Source of the DNA: Bacillus sp. ISL-37
GTDB lineage: Bacteria > Bacillota > Bacilli > Bacillales > Cytobacillaceae
NCBI RefSeq assembly: GCF_018613315.1
Contig: NZ_JAGGQL010000032.1
Coordinates: forward strand, 1 to 64,000
Direction of reading: 5' to 3'
Length of the DNA: 64,000 bases
Positions 1 through 64,000 of the stretch are shown here, piece after piece; position 1 is the first letter of the stretch; every line of letters begins with the position of its first letter. A program made the position numbers and the translations under genes. The notes under the pieces were generated by a model, which was given only the letters and a program-made list of their open reading frames with translations, did not search any database and had not been told where the DNA came from.

Positions 1-2
1 TA

Positions 3-62
3 AGGATGTCAAAAACAATTGAGTGGTTTAAATACTGCCATTCACAAGAAAATAAAATGTAA
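3..62 (+). CDS. possible C-terminal tail of a gene entering from the left
   Basis: Frame 3 is open from the window edge to a TAA at 60-62 and would encode a tail ending in SQENKM. A strong hairpin at 103-132 follows, as expected downstream of a gene end, and beyond that lies a Tn7-like right end. It could be the last cargo gene of a neighbouring element. Only about 19 codons are visible, so this may be a chance open frame and no function can be assigned. Confidence 0.25.
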   Translation, partial: RMSKTIEWFKYCHSQENKM

Positions 63-102
63 AATCCAGAAATAATTTCCTCTTTTACTAGCTATTAATA
101 TA

Positions 103-132
103 AAAATGTAGACCATGTATGGTCTACATTTT
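103..132. terminator. bidirectional terminator-like hairpin
   Basis: A 14-bp perfect inverted repeat (AAAATGTAGACCAT, GT loop, then its complement) has A-runs on one side and T-runs on the other, so it could terminate from either direction. It lies just inside the putative right end of the neighbouring element. A similar hairpin lies just inside the right end of the main element at 21838-21874. Confidence 0.7.
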
Positions 133-211
133 ATAAAGCATAAAGCATAATAATGTTAAAAGAAATTTTAAGCATAGGATGTCATTGTGACATTTTATGC
201 TTAAAGTCACA
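133..211. mobile_element. right end of a second, tandem Tn7-like element (partial)
   Basis: Half-sites TTTAAGCATA at 167-176 and, inverted, TATGCTTAAA at 196-205 are followed by GTCACA ending at 211. The right end of the main element has the same layout: TTTAAGCATA at 21906, inverted TATGCTTAAA at 21937-21946, then ATCACA ending at 21952. The inner part of each site differs (ATGTCA here, TTTGCC there), so this is a related but distinct end. Only the outermost part is in the window; the rest would lie to the left. The assignment rests on homology of ends, not on seeing that element's genes. Confidence 0.6.
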
Positions 212-214
212 CAT
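210..214. repeat. left target-site duplication CACAT
   Basis: The five bases CACAT immediately precede the TGT terminus at 215 and recur immediately after the ACA terminus at 21952 (21953-21957). Five base pairs is the duplication length made by Tn7-family transposases. The surroundings are CA-rich, so on its own the match is weak. Together with the terminal inverted repeats it fixes the boundaries. Confidence 0.7.
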
Positions 215-220
215 TGTAAG

Positions 221-418
221 TTTAACCATATTTTCGCCATATATTTAACCATATCTCTGCCAACCCTTGATATTAAAGGATTTTGAGAAAATGTAAATTG
301 TGTTACCTGTTATGATTCTTATTAGGTTTGCATGCCGCACCCTAGATTCATACTATACTTAATAACTTTAGGCAACCATTTGGTTAAATAAAAAACTTTC
401 GGCAATCATTTGGTTAAA
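221..418. repeat. left-end TnsB-type binding sites (four copies)
   Basis: Two direct copies, TTTAACCATATTTTCGCC at 221-238 and TTTAACCATATCTCTGCC at 244-261, face inward. Two inverted copies, GGCAACCATTTGGTTAAA at 371-388 and GGCAATCATTTGGTTAAA at 401-418, lie just before the tniQ stop codon. They match the right-end sites at 21879-21946 (TTTAAGCATATCTTTGCC) except for CC in place of GC. Several sites spread over about 200 bp is how Tn7 left ends are built. Function as TnsB sites is inferred from position and repetition. Confidence 0.75.
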
Positions 419-435
419 CTTTATGTATAGAAATC

Positions 436-1800
436 TTATCCGTTTCTTGGACCTATTTTAATTTTGGTATGAGGGCCTTTCTTTCTAATTATGCCAATTT
501 CCACACAGACTTCATTTAATATCTTTCTGTTCGAATTTTTCCAGAAGTATGATGGTATTCCCAATTCCTCTTCTACCTTTTTTTGAGAAGGATATATACC
601 ATTTTTAAACAAATTTTCAACAGCTTTTCTAATCTCATTTCTTCTTTTCTGCTTCTCATCATTTATATAGTTATTAAAATTCTTTACAATTATATCTGTT
701 TCATATGGTAATTTACTTCGTAAAGTCTCAGGCTTTTTATAGCCAAGTGACTTAGTTAACTGGCTTAAAGATATTGGAGGTTGGTTTGTATCATTAATTA
801 CGCTTAAAATCTTATTACGTAATTCTTCTAATTCAAACTTTTTGTAGTTTTTATTTCGTATATTGTTATATACGAAATCTGGAAGGGGAGTCAATGTTGG
901 ATTTGCTTGTACCTGCATAAATAAGAATTTACTTAACTGATTATTTGTTACATAGCATAATTTAATTAAAGTATTGAGACTTAATCTTTGTTCACCATTT
1001 TTCCAATAATAATAAAGTCTATCCGGAACTTTAATTAATTTAAAAAAATTCCCCTTTGTAATATTATGGTTATTCAATATTTTTTTAAAGCACTCCATAA
1101 TATTCTCTTCATAATTAACCCAAATATCATTTATCTTTTTTCTCTCAATTTCATCTAAAAGTAATAGAGCTTCAAGGTTTTCTATAATATATTGCTGCCA
1201 ATGTAAATGTTCCTTTAAAATGTCAGTATTATTTCGACTTTCTCTATACCCCAGCCATGATCCACATTTATAGCAATGGCCCATTATACTATTCCTTGAT
1301 AAGTGATATTGATTAGTATTACACGTAGGACATTTACAGATTAATTCACAATTATGTATATGACAAACTTCTACAATTTCAAAAACCCATAATAGTTTCT
1401 CATATATTGGCAAGTTTTTATCTTTCAATTCTTGAAAACAATGAGGACACCAGTACTTATTTGAACGGATTTCATAGGTAGATAAAAAACTACTAAAGTC
1501 TAATAATGTATGCTTTTCTAAATTACGGTTGGTTGTTAAATCTGTCAAAGCGTTTACTAATTCTTTTGAACTCTGATTATAATTGTTAAGTGAACAAGAT
1601 TTCCGTGGGTTGATCCCATCTCTAGGAAATGTATCTTTACCTAAATAGGGAAAAATAATCTTAGTAAAAAATACCCCTGTATTCAAGTTATGTGCATTTA
1701 CCAATCTTGATGTATAACTTGTTAAACTCTCGATATGTGCAGTACCAGTACCAATAGGAGGGATATTATAAAGACGGCTTCTGGGTGGTATTTTTTGCAA
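436..1800 (-). CDS. tniQ: TniQ/TnsD-family target-selection protein (first copy)
   Basis: TniQ/TnsD proteins bind the attachment site and recruit TnsC and the transposase. The N-terminus has the family signature (RSRLYNIPP near residue 7, ESLTSYTSRL near 24). A zinc-binding region follows, with CPHC at about 118-121, C146/H149, KCPTC around 156-160 and CYKC at 176-179. A helix-turn-helix-like stretch lies near 260-290, and the C-terminal third is basic. At 454 residues it sits between short TniQ and long TnsD. The best in-frame start is TTG at 1800, about 17 nt from a GGGGGAGG site; an ATT codon nearer that site is an alternative. It is the last gene before the left end and may recognise the tmRNA site, but which TniQ does so is not shown. 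Confidence 0.88.
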   Translation of the reverse strand: MQKIPPRSRLYNIPPIGTGTAHIESLTSYTSRLVNAHNLNTGVFFTKIIFPYLGKDTFPRDGINPRKSCSLNNYNQSSKELVNALTDLTTNRNLEKHTLLDFSSFLSTYEIRSNKYWCPHCFQELKDKNLPIYEKLLWVFEIVEVCHIHNCELICKCPTCNTNQYHLSRNSIMGHCYKCGSWLGYRESRNNTDILKEHLHWQQYIIENLEALLLLDEIERKKINDIWVNYEENIMECFKKILNNHNITKGNFFKLIKVPDRLYYYWKNGEQRLSLNTLIKLCYVTNNQLSKFLFMQVQANPTLTPLPDFVYNNIRNKNYKKFELEELRNKILSVINDTNQPPISLSQLTKSLGYKKPETLRSKLPYETDIIVKNFNNYINDEKQKRRNEIRKAVENLFKNGIYPSQKKVEEELGIPSYFWKNSNRKILNEVCVEIGIIRKKGPHTKIKIGPRNG

Positions 1801-1892
1801 AAAACACCTAATAGTTTCCTCCCCCTTACTAATGCTATTTTTTTATAACTTTAAACCCCTTTTAAAGGGGCTTAAGTTAAATTGTATTCTTT

Positions 1893-3053
1893 TTACAGTG
1901 CTTCACTTGATTTACCAAATCCAACCTCATCTCTATGTGGATTTCTTTCTCCTGGTTTATTATTTTTCTTCCTTATACCTTTCTCACTTTTAATTTCTTT
2001 TTCAGCTTCAGTCACATCTAAATTATCAGTTTTTTCAATAAATCCAAGTTGAATATATAACTCATCCTCTTGATTTACAGAAGCATTATATTTCCTTTCT
2101 CCTTCAGAAGCTTCTTTTAGTAATTTGAGGCTTCTTCCTGGGGAAAGTTCATGGCACCTAAAATCTTCAATTGTTAATGTTTTGATATCTGGATTATTTC
2201 TAGTGACTACTTGATACGTTAGGTAGAGCCAGTCTTTTAGTATACCTATGCAACCTACACAACGACTATAAAAATAATCCCAATTACTAATTAAATCAGG
2301 TTCATTCTCTAAGGGCAAATGTTGTTGAAATGCTAACAATACATTAATAAATGATTTTAAATCCTCTTTATTATTAGCTTGATACCTTTTTACATGTACA
2401 TCCTTACCTCTTCTTATAGTTTGCCCATTCAAATCTCTGTACGTAATCAAATCATAATTACCAGTTAAAACTATAGGTACGTTTGTCAAGTTAGCTAATG
2501 ATTTCAAGATGTTTATTTGATTCCTAAGATTCCTACTATTTGTAGTCATACTTATATGCTGTGCCTCATCAATAAAAAAGGCTAAAGGTTTTCTGAAAAT
2601 TAATACATTCTCAAGAGACCTTCTAAGTGCCGCCTTACCATCATTTTTTAACTTTTTACTGTCTACTTCTATTTCTACATCCATTTTATAATCAATTAAG
2701 GGTTCTTCAGCCGCTTCTAAACATCTGTAATAAAAATCCTTCCAATCAAAACTCCCTGAATCAGGTGGTATGGCTTCAACATTCAATATTGGTAATAATC
2801 CTCTATTTTTTTGATAAAATCCAATGTTATCTGTTAACAATTTTTCCTGTACCTTTTCAATTAACTTAGACTTCCCTGCCCCTGCTGGTCCAAATACTAA
2901 GATAATTGAATTTTTACTACCATTATTGATCCTATCTATTAAATCATCATATGCTTCATCAAAGGCTGGATGAGAGACAGTGAAATTCCTGAAGTATTCA
3001 TGCCTAACTCCTATCACTTGATTTAGAAGTTCTTTTGGAAATAGCTGTCCCAT
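1893..3053 (-). CDS. tnsC: TnsC-like AAA+ ATPase transposition regulator
   Basis: TnsC is the ATP-dependent connector that loads on target DNA marked by TniQ/TnsD and activates TnsA and TnsB. Walker A GPAGAGKS is at residues 55-62 and Walker B FFIDEAQH at about 159-166, followed by sensor-like LTGNYD near 200. The length of 386 residues is in the shorter range for TnsC/TniB-type proteins. The C-terminus is charged and probably contacts its partners. The start ATG lies one base after the tnsAB stop, behind GGGAG, so the two are co-transcribed and probably translationally coupled. The next gene, tniQ, follows 92 bp downstream with a GC hairpin near 1855-1872 in the gap. Confidence 0.92.
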   Translation of the reverse strand: MGQLFPKELLNQVIGVRHEYFRNFTVSHPAFDEAYDDLIDRINNGSKNSIILVFGPAGAGKSKLIEKVQEKLLTDNIGFYQKNRGLLPILNVEAIPPDSGSFDWKDFYYRCLEAAEEPLIDYKMDVEIEVDSKKLKNDGKAALRRSLENVLIFRKPLAFFIDEAQHISMTTNSRNLRNQINILKSLANLTNVPIVLTGNYDLITYRDLNGQTIRRGKDVHVKRYQANNKEDLKSFINVLLAFQQHLPLENEPDLISNWDYFYSRCVGCIGILKDWLYLTYQVVTRNNPDIKTLTIEDFRCHELSPGRSLKLLKEASEGERKYNASVNQEDELYIQLGFIEKTDNLDVTEAEKEIKSEKGIRKKNNKPGERNPHRDEVGFGKSSEAL

Positions 3054-3054
3054 G

Positions 3055-5811
3055 TCATAACTCCCTATAAACCTTAAAAGAATTCTGCTCTTTCATTTCG
3101 TCAAGAATATCCTTATATGAAGCCTTCTCATTAGTGGGCTTAACAAGTACTAGTTCGGTTTCACCAATATTGATTTTTGAATCTGACTTGTTTTTGGTCT
3201 TATTTATAGGCGTTGTAGACTCTTTGTAACTAGTCTTTCCTCCTGAAATTACAGTTAGTGAGTTTTTAACGGCTTGATCTTTTAACTGCTGAATCTTTAG
3301 AACTTCGTATGCTTCGGCACTTTCTATAAATTCAATTATTTGAGAACTCGAAATATCGTTCTTTAATCCAAAAATTTTCTTTCTTCTTCTGAGTTCAGTA
3401 GTAGCTATCTTTAATTCTTTTTCAGTCCGGTTTTCTAATACTCCATAATGTTCTGAACTTAATTCAACCCAGTAATTATTAACGTATGCATATGCAACTC
3501 CCATATTAAAAGGGTCATATCTGACTGGAATCGATTTTCCTTCAATTTCTGGATGGAGTAGAATTTCTGAAAAATAATAAAAATGATTAATTTTTACACC
3601 TTGTCCAGCAATAACTTTCGCTGTTCCTTTCCTTGTTGATGGTAAAGTAAGCATTTTAAAGGTTTCATCATATTTAATATATGTGTTTTTCCGCTGTCCG
3701 GTTCTTGCTATTCTCTTTACATAGGTTTCTCTCGGACTTTCTCCTAGCGTGCTGTGTGGGTTATTATCATATACTTCGTAGTACCATTTTTCTAACATAA
3801 AGTTCAGGTCTTCGAGGGTCCAAATAGCATGGAGTTTTGGATTTACTTCTTTAGTAACTTGTCTAAAGTTTTTCATTATTTTTGTGTTTCCCAGTAAATT
3901 ATGTATGAACATTTCATTTGTTGTTCCGAAATGCCTTTCACAAACTGTCCCAAAACGTGGTTTAGCCCCCGGCCTTACTTTCTTCCCTATGCAATATCTT
4001 GCAATTAAAGTATCAAAATACACACTTTGAAAATCCTTCCCACCATCAACTATTATGGTATTTGGTAATTTAGAGTGTCTTCTAACGCATTCTCTCATTA
4101 CCATCATGCAGGACCGATAACTAGGTGGATCGAACGTTAGATAAAAAGCCAAAATTCTTCTAGAAAACGCATCAATCATTATACTAACCCATGGTTTTCC
4201 AAGATTTTCTTTGGTTTCAGAACAAACTAATTCAATATCTAATTCTGTATGATCAATATGACATATTTCAAATGGGCGATCCCCATGTCGAGGTGTTGTC
4301 ATACTGAGTTCATAATAGACTGGCTCAGTTTTATATGCTGATTTAGACCCCTCTCTATTTCTAGTTGTTATATGAATAGGCCGTTTCTCTAGTTCTTCAA
4401 GGAATGTAATAAAGCTTGGTGTAGCATAACCCTTATTTTCACATTCACTTTTAAAAGCTTTATAAACTGTATATGCTTTCTTTTGTTTAATTGTTTCGTA
4501 ATCATTAATGATGTAATGATTCATTAAATCGATTACTTGTTGTTGAAATCTTCTTGTTCGATTTCCTTGATTTTTCCTATTAGAGATAAGACCAACATAT
4601 CCATTCCCATAAGTTGTTTCCGCATCACGGTATTTCTTCATCCAATCCCTAATAGTCCGTTCTTTGGGTTCAAAATCAGAGTAATCGGCCCCATTTAACA
4701 TGCCTTGTACAACTAAATACCTTCTATTTGCTTCTTCAAGGTCTTTTTCATTAGCACTTCTTATGATATTATTTATTTCTTGTTCACTATCAGATTCTAT
4801 GTGTGCAACAATTTCTTTTATTGAACCTTCTCTAATTAAATTTTCAAATACCATCTTTGGCATTTCTGATATATTATCATTATTATTTAATAATGTTACT
4901 TCGTTTTCTCCTACATTAATTATTGTGCAAATATTTCCATCCCGATTTACCTTATTACCTATTTGAACATCCACGGTACTAGGCTTTAATAATAAGGGTT
5001 TGAAGGCTTTTTCTATATTATTATATGCCTCAAAATTATGTTTATTTAAAAAGATAGGAAATTTATCAAAATCAATTATTAAATAATTTGTGATATCTAC
5101 ATAAATTTCATCAAGTGCCATTAAAGTATAAATGTCATCTGCTGTATAAGAAGATTGGTCGTTAAGTAGTTCTTCTAACATAATTGAAGGTTTACTTTTT
5201 ATTAATTTCTTTATTATCATTGCTGCTTCGGAAGTTACAGAGGGGTTTTCATCTAAAAGATAATCCTCTAAGAATCTTATATTTCTTTGAAAAATCCAGT
5301 TAATTTCTTTGGAAGATCTTATTCTAAAAGAGAGACCAAATTGTTTTGCATATTCTTCTGCAGGAGGGCACCTCCATTCCCCATTCTCATCCTTCCTGTA
5401 CCGGTTAGAGTTTTTTTGAGACAATCTAATCAATTCTTCCTCAGTTTTCCACTCTTCCCAACCTATCCAATCGTTCTCAATTGTAAAGAAGTCAGCAGTA
5501 TACAAATGTCCTGTAGTTTTCTTCTTAAACCCTTCAGGTAAATCATACTTAATAGGAAAGGAAGGAGGCTGATCATAATATTCAATTACATTTGGGTCAT
5601 GTTCTTTCTCATAGATACCTGCCAGTTCTAATTTATGACTTTCAAATTGTATAGTAACCCCCATTTTCTTACTCGGATAGAAACCTGGTACATTAGCTCC
5701 ACTACTTTTTACTTTTCTAGAAGGTTGCGAATTCCTGATATTTTGAATGATCTTAAATGCAGCATTCCCAAATTTGTTTTCCAACCATTCATTAAATTCT
5801 ATACTTTTCAT
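3055..5811 (-). CDS. tnsAB: TnsA-TnsB fusion transposase
   Basis: TnsA cuts the 5' ends of the element and TnsB cuts and joins the 3' ends; here one chain carries both. The first about 170 residues are TnsA-like: an ESHKLE motif near 57-62, YTADFF (Asp near 107) and GWEEWK (Glu-x-Lys near 120-122), as in the TnsA restriction-fold active site. The rest is TnsB: a helix-turn-helix region, then an RNase-H-like integrase core with Asp in CHIDHTELD (near 520), Asp in IIVDGGKDF (near 589) and Glu in GTVCERHFG (near 625). ATG at 5811 fits the GGTGAT ribosome site seven bases upstream; starts at 5820 or 5823 would add three to four residues. A fused pair implies cut-and-paste movement. Confidence 0.92.
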   Translation of the reverse strand: MKSIEFNEWLENKFGNAAFKIIQNIRNSQPSRKVKSSGANVPGFYPSKKMGVTIQFESHKLELAGIYEKEHDPNVIEYYDQPPSFPIKYDLPEGFKKKTTGHLYTADFFTIENDWIGWEEWKTEEELIRLSQKNSNRYRKDENGEWRCPPAEEYAKQFGLSFRIRSSKEINWIFQRNIRFLEDYLLDENPSVTSEAAMIIKKLIKSKPSIMLEELLNDQSSYTADDIYTLMALDEIYVDITNYLIIDFDKFPIFLNKHNFEAYNNIEKAFKPLLLKPSTVDVQIGNKVNRDGNICTIINVGENEVTLLNNNDNISEMPKMVFENLIREGSIKEIVAHIESDSEQEINNIIRSANEKDLEEANRRYLVVQGMLNGADYSDFEPKERTIRDWMKKYRDAETTYGNGYVGLISNRKNQGNRTRRFQQQVIDLMNHYIINDYETIKQKKAYTVYKAFKSECENKGYATPSFITFLEELEKRPIHITTRNREGSKSAYKTEPVYYELSMTTPRHGDRPFEICHIDHTELDIELVCSETKENLGKPWVSIMIDAFSRRILAFYLTFDPPSYRSCMMVMRECVRRHSKLPNTIIVDGGKDFQSVYFDTLIARYCIGKKVRPGAKPRFGTVCERHFGTTNEMFIHNLLGNTKIMKNFRQVTKEVNPKLHAIWTLEDLNFMLEKWYYEVYDNNPHSTLGESPRETYVKRIARTGQRKNTYIKYDETFKMLTLPSTRKGTAKVIAGQGVKINHFYYFSEILLHPEIEGKSIPVRYDPFNMGVAYAYVNNYWVELSSEHYGVLENRTEKELKIATTELRRRKKIFGLKNDISSSQIIEFIESAEAYEVLKIQQLKDQAVKNSLTVISGGKTSYKESTTPINKTKNKSDSKINIGETELVLVKPTNEKASYKDILDEMKEQNSFKVYREL

Positions 5812-5888
5812 TTTATACATCACCCATTTAATAAGTTGAAGTTTGTATTGTCATTTTTCGATAAAATATGTAGTATATCCTTCTTTAA

Positions 5889-7205
5889 TCACATATTCTT
5901 TTTAATGTCTTTCCATACCTCTCTAAAATAACTCTCTTTTAAAAGAAAGTTGCCTCTTAGCTCTTTTTCTACATTTCTTCTACTTGGGTAAACATTTCTC
6001 TCTTTAAGTACATTAATCACTTCTATCAGTTGTTGATGAAAAGCCTTCTGTCTTTCAGTTTTCTTTAAGTCTAATTTGCTCTTGTAGTTTTCAACTATTT
6101 TTTTTGATTCATTCGGGAATTTTTGATATAACAATTTACGGTCGCAGTCAATCTTCTCAGCAATTTTAGTTAACGAGTTTTTTTCGGAACTATTTATTTC
6201 ATCAAGGAGAATATTTTTAATTTGACCATAATCGTATTTTTTTCTATCCTTAATTTTGTTAGCTGGTAACTTACTCATACTGGATTTTGCAATTGGAATT
6301 TGCTTAGATTGTAAAAACTCCCAAATACTAATTTCTAACACATTGCAAATCCTAATTAGACTATATAAAGGGGGCAAATTTATACCTCTTACCCAGTACC
6401 GAAAGGTTGTTGAAGGAATACCTAAGGTCTCAGCAAAATCTTTTATGTTGCCTTCAAATAATTCATCAAGATAATAATTTAGTGATTTGCAAATTTGAGT
6501 TTTATTTATATTTACTTTCTCACTTCCAGAACTGGTTTTTAACATTTCTCCAATCCTATCCTCTATATGAAGCGTTTCTCCTAAGTGTGGAATTTTATTG
6601 TTAAGATTTTCTTTATTGCTTCCGAGCCAACAATCACAATTATCACAAAAACCAGGTTTCGAATTTCTTGAAAGTATATTCATTTCCTTTGAACATTTTA
6701 TACACTTCGACACCAAAAAAGTTTTATGTATTAGACAATATTTACTTTCTTTTAAAAACCATATTAGAGGCTCATATATAATTGATGTATTATTTATAGC
6801 TTCTTGATAACAAAAAGGACACCATTTTTTCTTTGACTCTAAAAGACCTCTTGTCGGCAGAATGCCTGTCCAAGGAAGAAGTGTAGTCTTGCTAATATCT
6901 GATCTATAGGTTAATAACTCAATTACATTAACAAAATCACTAGCGAGGCTCCCTATCCCATTTATACCATTTGTACAATCGTAGAACCCATTCCCCCCTC
7001 TAGTTGCAATTGCAGATATATAGTGTTTTTTTAAATATGGGGCTAGCAACTTTGATATAAACACACCTGTTGATAAGCAATGATAATCCGATATACGAGA
7101 TATATAGCTCGTCAACGACTCAACTAATGGTGAATTCATACCTTGTGGTTCAATATTAAAAAGAGTACTCCTAGCAGAAATGTGATTTGATGTGAATTTA
7201 TTCAT
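5889..7205 (-). CDS. tniQ: TniQ/TnsD-family protein (second copy)
   Basis: This is a second target-selection protein, first gene of the transposition operon. It has the same layout as the copy at 436-1800: RSTLFNIEP near residue 12, ESLTSYISRI near 29, and zinc ligands CPFC at 129-132, C157/H160, CIKC at 168-171 and CDNC at 187-190. A helix-turn-helix lies near 255-300 and a second near 350, and the C-terminus is basic. The 438 residues start at an ATG six bases after AGGGG. The two copies share motifs but are clearly diverged. They may recognise different targets, or act together as a heteromer; the sequence does not decide between these. Confidence 0.88.
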   Translation of the reverse strand: MNKFTSNHISARSTLFNIEPQGMNSPLVESLTSYISRISDYHCLSTGVFISKLLAPYLKKHYISAIATRGGNGFYDCTNGINGIGSLASDFVNVIELLTYRSDISKTTLLPWTGILPTRGLLESKKKWCPFCYQEAINNTSIIYEPLIWFLKESKYCLIHKTFLVSKCIKCSKEMNILSRNSKPGFCDNCDCWLGSNKENLNNKIPHLGETLHIEDRIGEMLKTSSGSEKVNINKTQICKSLNYYLDELFEGNIKDFAETLGIPSTTFRYWVRGINLPPLYSLIRICNVLEISIWEFLQSKQIPIAKSSMSKLPANKIKDRKKYDYGQIKNILLDEINSSEKNSLTKIAEKIDCDRKLLYQKFPNESKKIVENYKSKLDLKKTERQKAFHQQLIEVINVLKERNVYPSRRNVEKELRGNFLLKESYFREVWKDIKKNM

Positions 7206-7588
7206 TCATTTCCCCTATCCTTTTTCCTTAAAATATCCATAAATTTCTTTTTTATTATGAAAGTTATGAGAAATGAATACATTTTTTATTTGTTATTGTT
7301 TTATTTTGTGTCCCGCTTTTGATCAGGCATTTATTAATGCATATTAAAAACCTGATGGGAATAACCTCTTTAAAAAATTTTTTAATATAAAAAAGGTTCA
7401 CCATAAAGGTGAACCTTTTTGTAAATATTAACGACTTCTCTTGACCTTAAAAAAATTTTGAATAATGATCTTTAAACTTCCAGGCATGTAACTGTTATTT
7501 ATACCGGAATATTCAGCATTAGGCTGTAAAGTATCCCATGAAGTTAATTTAATAATACTGAAATTTTAAACCCACTCCTGAGGACATC
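7206..7588. other. AT-rich gap between transposition genes and cargo, with a terminator
   Basis: This 383-bp stretch holds a clear hairpin at 7388-7420 (GGTTCACC, ATAAA loop, GGTGAACC, with an A-run and a T-run on its two sides), which would end leftward transcription of the two-gene cargo unit. Nearer tniQ a looser inverted repeat (ATCAGG ... CCTGAT, about 7323-7359) could be regulatory. I see no gene here. Confidence 0.6.
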
Positions 7589-9085
7589 TTAAAGGAAGTA
7601 TGTAAAATAAATTGTAAGGATAGAAAGAAAGAAAACTTCGAAGAACCATAGCCAAGAAAATCTGTCTATTGTTTGTTTGACATTTTGTATACTATATTTT
7701 AAATGGCGCTTATGAAATAAATTATTAAGCTCTCTATGATCAAAAATGTCTCGATAAATCCTTTTGATAGAATAAAAATATCTAATGTTAATTTTAACAT
7801 CCTTTTTCAACTGGTTCCTAGTTATTAATAAATAGATCATGGATATGAGAAGAAATACCATTGATAAATAGTATTTTTCCTCTGTAAAGATTTTTTTATC
7901 ACTATTATCCGAAAGAGAATTGAAAATAAAAATCGATATAAAGTAAGTCAACAGTGTTAAGTTGTTATTTTTAAAGTTTGAAAGAAAGTATTCTGTAACA
8001 TCTTTACTTTTTACAGATAATTCGGTAGTAATTTCAGCAACTTTATTTTTCGTTTCTATATATTTCTCAACGTTCTCTTTTAAATAAATCGAATGTGCAG
8101 ATTGTATTGAACTTAAAGTATCATCTGGTAAAATCCACTTATTACCTACAACCTTAAAATTTCTCGAAATAATATTCCTTGATAAATCCAGTTTGTCATG
8201 AATATCTGAACTTTGGTAAACCCACTCATAAATTCCAAAAAAATTTTTAGAATCTGAATTATCAAGATTATCCAGGTTAGATACTACCTCTAAGTAGTTA
8301 TGACCGATAAACCCTAATTTGACGCTAGAGTGATCAGGTTTAATATCTGATATATTCGATAAAAAGGATGCAGCAAAAAGAATTTTTAATTTATCAAATA
8401 ACAAGTGGATTTCGTGACGGTTCACATTAATCGTTCTTATATCATTAAAATCATCAGGAATAAAGTTGAACTTTGAAAAACCTTGAGGATTGGTATTAAG
8501 GGACCTGCTTTTTAAAATTTTCGATCTTAGCTCCTGCTCCATTAAAGGTTGCTGAGCTAAATTGTCAATCGCTGATGAAGAAACTTTTATTATTGGACTT
8601 TGGAAAAATATATTCTCACTTTCTACATTCTGTACTTCATAATTATTATGAGTGTCTGTTCTTAGATTTTTTTGAAGGTAATTCAATAAGTGAAGTAATT
8701 TTTGTTCCTTTAAGAAGCTAGTAAACAAATCTAGATCATATATTGAAGTAGTCGTGTCGACCTTATTTTTTATAATCTTATATTCAAGAAAAACACTACT
8801 GTCTTTATCTATAATTTGATTTATGCTGCTAACGGTTTGAATATAGTATGCTTGTTCATCATTTAATTTAAAAAAATACGGCTCACCATCATTGACAATA
8901 ATATTTAAAGAGATTCTGTCTCGATCGTTAACATAATTTGAAATTTTCTTTAATACGCACCATTCTAAATCCTTAATAACATTTGTTAATTCAAAGGAAA
9001 GAGTATATTTTTCAAAGTCTTCTTCAACTTTTTTTATATTGACATTCGAAGTGAGCTCATAAAATAAGTTTAATACTCTTTCCAT
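7589..9085 (-). CDS. unknown cargo protein with C-terminal membrane segments
   Basis: I do not recognise this 498-residue protein. The first about 360 residues are soluble, acidic and low in cysteine, with no motif I can name. After that come two hydrophobic stretches (about 373-390, LTYFISIFIFNSL, and about 407-424, YYLSMVFLLISMIYLLIT) and a third that forms the extreme C-terminus (about 477-498). The bulk should face the cytoplasm with the tail in the membrane. It begins five bases after the stop of the NdpA-like gene, behind AGGAGG, so the two form a tight pair. A soluble sensor plus a membrane-anchored partner within transposon cargo resembles abortive-infection pairs, but that is inference. 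Confidence 0.75.
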   Translation of the reverse strand: MERVLNLFYELTSNVNIKKVEEDFEKYTLSFELTNVIKDLEWCVLKKISNYVNDRDRISLNIIVNDGEPYFFKLNDEQAYYIQTVSSINQIIDKDSSVFLEYKIIKNKVDTTTSIYDLDLFTSFLKEQKLLHLLNYLQKNLRTDTHNNYEVQNVESENIFFQSPIIKVSSSAIDNLAQQPLMEQELRSKILKSRSLNTNPQGFSKFNFIPDDFNDIRTINVNRHEIHLLFDKLKILFAASFLSNISDIKPDHSSVKLGFIGHNYLEVVSNLDNLDNSDSKNFFGIYEWVYQSSDIHDKLDLSRNIISRNFKVVGNKWILPDDTLSSIQSAHSIYLKENVEKYIETKNKVAEITTELSVKSKDVTEYFLSNFKNNNLTLLTYFISIFIFNSLSDNSDKKIFTEEKYYLSMVFLLISMIYLLITRNQLKKDVKINIRYFYSIKRIYRDIFDHRELNNLFHKRHLKYSIQNVKQTIDRFSWLWFFEVFFLSILTIYFTYFL

Positions 9086-9090
9086 TATTT

Positions 9091-10158
9091 TTAATCCTCC
9101 TGTCCTTTAAATGTATTATAAATATCTTCACTAATATTCCTAATTACTAAAATTTTGTTTCCATATTCAGGATCTTCCTTTGCAACAATTACATTTTTCA
9201 AATCCTCTATATAATCTGAAGTACGCAGTTCAATTTTTTCAGAAACTTTATAAGTACGTTTAAATCGCGCTTTAATTTGAGAACTCACAATGTTAAAGGA
9301 CGTATCGAAGTGGTTTTTTTCTGGCAACTTATTAAGTTTTTCTTTTAATTTACTAATGTCTATCTCTTGATTATCAGGCCTATACTCACCTATTACATAA
9401 TCAATCATGTCATCCAATCTAAATGACTGTCTAGTTTGAAAATAACCAACAAGGTTATTTCTTAGCTCGGTATAATCTCCTCTTGATTTCCTTTTCACAT
9501 AAGATGAAATTACATTTTCTATAGCTGTGAAAGCTGTTGTGGTGTTATGCTCATCTGAAGTTAATTCCTTTAGTTCCAAAAAGTCCTCAGACCAAAACAA
9601 TGATATCTTTGGTTTAGTATCACTTACAATTATACTTGCTATTTCGTACTTATCATCAACCAAATGATAAGAAATACTACATGTTTTTTGTGTTGCCTTC
9701 TCGTCTGGTAAACCGGACTTATAAAGAGCATCTTCTAAATTCAAAAATATAGCTTGGTCAATTTTTGAAAGCAAAATATTTATTTTATCATTTTGTTTTT
9801 GAAATACAACTACTAAACTACCATTTTTAGGTGGGTTTATACCCGGATGCCTTTGAGCTACTTTTTGTTGAACATCGAGTAATCTTTCTGCCAATAAATC
9901 AGTCTTAGCCTCAAACGTTGAATTAAAGTTAGGATTATCAACGTTATTCACCAGATCATTTACTATTTGAGCAACCTCAGAGGATTCCCTGCTAAATTTA
10001 AAACTTCTTTTATTTGCTGCTGATAAATCTTGCATGAATAACTTATTCGTAAATTGTTCAAAGTCAGTTGTGATAACGTTAACTTTATTTGGAGTAGTTA
10101 GGGAATTATCAATATGGTGTACGGTAAATAAGAGGGTTTGGTGTCCGGTAATACTCAT
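9091..10158 (-). CDS. NdpA/YejK-like (NA37) nucleoid-associated family protein
   Basis: The 355 residues follow the order of features I know from the 37-kDa nucleoid-associated protein family: a central NGSLVVV strand near 130, ILLSKIDQ near 148, FWSEDFLELKEL near 190, a helix with LRNNLVGYFQ near 230, and a C-terminal domain ending in a short strand. Classical members bind nucleoids in Gram-negative bacteria, and a DNA-binding role here is only suggested. No catalytic residues are evident. It is first in a two-gene operon with the membrane-tailed protein at 7589-9085. Family assignment is by pattern memory, not search, so it is moderate. The start ATG is at 10158. Confidence 0.6.
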   Translation of the reverse strand: MSITGHQTLLFTVHHIDNSLTTPNKVNVITTDFEQFTNKLFMQDLSAANKRSFKFSRESSEVAQIVNDLVNNVDNPNFNSTFEAKTDLLAERLLDVQQKVAQRHPGINPPKNGSLVVVFQKQNDKINILLSKIDQAIFLNLEDALYKSGLPDEKATQKTCSISYHLVDDKYEIASIIVSDTKPKISLFWSEDFLELKELTSDEHNTTTAFTAIENVISSYVKRKSRGDYTELRNNLVGYFQTRQSFRLDDMIDYVIGEYRPDNQEIDISKLKEKLNKLPEKNHFDTSFNIVSSQIKARFKRTYKVSEKIELRTSDYIEDLKNVIVAKEDPEYGNKILVIRNISEDIYNTFKGQED

Positions 10159-10468
10159 ATATTCAACTCCAATTTCAAATTTTAAGAAGAAAATTGTCTC
10201 TTAGATATATTTTATATTAATTACACAATATGGGAAATGAAAATAATATGTTCAGTTTAAAAAACTTCCAGTACCCAACTTAGCTTACAATAATTGTTTA
10301 TAATAAAAAGGATATAGGACTAAAATTATTTCAAACAAGGAAATTCAAGATTTCCACGTAATATCAATTTTAAACAAGAAAAATGTAAAAATTAATCTAT
10401 GACTACGATTTGAAAAACTAAAAAATCATTAAAGCCACTTATTAAATAAATGGCTTTAATGATACTGA
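10159..10468. other. gap with terminator of the restriction operon
   Basis: The hairpin at 10427-10461 (CATTAAAGCCA and TGGCTTTAATG) is followed, read leftward, by ATTTTTTAG, making it a good terminator for hsdR-hsdMS. The rest should hold the promoter of the downstream two-gene unit, but I cannot pick convincing -35 and -10 boxes in such AT-rich DNA. No gene is seen. Confidence 0.65.
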
Positions 10469-12427
10469 CTAGTCTCGATTTATTTCAACTGGGGTCTTCA
10501 AAAATTCCTCTCTAAAATCCTCGGATAACTTTAATTTCATATTCTCTCTTAGATTCATTTCCTTCTTTAATTCACTAATTCTTTTTTCATTTTCTACAAA
10601 TTTCTTTATCATATTTTCTTGTTCATTTAATTTAGGTAATGGTATTCTAACTTGTCCAATTTTCCCTAAACTAAGTGAAACATTTGCAGATCCTTTCATT
10701 AACGGAACCAATAAATCATCTTTAAAATTTTGTAGGAAGTAATAAAGGTATCTTGTGGAAACTATTGTTTTATCTTTTACTGTAAGAACAGCCATTATGG
10801 TTGCCGCAGAAAATTTCCCCTCTACATAGTGTAACCTTTTAATACTAGCATGACCATGACCTGTCGAAGACACCAAAGGAATACATACTGCTTCATTTTC
10901 AACATGGTAGTTCTTACAATACTTAAACTCTTCTGCTGTTGTTACAAAAGGGAATTCCCCTTCACTTTTAGTTGATGCGGGTATGGTCCCCTTAAATATT
11001 TCACAAATATCACTTAATTGTACATCCTCATATTCATTGTTTAGTTCTACTGTATTTAAATAATATCTTGTAATCAATTCATAGTTATTTTGTTTAATTT
11101 CTTCCTTTGAGACAATTCTGTGTTTTCCACTTAATGGATTATAGGTCCCGTTTTTAATTAAATCCCATTGTTCTAATATATCCGGTATGTCATTTTGGTC
11201 GATTGGTGTTTTTTGAGCATCCTTGCTAAACCCATCGTTTTCCATACTATACATCCAAACTTTCTTAGTTTGACCACCTTTTTTGAAGATCAATATCGAA
11301 GTAGATACGCTTGCATAAGGTTTGAAAATTGTATGTGGCATTGAAATTACTGCTTCTAATTGGTTTTCATTCACTAACAACTTCCTAAGCTTTTCTCCTG
11401 GCTTTTTAGAAGCCTCAGTTAGAACACCTTCGGGTACAATTACAGCACATCTGCCACCTAATTCCAGTATTCTTAAAATTTGTGCTACAAAAAGCAGCTC
11501 TGTTTTTTCAGTAATTAAGACTTTTTTCAGGCTGGCATTAATATCCGATTTATCAATACTTCCAGTAAATGGGGGGTTTGCAAGTACTAAAGAATATTTT
11601 TCACTTTCATCATAGTTAGATGATAGTGAATCTGCATAGATCATATTTGGATTTTCAATTCCATGTAAAATAAGATTCATAGCAGCAATTCTAATCATTG
11701 TTGTATCGAAATCTGAGCCATAAAACATATTAGTATTATAATGACTTAATTGCTCAGTCGTTAAAAGGTCTCCTAACTTATCGTGTACTATCCCTTCCTC
11801 GTCAATAAATATATTGTCAGGATTAGTATATTTTTTAAGGATGTGTTCAGCCGCACCCACTAAAAATCCTGCAGTACCGGCTGCGGGATCGCATATTGTA
11901 TCGTCGATTTTAGGGTCTGTTAACTTTACCATTAGGTTAATAATATGCCTCGGGGTTCTAAACTGTCCATTAACTCCTGCTGTTGATAATTTTGATAGCA
12001 AATATTCATAGAGATCCCCATTTGTATCTTTATTATCAAGATTTAGAGTATCAATTACTTGTACAGCCTCATGAAGTAGACTGGCTTTTTGTATCATTAG
12101 ATTTGCATCTTTCATGAATTTTCCAAGTAATACATCTTTTCCTATATTCCTAATAAAAGGAAACACCTTATTTAGCATGACCTCATATAATTCATCAGAA
12201 GGTAATTGTTTCAACTTAGACCATCTAAGATTTTCATCAGGAAATGTCGATGTGTGTTTTCTTCCAATCCTTTTTGCTTTTCTTTCAGCTAATAATTCTT
12301 TGTCATCTAGGCCCTTAATAAATAATAAAAATGTTATTTGTTCTATAACTATTATGGGATTAGATATACCTCCTGACCAAAAGCTGGACCATAAATTATC
12401 AATCTTATTTTTATCTGAATTAAGCAA
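10469..12427 (-). CDS. hsdM: type I restriction N6-adenine methylase fused to a half-specificity domain
   Basis: The protein methylates adenine in the host version of the target so that HsdR does not cut it. Residues 1-150 form the HsdM helical N-terminus. The catalytic domain follows with SAM-binding motif DPAAGTAGF at 180-188 and catalytic NPPF at 284-287. From about 455 to the end (VQLSDICEIFKG ... IPLPKLNEQ, then a coiled coil) it is one HsdS-type target recognition domain. A normal system has a separate HsdS with two such domains; none is present nearby. At 652 residues it equals an HsdM plus half an HsdS, so a dimer would probably read a symmetric split site. It overlaps hsdR by eight bases. 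Confidence 0.9.
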   Translation of the reverse strand: MLNSDKNKIDNLWSSFWSGGISNPIIVIEQITFLLFIKGLDDKELLAERKAKRIGRKHTSTFPDENLRWSKLKQLPSDELYEVMLNKVFPFIRNIGKDVLLGKFMKDANLMIQKASLLHEAVQVIDTLNLDNKDTNGDLYEYLLSKLSTAGVNGQFRTPRHIINLMVKLTDPKIDDTICDPAAGTAGFLVGAAEHILKKYTNPDNIFIDEEGIVHDKLGDLLTTEQLSHYNTNMFYGSDFDTTMIRIAAMNLILHGIENPNMIYADSLSSNYDESEKYSLVLANPPFTGSIDKSDINASLKKVLITEKTELLFVAQILRILELGGRCAVIVPEGVLTEASKKPGEKLRKLLVNENQLEAVISMPHTIFKPYASVSTSILIFKKGGQTKKVWMYSMENDGFSKDAQKTPIDQNDIPDILEQWDLIKNGTYNPLSGKHRIVSKEEIKQNNYELITRYYLNTVELNNEYEDVQLSDICEIFKGTIPASTKSEGEFPFVTTAEEFKYCKNYHVENEAVCIPLVSSTGHGHASIKRLHYVEGKFSAATIMAVLTVKDKTIVSTRYLYYFLQNFKDDLLVPLMKGSANVSLSLGKIGQVRIPLPKLNEQENMIKKFVENEKRISELKKEMNLRENMKLKLSEDFREEFLKTPVEINRD

Positions 12428-15400
12428 AATTCTCGCCTACCTCTATTTTGTATGGATCTATCATTGCAAAAATTTCATCGGTCATTATCTCATTAAACAG
12501 ACCGTCAATTCCTTCTTTACTGATAGAAGTATATGGCGGTTCATATAATGAAGCAAAAGAAATACCACGATTTTTAATTATATCACTTTTTATCATATCA
12601 AGTATTTTTATTTGAGATGCTGACATGACATGATTATATTTATGAATAAATTGTTGAAAACGATTATTAATTTCTTCCTCATCAACTCCGACAACTTTTC
12701 TTAGAAGTGATTGTATGTCATTAGAAGAAACTTTTGCTTTTTCTGAGAGTTCGACAATGTTGATATCTAATTCCTTATTCTCTAATATAAAATGAATTAT
12801 TTGAAAATCAACTTCTGTTAGTGCTAAGCCTTTTCTTATTTTTTTTATAACTAGTTGTAAATCTAATTCACTTTCTAAAGCTTCCTTAACACGTATTAGA
12901 TATTTATCCATGTTATAAATATCTGAGACAGAAGGATTTTTCACTTCTTTAATAATGGAATCTGTATCAGTTAAATTTAACTCAACAAAACCTCTTGATA
13001 ACCCTTCTCCACGGTACTTCATTAAATCCCGTAACAGTACTCGACATTCTTCTATTTCATCATAGTTTGATTTAATCCACTGTTCTTCGTTTATCCACTT
13101 TGTAATATATTCTCTTTTTCCTTCAAATTGATTAAGTTCGACTCTTAACCGACTAAATTCTCCAATTAATCTGTCAGCCTTGCTAGAGACTTTGGGATAA
13201 TCTTTTATTAATTTGGCTATTTGCATTCTATACATTTCATTATCAAACCATATAGCTTCTTGCTCACCTTGAGTATCAATCCATTGCATAAGAGGAGCAA
13301 TTTCATTTTCTAATACTTCGGTTAACTCCTTCGGAATAAATTTCCAAACACTTTCATTTTTTAACTTTTCTAAGGTTTTCCTCTTTTTTCTTACCTCTAT
13401 TGATCTTTCAGGAAGAGCGGCAACATCCGATCTTATTAAATTTATCATCTCACTCATTTGATCATTCATCTTACATTTTTTTAACGTATTCATTAAATTA
13501 ACTCTTAGTTCAAACCGAATTTGCAATGGATTTTTTGTCACATTACCAACTAATCCTTCAGGATTAATATCAAAAAAATCAAAGTTTTTCCAATGGTCTA
13601 TTATAAGAAAATACTCTTTATCTCTGCCTTTTCCAAATAAATCTTTAGATAAGCGTGTTCCTCGTCCAATCATCTGTAGAAATTTAACTTTTGAATATAT
13701 TGGTTTTGCAAATACTAAGTTCACTACTTCTGGAACATCAATTCCCGTGTCCAACATATCGACAGAAATTGCAATTCTGGGTCTATCTTCATATCGAAAT
13801 GCGCTTAGAGCCGCTTTTGATTGTGTTTTTCCTAAACCTGAATGAACAATGGTGGCTAATTTCCCCTTATATTGGGGGTACATTTTATCAAACTCTTTAA
13901 TTAACCTTTTAGCATGACCTATATTCCGCGCAAAAATTATTGATTTTCCAACCGTGTCTCCGACCTTTATTCCTTCAGTCATGAGTGTCCTAAGAATATA
14001 TTGAGTGGTTTCTTTATTTACAACAAATTTATCTAATGCGTCTTTATCAAAATTAATGTTATCCTCAGAATACCCGGCTTCAATTAGTTCTTTTTGCTGT
14101 TTCTCTGTAAGTTCACTCCATTTAATTCCTTTTCGCATGAATTGGGTGGTTGCATCCTTGGCTTTATAGTCTAACAAATAAGGCGGCACATGTTCTTTTG
14201 CTTCATCATAAGAGAATAAAAAAGTCGGATCCCCAGCAGGATCGTCAAATAAATCAAAAGTATTCCTATCTATGAAATTAACGGGAGTTGCAGTAAGTCC
14301 TATGATATACGCATCAAAATATTCTATTATTTCACGATAGCTTTTATATATACTTCTATGAGATTCATCTACAATAATTAAATCAAAAAAGCCTACACTG
14401 AAATTAAAATAATAATTTTTCATTGCGTTATAAGTTGAAAAATAGATACTCTTTGAACGATCCTCGTGGGTTTTTGAAGACACACGAACACGTGTGGTCT
14501 CAGGTAAGAATGTCTTAAAACTACTTGATCCTTGCATAGCTTGATCCACAAGTTCATCTCTATCTGCAAGAAATAAAACTCGTTTTACCCATTTTGTCGC
14601 AATCATGCCCTTAACGAGGGCAATTGCAGTTCTCGTTTTACCCGAACCTGTAGCCATTACCATAAGTGATCTACGTTTTCCAGATTGATATTTTTCAAAA
14701 ACACGTTTTATACCTTCAATTTGATAGGGTCTACCTGCAATTTCATGATCAATTTTTGCATTAACTAAAGGTAACTTATTATCTCTTTGAAACATTAAAA
14801 ACTCTAAATCCTCCAAAGAATACATACCCCATAGTTCTCTAGGTTGACTTACTTTATCATCCCAAATCCATATTTCAAATCCATTTGTATAAAAAATAAT
14901 AGGCCGAATACCATGCATCTTTTCTAAACAATCGGCATACAATTTAGCTTGAACTCTGCCATCTTCTGGATCCCTTGAGGTCTTCTTAGCTTCAATTAGA
15001 GCTATAGGATTTCCTTTTCGATCAAACAAAACATAGTCAATTAAGCCCTTGCCAGAGGGGCTCGGGTAACCTGTAACCTTATATTCAGGAACTAGTTGCT
15101 CCTCATCATCAACTCTCCAACCAGCCTCTTGAAGCATAACATCAATTAGCTGTTTTCGGGTTTCTGCTTCGGTCAGATTCAACTTATTTGTGACTTTATC
15201 AATAACTCTTCTTTGTGATTCGTCGTCTCTTCTTATTTGTTTGTATTTTCCCTTTAATTCGTTGATCTCTTTTTCATACTCTTTTTTAATTCTTTCCAGT
15301 TCCTCTTTTGATTGCTGGTTTTCAGTGGATGCATTTGAGCTTTTTTCTGGTAGCTGAAACTCTATTGGTAAAGCATTATAATCCCCTGTAACTCTAACAA

Positions 15401-15749
15401 AAACCCAACAAGTAATTCTAAAAATATTTTCTAAGCTCTTCTTTGCAGCATTTTGAGAATTATAATTCTCATGTGCAGCCATATTTCCCATGCGTCTTAT
15501 ATAATCGAATAAATTAAGAATAGCCGTATTTTCATTTGATTTTTTTAATAACTCTAATTTTTCATACTGCGACAGTTTAGAATCTGTTTTCTGTCCTATT
15601 GTTACAAGTACCAAGTCTAATAATTGTTCTGCAGAAGATCTCATTTTAAAAAGAGAAGCATTTGGGTCACTGTATAAATACCTTTCTGCCAACTTTAGTG
15701 TATTAGCTAATTCAGGCCATAAACTATTCATAAATTCGAAATTGGACAT
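12420..15749 (-). CDS. hsdR: type I restriction enzyme R subunit
   Basis: HsdR is the ATP-driven translocase and nuclease that cuts unmethylated DNA. An N-terminal DUF4145-like helical region (about 1-110) and a coiled coil precede the nuclease domain, where IDYVLF and ALIEAKK give the Asp and Glu-x-Lys of the PD-(D/E)XK fold (near 235-255). A superfamily 2 helicase core follows: ATGSGKT (Walker A), IIVDESH (DEAD-type box), GLTATP, DTGIDVP and QMIGRGTR. The C-terminal third is helical. ATG at 15749 has GAGGAGG eight bases upstream and gives 1109 residues, the usual length. It is first in the operon, and its stop overlaps the methylase gene start. Confidence 0.93.
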   Translation of the reverse strand: MSNFEFMNSLWPELANTLKLAERYLYSDPNASLFKMRSSAEQLLDLVLVTIGQKTDSKLSQYEKLELLKKSNENTAILNLFDYIRRMGNMAAHENYNSQNAAKKSLENIFRITCWVFVRVTGDYNALPIEFQLPEKSSNASTENQQSKEELERIKKEYEKEINELKGKYKQIRRDDESQRRVIDKVTNKLNLTEAETRKQLIDVMLQEAGWRVDDEEQLVPEYKVTGYPSPSGKGLIDYVLFDRKGNPIALIEAKKTSRDPEDGRVQAKLYADCLEKMHGIRPIIFYTNGFEIWIWDDKVSQPRELWGMYSLEDLEFLMFQRDNKLPLVNAKIDHEIAGRPYQIEGIKRVFEKYQSGKRRSLMVMATGSGKTRTAIALVKGMIATKWVKRVLFLADRDELVDQAMQGSSSFKTFLPETTRVRVSSKTHEDRSKSIYFSTYNAMKNYYFNFSVGFFDLIIVDESHRSIYKSYREIIEYFDAYIIGLTATPVNFIDRNTFDLFDDPAGDPTFLFSYDEAKEHVPPYLLDYKAKDATTQFMRKGIKWSELTEKQQKELIEAGYSEDNINFDKDALDKFVVNKETTQYILRTLMTEGIKVGDTVGKSIIFARNIGHAKRLIKEFDKMYPQYKGKLATIVHSGLGKTQSKAALSAFRYEDRPRIAISVDMLDTGIDVPEVVNLVFAKPIYSKVKFLQMIGRGTRLSKDLFGKGRDKEYFLIIDHWKNFDFFDINPEGLVGNVTKNPLQIRFELRVNLMNTLKKCKMNDQMSEMINLIRSDVAALPERSIEVRKKRKTLEKLKNESVWKFIPKELTEVLENEIAPLMQWIDTQGEQEAIWFDNEMYRMQIAKLIKDYPKVSSKADRLIGEFSRLRVELNQFEGKREYITKWINEEQWIKSNYDEIEECRVLLRDLMKYRGEGLSRGFVELNLTDTDSIIKEVKNPSVSDIYNMDKYLIRVKEALESELDLQLVIKKIRKGLALTEVDFQIIHFILENKELDINIVELSEKAKVSSNDIQSLLRKVVGVDEEEINNRFQQFIHKYNHVMSASQIKILDMIKSDIIKNRGISFASLYEPPYTSISKEGIDGLFNEIMTDEIFAMIDPYKIEVGENFA

Positions 15750-15824
15750 GATTTCCTCCTCGTGATCATCATAAAATATATATATATCCACAATTAACCA
15801 CTAATTTCCAAATACTCTTTTCTT

Positions 15825-15853
15825 ATTATAACAAACAACTACCTTATAACTAA
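15825..15853 (-). promoter_or_regulatory. hsdR: possible promoter of the hsdR-hsdMS operon
   Basis: On the minus strand a perfect TATAAT lies at 15830-15825, with a weak TTAGTT 17 bases upstream, about 75 bp before the hsdR start. The region is so AT-rich that the assignment is tentative. The remainder of the gap to 16015 shows no gene. Confidence 0.35.
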
Positions 15854-16015
15854 TTGTTTTCTTGATAGTCGAAATTCTGTTCAACATACTTGGCTTCTTA
15901 GTCTTGTATATAGTAATAATACTATTGGTTACATAAGTAAAGGCTCTTACATAATAAAAAACCAAAGGAAGAAAGTGTTACGAAATCTTCAATTAAAGAC
16001 CAATTTTTTTAAGAA

Positions 16016-16603
16016 TTAATAGTTAGTCATAATGGTAAGATCCATTGTCACAAAATCATTCTCTAGATTCATAGGAGGATATGTCGGACCATAATCTGTG
16101 TTTTCAAAAATAATATAATATTTACCTTTTGGCATAGTAACTGTTTTACTACTTTTTGATGTATTAAATGTCGATAAGTCTGAATTGTATTGAAAAGGTT
16201 CATTAATGTTTTCTTTAATAATCCTATCCCAGATATAAAAATTGTCTTCAGAAACAAAGTAAACATTTAAATTGGGGCCAGATTTAATAATATAATCGAT
16301 AGTTACATCTGTATCTCGGGTTAAATCTAATTGGAAATAATGAAAGTAATCCTCTTCTATTTGCAGTTGATCATCATATATATACTCCACTGAATTTGTT
16401 AAAGACTCAATAAGGCTGCTTTTTCCTTCGTTCCCCTGTAAGTTTAAAATCCAAATAAAAACAAGGACCACTGCACCATAAATAATCCATCTGTACTTAA
16501 ATGCAAAACTGTTACTCTTTGAAAATTCTACTCCACAATATGGGCAAACTTTTGCTTTATCTGATATTTCTTTACTACACTCTTCACACTCAAACAGTGC
16601 CAT
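16016..16603 (-). CDS. zinc-ribbon membrane protein of unknown role
   Basis: The protein has 195 residues. The N-terminus is a short zinc ribbon (C6, C9, C20, C23: CEEC and CPYC). One transmembrane helix follows at about 39-55 (IIYGAVVLVFIWIL). The remaining 140 residues look like a beta-rich exported domain (DVTIDYII, GKYYIIFENTDYG). Such proteins sense or bind something outside while keeping a metal-bound head inside. It starts at an ATG after GGAG and is a single gene between the restriction operon and the giant ATPase, with no obvious partner. Whether it belongs to a defence system or is a passenger cannot be told. Confidence 0.75.
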   Translation of the reverse strand: MALFECEECSKEISDKAKVCPYCGVEFSKSNSFAFKYRWIIYGAVVLVFIWILNLQGNEGKSSLIESLTNSVEYIYDDQLQIEEDYFHYFQLDLTRDTDVTIDYIIKSGPNLNVYFVSEDNFYIWDRIIKENINEPFQYNSDLSTFNTSKSSKTVTMPKGKYYIIFENTDYGPTYPPMNLENDFVTMDLTIMTNY

Positions 16604-16927
16604 ATTAAAGTCTCCAAAAAATTAGCATATATATCCAATTAAATTATACTTCGAAACCTCAGTTTATTGCGGATTTTTTAAGAAAATATATGATTACTGT
16701 AACCGGATCTTTTGTTCAACTATCCTGCCCGTTCAATAATTAAGTTCAACAAAAAGTGCGTTAATCCTCACCTGGATCAACGCACCCTTTTAATTCAATA
16801 ACTGCTGATAGGCAGCTGGCACTTCGACATTTAATATTAATTCAAAACAATTAAGGATAATAAACTTTGTAATCTTATTACTTCAATCCATAAAATCGAT
16901 CGGAGAACACACTACCTTAACATCAAC
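16604..16927. other. gap with terminator of the giant ATPase gene
   Basis: A strong hairpin at 16756-16785 (GTGCGTTGATCC, loop, GGATTAACGCAC on the minus strand, then TTTTT) ends the upstream gene. Between it and the zinc-ribbon gene there should be a promoter for the latter, which I cannot resolve. Nothing else is seen. Confidence 0.65.
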
Positions 16928-19900
16928 TCACTCTTCTACAAACCGAATAATAAAGCTACTGGTCTCAACACTAAAACGAGAATTATTGTTAAAGGACTCG
17001 TCTTTCTTATATTTAAAAAACTTCATGGCCTTTCTAATTTCCCGATTCTCTTCTGATTTTACATTGCTCACAAAGAAGATCTCATAAGCATCCTTCATCG
17101 TTTCCCCAAATGCTACCTCTTGTTTGCTAATATGAAAAATAAAATCCGTACCAACACTCGATTTTACTTCCACGTATTTTAGCTTACCATAGCCATCTTT
17201 GTAGCGAAGATCATAATTCTCACTGTTATTACCATGGCTATTTACTTTTGCCCTTTTAGCATTTTCAGACACCCACTCGACATTCTCTTTACCATATCGA
17301 TTACAAAGTGCAAGATAAACATATACTTCCCCTAGAAAACCGATTTCCTCAGCTGATTTCTGGTTAGTTATCGGTGTTCCTCTGCTGCTTTTACCGTTCC
17401 TTCCCTCACTTCTTTTACGATTAGTTTCATACTTGGCAGGCTTAATGTTTTTAATTACTTGAGCACCATTTTGTTGTTGCAATAAATCAAAAAGATTACT
17501 GAATAATTCAGGTCCACTTTCTGTCTCATCGTCGCCTTTCGTAGCAGCAACTTCCCTAGCCGATCCTTCCTGGCTAACCTTCTTTCTCCATTCCGTAAAC
17601 TTCTTGATTAATGTGGGAAACTCTCCAAAATAGAGTATGCTTCGAATATTTTGTTTTTCGATAAAGGTCTCTACCTCATGCTTCGTTGCCCCAAATGAAG
17701 TATTAAGTTTTTCTGCAAGTAATCCTTCATTCTCATTGAAGATTTGATTTAAATCAAGTTTTGTAGCTCCTTCTAGTTCTTTAAATCCTATGCCAAATTC
17801 ACCTCTTAGGAAATTAGCAAAAGCGGTCTCACAATTAAAATGGACTGAATTTTTAATTGAAAAATCCGAGAAATACATATATCGATCCCGTTCTTGAATT
17901 AAACACTCCTTCTCCTCGTAGCATGCATTCTTTAACTTTTCAAACTGATAGGTAAAAAAAGAATTTTGAAAATCCACCTTTATACGATCTAGTTCATTTC
18001 GGTAGTAGGTCGTTAAATCTACTTCTTTTAATGTAAATTGGTTAAAATCAGTAAAATCAATCCCGATTTTCCTAAATAAATGAATTAGGTACGGTGCATT
18101 ACTATGTGCATCCAGTTCCTCAAAGTCTAACCTCTTCCAAAGCTTTTCTACATATGAATCCTCAAGGTTCAGAAGATCAGTGATACATTTTTTAAAACTC
18201 TCCTCATTATCCACATCAATTGAAGCTTGTTTTACCCTTGCTGTCTTCAACACCGCAAGCCAAAATATCCGTTGAGGATCTGTAGTAATTTTAAGAAGGC
18301 TACGAGCAAGTTGAAGTTTAGAAAGCTGCTCATCTTCTAATTCAAGCCGTATTAACTCTTCCCTTTGAGGTAGTTTTTTGGAATACATCTCACGGTAGTC
18401 TTTTCGGTTCTCCTCTACCTTTATCACCCCTGCAATAATTTCAGCAATGACCTCATTAAAGCGGAAGTCATCTCTTAAATCTTGTAATTCGTTATATTTG
18501 CCGTTATCCAGTTTCAAGTAAATTTGATACCCTTTACCAATGGCGATATACTCATAATTTTTAACAATAAAAGATCTTTCTTCCTTCTGATGAATAAACG
18601 TAGAATTGATTTCTGTACAGAGATGAATTCTTAATTTCTTTAATCGTTCAAGCTCTACCCGTTTAATATCCTTTTCTAAGCGATAAGCATATATATAGGG
18701 CTTAAATTCCTCTAAGTCTAGTTGAAATCTTTCGTCTAAATCATGTTTTTCAGGAGTAGTAGTTAGCTTAAATTTTATACCCTCTAATGGCTGTACCCCT
18801 AAGACACTTTTTACTTGTTTACTGCCTAGCCTTTTATCCAACTCCAAAATCGGAAATTGTTTCATAACTTCCTCGCAGAAAGTTCGGTTTTCAACATAGT
18901 AAGCATTGTTTACAGGGGAATACTTCAACTCTCCATTCGTTCGTACCAATACCCTACCTACATCAATGAACTTACGGTACGCTTTATTTGTTTCATTCAT
19001 TTTAGGCTTACTCAAAATAATCTGTTTGTATATAGCCCTAGCTATTGTCCCGTTAGAATCTAGTTCTGGGAGTTTAAGCAAAATATTATAGATGGCATCA
19101 TTTGAGAAAAAACGCAAATCTTGTCCAATCCCAATCTTCAAGAGAAAGTTCTCAATCTCTGAGGTCGAAATTTTATGTTGAATCCATGGTTCCTGGTTTT
19201 GATAAACATTTGGCACCTCAATAAAAGGGGAAAACTCTGGTCCAATAGCTCTAGATAAGCAACAATTCCTAGTATCCACCTTTTGGTTTCCAACATTCTC
19301 TATCCATTTGACCGTTTGAAGTTTCCAGATAATGAACGCTTTTATCTCTTGTGCATTTAACCTTCTATAATTCAATTTTCTTTTCAAATCAAGATGAAAA
19401 TAGGCATTATCACTTCTTTCACGCCCTTCCCTAATTAATTGAGATACAGAGGGATCTTTTATCAACCAAATTAGAATATCTTCAAATCTTGCCTTAGCTA
19501 AAATTTCGTCGAGCATATCAACCGTTTCAACATACATCTGGCTAGTACGATTCAACTCTTGAGTAAGGTCTTCGTACGAATGAAAAGTTTCACCCTCAAG
19601 TGTGATCGGAAAGGGAATACTTTTTAAAACTTCTTGATGGTAATTCCGTTCAGCCACTTTCTTCACTGTCGTTCTAGGAAATTCGGCCACCCCAATCCAT
19701 TGCAAAAAACGTTTTACTTCACTCTTTTCATAAGCATCTAGACCAAGAATTTTAGGAGAACCAATAAAAAGGTTTTTCGAGACTGGTCCAAGTAAATTTT
19801 CCATGAGATGATTATCATACTCTCTACCAAAGTAAAGTTTTTTAGCATCAATAATCTTCCTGTAGCGGTTCATTAAAGGAACATTGATCTGAGAAGGGAA

Positions 19901-21700
19901 ATCTTCATCTTGACTACCCTGTAAAAAGTTTTTAATCAAGGAACTTAAAAATTCACTGATATACTTTTTCTTATTGACTTTATTGACTTCAATCAGCTCT
20001 CTTACATGGGAAATCGTTCGACGAAGAACGCTTTCTAATCTATATTCTTGAACATTAAAAAGTCCTAGCCGATAGGTTAAAATATTCCCGCCAGAAACCC
20101 TAAACTCTCTTAATAACGCTTTATAGAGCTCTTCATGAATAAATTTTATGTTTACAAAATCGGGAATTATTATTTGGCGATTCCCAGGCGGAAGAAATAT
20201 TTCTGCACTCCCATTTATAGGTTCCCCGTTATTATCAATAAACAAGTTTAATATTGAAGTGTTTTCCTCTTCTTTTAAATCTTGCTCATAATCTTGTATC
20301 AAGTAATTAATACATTTTGCACGCTGTTCAATTGTTAAGCACTCTGAAATTTCACTTAACGCTTTGAAAAAAAATTCAGGTGTGTATTTATAAGGGGTAA
20401 TTTTATTAAAAATTAGCTTTTTTACCTTTTCATCATTTGTTAATATCGTTAAATTCTTAAACTTTTCGCTCGGTAGAATTTTTGCATATGGATTGTTATA
20501 AGAAACAGGTTTCTCCTCATATGAAATGTATTTTCCACTAATTACAGGAAAAAGCGGGTTCTCTTTAATTTTTTTTATTAATCGTTCATCAAACTTCATA
20601 TTAAGCAGATTTTGGTCCAGGTTATCATCAAACGTAAGAAGTCTCATAGCATCCCATGAAACATGTTCTTCACCTTTTGTTATTTCCACCGCCGTGTCAA
20701 TCATAAGTTGAACCAGCTCTTCTAGTAAATACTCATTCGTATCTGATTCAATCAACTGGTTCCGATTACCTGTTAATTCAAAGGTCCCATGGAATAGAGC
20801 TGGAAAAGGTAAACGGACATTAGTTCTAAAATAGGAATACAGTAATTGGATGTCATCATCTAGTTCATCCGTAAAAGCCATTTTTAATTCGAAATTCTTC
20901 CCATGATGACTTCCACTACGCTTTCGAATATTCCAAGTTCTTACCTCAATTATTTCCCCGTCTTCTTTTTGTGAAATAGAAACCCGACCATCTCCAAGGT
21001 TTTTCTTTTCAATTACTCTTGTACAATCCGGACTTTCCAATATAACCTGTTCCAAATTCTGCAAAAAAAGCAGCACTTCCAATTCAAGGTGGTCCATCTG
21101 TGCTTTTATATCTCTCTTACTTTCATCGGTAATTTCAATAACTATATAGGTATCGTATATATCGTACTCATTCTCATTTTTTATCCTCCATTTTGGAGTT
21201 TTTAAAATTGATATTGGATAGGGTTCATCTGTTTTTTCCTGCAGTTGTTCTTGAATAGTTGGTTGTTCATGAACTAACTCTTTTAAGAACTCAACCGCAT
21301 TAGGACGTGAAAACTCAACAGATAATTCTTTACTTTTAATATAAACTGATTTTGCCCAGCTTAAGATCGAACGGAACCCAGTACCCTTATGCCCGATTTT
21401 ATTTTGCTGAACTGCCTTTGGGCTTACATTTGAATAAATTAACGATTCTAATCCCCCCCTTGAGAAAGGATTTCCATTGTTCGCTATTATTAAATGTGTA
21501 TCCGTAAGTTCAATATAAGCTATTTTTTCCACCGCACATGCAGACTCATCATCCGCATTTTGAAGCATTTCCAATAGTTGTCGACCATTATAATCTCTCA
21601 TCTTTTCTTGTTCATTTTCATAATCACTTATTATTGTTAAGGGAAGATTCAGATAATTCTCCTTCAGTTTCTTTAACTCACTCTCTATAAAATCATGCAT
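16928..21700 (-). CDS. giant Sacsin/NO VEIN-like ATPase with C-terminal NOV_C (DUF3883) domain
   Basis: The 1590-residue protein opens with an Hsp90/Sacsin-type GHKL ATP-binding domain: LLEMLQNADD near 45 (the N-box), IANNGNPF near 75 (DxGxG-like) and GHKGTGFRSIL near 104 (the lid glycine motif). A long, mostly helical middle has no motif I know. The last about 130 residues (FLGEVYVYLALCNRYG ... LRYKDGYGKLKYVEVKSS) match the NO VEIN C-terminal domain DUF3883, whose D and E-x-K pattern recalls the PD-(D/E)XK nuclease fold. ATG at 21700 follows AGGGGTG by six bases. It is the cargo gene nearest the right end and a plausible stand-alone defence ATPase-nuclease; that role is inferred. Confidence 0.8.
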   Translation of the reverse strand: MHDFIESELKKLKENYLNLPLTIISDYENEQEKMRDYNGRQLLEMLQNADDESACAVEKIAYIELTDTHLIIANNGNPFSRGGLESLIYSNVSPKAVQQNKIGHKGTGFRSILSWAKSVYIKSKELSVEFSRPNAVEFLKELVHEQPTIQEQLQEKTDEPYPISILKTPKWRIKNENEYDIYDTYIVIEITDESKRDIKAQMDHLELEVLLFLQNLEQVILESPDCTRVIEKKNLGDGRVSISQKEDGEIIEVRTWNIRKRSGSHHGKNFELKMAFTDELDDDIQLLYSYFRTNVRLPFPALFHGTFELTGNRNQLIESDTNEYLLEELVQLMIDTAVEITKGEEHVSWDAMRLLTFDDNLDQNLLNMKFDERLIKKIKENPLFPVISGKYISYEEKPVSYNNPYAKILPSEKFKNLTILTNDEKVKKLIFNKITPYKYTPEFFFKALSEISECLTIEQRAKCINYLIQDYEQDLKEEENTSILNLFIDNNGEPINGSAEIFLPPGNRQIIIPDFVNIKFIHEELYKALLREFRVSGGNILTYRLGLFNVQEYRLESVLRRTISHVRELIEVNKVNKKKYISEFLSSLIKNFLQGSQDEDFPSQINVPLMNRYRKIIDAKKLYFGREYDNHLMENLLGPVSKNLFIGSPKILGLDAYEKSEVKRFLQWIGVAEFPRTTVKKVAERNYHQEVLKSIPFPITLEGETFHSYEDLTQELNRTSQMYVETVDMLDEILAKARFEDILIWLIKDPSVSQLIREGRERSDNAYFHLDLKRKLNYRRLNAQEIKAFIIWKLQTVKWIENVGNQKVDTRNCCLSRAIGPEFSPFIEVPNVYQNQEPWIQHKISTSEIENFLLKIGIGQDLRFFSNDAIYNILLKLPELDSNGTIARAIYKQIILSKPKMNETNKAYRKFIDVGRVLVRTNGELKYSPVNNAYYVENRTFCEEVMKQFPILELDKRLGSKQVKSVLGVQPLEGIKFKLTTTPEKHDLDERFQLDLEEFKPYIYAYRLEKDIKRVELERLKKLRIHLCTEINSTFIHQKEERSFIVKNYEYIAIGKGYQIYLKLDNGKYNELQDLRDDFRFNEVIAEIIAGVIKVEENRKDYREMYSKKLPQREELIRLELEDEQLSKLQLARSLLKITTDPQRIFWLAVLKTARVKQASIDVDNEESFKKCITDLLNLEDSYVEKLWKRLDFEELDAHSNAPYLIHLFRKIGIDFTDFNQFTLKEVDLTTYYRNELDRIKVDFQNSFFTYQFEKLKNACYEEKECLIQERDRYMYFSDFSIKNSVHFNCETAFANFLRGEFGIGFKELEGATKLDLNQIFNENEGLLAEKLNTSFGATKHEVETFIEKQNIRSILYFGEFPTLIKKFTEWRKKVSQEGSAREVAATKGDDETESGPELFSNLFDLLQQQNGAQVIKNIKPAKYETNRKRSEGRNGKSSRGTPITNQKSAEEIGFLGEVYVYLALCNRYGKENVEWVSENAKRAKVNSHGNNSENYDLRYKDGYGKLKYVEVKSSVGTDFIFHISKQEVAFGETMKDAYEIFFVSNVKSEENREIRKAMKFFKYKKDESFNNNSRFSVETSSFIIRFVEE

Positions 21701-21837
21701 GTAATACACCCCTGTTTATTAATCTAAAATTATTTGTAAGATTCCTGAAGAAGATAATATATCCAAAATATTCATTTATTCTATTTTACTATATATTACA
21801 TATCTGAGTATTTTTTCTTTTATTTTGCAAAGGCATA

Positions 21838-21874
21838 AAAAAAACTGGAAGCATATAACGCCTCCAGTTTTTTA
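21838..21874. terminator. hairpin inside the right transposon end
   Basis: AAAAAACTGGA and TCCAGTTTTTT flank a 13-base loop, so the hairpin could stop transcription in both directions. It isolates the cargo from transcription entering past the tmRNA gene. Upstream of it (21701-21837) lies the AT-rich leader of the giant ATPase gene, where I see no clear promoter. Confidence 0.65.
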
Positions 21875-21878
21875 TTAA

Positions 21879-21946
21879 TTAAAGCATATTTTTGCCAAAA
21901 GTTAATTTAAGCATATCTTTGCCAAACCGGCAAAATTATGCTTAAA
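21879..21946. repeat. right-end TnsB-type binding sites (three copies)
   Basis: TTAAAGCATATTTTTGCC (21879-21896) and TTTAAGCATATCTTTGCC (21906-21923) run in one orientation. The outermost site, inverted, is GGCAAAATTATGCTTAAA (21929-21946), six bases from the terminus at 21952. They match the left-end sites except at one central position. Denser packing than at the left end is typical of Tn7 right ends. Confidence 0.75.
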
Positions 21947-21952
21947 ATCACA

Positions 21953-21957
21953 CACAT
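21953..21957. repeat. right target-site duplication CACAT
   Basis: CACAT directly follows the ACA terminus at 21952 and matches 210-214. It lies just beyond the T-run of the tmRNA terminator, 28 to 32 bases from the tmRNA 3' CCA. Confidence 0.7.
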
Positions 21958-21958
21958 A

Positions 21959-21991
21959 AAATAAAAATCCACCAACATATGTATTGGTGGA
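21959..21991 (-). terminator. ssrA: tmRNA terminator overlapping the CCA end
   Basis: On the minus strand TCCACCAA (containing the encoded CCA) pairs with TTGGTGGA across an eight-base loop and is followed by TTTTTATTTT. The mature 3' end therefore forms one arm of the terminator. The transposon sits directly downstream and leaves the hairpin and T-run intact. Confidence 0.8.
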
Positions 21992-22616
21992 GACGGTGGG
22001 ACGTGCTATTCCATGCTTTCGTCATGGCACTGACTATATCTTGAACCTGTTTTACCAGGTCCTCCGGCGTATTATGCGAGATGTAGTTTTACCCGGACTC
22101 CCGGATCGATCACGCATCCTAGTACTGCCAGGTTGGCAGCCTATAAGTCGATACATGGCTGTTGGATTGCTCCACATACCACTCGGCATTGCCCTATCGC
22201 TATTCGCGACTTAGGTTTCACCGATAAAGCCGGATTTTCACTTGCGTGTTGCCACACAAGGCGACTAATTACTAATCGAACCCACGTCCAAAGATATTGG
22301 CACTTAAGCTTCTACGAGTGTAGTCGGCATATTGGCGATTCGCTGGTCCTTTTGCCTACCGACAGGCGGCCGGCCAGCTAGCCTGGTTGTTCTCTTCCTT
22401 CATCCTCAGGCGGTGGAATCCGGCGTAGCCCACTTAGAGTGAGTCCGCTACCCTACCACATGGGCGATGGAGGGGCGAACCGCTATGCAGTATTAAGCTG
22501 CGAAAGCGAAGTTGTTGTTTTGTTTGCCAGTTATAGGCGTTGACGTTTTTACGAGGCCGATCCCCTCGACTCGCCACCTAAGCTCAAACTACCCCTGTCG
22601 AATCCGTAACGTCCCC
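21985..22616 (-). ncRNA. ssrA: tmRNA gene (ssrA), split by a group I intron
   Basis: tmRNA rescues stalled ribosomes and adds a degradation tag. The 5' end GGGGACG (22616) pairs with CGTCTCC before the encoded CCA (ending 21985). The core ACGGATTCGACAGGG, the pseudoknot region and CGCCGGATTCCACCGCC are Bacillus-like. The tag frame (22528-22493) reads GKQNNNFAFAA and stops at TAA, so the full tag is A plus these eleven residues. The tRNA-like T-loop is interrupted after TTCGAT (22275) and resumes at TCCCACC (22001). Splicing would restore GTGGG-TTCGATT-CCCAC and give about 359 nt. SmpB, its protein partner, is encoded immediately upstream. Confidence 0.93.
22002..22274 (-). mobile_element. group I intron in the tmRNA T-loop (273 nt, no ORF)
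   Basis: The minus strand between the two T-loop halves carries the group I S-element CAAGATATAGTC (around 22032-22043), the 3' strand of P7. A P1 helix forms between the 5' exon CGAU (22278-22275) and the internal guide GUCG (22265-22262), with the required U-G wobble at the splice site. The intron ends in G (22002), as group I introns do. Several strong helices fill the middle. It has no homing endonuclease frame, so it can splice but not spread by itself. Class I RNA folding by eye is approximate; the boundaries are set by restoring the T-loop. Confidence 0.9.
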
Positions 22617-22630
22617 ATTATAAAAGGTTG

Positions 22631-22704
22631 CTGTATCCATGATACAGACGTTAGGAGAACTCGGTTAAGCCGAGCATTAAGTTATGTTGTCACTCGTGGT
22701 GACA
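22631..22704 (-). other. three stem-loops in the tmRNA leader
   Basis: Between the promoter and the mature 5' end lie three perfect hairpins: TGTCAC/GTGACA (22688-22704), CTCGG/CCGAG (22660-22674) and CTGTATC/GATACAG (22631-22647). The roughly 88-nt leader must be removed to produce the mature 5' end, presumably by RNase P. The hairpins may guide processing or protect the precursor. Confidence 0.5.
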
Positions 22705-22710
22705 GTTCTT

Positions 22711-22738
22711 ATTATAACACACTGAGTACTTTTTTCAA
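22711..22738 (-). promoter_or_regulatory. ssrA: sigma-A promoter of ssrA
   Basis: TTGAAA (22738-22733) and TATAAT (22716-22711) are separated by 16 bases on the minus strand, just downstream of the smpB stop. This gives tmRNA its own strong promoter. Confidence 0.7.
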
Positions 22739-22766
22739 CTGGTACACTCTTCCTCAACTAACAAGC

Positions 22767-23234
22767 TTACATTTTCTGACGTTCGCGGAATGCACGCTCG
22801 ATATCACGGCCTGCTTCCTTCTTCTTCAAAGTTTCACGCTTGTCATAGTTCTTTTTACCCTTACCTAGACCGATTAAAACCTTTGCAAAGCCATTTTTTA
22901 AATAGAGCTTTAACGGTACTAGCGCATAACCCGCTTCCTTCGTTTCGCCGATTAACTGGGCAATCTGGCGTTTGTGCAGTAGCAGCTTCCTCGTCCTTAA
23001 GGGCTCATGGTTATAGCGGTTTCCTTGTTCATAAGGACTGATATGCATATTGTATAAATACATTTCACCGTTATGGACCCTGGCATATGAGTCTTTCAGT
23101 TGGACACGGCCGCCACGAATTGCTTTAATCTCAGTACCCTGGAGGACAATACCTGCTTCATATGTGTCTTCAATAAAATAATCGTGGTTCGCCTTTTTGT
23201 TTTGCGCGACGACTTTCCCTTCACCTCTTGGCAT
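22767..23234 (-). CDS. smpB: SsrA-binding protein SmpB
   Basis: SmpB binds the tRNA-like domain of tmRNA and delivers it to stalled ribosomes. The 155 residues show the family features: an N-terminal [28 protein letters not shown] block, the conserved [10 protein letters not shown] and HISPYEQGN, and a basic C-terminal tail ([20 protein letters not shown]) that enters the decoding centre. Length is typical. It follows rnr on the same strand and precedes ssrA, the normal Bacillus order, so both partners of trans-translation are adjacent. Confidence 0.97.
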
Positions 23235-23361
23235 GGAAACTCCCCCTTCTATGTTCTCTCATTTTAGCAAATAACGAACGCCGCCACAATGAAAAGCCCC
23301 AAGCTATGGCTGTTAGGACAACAGAGAGCCCCTTCATCAGGAGCTCTCATCTTTCAGTTGC

Positions 23362-25737
23362 CTATTTTCTCTTTTTTGATTTACGCTTTGCGGCCGGGGC
23401 GTTCTCAAAGTACTTTTTCTTGCTTTTTGGCTTTGGACCGGAGCCGGAGCCGTTTTTGCCGCCACCAGATCCTCTTCCTCCGCCTGAACCTCTGCCGCCT
23501 CGCTTGCCTTCTTCTTCTTTACCGCGGCGCGGCTTTTTGTCGCTGCTGCCCGTCTTGAAGATCTTTGGCTGGGCCGGACGCTCACGTCTTGGCGTGCCCT
23601 TCATGCCGACAATTTCAAAATCAATGGAGCGCTCATCTTTGTTCACCTTAATGACTCGGACAGTAATTTCATCTCCGATTCGGAAAACATTGCCTGTTCG
23701 CTCGCCAATCATCGCCAAATGTCGTTCATCATAGCGGTAATAATCATCTGTCATGTAGCTGACATGTACCAGGCCTTCGATAGTGTTTGGAAGCTCGACG
23801 AACATCCCAAAGTTCGTGACAGAGCTGATGATGCCATCGTATTCTGTTCCAACCTTGTCTTCCATGTACTCGGCTTTCTTCAGCTCATCTGTTTCACGTT
23901 CGGCTTCGACAGCCCTACGTTCCATATTGGATGAATGCTCGGCGATATCCGGCAGCATCGCATTCCATTTTTCCTTCGTTGCCTGGTCAAGCTTGCCCTC
24001 GATCAAGTAGGTCCTGATCAAGCGGTGGACAATCAAGTCAGGATAACGGCGGATTGGTGATGTGAAGTGCGTGTAGAACTCTGTTGAAAGACCAAAGTGT
24101 CCGAGACTTTCAGGATAGTATTTCGCCTGCTGCATCGAACGGAGCATGACAGTTGAAACCACCATTTCCTCCGGCTTGCCCTGGACTTCCTCGATGATTT
24201 CCTGCAGGGCTCTTGGGTGTACTCCATTTGCGGATCCTCTGACAAGGTATCCGAAGTTTGTAATAAAATCAAAGAATTTTCTCAGCTTATCCTCTTTTGG
24301 ATCTTCGTGAATACGATAGATGAACGGCACATCAAGCCAGTGGAAATGCTCTGCGACCGTTTCATTCGCTGCGAGCATGAATTCTTCGATAAGCTTTTCT
24401 GCGACAGAACGCTCACGCAAAACGACCTCCGTTGGGTGACCTTCTTCATCAACCAGTACCTTTGATTCTTTAAAATCAAAATCGATCGCGCCTCTTTCCA
24501 TCCTTTTTTTACGAAGGATAGCGGCAAGCTCTTCCATCATCTCGAACATTGGCACAAGAGAATCGTAACGTGAGCGAGTTTCTTCGTCTTGATCAACAAG
24601 AATCTTGTTCACATCAAAGTACGTCATTCTCTCAGTCGTTTTGATGACACTCTGATAGATTTCATGGTCTACGACCTGGCCATCAGGAGCGATCTCCATA
24701 TTACAAGAAAGCGTCAGTCGGTCGACCTTCGGATTCAATGAGCAAATTCCGTTTGATAAACGGTGCGGAATCATCGGGATCACCCGGTCAACCAAATAAA
24801 CACTCGTTGCACGGTCTTCTGCTTCACGGTCAATTGGTGAATCCTCGGTTACATAGTAGGTAACATCGGCGATATGGACACCAAGTTTATAGTTGCCGTT
24901 TTCAAGTCTTGTGACCTGGACTGCATCATCGAGGTCCTTTGCATCAGCGCCGTCAATCGTGACGATGACTTCATCACGCAAGTCGCGGCGGTTCGCAATC
25001 TCACTCTCATTGATCTGATCTGGCGCATCATTCGCCTGCTTGAGAACTTCATCCGGGAACTCCATTGGCAGTCCGTGCTTGTGAATAACCGACAGGATAT
25101 CGACACCTGGGTCATTTTTATGGCCAAGGATCGCAGTAACTTCACCCTCTGCACTCTTGCGTCCCTCTGGATAGCTCGTCAATTTTACGACGACCTTATG
25201 CCCTTCGACTGCACCCATCCCTGCCTCTTTTGGAATAAAGATGTCACTTGTGAACTTTTTATCATCTGGAATCACAAAACCAAAGTGCTTGCTTTCGGTA
25301 TAGGTACCAACAATTTGTGATACGCCTCTTTCGAGAATACGGACAATTGTCCCTTCGCGGCGTTGCCCAGAGCTGTCAGATGAAACTCGCACAAGGACTG
25401 TGTCGCCATTCATCGCATTGCTTGTTTCATTAGGCGGAATGAAGACATCATCCATGCCCTGTTCCTCAGTGATGACAAAAGCAAAGCCCTTGGCATGTGC
25501 ACTGTAGCGTCCGCGTACGAGATTCATTTTTTCAGGGAGTCCGTACCTATCACTTCGAGTCCTGACGACTAGCCCCTTTTCCTCCATAACCACTAGCGCT
25601 TTAACAAAGTCCTTGAATGTAGAGGAGTCCTCGATCCCAAAGGCGCTTTCCAGTTCCTGAACTGTAAGAGGTTTGTAAGCTTCATCCTTCATATAATGCA
25701 ATAGCCTGTCTATATGGCCTTTAATATTCTCATCCAT
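23362..25737 (-). CDS. rnr: ribonuclease R
   Basis: RNase R is a 3'-to-5' exonuclease that degrades structured RNA and messages released by tmRNA. The 791-residue chain has an N-terminal winged helix (about 1-70), two cold-shock-type OB domains ([17 protein letters not shown] near 75; [17 protein letters not shown] near 145), the RNB catalytic domain from about 245 ([14 protein letters not shown] with its Asp cluster; [11 protein letters not shown]), and an S1 domain near 630-710. The tail is lysine-, arginine- and glycine-rich ([14 protein letters not shown]), which is common in this family. It lies between est and smpB. Confidence 0.97.
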
Positions 25738-25821
25738 TAATAAATCCCTCCTTTATTGGGCTATTTTCGTAATCTTGTCGCTCATGATGTGAAAAACAAC
25801 ACAATAAATTTTCATATGTTT

Positions 25822-26568
25822 TTATTCTTTCCAATTTAATGACTGTAGAAACTCGTAAACATCTTCGTGCAGCTGATCACGTTCTTTATCAAGTGTGATG
25901 ACATGCCCTGATTCCTCATACCACTTCAACTTTTTGTGTTCAGACTCGATGTTGTCGTGGATGATATTCGCACTGTCAGGGTCGATGATAACATCATTCC
26001 GCGCCTGGACAACAAACGTCGGGGTATAAATCAGATCGATGCTTCCTCGGACTTCCTTGATGAGTTCCTGGAGGTCTTTCAGAGTGGCCATCGATTTTTG
26101 TTCGAGTTCCTTTACTTCCGCCTCGATTTGCTCTTCCGGCTTTCCTTCCATCCTCTTATATTCTCGCGCATACTCAAGGACACCCCGGTACATTAACTCT
26201 TCTGTCTTAAGATGCATCGGTGCACACATTGGCACGATTCCCTTGAGGGGCTTCGTATATCCTAGTTTCAGCGAAAGGACACCGCCCAGAGATAAACCAG
26301 CAACAGCAATTTCTTCATATCCTTCACTTTTCAGGAATTCGTAGCCAGCAAGCGCATCCTGCCACCAATCCTCAGGACCAGTATGTATCAGTTCTTCAGG
26401 AGGGACACCATGCCCTTTAAAAACAGGGGCATGGCATGTATACCCTTTTCCTTCTAAAAATCGGCCCAACATCCTGACGTCCGCAGAATTGCCGGTAAAT
26501 CCATGTAACAGCAATACCGCTCTTTTTCCAGCTTTAAATGTAAAAGGTCTTGGCACTAACTTTCTCAT
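25822..26568 (-). CDS. est: carboxylesterase (alpha/beta hydrolase)
   Basis: This is a monoacylglycerol-lipase-like esterase of the Bacillus Est family, cytoplasmic. The oxyanion segment is LLLHGFTGN near residue 20 and the nucleophile elbow GLSLGG near 93. The acid lies in [10 protein letters not shown] near 195 and the histidine in SGHVITLD near 225. ATG at 26568 follows GAGGGAG by seven bases and gives the usual 248 residues; an upstream in-frame start at 26625 would add an unrelated 19-residue stretch and lacks support. The position between secG and rnr is conserved in Bacillus. Confidence 0.93.
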
Positions 26569-26701
26569 TTTCCTACTCCCTCTATCAGATATCTTCCTTA
26601 GTTTTAACAAACAATCTTGTAACATTCAATTAAAAGCCTTTATATATGTAAATACCCATATTCACCAGAAATATGTGAGGTTTTTGCTTATGTAAACACA
26701 A

Positions 26702-26730
26702 TAAAACCCGGCCTCTATTGAAGCCGGGTC
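26702..26730 (-). terminator. terminator after secG
   Basis: GACCCGGCTT and a matching GCCGGGTT form a GC-rich stem on the minus strand followed by TTTTATTG, ten bases past the secG stop. It separates secG from est, which probably has its own promoter in 26569-26700. Confidence 0.7.
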
Positions 26731-26740
26731 ATTGTGTGTA

Positions 26741-26974
26741 TTATAGTTGGAAATAAGCAACGGCAATAGTCAAGACAAAGAATAAAACAGACAACACAAT
26801 CGTAACACGGTGCAAGACAAGGTCAAGGCCTCTTGCCTTTTGCTTACCGAACAATTGCTCAGCGCCGCCGGAAATCGCACCAGACAGACCAGCACTCTTG
26901 CCTGACTGAAGTAGAACAACTCCAATAAGCCCAATGCTGACGATCACTAAAAGAACAACTAACAATGTATGCAT
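26741..26974 (-). CDS. secG: preprotein translocase subunit SecG
   Basis: SecG is a small membrane subunit of the SecYEG channel that aids SecA-driven export. The 77 residues hold two transmembrane helices (about 3-22, [19 protein letters not shown], and about 56-75, [19 protein letters not shown]). The conserved [23 protein letters not shown] loop lies between them. Length and order are standard. It begins the secG-est-rnr-smpB-ssrA block. Confidence 0.95.
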
Positions 26975-27150
26975 GACGTACCTCCCGATAAAACTGCTAA
27001 CAGTATTTTAAATTTATCACATTTTAAGGAATGAAACAATACTTGTCTGAATTGTTGAGGATTTAATAGTTAAAAAAAAAGGAGATGAGAGGTAGAGTTC
27101 TACTCATTAAATTGATTTTAGTAGCAGCACGCCCAACAGTGTTTGCTTAT

Positions 27151-27400
27151 TAGACATTTTGAGTGACATCCTTACTCGAAATGTCCATTAAACCCCTTTT
27201 TTTAGACATTTTGAAAGAACTCTAACTCGAAATGTCCATTAAACATCTTTTATTAGACATTTCGAATGACTTCCTTGCTCGAAATGTCCATTAAAACCCT
27301 TTTATTAGACATTTTGAAAGAACTCCTTGCTCAAAATGTCCATTAAACCTTTTTTATTAGACATTTCGAATGACTTCCTTGCTCAAAATGTCCATTAAAC
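27151..27400. repeat. five tandem 51-52 bp palindromic repeats
   Basis: Units start at 27151, 27203, 27254, 27306 and 27358, all with TAGACATTT. Each pairs GACATTT(T/C)GA with TC(G/A)AAATGTC across about 14 bases, then carries ATTAAA and a T-rich spacer. Each unit can therefore fold as a hairpin in DNA or RNA, and the array would be a chain of five hairpins. The units differ by a few bases and several of the differences keep pairing. Function is unknown. Confidence 0.85.
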
Positions 27401-27449
27401 ACCGATGTCCTATCTACCTATATTTATGTCTACTTGCTCTTAATTCAAC

Positions 27450-27483
27450 AAAAAACACCGGCAGCATCGTCATGCCACCGGCG
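27450..27483 (-). terminator. terminator after eno
   Basis: On the minus strand CGCCGGTGGCAT and ATGCTGCCGGTG form a 12-bp stem with a few G-U pairs, followed by TTTTTT. It ends the glycolytic operon. Confidence 0.8.
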
Positions 27484-27518
27484 TCCTATTTTACGAAGTG
27501 TATGTCGGCTCCGTTAAA

Positions 27519-31170
<3,652 letters not shown>

Positions 31171-31303
31171 TTATTAAAAAAAGTTCCCTCTGGATGTTGG
31201 GCTAAACTATTTTATCTTTGCAAGAGCGACTAGGACAACAGCGGTCAGGATCCTCACCCATAAACTGCTGCCGGCACCGACTTGCTAATCTTTAAATCAA
31301 ATC

Positions 31304-32488
31304 TTACTTATCGTTCAATGCTACTACGCCTGGCAGCTGCTTGCCTTCCATGAACTCAAGGGAAGCACCGCCGCCTGTGGAGATGTGGCTCATTTTTTCA
31401 GCTAGGCCGAATTTTTCTACAGCCGCTGCAGAGTCTCCTCCGCCGATCACAGAATATGTATCATTAGCATCGGCTAAAGCTTGTGCAACAGCTTTTGTTC
31501 CTTGTGCGAACTTATCAATTTCGAAAACGCCCATTGGTCCATTCCAGATGACCAATTTAGACTTTTGAATGACATCGCGGTAAGTTTCAGCTGTCTTAGG
31601 TCCGATATCAAGAGCTTCCCAGTCTGCAGGAATTTCTTCGATCGCAACGACATTTGAGTTCGCATCAGCAGAAAAATCATCAGCAACGATGGCATCTACA
31701 GGCATGTAGAAGTTAACGCCCTTTGCTTTTGCTTTTTCCATGAAGGTCTTAGCCAATTCAATTTTATCTTCTTCTAAAAGAGATTTTCCGATTTCGTGGC
31801 CCTGTGCTTTTATAAATGTATAAGCAAGTCCGCCGCCGATGATCAGGTTATCTACTTTTTCTAATAGGTTGTCGATTACACCGATTTTATCTTTAACCTT
31901 CGCGCCGCCAATGATTGCTGTAAATGGGCGTTCTGGATTTGACAATGCTTTTCCAAGGACATCAAGCTCTTTTTCCATCAGGAAGCCTGATACAGCCGGA
32001 ATGTACTTAGCGATGCCTTCAGTTGAAGCATGCGCACGGTGTGCTGCACCAAATGCGTCATTTACATAAACATCAGCCAGCTCAGCAAATGCCTTAGCTA
32101 GTTCAGGATCGTTTTTCTCTTCGCCAGGATAGAAGCGGACATTCTCAAGAAGCAGGACATCGCCTTCGTTCATGCTGTCGATTTCGGATTTTACAGACTC
32201 ACCATAAGCTTCGTCTGTTTTCTTTACATCCTTGCCTAGCAGCTCAGACAAACGCTTTGCCACTGGAGTCAAACGCAATTCTTCAACAGCCTGCCCTTTT
32301 GGACGGCCAAGGTGACTTGCAAGAAGGACTTTCGCACCCTGATCAACCAGGTACTGGATTGTTGGCAGCGCTGCACGGATTCTTGTTTCATCCGTTACCT
32401 GCCCATCCTTCATCGGCACGTTGAAATCAACGCGGCAAAAAACTCGTTTTCCTTTTACATCCACATCTTTTACTGTCTTTTTGTTCAA
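31304..32488 (-). CDS. pgk: phosphoglycerate kinase
   Basis: Phosphoglycerate kinase makes ATP from 1,3-bisphosphoglycerate. The protein has 394 residues in two lobes. Substrate-site [11 protein letters not shown] is near 18, [10 protein letters not shown] near 57 and [10 protein letters not shown] near 115. The nucleotide side has [12 protein letters not shown] near 195, NGPMGVFE near 335 and [13 protein letters not shown] near 350. The length is typical. It is read from an AAAGGAGG site and lies between gap and tpiA in the usual order. Confidence 0.98.
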
Positions 32489-32532
32489 GGCTAGAGACCT
32501 CCTTTAGAATAGCGCAATTGCGCGATTAAGCA

Positions 32533-32568
32533 GAAAAAGAGGAGAGGGAATTTACCCCGCTCCCCTTT
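32533..32568 (-). terminator. partial terminator between gap and pgk
   Basis: On the minus strand GGGGAGCGGGG and CCCTCTCCTC form an imperfect stem followed by TTTTTC. In Bacillus the cggR-gap message is processed and partly separated from the downstream genes, so an incomplete stop here would keep gap expression above pgk. The strength is uncertain. Confidence 0.5.
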
Positions 32569-32617
32569 TCATCCCACTACATTATAGTCGTTAATGGATG
32601 GTTAATCCAATATTTGC

Positions 32618-33625
32618 TTACAGACCTTTTTTAGCGATGAAATCAACAAGGTCAACTACACGGTTAGAGTAACCAGACTCGTTGTCATACCAAGAGATTA
32701 CTTTTACCATGCTGCCTTCCATAACCATAGTTGAAAGTGCATCGATTGTAGAAGAGTAAGCGTTGCCGTTGTAGTCGCTTGATACAAGCGGCTCTTCGCT
32801 GTAGCCAAGAATGCCTTTAAGTTCGCCTTCAGAAGCTTTCTTGAATGCTGCGTTGATTTCTTCAACTGTTACGTCTTTGTCAAGCTCAGCAACAAGGTCA
32901 ACTAGTGAAACGTTTGGAGTTGGAACACGCATAGCTCCACCGTTCAATTTGCCTTTAAGTTCAGGCAATACTAGAGATACTGCTTTTGCAGCACCAGTTG
33001 TTGTAGGAATGATGTTTTCCGCAGCTGCACGTGCACGACGGTAGTCTTTGTGCGGAAGGTCAAGGATTTGCTGGTCATTTGTGTATGAGTGAACAGTTGT
33101 CATCATACCGCGCTTGATTCCGAAGTTGTCGTTCAATACTTTCGCGAATGGAGCCAAGCAGTTTGTAGTACAAGATGCATTAGAAATTACATGGTGGTTA
33201 GCTGCATCGTACTTGTCGTCGTTAACACCCATAACGATTGTGATATCTTCGTCAGATGCTGGAGCAGAAATGATAACTTTCTTAGCGCCTGCTTCTAAGT
33301 GTTTCGCAGCGTCAGCACGCTTAGTGAAACGGCCAGTAGATTCTACCACTACTTCTACGCCAAGGTCGCCCCAGCCAAGTTGAGCTGGATCTCTTTCAGC
33401 AAGTACTTTTACTTTGTGGCCGTCAACAACAAGGTAGTCGCCGTCAACAGTAACTTCTTTATCTAAAGTTCCGTGTACTGTGTCATATTTTAAAAGGTGA
33501 GCAAGCATGTTTGCATCAGTTAAATCGTTAACTGCTACTACTTCCACATTAGGGTTGTTTAATGCTGCGCGGAAAACAACGCGTCCAATTCTTCCAAATC
33601 CGTTAATACCAACTTTTACTGCCAT
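32618..33625 (-). CDS. gap: glyceraldehyde-3-phosphate dehydrogenase (glycolytic, NAD)
   Basis: The enzyme oxidises glyceraldehyde 3-phosphate to 1,3-bisphosphoglycerate. It has 335 residues with an NAD-binding [10 protein letters not shown] at 8-17 and the catalytic cysteine in [12 protein letters not shown] near 152. Substrate-binding [18 protein letters not shown] lies near 210 and [12 protein letters not shown] near 315. The aspartate-containing AVNDLTD near 33 favours NAD, fitting the catabolic GapA rather than GapB. It directly follows cggR, its repressor gene, 49 bp downstream. Confidence 0.98.
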
Positions 33626-33674
33626 GTGTATTTCCTCCTTTGATTCCTATAAAGGTGTTGTTTATATTAAGGTG

Positions 33675-34700
33675 TTACCCTTGTAACAATGTTTTAGCGG
33701 CGCCTTCGTCCGTGATCAGGATCGTTGAGGAAGGTGCCTGCTTCATATAGGCTCTGATTGCCTTTTCCTTTGACGCTCCACCGGCAACTGCAATGACATC
33801 CCCTACATTTTTGAGATCGTCCATTTGGAGACCGATCGTCAGCACTTTGTGGACGATTTCCCCGGCTTCGTTGAAATAGTAGCCGAAAGCCTCGCCAACT
33901 GCTCTTCCATTGAGGATCTTATGTAAATCCTCCGGGCTGGTATTGCGACGTTCCGCCATTGTAATAGCGTCTCCAATACCATGTAAAACCATGCTTGCTG
34001 ATTTAACTAAATTCCAAACCTCATAAATCAGCGGTTCTTTGATGAAGGTTTTATAGACTTCGCTGCTGACCTGGTCGGGCACATAAAAGACCCTGTTGCG
34101 CGAATTCGTGTTGTCCGCCATGATCGCGCAAATCGTGTTTGCCTGATTCTTGACGTCCTCGCCAATTCCGCCCCTTGCCGGCACGAACAGCAAATCCTTC
34201 TCGCCGAAGTCGGGTGTCAACATTTCAGCCACAGTCGCCATAGTCGAACCTCCTGTCACAGCAATTATATTTTTGCTTTGAAGAAGATTTTTCATACTAT
34301 GTGCTGTCGCGCGCCCCAGCTCACTTTTCACCCACGGTGACTGGTCGCTGTCTCCCGGGACAACAATCACTTTCCTGATTCCCATGCGTTCCTGAAGCTG
34401 GCGCTCTAGTCTGTCTATACCCATAATGTCTCGCATTACACTATCAAGACTTTCCAGTATATCTTTTCCCTCTTTGGTCAGTGTCATTCCCTGACCCGAC
34501 ATCGAGATTAGATTATGGTCCTTCAAAAACTCCACCTCAGAACGCAAAACCCGTTCAGTCAAATTCAGGCTTACTGAAAGGTTTCTCCTGCCAACTGGCT
34601 GCATCACGTTTATGTACTGCAGGATGAGGTATCGTTTTTGCATAACTTGCAATAAATCGGGCAATATTCTTTTTTGAATATCAATGAGCGAAAAGTCCAT
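33675..34700 (-). CDS. cggR: central glycolytic genes regulator CggR
   Basis: CggR is a SorC-family repressor of the gap operon that releases DNA when it binds fructose 1,6-bisphosphate. It has 341 residues: an N-terminal winged helix (about 20-80, RRNLSVSLNLTERVLRSEVEFLKDHNLI) and a sugar-phosphate-binding domain with VTGGSTMATVAEML near 148, PARGGIGEDVKNQAN near 173 and AVAGGASKEKAIRAY near 308. Its own operator lies at 34726-34762 just ahead, so the operon is autoregulated. Confidence 0.97.
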   Translation of the reverse strand: MDFSLIDIQKRILPDLLQVMQKRYLILQYINVMQPVGRRNLSVSLNLTERVLRSEVEFLKDHNLISMSGQGMTLTKEGKDILESLDSVMRDIMGIDRLERQLQERMGIRKVIVVPGDSDQSPWVKSELGRATAHSMKNLLQSKNIIAVTGGSTMATVAEMLTPDFGEKDLLFVPARGGIGEDVKNQANTICAIMADNTNSRNRVFYVPDQVSSEVYKTFIKEPLIYEVWNLVKSASMVLHGIGDAITMAERRNTSPEDLHKILNGRAVGEAFGYYFNEAGEIVHKVLTIGLQMDDLKNVGDVIAVAGGASKEKAIRAYMKQAPSSTILITDEGAAKTLLQG

Positions 34701-34725
34701 GTTGATATTCTCCTTTTCCAGCGTT

Positions 34726-34762
34726 GGACTTTAAACGTCCCGCTAAGACATATTATGTCCCA
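34726..34762 (-). promoter_or_regulatory. cggR: CggR operator
   Basis: On the minus strand TGGGAC-N6-TGTC, then TTAG, then CGGGAC-N6-AGTC reproduces the two direct half-repeats of the known CggR operator (CGGGAC-N6-TGTC-N4-CGGGAC-N6-TGTC) with two changes. It sits between the promoter and the cggR start, where CggR blocks elongation in Bacillus subtilis. Confidence 0.9.
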
Positions 34763-34782
34763 CTCGCGGTAAAAAAAATCAC

Positions 34783-34827
34783 CCCTGCTACAGATTTCAT
34801 TCTAACAGGAGTGAAAACCTTAATCAA
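34783..34827 (-). promoter_or_regulatory. cggR: cggR promoter nested in a terminator hairpin
   Basis: TTGATT (34827-34822) and TAGAAT (34804-34799), 17 bases apart on the minus strand, make a good sigma-A promoter. The same DNA encodes CACTCCTG ... CAGGGGTG followed by eight T, a terminator for the glutaredoxin-like gene upstream. The -10 box lies in the loop of that hairpin. Confidence 0.65.
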
Positions 34828-35084
34828 CTTATAAACTCAAGGTTTTTTCGTGAAAACGCTTCACTTATGAACTTTTTGTTCACAATACCGTATTGGAGTT
34901 CTTCTCCATCCATTTCCACGACAGGAATCATGATTCCATACTTCTCCACAAGCTCGTCATCAAGGTCGATATTGATTTCTTCTATGGTAAAATTCCAATC
35001 TTGCTGAAGTTCTTCCAGGATGTCTCGCGCTGTTTCGCACAAATGGCAGCGCGGCCGAGAATAGAGTTTGACTGTTTTTTTCAT
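34824..35084 (-). CDS. glutaredoxin-family thiol protein
   Basis: This is an 86-residue thioredoxin-fold protein. The sequence KLYSRPRCHLCETARDILEEL near the N-terminus carries a CxxC pair (C13 and C16, RCHLC) like YruB/DUF836-type glutaredoxins. IMIPVVEMDGEELQYG near 52 has the conserved cis-proline. It probably reduces disulfides or mixed thiols in the cytoplasm, but the electron donor and target are unknown. It lies alone between rpoN and cggR, and its stop is only a few bases before the terminator hairpin. Confidence 0.9.
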   Translation of the reverse strand: MKKTVKLYSRPRCHLCETARDILEELQQDWNFTIEEINIDLDDELVEKYGIMIPVVEMDGEELQYGIVNKKFISEAFSRKNLEFIS

Positions 35085-35212
35085 ATTGATCTCCTTCGAC
35101 TAAACTTTAAAACGCTTTTCGTATGCTTTGTTCTGCTAATAATGGTTTTGTTCAAAAAAACCATTTACAGCGTCAGAAAAATAAATATATAAAACACTTG
35201 ATCACCAGAGCA

Positions 35213-36556
35213 TTAATCGAATCTCTTCCGCTTCGAGGACGATGGAATGCCCAGCTGGTCTCTGTACTTCGCGACGGTTCTCCGGGATAAGACCATTCCT
35301 TCTCGTTCCTCTAGCATCTCTACTAGTTTCTGATCTGATATGGGCTTCTTTTTATCTTCTTCTTTTATATAATGTTCTATTGCTGCTTTGACTTTTTGGG
35401 AAGATGCCTGATCGTTCTCCGTTGTCTGGACTGCGCTTGTAAAAAATGATTTCAATTCGTAAGTGCCTGCAGGTGTCTGCATATATTTTTCACGGACAGT
35501 TCTGCTTACGGTCGATTCATGGATATCGAGCTCATCGGCAACTTCCCTCATCGTCATTGGATTCAGATGGGCAGGTCCAATTAAAAAGAAATCCTGCTGT
35601 TTCTCGATAATTTTCATCGATACTTTCAAGAGCGTTTCCTTCCTTTGCACCAGGCTGCGCTGGATCCACTGGTAATCCCCCTGCTTTTCCTGGAGAAATT
35701 TATTGACTTCCGGATCCTTATGTCCAGATAGCTGCCGGAAATATCCTTCATTAAAAGAAACCTTAGGGATCAACGCATCGAAAACACTTACCGAGAGTTT
35801 GTCACCTTCACGTTTGACCACGACATCAGGTACGATATAGGCAGGTTTTTCACGCTGAAACGCTGCACCCGGTTTCGGGTTAACCTGCTGGATATCGTCA
35901 TGGACTTTTTGAATTTCTTTCACATCGATATTCAGCATCTTCGCCAGCGCTTTCCATTTTTTCTCGGCAAAAAGTAGTAAATGGTCACGGATAATTGTAA
36001 TTGCCAGTTCATTTTCAGGTGTGCGCTTCTGCCTTGTCAACTGAAGCAACAGGCATTCCCTGAGATCATTAGCTCCGATTCCGGCCGGGTCTAGCGACTG
36101 AAGTTTAAAGAAAGCCGAATCGACTATATCATTTTCAACATTGAACCTTTTAATTAGGTCTCCTCTCTCAAGAGACAAGTAACCGTTTTCATCTATGTTT
36201 TCAATCAATTCATGTAAAATCATTTTTTCCTCAGGAGTTGCTTTTAGCAAGTTTAATTGTGAAAGCAGATAGTCTTCGAGCGTCTCACCCGTCCCAGCGC
36301 CAATCTGCTCAATCAAGTTTTTCTGGTCCCGTTCGAATGTCTTTTTTCTCGTTTTTCGCGTACGGTCCATACTCGCATCAAAATGAGAGATGTTTTTAAA
36401 GTCTACTTGCATCAGGGGATTTTCCATTGATTTAGCTTCAAGAAATGCCGCAAGCTCCTGTGCGGAGTATTGCAAAAGTGCAATCGCCTGGGTCAGTTCC
36501 TGAGTCATTGCCAATTTTAACGTCTGTTTTTGCCATAAACCAGCTTTCAAATCCAT
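35213..36556 (-). CDS. rpoN: RNA polymerase sigma-54 factor
   Basis: Sigma-54 directs RNA polymerase to GG/GC promoters opened by enhancer-binding ATPases (SigL in Bacillus). The N-terminal activator region is GLWQKQTLKLAMTQELTQAI and LLQYSAQEL. The core-binding domain follows, then a helix-turn-helix (REVADELDIHESTVSRTVREKY near 325) and the C-terminal RpoN box SRRTVAKYRDQLGIPSS. ATG at 36556 follows GGGGTGA by seven bases and starts MDLKAGLW, as in relatives; the upstream ATG at 36577 lies within that site. Length is 447 residues. No enhancer-binding protein is encoded in the window. Confidence 0.96.
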   Translation of the reverse strand: MDLKAGLWQKQTLKLAMTQELTQAIALLQYSAQELAAFLEAKSMENPLMQVDFKNISHFDASMDRTRKTRKKTFERDQKNLIEQIGAGTGETLEDYLLSQLNLLKATPEEKMILHELIENIDENGYLSLERGDLIKRFNVENDIVDSAFFKLQSLDPAGIGANDLRECLLLQLTRQKRTPENELAITIIRDHLLLFAEKKWKALAKMLNIDVKEIQKVHDDIQQVNPKPGAAFQREKPAYIVPDVVVKREGDKLSVSVFDALIPKVSFNEGYFRQLSGHKDPEVNKFLQEKQGDYQWIQRSLVQRKETLLKVSMKIIEKQQDFFLIGPAHLNPMTMREVADELDIHESTVSRTVREKYMQTPAGTYELKSFFTSAVQTTENDQASSQKVKAAIEHYIKEEDKKKPISDQKLVEMLEEREGMVLSRRTVAKYRDQLGIPSSSKRKRFD

Positions 36557-36639
36557 CCAAATCACCCCTGCACTCATTTTACATGATAAACAGGCTTTGG
36601 TGTATGGAAAGAATTTGGCATGACGACCTTTCAGTATGT

Positions 36640-36672
36640 AAAAACCCCTCTCCTTAATAAGGTAAGAGGTTC
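36640..36672 (-). terminator. terminator after the cysteine-rich gene
   Basis: On the minus strand AACCTCTTACCTT and AAGGAGAGGGGTT pair imperfectly and are followed by TTTTT. It lies 35 bp past the stop of the gene at 36707. Confidence 0.65.
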
Positions 36673-36706
36673 AATACTTGCTTAGCAAGACAAATCAGGT
36701 ACCAGT

Positions 36707-37843
36707 TTACCTTCTGCGTCTGACTGACCTGTTTAATGCCGGCCGAACATTATCCTGAGTATTTCGGACTGTTGGTGCTGGAGGCGGGCATACTGGCGGC
36801 GGGTCACTTACTACTGGACTTTCATCATCCTCTTCAGGTACCTCACATTCAGGGAGGTCAACTGTATAGTTGATAACAGCACTTGTACCTGCTTCATTCA
36901 CTGTTACAGAGTTGATGATAATTTCAATATCCTCACATGTAAGTTCACCCTCAGGGAATGGGTTATCATCAATATTGCATGTGAAACATGATTGCGTTAC
37001 TTCAATTGTATCGAAGCAGCATTCATAAAGCGCATCTGTTTGGCAATCAGCGGTTTTTGGCACGTTGAACTGGATATCGAGTGTTACTGTACGGGTCCAT
37101 TGAAATACATCACAGCAGCAAATGAGAGTCTGGCCGCATACAAATACTTCTGCAGGCGCTTGGCATGGTTCAGTAGGTGCTACTACGTCCTCATCGACAA
37201 TGCAGAAACCGAATAATACATCTTCGGTAGCTACATCTGCCGGGATTGTAAAGCAAGTTGTAGGAACAGTTGCTGTGCAATTAAAGGTGTCGATATCTTC
37301 CTCTGGACAATCGCAGGCGTCTGGACAAACTATACAAGACGGAACACAGATCTCCCCACAAAATGTTTCTCCGGCAGAGGTCAACGCTGCACAGCCAGTT
37401 TCAAAGCTAGGTGGCTGATTAATGATAAAGGCAAATAATTGTGATATACCTTCGGATAAACCGTCTGGCAAGTCATCGAATTTAAAACCTACCACTGTTT
37501 CTCCCGCACTACAAGGTGAGTCTTCAGGACAATCTCTAGGAGCAGGTTCAGGCCCAGGAGGACAATCGTCATATGGCTCCAAGCTATCTAAGATCTCCTG
37601 TGTCACTTCTCCCGTAAAAAGATCACTAGTAAAGCATTGTCCAACTGGAAAGCAATCTCCATCGATTTCTAAAACCCAATCACTTAAGTCTTGAGCGCCT
37701 TCGAGGCCTTCAATAAGATAAATCCACCTATATCCTGCACCAAATCGCTCAACCTCAAACAAAGATAATTGGTAATTTCCAATAATAACCGGTCCAGACG
37801 GGCAATCATCAGGAAATTGCTGCAATAAATTAAAATGTGGCAT
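36707..37843 (-). CDS. cysteine-rich protein, probably spore-surface
   Basis: I do not recognise this 378-residue protein. It has about 29 cysteines spread along the chain (for example LICCCDV, YECCFDT, CPDACDCPEED), is very acidic, and carries several proline-rich stretches (DPPPVCPPPAP). The C-terminus abruptly turns basic (NRSVRRRR). There is no signal peptide or membrane segment. High cysteine, no export signal and low complexity are typical of Bacillus coat and exosporium proteins that cross-link. A sigma-K-like promoter lies about 50 bp upstream, supporting expression in the mother cell late in sporulation. ATG at 37843 has AAAGGAAG in front. Function is inferred. Confidence 0.8.
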   Translation of the reverse strand: MPHFNLLQQFPDDCPSGPVIIGNYQLSLFEVERFGAGYRWIYLIEGLEGAQDLSDWVLEIDGDCFPVGQCFTSDLFTGEVTQEILDSLEPYDDCPPGPEPAPRDCPEDSPCSAGETVVGFKFDDLPDGLSEGISQLFAFIINQPPSFETGCAALTSAGETFCGEICVPSCIVCPDACDCPEEDIDTFNCTATVPTTCFTIPADVATEDVLFGFCIVDEDVVAPTEPCQAPAEVFVCGQTLICCCDVFQWTRTVTLDIQFNVPKTADCQTDALYECCFDTIEVTQSCFTCNIDDNPFPEGELTCEDIEIIINSVTVNEAGTSAVINYTVDLPECEVPEEDDESPVVSDPPPVCPPPAPTVRNTQDNVRPALNRSVRRRR

Positions 37844-37892
37844 TTACATCTTCCTTTCATAATTTTTTTGAGGTTTTTATGCACCTCTCTAT

Positions 37893-37920
37893 TAATCTAT
37901 GAAAGGAGGGGGATGCTTGT
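37893..37920 (-). promoter_or_regulatory. sigma-K-like sporulation promoter
   Basis: On the minus strand CATAGATTA (37901-37893) matches the sigma-K -10 consensus CATANNNTA, with AC exactly 17 bases upstream (37920-37919). It is about 50 bp before the cysteine-rich gene. The consensus is short, so chance matches occur. Confidence 0.5.
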
Positions 37921-37996
37921 TTAGGTGAATGCTCCTAGCCGTATACACTAATTTGAAAGAAATAGGAAAATCCACATGTTATTTTTGCTCAGAAAT

Positions 37997-38040
37997 AAAA
38001 AATCCCGCTGAGCTATATAAAAGCTCAGCGGGATTTTTTT
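37997..38040 (-). terminator. terminator after tRNA-Arg
   Basis: ATCCCGCTGAGCT and AGCTCAGCGGGAT form a perfect 13-bp stem around a seven-base loop, with A- and T-runs on the two sides. Read leftward it directly follows the tRNA; it could also work in the other direction. Confidence 0.85.
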
Positions 38041-38042
38041 GA

Positions 38043-38114
38043 CGCCCTCGGCAGGAATCGAACCCACATCTCAAGAACCGGAATCTTACGTGCTATCCGT
38101 TGCACCACGAGGGC
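38043..38114 (-). tRNA. tRNA-Arg (anticodon CCG)
   Basis: The acceptor stem is GCCCTCG/CGAGGGC. The D-arm is GTGC ... GCAC, the anticodon stem TAAGA/TCTTG, and the loop TTCCGGT gives anticodon CCG, which reads CGG. The T-arm loop is TTCGATT. Length is 72 nt with discriminator G and no encoded CCA, so the CCA must be added. It stands alone, followed by its own terminator. Confidence 0.95.
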
Positions 38115-38301
38115 ATGTATGAAGTTAGCGTTACGCTTACCTATTATAGGGTAAGTTCGATTCCTTTGCAAGGAGGATTTTTTGGAATGTCAGCCGTTGT
38201 TCTTGTTTAAAAAAGACAATCTTGGGTAAGATGGATACGGTACAGTAAAGTGGAATATACATTAATGTCGAACAGTTTCTGCAGGCTAATCAAGCGATTC
38301 G

Positions 38302-38331
38302 TTTGACCTTTATTGACCATGCGTGTATCAT
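38302..38331 (+). promoter_or_regulatory. clpP: clpP promoter with overlapping CtsR operator
   Basis: TTTGACC-TTT-ATTGACC (38302-38318) matches the complement of the CtsR heptad repeat RGTCAAA-NAN-RGTCAAA with one mismatch. The first heptad contains the -35 box TTGACC (38303-38308), and TATCAT (38326-38331) follows after 17 bases as the -10 box. CtsR would therefore block the promoter until heat or other protein stress. A stem-loop (AATGCC ... GGCATT) lies in the leader near 38383-38403. Confidence 0.85.
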
Positions 38332-38455
38332 AAAACTACATAGGTGTTCTGGCAAGCGAACCAGTTTATGCCAGCCTGCAAAATGCCTTTTAAAAAGGCA
38401 TTGACTGCTTTTTTTAGGGCAGTAAAGATCTTTACGTTAAAGGAGGAAAACAAAC

Positions 38456-39061
38456 ATGAACTTGATTCCTACAGTTATTGAACAAACGAATCGGGGCGAA
38501 AGGGCATATGACATTTATTCCCGCCTTTTAAAGGATCGCATCATTATGCTGGGAAGCGGAATTGATGACAATGTCGCCAACTCAATCGTAGCCCAGTTGC
38601 TTTTCCTGGAAGCAGAAAATCCGGAAAAAGACATCTCCATCTACATCAATAGCCCAGGCGGCAGCATCACTGCCGGCATGGCAATCTACGATACTATGCA
38701 GTTCATCAGACCAAATGTTCAAACAATCTGTATCGGTATGGCTGCTTCTATGGGTGCATTCCTTCTCGCTGCTGGAACAAAAGGCAAGCGTTACGCACTT
38801 CCGAACGCAGAAGTCATGATTCACCAGCCGCTTGGTGGTGCTCAGGGACAGGCGACAGAAATCGAAATCGCTGCGAAGCGTATTCTTTTCCTTCGTGAAA
38901 AGCTGAATACAATCCTTTCTGAGCGCACTGGCCAGCCGCTTGAAGTCATCGCGAAAGATACTGACCGTGACAACTTCATGACAGCTGAGCGCGCAAAGGA
39001 ATATGGTCTTGTTGACCAGATTATCACTCGCAACGTACTTGAAGAAAAGAAGGACAAATAA
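38456..39061 (+). CDS. clpP: ATP-dependent Clp protease proteolytic subunit
   Basis: ClpP is the tetradecameric serine protease chamber that works with ClpC, ClpX or ClpE. The 201 residues contain the catalytic serine in [16 protein letters not shown] (Ser near 98), the histidine in [15 protein letters not shown] (His near 123) and the aspartate near 172 (DTDRDNFM). The start follows AAAGGAGG. The gene is monocistronic, with a CtsR-type operator upstream and a strong terminator downstream. It also degrades tmRNA-tagged proteins, linking it to ssrA in the same window. Confidence 0.98.
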
Positions 39062-39066
39062 AGCCG

Positions 39067-39104
39067 CAAAAAAACTCGCTCTCTATCGGGAGCGAGTTTT
39101 TTTG
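39067..39104 (+). terminator. terminator after clpP
   Basis: AAAACTCGCTC and GAGCGAGTTTT flank an eight-base loop, with A- and T-runs on either side, a few bases past the clpP stop. It could also serve the convergent crh operon. Confidence 0.85.
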
Positions 39105-39155
39105 CGGTTCCTTTCAGAAACATGGTTAGTTGCCCGGAATTCTTATTTCAAAAAT

Positions 39156-39413
39156 TTAGTTCTCTTTCTGGATATATTCAGCAAGCTTTTGCACAGCTTC
39201 TTCTTCATCATTGCCTTCAGCGATCAGGTTCACGGATGCTCCAGCACTTACGGCAAGGCTCATCAATCCCATGATGCTCTTCGCGTTTACCTTTTTCCCG
39301 TCTTTCTCAAGAAAAATATCAGATGTGAACCTGTTTGCTTCCTGCACGAACAATGCCGCAGGGCGAGCTTGTAAGCCAGTTTTCAATTTTACTTCCACCT
39401 GTTTTTCCACCAT
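39156..39413 (-). CDS. crh: catabolite repression HPr-like protein Crh
   Basis: Crh is a regulatory relative of HPr. HprK phosphorylates its Ser46 and the product acts as a CcpA co-repressor. KTGLQARPAALF shows glutamine in place of the HPr catalytic His15, so it cannot take part in PTS transport, and KKVNAKSIMGLMSL keeps Ser46. ATG at 39413 follows GGAGG by seven bases and gives 85 residues; the longer frame is not supported. It is last in the trxB-yvcI-rapZ-yvcK-whiA-crh cluster. Its kinase HprK is encoded at 59628-60563. Confidence 0.96.
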   Translation of the reverse strand: MVEKQVEVKLKTGLQARPAALFVQEANRFTSDIFLEKDGKKVNAKSIMGLMSLAVSAGASVNLIAEGNDEEEAVQKLAEYIQKEN

Positions 39414-39435
39414 TGCGATTTCCTCCTCTAGCCCT

Positions 39436-40383
39436 CTATTTATTTGTAATCTGTCCGGCACGCAGTTTATCTGCTATTTCATCGATCTTTCGCAGCCGGT
39501 GATTGATTCCTGATTTGCTGATCGCACCCCCGCTTACCATCTCGCCCAACTCTTTAAGGGTGACATCCTGGTAGTCGACACGGAGTTGAGCGATTTCTCT
39601 CAACTTATCCGGTAAAATTTGCAGGCCGACCGTATCCCTTATGAAACGGATATTCTCTACCTGTCTAAGTGCAGCGCCAATTGTTTTATTCAAGTTAGCT
39701 GTTTCACAATTCACGAGGCGGTTAACCGAGTTCCTCATGTCGCGGACAATCCGGATATCCTCGAATCGCAGCAACGCATTATACGCACCAACGATGGTCA
39801 AAAACTCAGTGATTTTCTCAGCTTCCTTCAAATAGGTGATAAAGCCTTTTTTCCGCTCAAGCGTTTTGCTGTTCAATCCGAATGTATTCATCAGCTCACA
39901 TAATGAGTCATTATGCTCCTGGTACATGGACGCAATCTCCAAGTGATAGGAAGACGTTTCCGGATTGTTCACAGAACCTCCTGCAAGAAAGGCACCCCTT
40001 AAATAAGAACGCTTACAACATTTCTTTTTCACCAGTTCAGGTGAAATATCATGGATAATTTCAAAGCCTTCTCCAATAATCTTTAAATCCTCCAGAATTC
40101 CCCTGGCCGATTCCTTAAGGCGGACAATATAAACATTATTCTTTTTCAGCCGCATCTTTTTACGCACAAGCAGCTCAACCTGCACCTGATAACTTTTTTT
40201 GATCAAGGTATAGATCCGCCTGGCAATCGCGGCATTTTCCGTCTGTATGTCTACGATGAGTTTGCGATTTGAGAAGGAAAGGGAACCATTCATCCGGATT
40301 AAAGCGGACAGTTCCGCGTCAGCGCAGCAGCCCTTCACGTCAATATTCGTGAGTTCTTTTTTTGTTTCCGAAGCGAACGACAC
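39436..40383 (-). CDS. whiA: DNA-binding protein WhiA
   Basis: WhiA is conserved in Gram-positives. In Bacillus it influences cell division and chromosome segregation, and in Streptomyces it controls sporulation. It has a degenerate LAGLIDADG-type N-terminal domain (about 85-190, [19 protein letters not shown]) and a C-terminal helix-turn-helix ([27 protein letters not shown] near 270-300). The start is GTG at 40383, after GGGGGGTGAG, giving the conserved [11 protein letters not shown]-terminus and 315 residues. It lies between yvcK and crh with short gaps. Confidence 0.95.
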
Positions 40384-40461
40384 CTTCTCACCCCCCTGTT
40401 TATATAGCGCTGTCACTCTTGTAAATCAGCAAGCGCAGCAGCTGTCTTTTTATTTTATTTA

Positions 40462-40635
40462 GGCTCTTTTCGTAAACTTTGTTGCTTTCACACCCGTAGT
40501 AAAAACCGGCTTCTGGGTTTTTACGGATAGTTTAGCCTATCCTATTCGGAAGCATCTTCGAAAAGAGCACCGAAACCTTTAGGAATGCGGGTAAGAGTAA
40601 CTGTACGATAAGCAACAATCTATGCGAAAACAGTC
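40462..40635. repeat. MITE-like dispersed element, copy A
   Basis: The ends are inverted repeats: GGCTCTTTTCGTAAACTTTG on the left and, complementary, GACTGTTTTCGCATAGATTG on the right. An internal GAAAAGAGC (40559-40567) pairs with the left end. A second copy with the same ends and internal motif lies at 47602-47785. The interior is diverged. It has no coding capacity and sits in the gap between yvcK and whiA. Confidence 0.7.
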
Positions 40636-40702
40636 TTTATTTATCACGACTGATGCATTCAGAGCATCATTCCCAAAAGAGACAAACGCTTGCATCCTAT
40701 AT

Positions 40703-41686
40703 TTACGCGTTATATCTCTTTTTGGTTTCATCTATTATCATAGAATATAAAATTTCTGAAACTTTTTTTGTATCATGCCTGATAACATTGCCATCGAGCT
40801 CAGCGATATCATCTTGGACGACCTCAATTCCCAATGACATCAGCCGGTCAAGGTCAAAATGGACAGGCTGGGCAAGCTCTTCCTTATAGCGGAGCTCCAC
40901 ATCCGGTGGGATTGTCTCACTATTGACAAGGATCGTATCGATAAAAGCACAGTCCATATGGTCATAGATCGCTTTTATATGATCACTGGCAGCAAAATCA
41001 TGTGTTTCCCCTGCCTGGGTCATCAGATTGCAAATATACACTTTCCGTGCCTTGGCTTTGCACACTTCTTTACCAAGTCTCTTTACGAGCAAATTCGGCA
41101 GGATGCTTGTATACAAACTGCCAGGCCCGATCACGATCAAATCAGCTTCCCTGATCGCCTGGAGCGTTTCAGGCAATGGCTTCACGCCCTCTGGATTCAA
41201 AAAGACCCTTTTGATCCTTTTTCCTGAGTAAGGAATTTTGGACTCTCCCCTGACAATGCTGTCATCCTCCATCACGGCATTCAGCATGACGCTTCTGTTC
41301 GCGGCCGGCAGCACTTTTCCACGCACATTCAGGACCTTGCTCATTTCCTGGATCGCGTGAACGAAATTGCCTGTGATCGACGTCATCGCAGCCAAGATCA
41401 GATTGCCTAGCGAGTGGCCGGACAACTCATTGGCTGTATTGAACCGGTGCTGGAACATCTCTTCAATCAATGGCTCCACATCAGATAGTGCAGCAAGGAC
41501 ATTCCGGATATCACCCGGTGGAGGAATACTCATATCCTCCCTCAACCGGCCGGAGCTGCCGCCGTCATCAGCAACAGTGACGATCGCAGTGATGTCGACA
41601 GGGTGCTTTTTCAAACCCCGCAACAGGATTGGGAGGCCCGTTCCACCCCCGATGATGACGATTCTTGGCAATCCATCACTCATCAT
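40703..41686 (-). CDS. yvcK: YvcK (GlmR) gluconeogenesis/cell-envelope factor
   Basis: YvcK (GlmR) binds UDP-GlcNAc and steers carbon into cell wall precursors. In Bacillus it is needed for normal shape on gluconeogenic carbon sources. The 327 residues begin with a nucleotide-sugar binding [18 protein letters not shown] and [11 protein letters not shown] near 40. [12 protein letters not shown] lies near 95 and [17 protein letters not shown] near 190. Its ATG overlaps the rapZ stop by four bases (ATGA), so the two are translationally coupled. Confidence 0.95.
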
Positions 41687-42576
41687 TTTATATGTCCCTG
41701 CCTTTTCTCGATATCACGGTGAGTTACACGGGTATGGTAATCTTTTTCGAAAAACTTGGCGATGTGCTCCGCCAATGCCACGGAACGATGCTGGCCGCCT
41801 GTACAGCCGATGGCGATGATGAGCTGAGCCTTTCCTTCCCGCTTATAATGTGGGAGCATGAAACTCAGCAAATCCGTCACCTTTTCGAGGAACTTGGTTG
41901 TCTCATTCCATTTTAAAACATATGTCGACACATCTTCATCAAGACCAGTTTTCGGACGCATATGTTCGATATAATGCGGATTCGGCAAAAAGCGGACGTC
42001 GAAAACAAGGTCGGCATCGATCGGTATTCCATGTTTGAAACCGAAGGACATGACATTGACGGTAAAAATCGTCTTCTTGTTCACCGAGAACTCCTCAAGG
42101 ATTTTTTCACGGAGATCCTTCGGCTTCATGCCAGTTGTTTTATAAAGAAGCTGCGCCCTGCCCTTCAGCTCTTCCAAAAGCTCACGTTCTAGCTGGATAC
42201 CTTCAAGTGGCAGTCCTGACGGAGCAAGCGGGTGCGAACGCCTCGTTTCTTTATAGCGGCGCACAAGAGTCGAATCATCCGCGTCAAGGAACAATACCTG
42301 CGGTGTCACCCAAGAAGTTTCCGCGAGGTCATCCAGCGCTTTGAATAGCGAGTCAAAAAATTCACGTCCGCGCAAATCCATGACGAGCGCCACTTTGTTC
42401 ATTTTCGTGCCAGATTCCTTCATTAACTCAAGGAATTTCGGCAGCAATGTTGGCGGCAGGTTGTCGACGCAGAAAAAACCTAGGTCTTCAAAGCTCTGGA
42501 TGGCGACGGTTTTCCCTGCGCCAGACATACCTGTTATAATCACGAGCTGGGTATCAGTGCTTGAACCGGTACTCAT
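41683..42576 (-). CDS. rapZ: RapZ/YvcJ RNase adapter and NTPase
   Basis: YvcJ is the Gram-positive member of the RapZ family, a nucleotide hydrolase. In enterics RapZ controls GlmS through small RNAs; in Bacillus it affects competence. Walker [11 protein letters not shown] is near residue 16, with [12 protein letters not shown] near 60 and the C-terminal domain [17 protein letters not shown] near 255. ATG at 42576, after GGGGGAAAG, gives 297 residues; an earlier TTG lies upstream of that site. It is coupled to yvcK. Confidence 0.95.
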
Positions 42577-42612
42577 TTCTCTTTCCCCCTGCAAATTAAG
42601 TTATTTATCGTA

Positions 42613-43071
42613 TCAATTTGGATCGAGCCTGTAATTGATCAGCTCAAAATCCGGTGTATAAGTGAAAGTGCCATAGATAATTCCTTGTCCATGGACCATA
42701 TATTCTAAGATGTGATAATCACCCGCTGCCATTGGCAGATCTTTGATGTCGTCAAGCTCATGCCAGGAAATCGTACCTTCCTCTGATTCATCGAGATTGA
42801 TGCCATCTGCCTCAGTCGCGTAGAACGTGAACATCATCCACTCGGACACGACTTGATCATCTTCCTTGATGACAAATGTGAAAATCCCTTTGATCTGGGG
42901 ATTGCGCAGGTAAATCCCTGTTTCTTCGCGAAATTCCCTGACACATGAATCCTTCACGGTTTCTCCTGGTTCCATTTTTCCGCCTGGAGCCACCCACCAA
43001 TTTCGGCGCGGCTTTTGCAGCAGCAAAATCTTATCATCTTTTACTAAAACACAATTCGTCACTCGCTGCAT
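42613..43071 (-). CDS. yvcI: NUDIX hydrolase YvcI
   Basis: The protein hydrolyses a nucleoside diphosphate linked to some other moiety, possibly a damaged nucleotide. The Nudix box GGKMEPGETVKDSCVREF-REETGI (near 31-53) is intact. The N-terminus RVTNCVLVKDDKILLLQKP and length (152 residues) fit the Bacillus YvcI family. ATG at 43071 lies six bases after AAAGAGGTG. It is the gene before rapZ in the cluster. The substrate is unknown. Confidence 0.9.
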   Translation of the reverse strand: MQRVTNCVLVKDDKILLLQKPRRNWWVAPGGKMEPGETVKDSCVREFREETGIYLRNPQIKGIFTFVIKEDDQVVSEWMMFTFYATEADGINLDESEEGTISWHELDDIKDLPMAAGDYHILEYMVHGQGIIYGTFTYTPDFELINYRLDPN

Positions 43072-43589
43072 CCAATCCACCTCTTTATATGTAGGCCAAC
43101 TAGGCTCTTTAAAAATTTTCGTATACTTTGCCGTTTTTTACACAGAAAATGGCTGCTGTTTTTCGATTCTAATCAATATCAAAAAAAGCAGCATTCTGAA
43201 AAAAGCAGTCCTGCAAATTAGCTCAACTTTTATTCTTTCCATTATACTATTTTTAGTTTTTCGCCACAATGAATACAAAGATGATATTTTTGTTAAGGAG
43301 TAAGTGGAATCTGCAGATTTAAATTCTAGCTGGCGTATGGTGTTATAATCCGTTTCAATGGCCTGTTTCATTTTTATGCAAAAAAAAGAGCACAGGATAA
43401 CCTGTGCCGTCAAAGGATTATATTTTTAAAAGGGGGTCAATTTCTACTCCTATAATACCCCATGATTGTTTCACTACTGTTACAGGAGAATTAATAAATA
43501 ATTACGGTTTGTTAATTTATGCCGAGATGGGATGTTTTTACCAATGGACTGGAAAAACCCGCTGAATCGTTTCCAGCGGGTATTGCATT
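43072..43589. other. gap between yvcI and trxB
   Basis: Contents: a fragment at 43102-43139 resembling the left end of the MITE-like element (GGCTCTTT ... TTCGTATACTTTG); a strong hairpin near 43387-43408 (GCACAGG, TTAT, CCTGTGC, then eight T on the minus strand), likely a terminator of an unidentified short transcript; and the trxB terminator at 43553-43582 (ACCCGCTG and CAGCGGGT). Open frames here have no ribosome sites or recognisable product. Confidence 0.5.
43553..43582 (-). terminator. terminator after trxB
   Basis: ACCCGCTG and CAGCGGGT pair across nine bases, with TTTTTCC following on the minus strand. It lies just past the trxB stop, so trxB is not necessarily co-transcribed with yvcI. 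Confidence 0.8.
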
Positions 43590-44567
<978 letters not shown>

Positions 44568-44680
44568 CTATTATTTCATCCAAGATAGTATTTCCTTCCT
44601 AAACATATCCTATAAAACAGGAAGCGCATAGTCCAAAAATATGCTTAATAAAGGTCCCTGTTCACTAAATTGACAAAATA

Positions 44681-44730
44681 AAAAGAGGGTAAACCTCGTC
44701 TGCTGCTCACAGACTTAGTTTACCCTTTTA
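44681..44730 (-). terminator. terminator after the TPR gene
   Basis: On the minus strand AAAGGGTAAAC and GTTTACCCTC form a stem with extra inner pairing, followed by TTTTT. The stem begins at the stop codon of yvcD. Confidence 0.75.
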
Positions 44731-46236
44731 AATGCTGTCTTCTTCTTGAAGAAACTCGTTTGCCAAATTTATATATTTGGATAGTGTAGATACAGACAAT
44801 CCATATTTTTTCGCTACTGCTGCTTTTGATGTCTTGATATTTCTTAGCTTATCCCAGAGATAATCAACCGCTGCGGCCCATGCTTTTTTGTTCTTGAAGT
44901 CATAGCCAGCCTCAACTGCCTGTTCAAAAACTGAAAACCACATGATGTAGACACCAGCTTCATTATTGCCGATCGGCTGGTGGTGGTCATAAAGGAGCTT
45001 TGCTGTTTCATGCGCGCCCTTTACTTCCTCTTCCTTACTGCTTAGTTTGCCGGAAGCTACATACGCAAGGTACGATTTTTCCATTTCCGTCATTTTATCC
45101 GTTGATGTCTCCGCTGCGAGGATTTCCTTCTTTTTCGCGGAAACAGATGTGAGGAATAGCGCAAAAAGTCGCTCCTCTGGATAATCGCTGTTCAACTGGT
45201 TCAGGATAGCCGAAACCTGCGCTTCGAACTTTACGCCCGGTTTGTCTGCCCACGGCTCCATTCCCTCTTTTTCAGGACTGAACTCGAGTACCTTTTTCCA
45301 GGCATTACGTGCTGTATTTTCTCTGCCGGTAAAATAAGAAGCATGAGACAACCAGTAATAGAAAGCACCGTCGCCTTCAAAACCTGTTTTTTGCAGCTTC
45401 TTCAACCAGCGGTAAGCCAGTTCGTATTCACCGACAAGCGCAAATGTCGCGCCAAGCTTGAACTGGTGCTCCACGTGGATCGGGTGGATTTTTTCAAGAG
45501 AGGCCTTAAGATCCTGGCCTTCTTTCTCCTGTCCCTGATAATGCGCGAATACGAGGGCATTGCACAATGCATGCAGGTTGCCGGGATTCTGTTGCAGAAC
45601 ATCATTCAGGATGTCACGAGCCTTTGTTGTTTCACCAAGGTAGAAGTACGCCAGCGCCAGGTTATTGTAAGCTGACCAATATTCCGGATACTCCTCGATG
45701 ACCTCCTGGAAAATCTCTATCGCCTTTGGGAATTCGCCGGATTCAAGGTGATTGCGGGCTTCCTCCTGCTTGACGATCAGGTCATCCTCTTCATAATAAT
45801 CCTCATCCATCTCTTCTGCTTCCATCGTGAGAAGTTCAAGCAGGTCGCTCGCGTCCTCGGCAAACTCACCATCTTCATTCAATTCCATATAAAGATTAGC
45901 ATGCCTGAACGCATCCCGGAACAAGCCTAAATGAGCGTAGTTATTCGCTAAGAAATAGTGGCATTCTGTCATGTTTTCATCAAGTTCTTCGAGGACCAAG
46001 TGCAAAAGACGGTTAGACTGCTGGTATTCACCCAGCTCCGACTGCACGATCGCCAGCTGGCAAACGATCATCGGCTCGCCAGGCTCAAGGTGCATCGCAC
46101 GCTGGAAATACTTTTCAGCCTTTTTTAGGTCCCGCCTGTGGAAAGCCTTGACCCCTTTGGTGAAGTAATATTCACCAGTAGGAACAAATGACAGCAATTG
46201 ACCTTTTTGCTTCATCGCTTTAGAGTCTTTTCCCAT
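44728..46236 (-). CDS. yvcD: tetratricopeptide-repeat protein YvcD
   Basis: This 502-residue cytoplasmic protein is built mainly of TPR helices: FTKGVKAFHRRDLKKAEKYF near 30, CHYFLANNYAHLGLFRDAF near 100, and SAYNNLALAYFYLGETTKA near 195. It is acidic around 145-155 (EEMDEDYYEEDD). The last 60 residues carry a small helix-turn-helix-like segment (SKAAVAKKYGLSVSTLSKYI). Similar genes lie beside trxB in Bacillus, where their role is not established. ATG at 46236 has GGAGG five bases upstream. It probably scaffolds protein contacts. Confidence 0.88.
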   Translation of the reverse strand: MGKDSKAMKQKGQLLSFVPTGEYYFTKGVKAFHRRDLKKAEKYFQRAMHLEPGEPMIVCQLAIVQSELGEYQQSNRLLHLVLEELDENMTECHYFLANNYAHLGLFRDAFRHANLYMELNEDGEFAEDASDLLELLTMEAEEMDEDYYEEDDLIVKQEEARNHLESGEFPKAIEIFQEVIEEYPEYWSAYNNLALAYFYLGETTKARDILNDVLQQNPGNLHALCNALVFAHYQGQEKEGQDLKASLEKIHPIHVEHQFKLGATFALVGEYELAYRWLKKLQKTGFEGDGAFYYWLSHASYFTGRENTARNAWKKVLEFSPEKEGMEPWADKPGVKFEAQVSAILNQLNSDYPEERLFALFLTSVSAKKKEILAAETSTDKMTEMEKSYLAYVASGKLSSKEEEVKGAHETAKLLYDHHQPIGNNEAGVYIMWFSVFEQAVEAGYDFKNKKAWAAAVDYLWDKLRNIKTSKAAVAKKYGLSVSTLSKYINLANEFLQEEDSI

Positions 46237-46629
46237 ATGATCCTCCATTTATATTTTAGTAAAACTATATCCTTTGAACCTTTGGTTTGTATAAGAATAC
46301 ACATACAGTGTTTTATCGAAGCAACTTTAACTAATGTAGTATAACATACGGACAGAGTGTTCGAGAAGGTGTGGATTTGAATTTGTATTGTGGTGGGTGT
46401 ATCCAGTTGGTTAAAAAGTGTGGTTTATTAGCGGTTGGTCGAATTATTGGGAAAAGTGGTCGAATAATCTTTAAATGTGGTCGAATAAATTAAAAATCCG
46501 CCAGAATAATTCAATAAGTGGTCGAATTAATTTGTTTTTCGCCAATATAATTAATCTGTACTTTTAAAAGAGGGATTTTCAGTGCTGAAATCGAATATAT
46601 GAGTTAGAATTTTTAAGGAGTGATAGCAT
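46237..46629. other. gap holding a 21-bp-period repeat array
   Basis: This gap separates the divergent yvcD and NERD genes, so it should carry promoters for both. Apart from the repeat array at 46435-46558 I see only AT-rich DNA and the AAGGAG site of the next gene at 46616-46621. Confidence 0.6.
46435..46558. repeat. array of 21-bp-period repeats, copy 1
   Basis: Six units begin at about 46435, 46456, 46477, 46498, 46518 and 46540. Four start (G/T)TGGTCGAAT and two start with CGCCA, and each then runs into an A/T-rich tail. The order is G, G, G, C, G, C. An inverted copy with the same order lies at 56325-56440. The period equals two helical turns. Confidence 0.75.
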
Positions 46630-47601
46630 TTGATAGGCAAAAAAAGAGAATATCCTAAAGAAATCATGATATTAGAAGCCATAGTAAGACGTTTCCCTCC
46701 TGATGACTTCAGAAAAGCGGAATTCGAGAAGAAACTTTACCGGAAACGGGCAGGTTACAAAGGAGAAAAGACGCTGGATTACTATTTAGAGCAAATTGAC
46801 CACTCAGAAATGGTAATTTTGTACGATTTAAGAATTCCGATCAACAGTACCCACTTCCAACTCGACACCCTCATCATTACCCCTTATTTTCTCCTCATCA
46901 TCGATTCCAAAAATTACGCAGGAACACTCATTTTCCTTCCAGAATTTAACCAACTGATTCGTGTACAGAACGATATAGAAGAAGTTTTTCCCGACCCGAT
47001 TCTCCAGACAAAAATCCAGGCATCTCAATTAAAAGCATTTCTTAAAAAACATCATATTACACCTCCACCGATTGAAAATCTTGTTGCCATTAGCAATTCA
47101 CAGGCCATCATCAAAAATCCAACCAATGACAAGGAAGTCAGTTATAGAGTCTTCAGGTCAGCGAATGTTGCCTTTAAAATCCCTCCATTTTACCAAAAGC
47201 ATACCCAGTCCCATCTCTCTAAAAATGAAATGAAGAAAATCGCCAGACATTTAATTAAGGCGCACGAACCACTGGTTCCAGACCCAAAATCAATGAACCT
47301 GCCATTTGATAAAATAGTTAAGGGTGGGCAGTGCCCTGCCTGCGAGGCATTCGGAATGGACTACCGCCAGGGGAAATGGACTTGTTTTAGCTGTGGACAT
47401 AAAACTGCGGATGTCCATATTCAGGCATTGAGGGATTACTTCCTTATTTACGGCCCTTCTATTACTAGCAAGCAATTCCGAGAATTCATGAAAGTCAGAT
47501 CTCCTTCTACTGCGAAACGCCTGCTATCTTCTATGAATCTCACGTTTGACGGCACAACCAAAGGGCGCACCTACTTTCCGGGCAAAAGCTTCTTTGATTA
47601 A
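46630..47601 (+). CDS. NERD-domain (nuclease-related) protein with C-terminal zinc ribbon
   Basis: The protein has 323 residues. Residues about 35-150 match the NERD domain, a relative of Holliday-junction-resolvase-type nucleases: GEKTLDYYLEQID, FQLDTLIITPYFLLIIDSKNY (Asp and Asp-x-Lys positions present). The last third has a zinc ribbon (CPACEAFGMDYRQGKWTCFSCG near 235-256) and a helix-turn-helix-like tail. It starts at TTG (46630), nine bases after AAGGAG. DNA or RNA cleavage is plausible but not shown. It stands alone among housekeeping genes, and a MITE-like copy begins one base after its stop. Confidence 0.88.
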   Translation: MIGKKREYPKEIMILEAIVRRFPPDDFRKAEFEKKLYRKRAGYKGEKTLDYYLEQIDHSEMVILYDLRIPINSTHFQLDTLIITPYFLLIIDSKNYAGTLIFLPEFNQLIRVQNDIEEVFPDPILQTKIQASQLKAFLKKHHITPPPIENLVAISNSQAIIKNPTNDKEVSYRVFRSANVAFKIPPFYQKHTQSHLSKNEMKKIARHLIKAHEPLVPDPKSMNLPFDKIVKGGQCPACEAFGMDYRQGKWTCFSCGHKTADVHIQALRDYFLIYGPSITSKQFREFMKVRSPSTAKRLLSSMNLTFDGTTKGRTYFPGKSFFD

Positions 47602-47785
47602 AGCTCTTTTCTCAAACTTTGTTGCTTTTGACTACAAAATAGTATTGAATGCCCTATTTTTCTCCGCAAAGTTGATTCTTTATATGAGAAAAGAGCATGC
47701 AAATTTGATACCGACCTGCAAAATGGCTTTATATTACGTTAAAATCGGCTTTAGGATTTTAACAACAATCTTTACGAAAACAGCC
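47602..47785. repeat. MITE-like dispersed element, copy B
   Basis: The left end GCTCTTTTCTCAAACTTTGT and the right end, complementary, GGCTGTTTTCGTAAAGATTG are inverted repeats. GAGAAAAGAGC (47686-47696) pairs with the left end, as in copy A at 40462-40635. It abuts the NERD gene stop codon and lies just before the his operon terminator. Confidence 0.7.
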
Positions 47786-47803
47786 TTGATTAATTTATGG
47801 CAG

Positions 47804-47840
47804 AAAAAACCCAGCGCAATACTACTCTTCTGCGCTGGGC
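47804..47840 (-). terminator. his operon terminator overlapping the hisIE stop
   Basis: On the minus strand CCCAGCGCA (inside the last codons of hisIE) pairs with TGCGCTGGG and is followed by TTTTTTC. The stem thus includes the end of the coding sequence and the stop codon. Confidence 0.85.
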
Positions 47841-48462
47841 TTCTTCCTTTTATTTAATACTGCCAATACTTCTTTTAGCGGCAGCTTCTGTTCCTGCAAC
47901 AGGACCATTAGGTGGTAAAGCAGGTCTGCTGCTTCCCACTTCAACTCTTCTGGGTCGCGGTTTTTGGCGGCGATGATGACTTCTGATGCTTCTTCACCGA
48001 CTTTTTTCAAAATCTTGTCGACGCCTTTTTCAAATAAGTAGGTGGTGTAGGCGCCTTCCGGCATTTCCTGTTCTCGCTCGCGGATTGTTTTTTCTAGTTC
48101 GAGCATAACGGCAAAATCGCCTAGTGAAGCAAGCTGATCAGCAGGACGCTCCAGCAAGTTTTCTGAAAAACAGCTGACTGCGCCTGTATGGCATGCTGGT
48201 CCGGCTGGTTCGACTAGCACCACGAGAGCGTCTCCGTCACAGTCGTACTTCAACTCAACGATCTTTTGGGTGTTGCCGCTCGTTGCGCCTTTGTGCCAGA
48301 GCTCCTGGCGGGAACGGCTGTAAAACCAGGTTTCGCGTGTTTCAAGCGACTTGCCTAGGGATTCTTCATTCATATACGCAACAGTAAGGACTTCACGTGT
48401 TGCTGCATCTTGGACGACTGCAGTAATCAGGCCATTTTCATCAAACTTCAATTCTTCTATTT

Positions 48463-48466
<4 letters not shown>
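47822..48466 (-). CDS. hisIE: bifunctional phosphoribosyl-AMP cyclohydrolase / phosphoribosyl-ATP pyrophosphatase
   Basis: The enzyme catalyses steps two and three of histidine synthesis. The N-terminal cyclohydrolase (about 1-105) has the metal-site YMNEESL, the WHKGATSGN motif near 57, [20 protein letters not shown] near 75-95 and SCF. The C-terminal pyrophosphatase (about 110-214) has [29 protein letters not shown] and [13 protein letters not shown] with acidic metal ligands. Length of 214 is typical of the fused Bacillus form. Its start overlaps the hisF stop by four bases. It is last in the operon. Confidence 0.97.
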
Positions 48467-49220
<754 letters not shown>

Positions 49221-49221
<1 letters not shown>

Positions 49222-49952
49222 CAGGCACCACCCGCTTCCAACGCAGATTTTACCGAAAAACGGCCTTCATAAATGGCCTTGCCAACAATCGCACCGCTGA
49301 CCCCATCATCACTCAACTGTCGAAGAGCGGCTAAATCGTTAAGCGAGCTGACACCGCCGGAAGCGATGACACTTTTGCCCGTTTCCAATGCAAGCTGGCG
49401 GGTTGCCTCCACGTTTGGTCCTGCAAGAGTGCCGTCTGTTGCTATATCGGTAAAAATGAAAGTCTCTGCACCGGCATCAGCGAATCTTTTGCCAAGCTCG
49501 ACAGCACTCACTTCGGAAGTGTTCAGCCAGCCATGCGTCGCGACATAACCGTTTTTCGCATCAAGACCAATCGCAATTTTGGCACCGTATTTCCTGACCA
49601 TTTCCTCGGCGAACTCTGGATTGGAAACGGCAATGCTGCCAATGATGACACGGGTGACGCCGTTATCAAGATAATGATTGATATCAGCTTCACTGCGGAT
49701 GCCTCCGCCAATCTGAATTTTCACGCCTAGCTCTTGGGCAGACTGAATCACAAATTTATCGTTGACCCGCCTGCCATCCCGTGCGCCATCGAGGTCGACC
49801 ATATGAATCCACTCTGCACCTTCATTAGCGAATGTTTTCGCCATTTCAAAAGGAGACTCTCCATATACAGTTTCCTTGTCATAATCGCCTTGCAGCAGCC
49901 TTACGCATTTTCCGCCGCGCATGTCGATCGCCGGGTAGATTGTGAATTTCAT
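49221..49952 (-). CDS. hisA: ProFAR isomerase HisA
   Basis: HisA opens the ribose of ProFAR in an Amadori rearrangement, step four of the pathway. It is a half-barrel-duplicated TIM barrel of 243 residues with catalytic Asp in [15 protein letters not shown] (near 9) and Asp in [13 protein letters not shown] (near 130). Phosphate loops are [11 protein letters not shown] near 80 and [12 protein letters not shown] near 175. It overlaps hisH by four bases and hisF by one. Confidence 0.98.
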
Positions 49953-50590
49953 TCTTCTGTCTTCCTTTCTGTTGCAAGGTTCGTAAAATTACGGAGCAGT
50001 GCCATTCCGATATCACTGCTTTTTTCCGGATGAAACTGCATCCCATAGATATTATTCCTGCCTACGATGGCTGGCACTTCTACATCATGATAATCACCGA
50101 CTGCTACCAGGACTTCCGGCTCGTTCGTTTTTACATAATAAGAGTGGACGAAATACACGTAATCTTCTTCAAGTGATGTGAGTAAAGGAGACTCTCCGGT
50201 AAAGCGAAGCTTGTTCCATCCCATATGCGGAACCTTATAAGCTTCCCCTTCTGCCGTCTGGCCGCTAAAACGCTCCACTTTTCCAGGAAGCAGGTTCAAG
50301 CCCTTCGTCAGGCCATTTTCCGTACTTTGTTCGAACAGAAGCTGCATGCCGAGGCAGATTCCGAGCACAGGCTTGCCGGTAGCAGCGAAAGCGTGGATCA
50401 GCTCAGTCAATCCAGTGCGATCCAACATTTCCATCGCATCACGGAATGAACCGACGCCGGGGACGATTAGTGCATCTGCATCCATCAAATTCCCCTTATA
50501 TTGTGAGATAAAGTATGGCGCATCAAGCCGTTCGAGCGCTTTACTGACGCTGAACAGATTGCCCATGCCGTAATCGACGATGCCTATCAT
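49949..50590 (-). CDS. hisH: imidazole glycerol phosphate synthase glutaminase HisH
   Basis: HisH frees ammonia from glutamine and channels it to HisF. It is a class I glutamine amidotransferase of 213 residues. The N-terminal [22 protein letters not shown] (oxyanion), the nucleophile in [12 protein letters not shown] (Cys near 80) and the His/Glu of [10 protein letters not shown] (near 190) are all present. A 153-bp gap separates it from hisB; the other his genes are much closer. Confidence 0.98.
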
Positions 50591-50703
50591 GAGTTAACTT
50601 CCTTCCTTTTACAGAGTTCGGGCTTTCTTTCCCTACCAGGGGCATAAGAGCTTCATTCCTCTTCAAATCGAATAATGGTGTCTCTTATAATACCCGTAGA
50701 GAT

Positions 50704-50759
50704 TCCCTTATAACATCCCTTTAGTACTTCGTTTACCGCTCCCTTACAACATCCCTTTC
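50704..50759. repeat. partial duplication of the hisB 3' end
   Basis: The hisB stop region reads, on the minus strand, AAAGGGATGTTGTAAGGGA (50757-50739). A near copy, AAAGGGATGTTATAAGGGA, occurs 36 bp downstream (50721-50703). It looks like a small local duplication and has no evident function. Confidence 0.5.
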
Positions 50760-51331
50760 GTTGAAGGAACGCCTTTCACCCGCGGGTCGATGGTCGTTGC
50801 TTCATCAAGCGCGCGGCCAAGGGCTTTGAATACTGCTTCAATCATATGGTGAGTATTTTTTCCGTAGTGGACGATGACATGCAGATTCATTCTTGCTTCA
50901 AGCGCAAGCTTCCATAGGAATTCGTGGACTAGCTCGACATCGAAAGTACCAACCTGCTGGGCAGGGAATTCTGCGCGCATTTCGAGGTGCGGGCGGTTGC
51001 TAAGATCGACGACGACCTGCGCCAGGGCTTCATCCATTGGGACAAAAGCGTTTCCGTAGCGTTTGATTCCTTTTTTATCGCCAAGTGCTTCGCGAAGCGC
51101 CTGTCCAATGCAGATGCCGATATCTTCGGTTGTATGGTGCCCATCCACCTCAACATCTCCATTCGCATCCACCTTCAAATCAAACTGGCCATGCTTAGCA
51201 AATAAATCGAGCATATGGGAAAGAAAAGGCACTCCAGTTTCCAGTTCTGTTTTTCCTTCGCCATCGATGCTAAAATCCAAATCTATTTTTGTTTCATTCG
51301 TATATCTTTTTACCGTTGCGGTGCGTTCCAT
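50744..51331 (-). CDS. hisB: imidazoleglycerol-phosphate dehydratase
   Basis: This is a manganese enzyme that dehydrates imidazole glycerol phosphate to the acetol phosphate, 24-meric in relatives. It has 195 residues. The HHTTEDIGI metal motif is near 62, and HMLDLFAKHG and its duplicated partner HEFLWKLALEARMNLHV are conserved, as is HHMIEAVFKALGRAL. It is the monofunctional form without the phosphatase domain. ATG at 51331 follows GGAGGGAAA by four bases. The histidinol-phosphate phosphatase gene is not in this operon. Confidence 0.97.
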   Translation of the reverse strand: MERTATVKRYTNETKIDLDFSIDGEGKTELETGVPFLSHMLDLFAKHGQFDLKVDANGDVEVDGHHTTEDIGICIGQALREALGDKKGIKRYGNAFVPMDEALAQVVVDLSNRPHLEMRAEFPAQQVGTFDVELVHEFLWKLALEARMNLHVIVHYGKNTHHMIEAVFKALGRALDEATTIDPRVKGVPSTKGML

Positions 51332-51355
51332 GAACTTTCCCTCCATATGCTTTAA

Positions 51356-52624
51356 TCACGATTTCAGTCTTGCTTCCACGGCCCGGGCGTGAGCTTCCAA
51401 CCCTTCAAGCCTTGCGAACTCGGCGATTTTTGCACCGTTATCATTCATCGCTTTTTCACTGTAAAGGATGATGCTGGATTTCTTTTGGAAATCCTCCACG
51501 CTCAAAGGACTTGAAAAACGCGCTGTCCCGTTTGTTGGCAGGACATGGTTCGGTCCGGCGAAGTAATCACCTACAGGCTCTGAGCTGTATCTCCCCAGGA
51601 AAATCGCGCCTGCGTGCTTTATTTTACCGAGCAGTTCCATCGGATTCTCCGTGACGATTTCAAGATGCTCCGGTGCAAGCTGGTTGATTGCCGCCACAGC
51701 CTCATCCATATCCGCTGCCACATAAATTGCCCCGAAGTCTTCGATTGCCTGTGTGGCGATTTCTTTTCTCGGCAATTGCGAAAGCTGCTTATAGACTTCA
51801 TTTTGAACGTCAGCTGCAAGAGTACTGGATGTTGTCACTAACACCGCACATGCCCTCGGGTCATGCTCTGCCTGGGAAAGCAGGTCAGCCGCGATTTCGT
51901 TGGCTCGCGCTGTATCGTCGGCCAGGATGCCAATCTCGCTTGGTCCAGCGATCATATCAATTGCAACGTCGCCGAAAACTTCGCGCTTGGCGAGGGCGAC
52001 ATAAATGTTTCCCGGACCGGTGATTTTATCGACCGGCTTGATTGTTTCAGTTCCATATGCCAGGGCGGCAATTCCCTGGGCTCCGCCGATCTTATAGATC
52101 TCTTTTACCCCGGCGATATCTGCGGCAACGAGCACGCCTGCCGGAAGCTTTCCGTCAGTACCTGGCGGCGATACCATCACGATCCGCTCGACACCCGCGG
52201 TTTTTGCCGGAATGACATTCATCAATACCGAGGACGGATAAGCAGCGGTTCCACCAGGCACATAGACACCGACAGAATCGAGCGGTGTCACCTTCTGGCC
52301 AAGCATTGTGCCATTTTCCTCTGTCGTCATCCATGAAGGACGCAGCTGTTTTTCATGGTATTTACGTATATTGGCTGCTGCCTCAGTAATGATGTCGACA
52401 AGCTGACTGCTGACATTTTTATAGGCTTCAGAAATTTCATTCTCTGTCACAAGAAATTCATCGAGCGCCACTGAATCAAACTTTTCGGTAAAAGTCCTGA
52501 GGGCCTGGTCCCCGGAAGCCCTGACTTCCGCGATAATGTCCTGTACGGCTTTTCGCTGTTCTTCGGTTCCGCCATCAACGGTTCGTTTTAATGACAAGCT
52601 TCCATCTATCTGTAAAATATCCAT
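51356..52624 (-). CDS. hisD: histidinol dehydrogenase
   Basis: HisD oxidises histidinol to histidine in two NAD-linked steps and needs zinc. It has 422 residues with [19 protein letters not shown] near 122, [16 protein letters not shown] near 205, and [12 protein letters not shown] near 235. SQAEHDPRA near 262 carries the zinc ligand, and [13 protein letters not shown] lies near 325. Length and motifs are standard. It lies 24 bp before hisB and 29 bp after hisG. Confidence 0.98.
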
Positions 52625-52653
52625 CGGGAATCAAATCCTTTCAGATCCACAAT

Positions 52654-53277
52654 CTATATCACTTCGTTCAGCCTTTTGACCAGCTCGCTGATCCGCTCAT
52701 CCTTGATTCGGTAGCTGACTGGATTGACAATCAATCTTGATGTCACGTTTGTAATCGTTTCATATTCCACGAGACCATTTTCCTTCAATGTCCTTCCGGT
52801 TGAAACGATGTCGACAATCCTGTCGGCTAGCCCGATTAATGGCGCAAGCTCGATTGATCCATTCAATTTGATGATTTCTACCTGCTCGCCCTGTTCACGG
52901 AAATAAGCAGCAGCAATATTCGGATACTTCGTCGCGATTTTCGGGGCGACATCATTCATTTTTGTATCCGGAAGTCCCGCAACAGCAAGATAGCAGCCGC
53001 TGATTTTTAAATCTAGCAGCTCATACACATCACGTTCTTCCTCAAGCAGGACGTCCTTTCCGGCAATCCCGAGATCTGCGACACCATGTTCAACATATGT
53101 AGCCACATCCATCGGCTTCGCTAAGATGAATCGGAAATTTTCCTCTTCAACATCGATAATCAACTTGCGGGAATCATCAAATTCAGGAGGCAAATCAAAG
53201 CCAGCGTTGCGCAACAGATCAACTGCTTCGGTAAAAATCCTGCCCTTTGGCATCGCGATGGTCAGTTGTTCATTCAC
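52654..53277 (-). CDS. hisG: ATP phosphoribosyltransferase, short form
   Basis: HisG starts histidine synthesis by joining ATP and PRPP. The short form (207 residues here) lacks the C-terminal regulatory domain and needs HisZ. Motifs: [15 protein letters not shown] near 8, [26 protein letters not shown] near 48-72, and [14 protein letters not shown] near 155 (PRPP loop). The start is GTG at 53277, after GGAAGGAGGG, and it overlaps the hisZ stop by four bases. Coupled translation suits a hetero-octamer with HisZ. Confidence 0.96.
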
Positions 53278-54449
53278 TGCACTCCCTCCTTCCCAACAAG
53301 GTAAACGACATTGGCAAACGTATCGGAGCAAGCATCAAGATTGCGTACGGAGCTGATGTCCTGGAGGATGACCCGTTTCCCTTCTTCCCTGCGCTGTACT
53401 GCAAGCTGGTAAGCTTCTTTTCTTCGTTCAGGGCTGAAAAGAATGCAAGTGACCGGCTCGGGTTCACCAAGGTTACCGAGACTTTCAAGCAGGCGGTCGA
53501 GCCTGATCGCAAATCCTGTTGCCCCTGTCGATTTTCCGAATTTCTCAAGCAATTTGTCATAGCGGCCGCCATTGCCAATTGGGAAGCCAACCATTCCTGC
53601 GTAAACCTCAAATAAAATGCCTGTATAATAGCTCATGTGGCTGACAATTGTTAGGTCAAATTTGATCCGGCTGCTTTCACCGAAGTCTTCGATGATCTCC
53701 CAGAGCAGCTTCAATTCATCAAGTGCCGCTCTGCCTTTTCCGTTCTCGACCAATTCGGATGCCTTACCAATCACTTCCGGACCGCCGCGCAGTTCCAGGA
53801 AAGCCAGAAGTCTTTGAGAATCAATTGATGATAGCGGCAGTGATTTGACATGCTCACGATATCCAACATAATTTTTCTCATATAAAAATTTCGTCAGTTC
53901 CCTGGCTCGTTCCTCTGTCCCAAGAATTTGTACGAACAATTCATTGACGAAGCCGACATGCCCAACTGAAAGCTGAAACTGCTCCAGCCCAGCTTTTTTC
54001 AGCGAGGAAATCGCCAGCGAAATCATTTCGCCATCCGCGCTGACAGAGTCGTCGCCGATACATTCGACACCAATCTGCTCAAATTCCGCCGGCCTGCCGC
54101 CTTCGCGCTGCTGGGCACGGTAGACATTTGCAGAATAGGCCAATCTTAATGGAACCTGGTCTTTGAATAATTTCGAAGCTGCAACCCTGGCAATCGGCGC
54201 GGTCATATCCGGACGCAGTACAAGCGTATGCCCCTGCTGGTCCAGCAACTTGAACAGCTGCTGATCAAGGATCGCTGAGGCCGTGCCGACAGTTTCGTAA
54301 TATTCGAGCGCCGGTGTTTCGATAAATTGGAAACCCCATTGCTTCATTTCTTTTTCAATTGAGCTGCGGACTTTTTCCTTCGCTTCAAACAATTCCGGAA
54401 GTGTATCCCGCATGCCTAGCGGCTTTTCAAACATGAATAATCTGCTCAT
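53274..54449 (-). CDS. hisZ: ATP phosphoribosyltransferase regulatory subunit HisZ
   Basis: HisZ is a histidyl-tRNA-synthetase-like protein without tRNA charging, required for short HisG and mediating feedback inhibition. Class II synthetase core motifs are visible: [27 protein letters not shown] near 78, [25 protein letters not shown] near 106, and [22 protein letters not shown] near 270. ATG at 54449 follows GAGGGTG and gives 391 residues. It heads the operon, 90 bp after a sigma-A promoter. Confidence 0.96.
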
Positions 54450-54539
54450 TGTTTTCACCCTCTTCGTTGCTGGTGTTATCTATCTTAATTGTCTAAATCC
54501 TTTAGTTCGCTAATATGGTAACAAGATGAAGTTATATGT

Positions 54540-54568
54540 ATTTTATCGCTCATTTTATTATTCGTCAA
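54540..54568 (-). promoter_or_regulatory. hisZ: sigma-A promoter of the his operon
   Basis: On the minus strand TTGACG (54568-54563) and TAAAAT (54545-54540) are separated by 17 bases. No T-box specifier or other leader fits in the 90-base leader, so control would be by a repressor or by HisZ alone. Confidence 0.7.
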
Positions 54569-54690
54569 CCATAAGCTGTTCATGTTTGCTTTTTAAAATG
54601 GAGCTGGTAGAATGGTGGCAATCAGAAAAGCGGAAGCGCTGACAGCGTTGCTGCTAAACAATTTTTTACTATTTAAGGAGGCTAGGTGAA

Positions 54691-55242
54691 ATGAAAATCC
54701 TCTGGGATCTGGATGGGACAATCGTTGATACATGGCCGACATTGGTGGAGGCGTTCACGGTCGTTGCGAAAAAAGACCTGCCGTATGAAGAAGTCCTTCC
54801 TCATCTGAAATATGGTACAGCATATGATTTTTACAGAGTCGATAAAAATAAGGTAACGGAATTCCGGGAGATTGAACGCACTTTGCCAAATGATCGAAAA
54901 CCGCTTTTCCCGTATGTAAAAGATGTATTGTCTGCCTCGGACGCAAATGTACTCGTGACCCATCGCAATCGGCGCTCAACAGAAGAGCTGCTGGAACACT
55001 GGAATCTCGGCCAATTTTTCGAGGAAGTGATTTGCCCTGCTGATGATGGCTATTCGTTAAAGCCGGATATCCATGCGTACAAGTACCTGCATGACAGATA
55101 TGGGTTGGACCTAGCTGTCGGCGACCAGAGCACTGACCTGATTCCCGCCAGGAAGATTGGCATTAAGACTTGCTCCTTCCGTGAAGCAAACGAGTATGCA
55201 GACGAAACCATCTATTGTTATTCAGAATTTCCATATAAGTAG
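54691..55242 (+). CDS. HAD-family hydrolase (phosphoglycolate-phosphatase-like)
   Basis: The 183-residue protein has HAD motif I WDLDGTIVDTW at 5-15, motif II LVTHRNRRS near 90 and motif III/IV VGDQSTDLIPARKIG near 148. The cap is small, so the substrate is probably a small phosphomonoester, which cannot be specified. It starts after AAGGAGG and is transcribed away from hisZ. The next gene, a metallo-beta-lactamase, is 92 bp downstream on the same strand with a weak hairpin between them. Confidence 0.88.
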   Translation: MKILWDLDGTIVDTWPTLVEAFTVVAKKDLPYEEVLPHLKYGTAYDFYRVDKNKVTEFREIERTLPNDRKPLFPYVKDVLSASDANVLVTHRNRRSTEELLEHWNLGQFFEEVICPADDGYSLKPDIHAYKYLHDRYGLDLAVGDQSTDLIPARKIGIKTCSFREANEYADETIYCYSEFPYK

Positions 55243-55334
55243 AAGCGAAATGGTATATCAAACCCATTTCGCTTTTTGTTTTTTTCAAAGGGACGGAGGG
55301 TAAATATCCTGCAAGAAAAGGAGGTTTGTTTTTG

Positions 55335-56177
55335 ATGGAAAATAATGCACAAGATAGAATTATCCCTGTTACATCGGTTGACAGTGGGGATTTGGAAGCT
55401 GTCACAAATGATGTTCATTATTTGACTACCCAAATCGTGAATGTTTGTTTTTACGGACTCCCTGGCACCAAGAACGACTGGGTGTTGATTGACGCTGGCA
55501 TGCCGAGGTCTGCGGATACTATTTTAGAGGCAGCGGAAAAGCTGTTTGGCGAAAATAACCCTCCAAAAGCAATCATCCTCACCCACGGGCACTTTGACCA
55601 TGTCGGAGCGCTTGTGGAGCTGGTGGAACGCTGGGACGTGAATGTCTTTGCGCACGAATTGGAGATGCCGTATCTATCAGGCGTGAAAAACTACCCTGAA
55701 CCCGATCCAACCGTTGACGGAGGTCTGCTCGCCAAAGCTTCTAAGCTTTACCCCAATGAAGCTATTAAACTAGGAAGCAGCATCAAAGCTTTGCCATTAG
55801 ACGGAACAGTTCCTGATATGGAAGGGTGGCGCTGGGTCCATACTCCGGGACACACCCCGGGCCATATTTCGCTCTTCCGTGAAGCTGACCGTACTTTGAT
55901 TGCCGGAGATGCGTTTGTCACGGTCAAGCAGGAATCGTTATATAAAGTGGTTACACAGAAAAAAGAAATCAGCGGACCACCGCGCTATTTAACCCCTGAC
56001 TGGATAGCAGCAAGGAAATCTGTTGAGGATTTGTTTGCGCTGCATCCAGCCCGGGCGATAACCGGACATGGAAGGCCCATGGAAGGCGAGGAGCTCGAGA
56101 AAAATCTTGACTTACTGGTGCGGGATTTTGAGAGGATTGTTGTGCCTGAGCACGGGAAGTTCGTGGACGGAGAATAA
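55335..56177 (+). CDS. metallo-beta-lactamase-fold hydrolase
   Basis: This is a 280-residue cytoplasmic MBL protein. The metal motif is LTHGHFDHVG near 77-86. Further ligands are the histidine in HTPGHTPGHISL near 172, the aspartate in IAGDAFVTV near 193 and the histidine in ITGHGRPMEG near 240. The fold covers glyoxalase II, lactonase and other hydrolases, so the reaction cannot be named. The start used here is the ATG at 55335, 11 bases after AGGAGG; a TTG nine bases earlier is possible. Confidence 0.9.
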   Translation: MENNAQDRIIPVTSVDSGDLEAVTNDVHYLTTQIVNVCFYGLPGTKNDWVLIDAGMPRSADTILEAAEKLFGENNPPKAIILTHGHFDHVGALVELVERWDVNVFAHELEMPYLSGVKNYPEPDPTVDGGLLAKASKLYPNEAIKLGSSIKALPLDGTVPDMEGWRWVHTPGHTPGHISLFREADRTLIAGDAFVTVKQESLYKVVTQKKEISGPPRYLTPDWIAARKSVEDLFALHPARAITGHGRPMEGEELEKNLDLLVRDFERIVVPEHGKFVDGE

Positions 56178-56487
56178 TTGATGCCGGCAGCACTCGATTT
56201 GGCGCTGCCGACAGCCAGTTTTACAGGTGGAGTATCATTCTTTGATGATTTTTCGATCACAGGAGGATATCTACTCGCTAAATCCAGTGGAAAATCACCT
56301 GGAATGAGATGGCTGATTTTCATTTATTGGCGAAAAACAAAATATATCGACCACTTTTTGAATTATATTGGCGGATTTTTGATTTTATCGACCACATTTT
56401 GAATTATTCCGACCACTTTTCGCAATATATCGACCACATCCGAATTTTCACAAAAACAAAGCGAAGCGGAGTCAATTCCGCTTCGCT
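56178..56487. other. gap with repeat array and terminator
   Basis: After the MBL stop there is a hairpin-forming GGCAGC ... GCTGCC (about 56183-56208), then the repeat array at 56325-56440, then a strong bidirectional hairpin at 56455-56490. No gene is seen. Confidence 0.6.
56325..56440. repeat. array of 21-bp-period repeats, copy 2 (inverted)
   Basis: Read on the minus strand, units begin GTGGTCG, GTGGTCG, GTGGTCG, CCGCCA, GTGGTCG, CGCCAA with A/T-rich tails at about 21-bp spacing. That is the same order and similar tails as the copy at 46435-46558. The two copies are about 10 kb apart in opposite orientation. Confidence 0.75.
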
Positions 56488-56490
56488 TTA
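56455..56490. terminator. bidirectional terminator
   Basis: AAAGCGAAGCGGA and TCCGCTTCGCTTT form a perfect 13-bp stem with a six-base loop, with A- and T-runs outside. It serves both the rightward MBL gene and the leftward yvoF. Confidence 0.85.
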
Positions 56491-57027
56491 TTTTATTGGT
56501 GCTTTTCCATAAATTTCATCATCAGCCCAGCGTTGTGCGAGCTCTTCCTTTGTGTAGATGACCCGCATTGGGTTGCCGCCGACAAAGGCTCCGGCCGGGA
56601 CGTCTTTATGAACGAGTGTTCCGGCGGAGACGATGGCGCCGTCACCGATCCTGATGCCTGGCATGATCGTGGAGTTGGCGCCGATCATGACTTCGCTGCC
56701 AATCTCGACGTCGCCGAGGCGGTATTCCTTGATCAAATATTCGTGCGCCAGGATGGTTGTGTTATAGCCAATGACCGTATTGCGGCCAACGGAGATTTTT
56801 TCCGGGAACATGACGTCGAGCATGACCATCAGTGCGAAGGATGTCTGGTCGCCTACGTTCATCCGCAAGAACTTGCGGTACAGCCAGTTTTTCATGCCGA
56901 GAAATGGCGTGTAACGCGCCACCTGGATGACGACGAAATTTTTGACGACCTTCCAGAACGGGACGGTTTTATACACGTGCCAGAGCGAGTTTGCTCCTTC
57001 TACTCGATAACGAGTCGTCCTTCTCAT
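56488..57027 (-). CDS. yvoF: left-handed beta-helix acyltransferase YvoF
   Basis: This is a 179-residue acetyltransferase of the maltose/galactoside O-acetyltransferase type. Hexapeptide repeats run from about 70 (ISVGRNTVIGYNTTILAHEYLIKEYRLGDVEIGSEVMIGANSTIMPGIRIGDGAIVSAGTLVHKDVPAGAFVGGNPMRVI, cited here as positions 75-155), with the catalytic histidine in HEYLI. The substrate is unknown, perhaps a cell-surface sugar. It starts one base after the ppaX stop, so it is the last gene of the hprK-lgt-yvoD-ppaX-yvoF operon. Confidence 0.9.
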   Translation of the reverse strand: MRRTTRYRVEGANSLWHVYKTVPFWKVVKNFVVIQVARYTPFLGMKNWLYRKFLRMNVGDQTSFALMVMLDVMFPEKISVGRNTVIGYNTTILAHEYLIKEYRLGDVEIGSEVMIGANSTIMPGIRIGDGAIVSAGTLVHKDVPAGAFVGGNPMRVIYTKEELAQRWADDEIYGKAPIK

Positions 57028-57028
57028 G

Positions 57029-57673
57029 CTATACTCCCAAGATCGGCAGGAGATCAGCCATGTTCTCTAACATGTAATCCGGGTTGTACTGCTCAAGATG
57101 CTCTCTTCCCTTAATGGACCAGGCAACGCCTACTGTCTTCGTACCGGCATTTTTGCCGCCGAGGATATCGTGGTGGTTATCGCCGACCATGATGGCACGT
57201 TCAGGAGTGGAACCAAGCATGTCCAGAGCTTTTAAAAGAGGCTCAGGATCCGGCTTCGCTTTTTCAACATGGTCAAGCGCGACGACAACCTCGAAAAACT
57301 CGTCCAATCCTGTCAGCTTCAAGCCCATCTGGACTACATCCGAACGCTTCGTCGTGACGATTCCTAAATGGAAACCGCTCTCCTTCAACGTTCGGACCGT
57401 TTCATACACTCCCTCAAATCCTTTTACCAACAGGTCGTGATTAGCCAGGTTGTAAGTCCGGTAAGTGGTGATCATTTCTTCGTAGCCTTCAGGATCCATT
57501 GGCTGGAACGTATCCTGAAGAGACGGCCCCAAAAACGGAAGGACATCCTCCCGTTTGTATTGGCCGGGATAATAAGTTTCCATTGTATGGAGAAAGGATG
57601 AAATAATCAGTTCGTTTGTATCAATCAGAGTCCCGTCAAGATCGAACAGGACCGTATCTATTTTATTGCTCAT
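57029..57673 (-). CDS. ppaX: pyrophosphatase PpaX
   Basis: PpaX hydrolyses pyrophosphate released when HprK removes phosphate from HPr-Ser46 by phosphorolysis, which drives that reaction. It is a HAD protein of 214 residues with [16 protein letters not shown] near 6, [10 protein letters not shown] near 106, [11 protein letters not shown] near 143 and [16 protein letters not shown] near 168. ATG at 57673, after AAAGGAAG, overlaps the yvoD stop by 11 bases. The link with hprK in the same operon fits its role. Confidence 0.96.
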
Positions 57674-58607
57674 ATACTGCTTCCTTTCTTTTTGCAATGT
57701 CCGCGCGGTTCCAGATCATCGCGACTGTTATTGTCAATAATATCGCCACACCAAGGCGGATCAATAACAGCGGCAGGACTGGAATGCCAAGCGGAATGAA
57801 AATCAATGTATCTTCAATGACTGCGTGGCAGGCAACGAGGAAAATGAATGCAAGCGTGACATCCTTTTTGCTTACTCCATCCTCCTGAACTGCCTGGATC
57901 ATCACGCCTGCGCCGTACGCAAGCCCAATCAGCAGGCCGGCTGCCATTGTCGTCGAGGTGTTCTCCTTCATGCCAAGGGCTCTTGTGATCGGCGCCATCC
58001 ATCTTGAAAAAACGGCAAGCCATTGCTTATCCTTCATGATTTGCACCACGACCATCAGCGGGATGACAATGATCGCCAGCTGGAATATGCCGACTCCTGC
58101 CTTAGTGATGCCTTCAAGCAAAATCGATCCCCATCCAGAGACCTCTTCACTTTTAGAAGGGACCATACCATATTGTGCGATTTCAGAACCGCCGTTCCAA
58201 ACAAGATTGATTACCACCGCAGATATGAACGCAAGCCCGAGGCGGACGAGGACGATAACCCACAGCTTGACGCCCACCTTGAGAGCTACACTCGATTCAA
58301 CAAGCATATTATGTGAAAAGCTCAGCATCACCGCAATGATGAAGACTTCTTTTACCGTTAAATCAAGCGTCAGGATTGCTCCGATGGCCGCGTATAAATT
58401 AAGGAAGTTCCCGATGACAAGTGGAATCGCCGCATCACCAGACAAACCGAGCAACGACATCAACGGCGTAATCAATTTGATTATCCACGGCAGGACAGGT
58501 GTATATTGAAGGATTGAAACAATCAGGGTGACAGGGAAAATGACTTTCCCGAGCGCCCAAGTCGTATTCAAGCCAACCATCAACCCTCTTTTCAATGTAG
58601 AACCCAT
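57663..58607 (-). CDS. yvoD: nucleoside-recognition (Gate) domain membrane protein YvoD
   Basis: This is a 314-residue inner-membrane protein with about eight hydrophobic segments, including [17 protein letters not shown] near 16, [17 protein letters not shown] near 66, [17 protein letters not shown] near 180 and [16 protein letters not shown] near 285. It is of the Gate/SpmA-SpmB type, whose members act in transport or spore maturation; the actual substrate is unknown. It lies between lgt and ppaX, as in Bacillus. Confidence 0.88.
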
Positions 58608-58679
58608 CGAAGCATCTCTCCCATTTTTTAGCCTTAGTTCATTTTATTTATAGGGCTTCTTTTTTAGTAATCCGAAATT

Positions 58680-59498
58680 CTAGTTCTCGTTCTCTAAGTA
58701 TCGTACCTTCGAATAACCTTTGACTCTTCTGAAAATCCATAAGCCGATTGCAAAAACAATCAACGCGATTGAGATTGTTTGGGCAATTCGCAATGATTCC
58801 GTCAGCATCAAGCTGTCAGTCCGCATTCCTTCAACAAAGAAGCGGCCGATTGAGTACCAGATGACATAGCTGAGGAAAATCTCCCCGCGCCCAAGGTTGA
58901 CTCTGCGCAATGACATGAGCAGGATGAAACCGAGCAAATTCCAGAACGATTCATATAAGAACGTTGGATGATAATATGTTCCATTAATATACATCTGGTT
59001 GATGATGAACTCAGGCAGGTGCAGGTTTTCCAAAAACGCCCTTGTTACTTCTCCGCCATGCGCTTCCTGGTTCATGAAGTTGCCCCAGCGTCCGATTGCC
59101 TGTCCTAGGATGATGCTAGGAGCTGCGATATCAGCGAGCTTCCAGAAAGAAACATTCCTGGACTTCGCAAAGAAATATGCGGTGGCAACGGAACCGATCA
59201 AAGCACCATGGATGGCAATACCGCCATTCCATACCTTAAAAATCTCGCCAGGATACTGGCTGTAGTAATCCCATTGGAAAATTACATAGTAAAGCCTTGC
59301 AGATAGGATTGCGATTGGAATCGCCCAGAGCATCAGATCCGCAAAGATATCCTTTGGCAGACCGCGGCGTTCTCCTTCACGCATGGCAATCCATAATGCG
59401 AGCGCAATTCCAAGTCCAATGATGACACCATACCAGTGCACCTCGATCGGTCCAAGTGAAAAGGCAATCGGGTCGATTGGCTGAATATTCTTTTCCAT
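58680..59498 (-). CDS. lgt: prolipoprotein diacylglyceryl transferase
   Basis: Lgt attaches diacylglycerol to the lipobox cysteine of prolipoproteins. It has 272 residues and about seven membrane helices. The family signature is [14 protein letters not shown] near 133-146, and [17 protein letters not shown] near 95 contains the essential histidine region. [11 protein letters not shown] near 180 is conserved. The start follows AAAGGGG. It lies between hprK and yvoD. Confidence 0.97.
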
Positions 59499-59549
59499 GT
59501 CATTTCCCCTTTTTCTATATAAAAATCAGTCGTACCAGCACTTTGGCTG

Positions 59550-59575
59550 TTCTTAATCAAACGTTTGATTAAGAA
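59550..59575. promoter_or_regulatory. perfect 26-bp palindrome between hprK and lgt
   Basis: The stretch reads TTCTTAATCAAAC followed by its exact complement. With A/T composition and no T-run it is a weak terminator, but the size and symmetry suit an operator for a dimeric repressor such as a TetR-family protein. It lies 52 bp upstream of lgt and 53 bp past the hprK stop. Confidence 0.5.
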
Positions 59576-59627
59576 TATTTTTCGTGAAACTGCGAGTGCC
59601 GCTGTTATTTATAAAGTACTTTACTGC

Positions 59628-60563
59628 TTAATGTTCGTCATGGTCACCGTCTTCGATGACGTCGGACAGCCTGTTGGTGAATTGTTCGGCTGCATTGACG
59701 CCCATGCGCTTCAGCCTGAAGTTCATTGCTGCTACCTCGATAATGACAGCGAGGTTTCGGCCTGGGCGTACGGGAATTGTCAGCTTGGTGATATCGGTGT
59801 CGAGAATCTTCATCTTCTCTTCATCTAGGCCCAGTCTGTCGTAAGATTTTTTCTGATCCCAAATCTCTAGATCAATGATCAGGGAAATCCGTTTATGTGA
59901 ACGTACCGCACCAGCACCGAACAGCGTCATCACATTGATGATGCCTACACCGCGGATTTCCAGAAGGTGCTCAATTAGATCAGGTGAGTTCCCGACCAGA
60001 GTCCCGATATCCTCCTGGCGGATTTCAACACAGTCATCCGCTACGAGACGGTGACCCCTCTTTACCAATTCAAGCGCGGTTTCACTTTTACCGACACCGC
60101 TTTTTCCAGTAATCAGGACGCCGATACCATACAGATCAACAAGTACTCCATGGACTGCAGTCGTCGGTGCCAGTTTGCTTTCTAGATAGTTAGTCAGATG
60201 ACTCGAGAGCCTAGTTGTTTTTTGCTTCGAACGCAAGAGAGGTACTGATTCCCTTTCGGCTGCCTCGACCAGTTCAACAGGAACCTCCATGTCTCTTGTG
60301 ACAATGATTCCTGGCGTAATATCTGTACAAAGCTTTTCCATCCGCTCAGCCCTGTCGCGAGGGTTCAATTTTTCAAAGAAGGTAAGCTCTGTTTTTCCAA
60401 GAAGCTGCAATCGCTCTGCAGGATAATATTCAAAATAACCAGCAATTTCTAGTCCTGGTCTTGAAATGTCAGTCGTGGTGATCGGACGATTGATTCCTTC
60501 CTCCCCACTGATCAATTCCATGTCGAATTTCTTGATGATGTCTTTAGTACGGACTTTTGGCAA
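59628..60563 (-). CDS. hprK: HPr kinase/phosphorylase
   Basis: HprK phosphorylates HPr and Crh at Ser46 in response to fructose 1,6-bisphosphate and reverses this with phosphate. It has 311 residues. The Walker [20 protein letters not shown] is near 150-168, and [16 protein letters not shown] follows. The family signature [19 protein letters not shown] lies near 202, with [24 protein letters not shown] near 255. The start is TTG at 60563, nine bases after AGGAGG, giving the normal PKVRTKD N-terminus; an upstream ATG has no ribosome site. It heads the operon with lgt and ppaX. Confidence 0.96.
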
Positions 60564-60743
60564 AGAAGTTCCTCCTTTATTAGAACGTTTATTTCCCACA
60601 TGATAACAATACCTTTTATTTTAGCACTTTTTTAACAAGAACCAAATATAAGGAGATAAAAAACAAGTTGAGTTTCCTGAGATTATCGGAATCGGTATGA
60701 TCCACCTCTTCCTGCTAGTACCAAAGCTATATTTTCATAAAAG

Positions 60744-60759
60744 GTATAGACAACTATAC
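60744..60759. promoter_or_regulatory. palindromic operator candidate upstream of murP
   Basis: GTATAG-ACAA-CTATAC is a perfect 6+6 palindrome 76 bp before the murP start. Symmetric sites of this size are bound by RpiR/MurR- or GntR-type sugar repressors. No such regulator gene is seen before the window edge. Confidence 0.5.
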
Positions 60760-60834
60760 AGTAGACTTGTTATCATCATTTTGTAAGCGAATTCATTTTT
60801 TTCTGACTATTTTACAATAAGAGGGGGAAACACC

Positions 60835-62208
60835 ATGCGTAATGAAGAACGCCTGGCAAGAGAGATACTTGAGCAGCTTGGCGGCGCGGACAATATTGCT
60901 GATGTTGCTTCGTGCATGACCCGCCTGCGCGTCAAGCCGGTTGACTACAGCAAAGTGGATATCGTCGGCATCAAGAAAATTGATGGCGTGCTCGGTGTCG
61001 TGGAAGAAGAGACATTGCAGATTATTTTGGGACCTGGAATTGTCACCAAAGTGGCCAATGAAGTTTCTGAGATTACCGGGAAGACTGCCAGTCTAGTAGA
61101 CGAGTCCGACCCGGATCCTTTCGAAGGACTTGCCGGCCGTACCAAGGACGAACTTAACAAGAAAAATGCGACTCCGTTCAAGCTATTCCTGCGCAGAATC
61201 GCCAGCATTTTCATTCCGCTGATTCCAGCGATTGTCGCTTCAGGTTTGATTGCCGGGATTACGAATGTTATTGTCCGTTCTGGCGCGGATCCTGAATCGT
61301 CACTGATCCAGATTCTTAACTTGATCGGCTGGGGTATCTTCAGTTATCTTGGTGTATTTGTCGGGATCAATACTGCTCGTGAATTTGGAGGCTCACCTGC
61401 TCTTGGCGGTGCTGCTGGTATCCTGATCATCAACCCGGGTCTGGCAAACATCACATTGTTTGGCGAAGCACTAGTCCCTGGCCGTGGTGGATTGATCGGC
61501 GTTATGCTTGCTGCAGTTTTTATTGCAATGCTTGAAAAACGGATCCGTAAATTCGTTCCGTCTTCTTTGGATATCATCATTACTCCTACTCTATCATTAT
61601 TGATTACTGGTATTGCTACACTATTCGTGCTTCAGCCTGTTGGCGGATGGATTTCAGATTTGATCACAAAGGGCTTGCTTGGAATTCTTGATGTCGGCGG
61701 AATCCTGGCAGGATTGGTCCTAGCCGGAACATTCCTTCCTCTTGTTGTTACAGGTTTGCACCAGGGCTTGACTCCTGTGCATATGGAATTGATCAACACG
61801 ATTGGTGATGACCCGCTCCTGCCAATCCTCGCAATGGGTGGCGCAGGACAGGTTGGTGCAGCCTTCGCGATTTACTTTAAGACGAAGAATGAAAGACTTA
61901 AAAAGGTCATCAAGGGCGGGCTGCCAGTAGGTATGCTCGGCATCGGCGAACCACTTATTTTCGGTGTTACCCTGCCGCTTGGCCGTCCATTCATCACTGC
62001 CTGTTTAGGGGCAGCAGTTGGCGGAGCATTCCAGGCATTCTTTAAGATTGCAACGATTGCCATCGGCGTTTCCGGTATCCCTCTTGTATTCCTTGTCCAT
62101 ACAAATCAAATACTGCTCTACTTGCTTGGACTTCTGATTGCCTACGTATTCGGGTTCATCTTCACCTGGACGTTCGGCTTCAAGGAAGAAATGGCTAAAG
62201 GTATCTAG
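60835..62208 (+). CDS. murP: PTS MurNAc-specific IIBC component
   Basis: MurP takes up N-acetylmuramic acid (in Gram-positives also MurNAc-GlcNAc) as the 6-phosphate. It has 457 residues. The N-terminal IIB domain (about 1-85) has the phosphorylated cysteine in ADVASCMTRLRVKP (Cys near 28). A linker and a IIC membrane domain follow from about 110, with GHTGIT-family features such as VVTGLHQGLTPVHME near 305 and GIGEPLIFGVTLPLGRPF near 370. It has no IIA domain, so it borrows one, as MurP does. It is first in an operon with mupG and murQ. Confidence 0.9.
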   Translation: MRNEERLAREILEQLGGADNIADVASCMTRLRVKPVDYSKVDIVGIKKIDGVLGVVEEETLQIILGPGIVTKVANEVSEITGKTASLVDESDPDPFEGLAGRTKDELNKKNATPFKLFLRRIASIFIPLIPAIVASGLIAGITNVIVRSGADPESSLIQILNLIGWGIFSYLGVFVGINTAREFGGSPALGGAAGILIINPGLANITLFGEALVPGRGGLIGVMLAAVFIAMLEKRIRKFVPSSLDIIITPTLSLLITGIATLFVLQPVGGWISDLITKGLLGILDVGGILAGLVLAGTFLPLVVTGLHQGLTPVHMELINTIGDDPLLPILAMGGAGQVGAAFAIYFKTKNERLKKVIKGGLPVGMLGIGEPLIFGVTLPLGRPFITACLGAAVGGAFQAFFKIATIAIGVSGIPLVFLVHTNQILLYLLGLLIAYVFGFIFTWTFGFKEEMAKGI

Positions 62209-62288
62209 AATGCAAATAAAGAAAAGGAGGAGAGCTATTTTCCTCCTTTCTTCTTTTCTATTAATCTGTTTGATTGGAGGGATTGCCC

Positions 62289-63374
62289 ATGCTTGGCATT
62301 TCGGTATATTTGAAAAAGGATATGATGGAAAAAAATGCTGCCTGGATTGAAAAAGCAGCTCAACACGGACTTAAATCGATTTTCACTTCCTTACATATTC
62401 CTGAAGATAATCCAGCTGAGTATAAAGAACTTTTACAAAAGCTTGGAGAACTTGCGAAAAAGCACAACATGGAGCTGATGGCGGATGTCTCACCCCGCTC
62501 ATTGGATTACCTCGGGCTGGACTGGGATCAGTATGATAAGCTGCTAGATTGGGGACTATCAGGTATCAGGGCTGATTATGGATTCACAACACAGCAGATC
62601 GTGGAGCTTTCGCATAAAATGAAGATAGGAATCAACGCCAGCACGGTAACAAAGGAAGAACTTCTGGTCTGGATTGATGCTGGTTTAAATACCGAGAATG
62701 TCGAAGCATGGCACAATTTTTACCCAAGGCCTGAAACGGGATTGGACAAGGAGTTCCTGATTGAAAGAAATTATATGCTCCGTTCATTCGGCATTACGAC
62801 AATGGCTTTCGTTCCTGGGGACAAGGACTTGCGCGGGCCGGTGTTTGCTGGCCTTCCAACGCTTGAAAAGCACCGCGGCCACCTGCCGCATTTAGCTGCT
62901 GCAGAGCTAATGGTCTCTTGTTTTACCGATAAAATCTTAATTGGAGATCACGCTGCATCAGATGAGCAGCTGGAAATACTAGCTTTCATTGGTAAAAAAG
63001 TCATTCCGCTACGAATTGAGACGGAAAGCTGGGAGCACTCCGACCTATTGAGCAGACCGCTGACTAACCGGAGGGATCCCGCCCGCGATGTCATCAGGGC
63101 AGTTGAATCACGCTCCTTTGCTTCAATAGGGCAAAATAAAATTCCGCCTTCTAATCAGCAGGAAAGAAAACGCGGGACGATCACCATAGACAATGAACTA
63201 TACGGGCGGTATTCAGGCGAATTGCAAATTGCCATCAGTGACTTGCCACGGGATGAAAAAGTGAATTGCATCGGAAAAGTTATCAAAGAAGACTTGCCTT
63301 TGCTTGATGAAATTAAAGCAGGGCAAAAATTTCAATTTATTGTGAGGGATGGACATGGAAATCGCAAAGCTTAA
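62289..63374 (+). CDS. mupG: DUF871 protein, probable 6-phospho-N-acetylmuramidase MupG
   Basis: MupG splits MurNAc-6P-GlcNAc in the cytoplasm, as shown in Staphylococcus aureus. It has 361 residues: a TIM-barrel N-terminal domain ([39 protein letters not shown]) and a C-terminal beta domain ([16 protein letters not shown] ... [25 protein letters not shown]). ATG at 62289 follows GGAGG by eight bases. It lies 80 bp after murP and overlaps murQ by 20 bases. Assignment rests on family and context; substrate details are inferred. Confidence 0.85.
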
Positions 63375-64000
63375 TACAGAACAGCAAAACCCGAAAACAA
63401 TGAATATCGACTTGATGTCGACAGAGGAAATCATCACCGTCATCAACCAGGAGGACACCCTCGTTCCGAACGTGCTCGCAAGGCAGGTTCCGAACATTTC
63501 GGAGGTCGTTGACAGGATTGTCGCTGCCTTCAAAAAAGGCGGCCGTCTGATCTATATCGGTGCGGGGACTTCCGGACGACTCGGAATCATCGATGCTTCC
63601 GAATGCCCTCCGACGTTCGGAACCGATCCTGGGCTTGTTATTGGTATTATTGCGGGTGGCAAGGAAGCGATGACCGAGGCACTTGAGGGTGTTGAGGATG
63701 ACACACAGCAGGGTCAGGCTGATCTGGCAAACATCAATCTAACAGAGGAAGACATCGTTGTCGGAATTGCTGCCAGCGGTCGCACCCCTTATACGATCGG
63801 TGCACTGGAGTACGCTAAGGAAATCGGTGCCCTGACTGTATCTGTCGTTTGCAGCAAGGATTCCGAAATGGAGAAAATCTCCGACCACACCATCTCCGCG
63901 GTCGTCGGTCCCGAAGTAATTACCGGTTCCACAAGGATGAAAGCTGGTACTGCCCAAAAATTGATTCTAAACATGCTCTCCACCGCTTCGATGATTAAAC
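63355..64000 (+). CDS. murQ: N-acetylmuramic acid 6-phosphate etherase (partial, cut by window end)
   Basis: MurQ removes the lactyl group from MurNAc-6P to give GlcNAc-6P. About 215 of roughly 300 codons are visible. SIS-domain motifs: [47 protein letters not shown] and [18 protein letters not shown] at 63355 ([10 protein letters not shown]) overlaps the mupG end and lies four bases after GAGGGAT. No stop is reached before 64000. Confidence 0.95.

Follow-up and report, generated by a model that had tools for sequence, protein, structure and literature searches.

Group I introns in the T-loop of tmRNA were reportedly first described by Williams in 2002, and a 2003 paper by Williams is said to deal with integration at tmRNA. 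In their 2025 survey (PMC11915505), Nawrocki, Petrov and Williams count 883 unique tmRNA genes with an intron, from 21 phyla and for the most part from Bacillota, with all 883 introns situated in the T-psi-C loop, most of them at loop position 7, with homing endonuclease genes in 36 of the 883 introns and with a mean length of 293 bp in the 843 founding introns. The intron described here, located in a stretch of 64,000 nt from Bacillus sp. ISL-37 (the window), shares with these position-7 introns the host gene, the loop, a U at -1 paired with G, the terminal G, the length class (273 nt in the window), the Bacillota host and a size too short for an endonuclease gene. Against the available sections of PMC11915505, from whose Fig. 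2 legend the loop numbering behind the position-7 assignment was deduced, no difference of substance was found. Within Bacillaceae, group I introns also interrupt the flagellin, recA and nrdE genes of Bacillus, in host genes and at sites other than here (PMC3984707). The 21 phyla of the survey, together with an occurrence in about half of 193 family genomes, contradict the preliminary description of this DNA, in which such introns were held to be known in few bacteria and phages. The tmRNA T-loop intron is already known and common in the family, and a single case adds little.

The tmRNA gene of the window and its parts were delimited as follows.

22616..21985, minus strand: tmRNA gene (ssrA), intron included, 632 nt, starting with GGGGACG and ending with CCA
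22275..22616, minus strand: ssrA 5' exon, 342 nt, containing the acceptor 5' strand, the pseudoknot domain, the tag frame and the 5' side of the T-arm up to TTCGAT (RF00023, 158.7 bits, E 1.2e-62 over 22608-22273; ends taken from the sequence)
22493..22528, minus strand: tag frame for proteolysis, with stop, translation GKQNNNFAFAA*
22002..22274, minus strand: group I intron, 273 nt, after nucleotide 6 of the 7-nt T-loop (TTCGAT), based on profile, covariation and RF00028
21985..22001, minus strand: ssrA 3' exon, 17 nt, with the last T-loop base, the T-stem 3' strand, the acceptor 3' strand and CCA, read from the sequence

Read on the minus strand, the 5' exon terminates in ...GTGGGTTCGAT at 22275 and the 3' exon (22001..21985) reads TCCCACCGTCTCCACCA. 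The T-arm thereby runs in the order GTGGG TTCGAT, 273 nt, T CCCAC, with the insertion site, as counted on the sequence, between loop nucleotides 6 and 7; joined without the 273 nt, the exons restore both T-loop and T-stem (GTGGG TTCGAT/T CCCAC), in agreement with the uninterrupted alleles of relatives. The acceptor stem was read as 7 bp (GGGGACG/CGTCTCC) with a G.U at the third pair, G3.U70 being the alanine identity element. A putative smpB, named from its sequence, adjoins upstream (23234..22767).

For a comparison of this intron with its relatives, an exact 20-mer from its 3' part was searched against genome_contigs, revealing at least 118 stretches; among the 118 matches listed, most bore Bacillaceae titles and a few belonged to Clostridia. 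A total of 135 introns was cut out, originating from 109 of the 118 listed stretches and from 26 genome loci, with some loci represented twice and 125 introns being unique; in the nine other listed stretches, the intron was too near the stretch end. The extracted introns measured 270-430 nt. All 135 were preceded by GGTTCGAT, with T at -1 throughout even though the extraction rule permitted T or C, while the 3' flank was TCCC in 134 cases and GCCC in one under a rule demanding T or G followed by CCC. The recurrence of the terminal G is no test, as the rule required it. The final alignment comprised 91 introns of at most 300 nt and below 93% mutual identity, four unique introns above 300 nt having been dropped.

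A profile made from this alignment minus its two rows from the window's genus (89 rows) matched exactly 22274-22002 with E 1.7e-84 and gave no match on the reversed window. Single-sequence folding yielded a z of -3.78, with none of 200 shuffles being as stable. The S-element CAAGATATAGTC is present in the intron, and its terminal nucleotide at 22002 is G. The insert in the tmRNA T-loop is a group I intron, real and well built. The intron type, the T-loop site and the boundaries had been proposed in the preliminary description, along with a U-G wobble in P1, the S-element and the terminal G; the exact profile match, the covariation in 91 introns and the uninterrupted alleles bear out the former, and the latter three were found as claimed, the wobble in 91 of 91 rows.

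The fold was drawn by hand and included P1, P2, P3, P4, P5, P5a, P6, P6a, P7, P7.1, P7.2, P7.2a, P8, P9.0, P9 and the T-stem. Its main elements are listed below, with the share of paired cells in the 91 introns.

22262..22278, minus strand: P1, exon CGAU (22278-22275) followed by UA with UAGUCG (22267-22262), 99.8% of cells paired
22229..22234, minus strand: P3 5' strand UCCGGC, 6 pairs, 100% of cells paired, 4 of 6 pairs changing on both sides
22063..22068, minus strand: P3 3' strand GCCGGA, on the same basis as the 5' strand
22146..22149, minus strand: P7 5' strand GACU, invariant in 91 rows
22032..22035, minus strand: P7 3' strand AGUC inside CAAGATATAGTC, invariant
22074..22139, minus strand: region of P7.1 (99.1% of cells paired) and P7.2 (100%), between the P7 5' strand and the P3 3' strand
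22045..22060, minus strand: P8 hairpin, 96.9% of cells paired, 3 of 5 pairs changing on both sides
22002..22030, minus strand: P9.0/P9 (95.3% and 94.2% of cells paired) with the terminal G (22002)

Across the 91 introns, 95.8% of 6684 cells were paired, compared with a mean of 90.4% for shuffled controls and 31.7-39.6% for slid controls, the latter being at a disadvantage because the window sequence itself served as the template for drawing the fold. Pairs changed on both sides numbered 39 of 74 (shuffled 21.2, slid 8-14) and cells changed on both sides 418 (shuffled 103.7, slid 22-91). Covarying pairs were also found in P4 (one), P6 (two) and P8 (three), and three pairs each change on both sides in P7.1 and P7.2. 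The P3/P7 pseudoknot was recovered around the core of P4-P6 and P8, where P7 pairs in all 91 rows and, being invariant, is compatible with the fold and neutral with regard to covariation. As drawn, P5 (76.4% paired) and the inner P7.2a (57.7%) are weakly supported, and no P10 pairing was seen by eye. A P7.1/P7.2 insert beside P7 is the mark of the IA-type subgroup.

The general Rfam model behaved differently. RF00028 (Intron_gpI) matched 22011-22284 with 37.0 bits and E 1.1e-7 in 901 bases, which is below its gathering score of 50, a library threshold and not a biological definition; the intron is therefore absent from the default Rfam scan list. A covariance score below threshold had been named beforehand as a finding that would refute the intron, and formally the score is such a finding, whereas the E-value is still significant. 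The window intron and the model have in common P1, the P3-P9 core and the S-element AAGAUAUAGUC, but the model alignment places the P3 3' strand directly after P7, where the window intron carries P7.1 and P7.2. This placement, about 70 nt too early, was rejected because UCCGGC finds a perfect and covarying partner in GCCGGA, a strand located about 70 nt beyond that position; the misplacement probably explains much of the low score. In view of the E-value, the misplaced P3 and the strong covariation and profile evidence, the low score was not regarded as refuting the intron.

The tmRNA model was likewise only partly satisfied: RF00023 recognised the 5' part of the gene with 158.7 bits and stopped at the T-loop, so that 15 consensus positions before the final A, belonging to the T-arm and the acceptor on the 3' side, stayed empty. 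ARAGORN, run over the window, reported no tmRNA, its sole report being a tRNA-Arg. With ARAGORN silent, RF00023 partial and RF00028 under threshold, the locus cleanly illustrates how genes of this kind escape annotation.

Taking these data together, we consider it about 97% probable that a short group I intron has inserted in the tmRNA T-loop, from which it would be spliced out to restore the gene. The low RF00028 score would also suit a degenerate, non-splicing intron in a strain without a working tmRNA. Yet the U.G at the splice site, the S-element and the terminal G are intact, all drawn helices form in the window copy (the very sequence on which they were drawn), and tmRNA and intron copies of 90-99% identity are present in 12 other genomes of the genus, making such decay very improbable. 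Less probable still is an insertion of another kind, be it a mobile element or an assembly artefact, whose removal would restore the gene by chance. No point in its support was found, while in 23 of the 60 genomes that could be resolved this site carries an insert of the same family, which recurs in the 109 stretches with both boundaries readable among the 118 matches listed, and its group I fold covaries.

The steps of splicing can be predicted by analogy with established group I introns, as can the dependence of tmRNA function on splicing; a tmRNA that would be useless before splicing, as proposed in the preliminary description, is what the anatomy predicts. In P1, exon CGAU would pair with intron GUCG and set the splice-site U.G. 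The core of P3-P9 would bind guanosine and cut after this U, whereupon the free 3' end of the exon would attack just behind the terminal G and TTCGAT would be joined to TCCCACC. The 7-nt T-loop, the T-stem and the acceptor stem would be restored by this joining. In the precursor, the complementary T-stem strands of the exons, GUGGG and CCCAC, could hold both sites together.

The distribution of the intron was determined in the window's genome and 60 relatives, where the T-loop was readable in 60; no call was made for one genome (G051), in which the contig ends at the match. The intron was present in 23 of the 60 and the gene was uninterrupted, with exons directly joined, in 37; within the window's genus (n = 21), 13 genomes had the intron and 8 were uninterrupted. 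The base at -1 was T in 23 of 23 intron-bearing genes, compared with C in 32 and T in 5 of the 37 uninterrupted ones. In the 8 uninterrupted congeners, the same 17-nt 3' exon directly follows TTCGAC, TTCGAT or TTCAAC. One of them (G002) reads TTCGATTCCCACCGTCTCCACCA, which, over the T-arm and the 3' end, equals what splicing is predicted to yield in the window; C stands at -1 in the remaining seven, with G007 reading TTCAAC. The co-occurrence of both alleles in one genus and the diagnostic base at -1 would make gain, loss and any cost of the intron testable between close relatives.

In the wider family, intron end and 3' exon were matched in 118 of 193 genomes, leaving 75 without a match. Since 12 of the 118 match only near the 3' exon and the terminator, 106 remain, and since the piece in G031 is displaced, about 105 of 193 are genomes with the intron's 3' end, a count based in most of them on this 3' part of the gene. 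Intron and tmRNA distances were correlated with a Mantel r of 0.415 (0 of 999 permutations as high) in 117 of the 135 introns, after removal of five repeat loci, of introns above 300 nt and of any locus lacking the 5' motif of tmRNA. This moderate correlation fits mostly common descent, with transfers still possible. The nearest named relative in this comparison was Bacillus sp. ISL-55, at a distance of 0 for the tmRNA body and 0.026 for the intron. A tree of the species, built from the DNA preceding the tmRNA, retained only 1589 of 7969 columns and had one branch of length 6.5; it was therefore set aside as a basis for counting intron gains and losses.

Displaced intron ends were encountered in two genomes with uninterrupted tmRNA. 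In G002, where the T-loop reads TTCGATTCCC, a decayed intron end with 3' exon and terminator lies about 4.9 kb downstream; this stray piece, AAAGCATGAATAGCACTTCACCATCTCCACCA plus the tmRNA terminator, agrees at 59 of 64 positions with the intron end, 3' exon and terminator of the window. In G031, 60 nt of intron end with 3' exon, 98% identical, were located on another contig (C50), 250 bp from a second bare T-arm with CCA. Both stray ends are compatible with an incoming element that supplied an uninterrupted T-arm and took the place of the 3' portion in a gene with the intron. That tmRNA introns of Bacillaceae are lost in this way, with elements integrating at the tmRNA gene supplying both an intact T-arm and a 3' end and displacing the 3' half of the intron downstream, is a tentative idea to which we give rather less than even odds. 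The T at -1 in 5 uninterrupted genes could be a trace left by an intron since lost. The case for a fresh island in G002 could not be made: inspection by eye of the listed ORFs (translations to 200 residues) revealed no integrase, and DNA 74% identical to 3.4 kb of the intervening segment follows the tmRNA of G003, which bears the intron. Both observations also speak against the replacement. No discussion of intron loss was found in the available portion of PMC11915505, and the displaced intron ends of G002 and G031 may be new.

Directly downstream of the tmRNA, the window contains a Tn7-like transposon, comprising the following features.

about 215-21956 (approximate ends): Tn7-like transposon
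436-1800: TniQ
1893-3053: TnsC-like ATPase
3055-5823: TnsA/TnsB fusion (TnsAB)
5889-7205: second TniQ

Its cargo includes a type I restriction-modification pair (defence) as well as a large protein that has a NO VEIN domain at its C-terminus and matches sacsin weakly, below threshold; two cargo proteins beside the transposition genes (498 and 355 aa, 7589-10158) had no Pfam match at E 0.001. The right end begins 28 nt after the CCA of the tmRNA, with repeats behind it. In 21 of 60 genomes, namely 10 of 23 with the intron and 11 of 37 without, a similar end, defined by a motif rule written after the ends had been seen and without a chance control, was detected 27-31 nt downstream of the CCA. 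The arrangement suggests a Tn7-like element that may home to tmRNA. A dependence of the element on the intron was considered and dropped, as the ends follow both alleles; the recognised sequence would accordingly have to be common to both, such as the 3' exon and terminator. When 18 neighbouring loci were tested by tblastn, genes of the window's Tn7-like element were recovered in only four, those of G001, G004, G005 and G008. The words tmRNA and ssrA were absent from the main text of the Tn7-like element papers searched. A second right-end-like sequence (TTATGCTTAAAGTCACACA) occupies 167-213, directly before the left end of the element, on a contig that starts at base 1 of the window; it looks as if two Tn7-like elements might stand in tandem behind the tmRNA.

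Outside the window, two further loci of the same genome gave group I matches. At G000:C48:4369-4636 (L163), a match of 46.2 bits, below the cut-off, comes after a ribonucleotide-reductase-like frame and is followed by an HNH-like frame, both named from sequence. Group I introns of flagellin genes are known (PMC3984707). At G000:C26:181654-182460 (L161), two group I matches of 75.2 and 91.9 bits lie between the two pieces of a split reading frame, named flagellin from its sequence.
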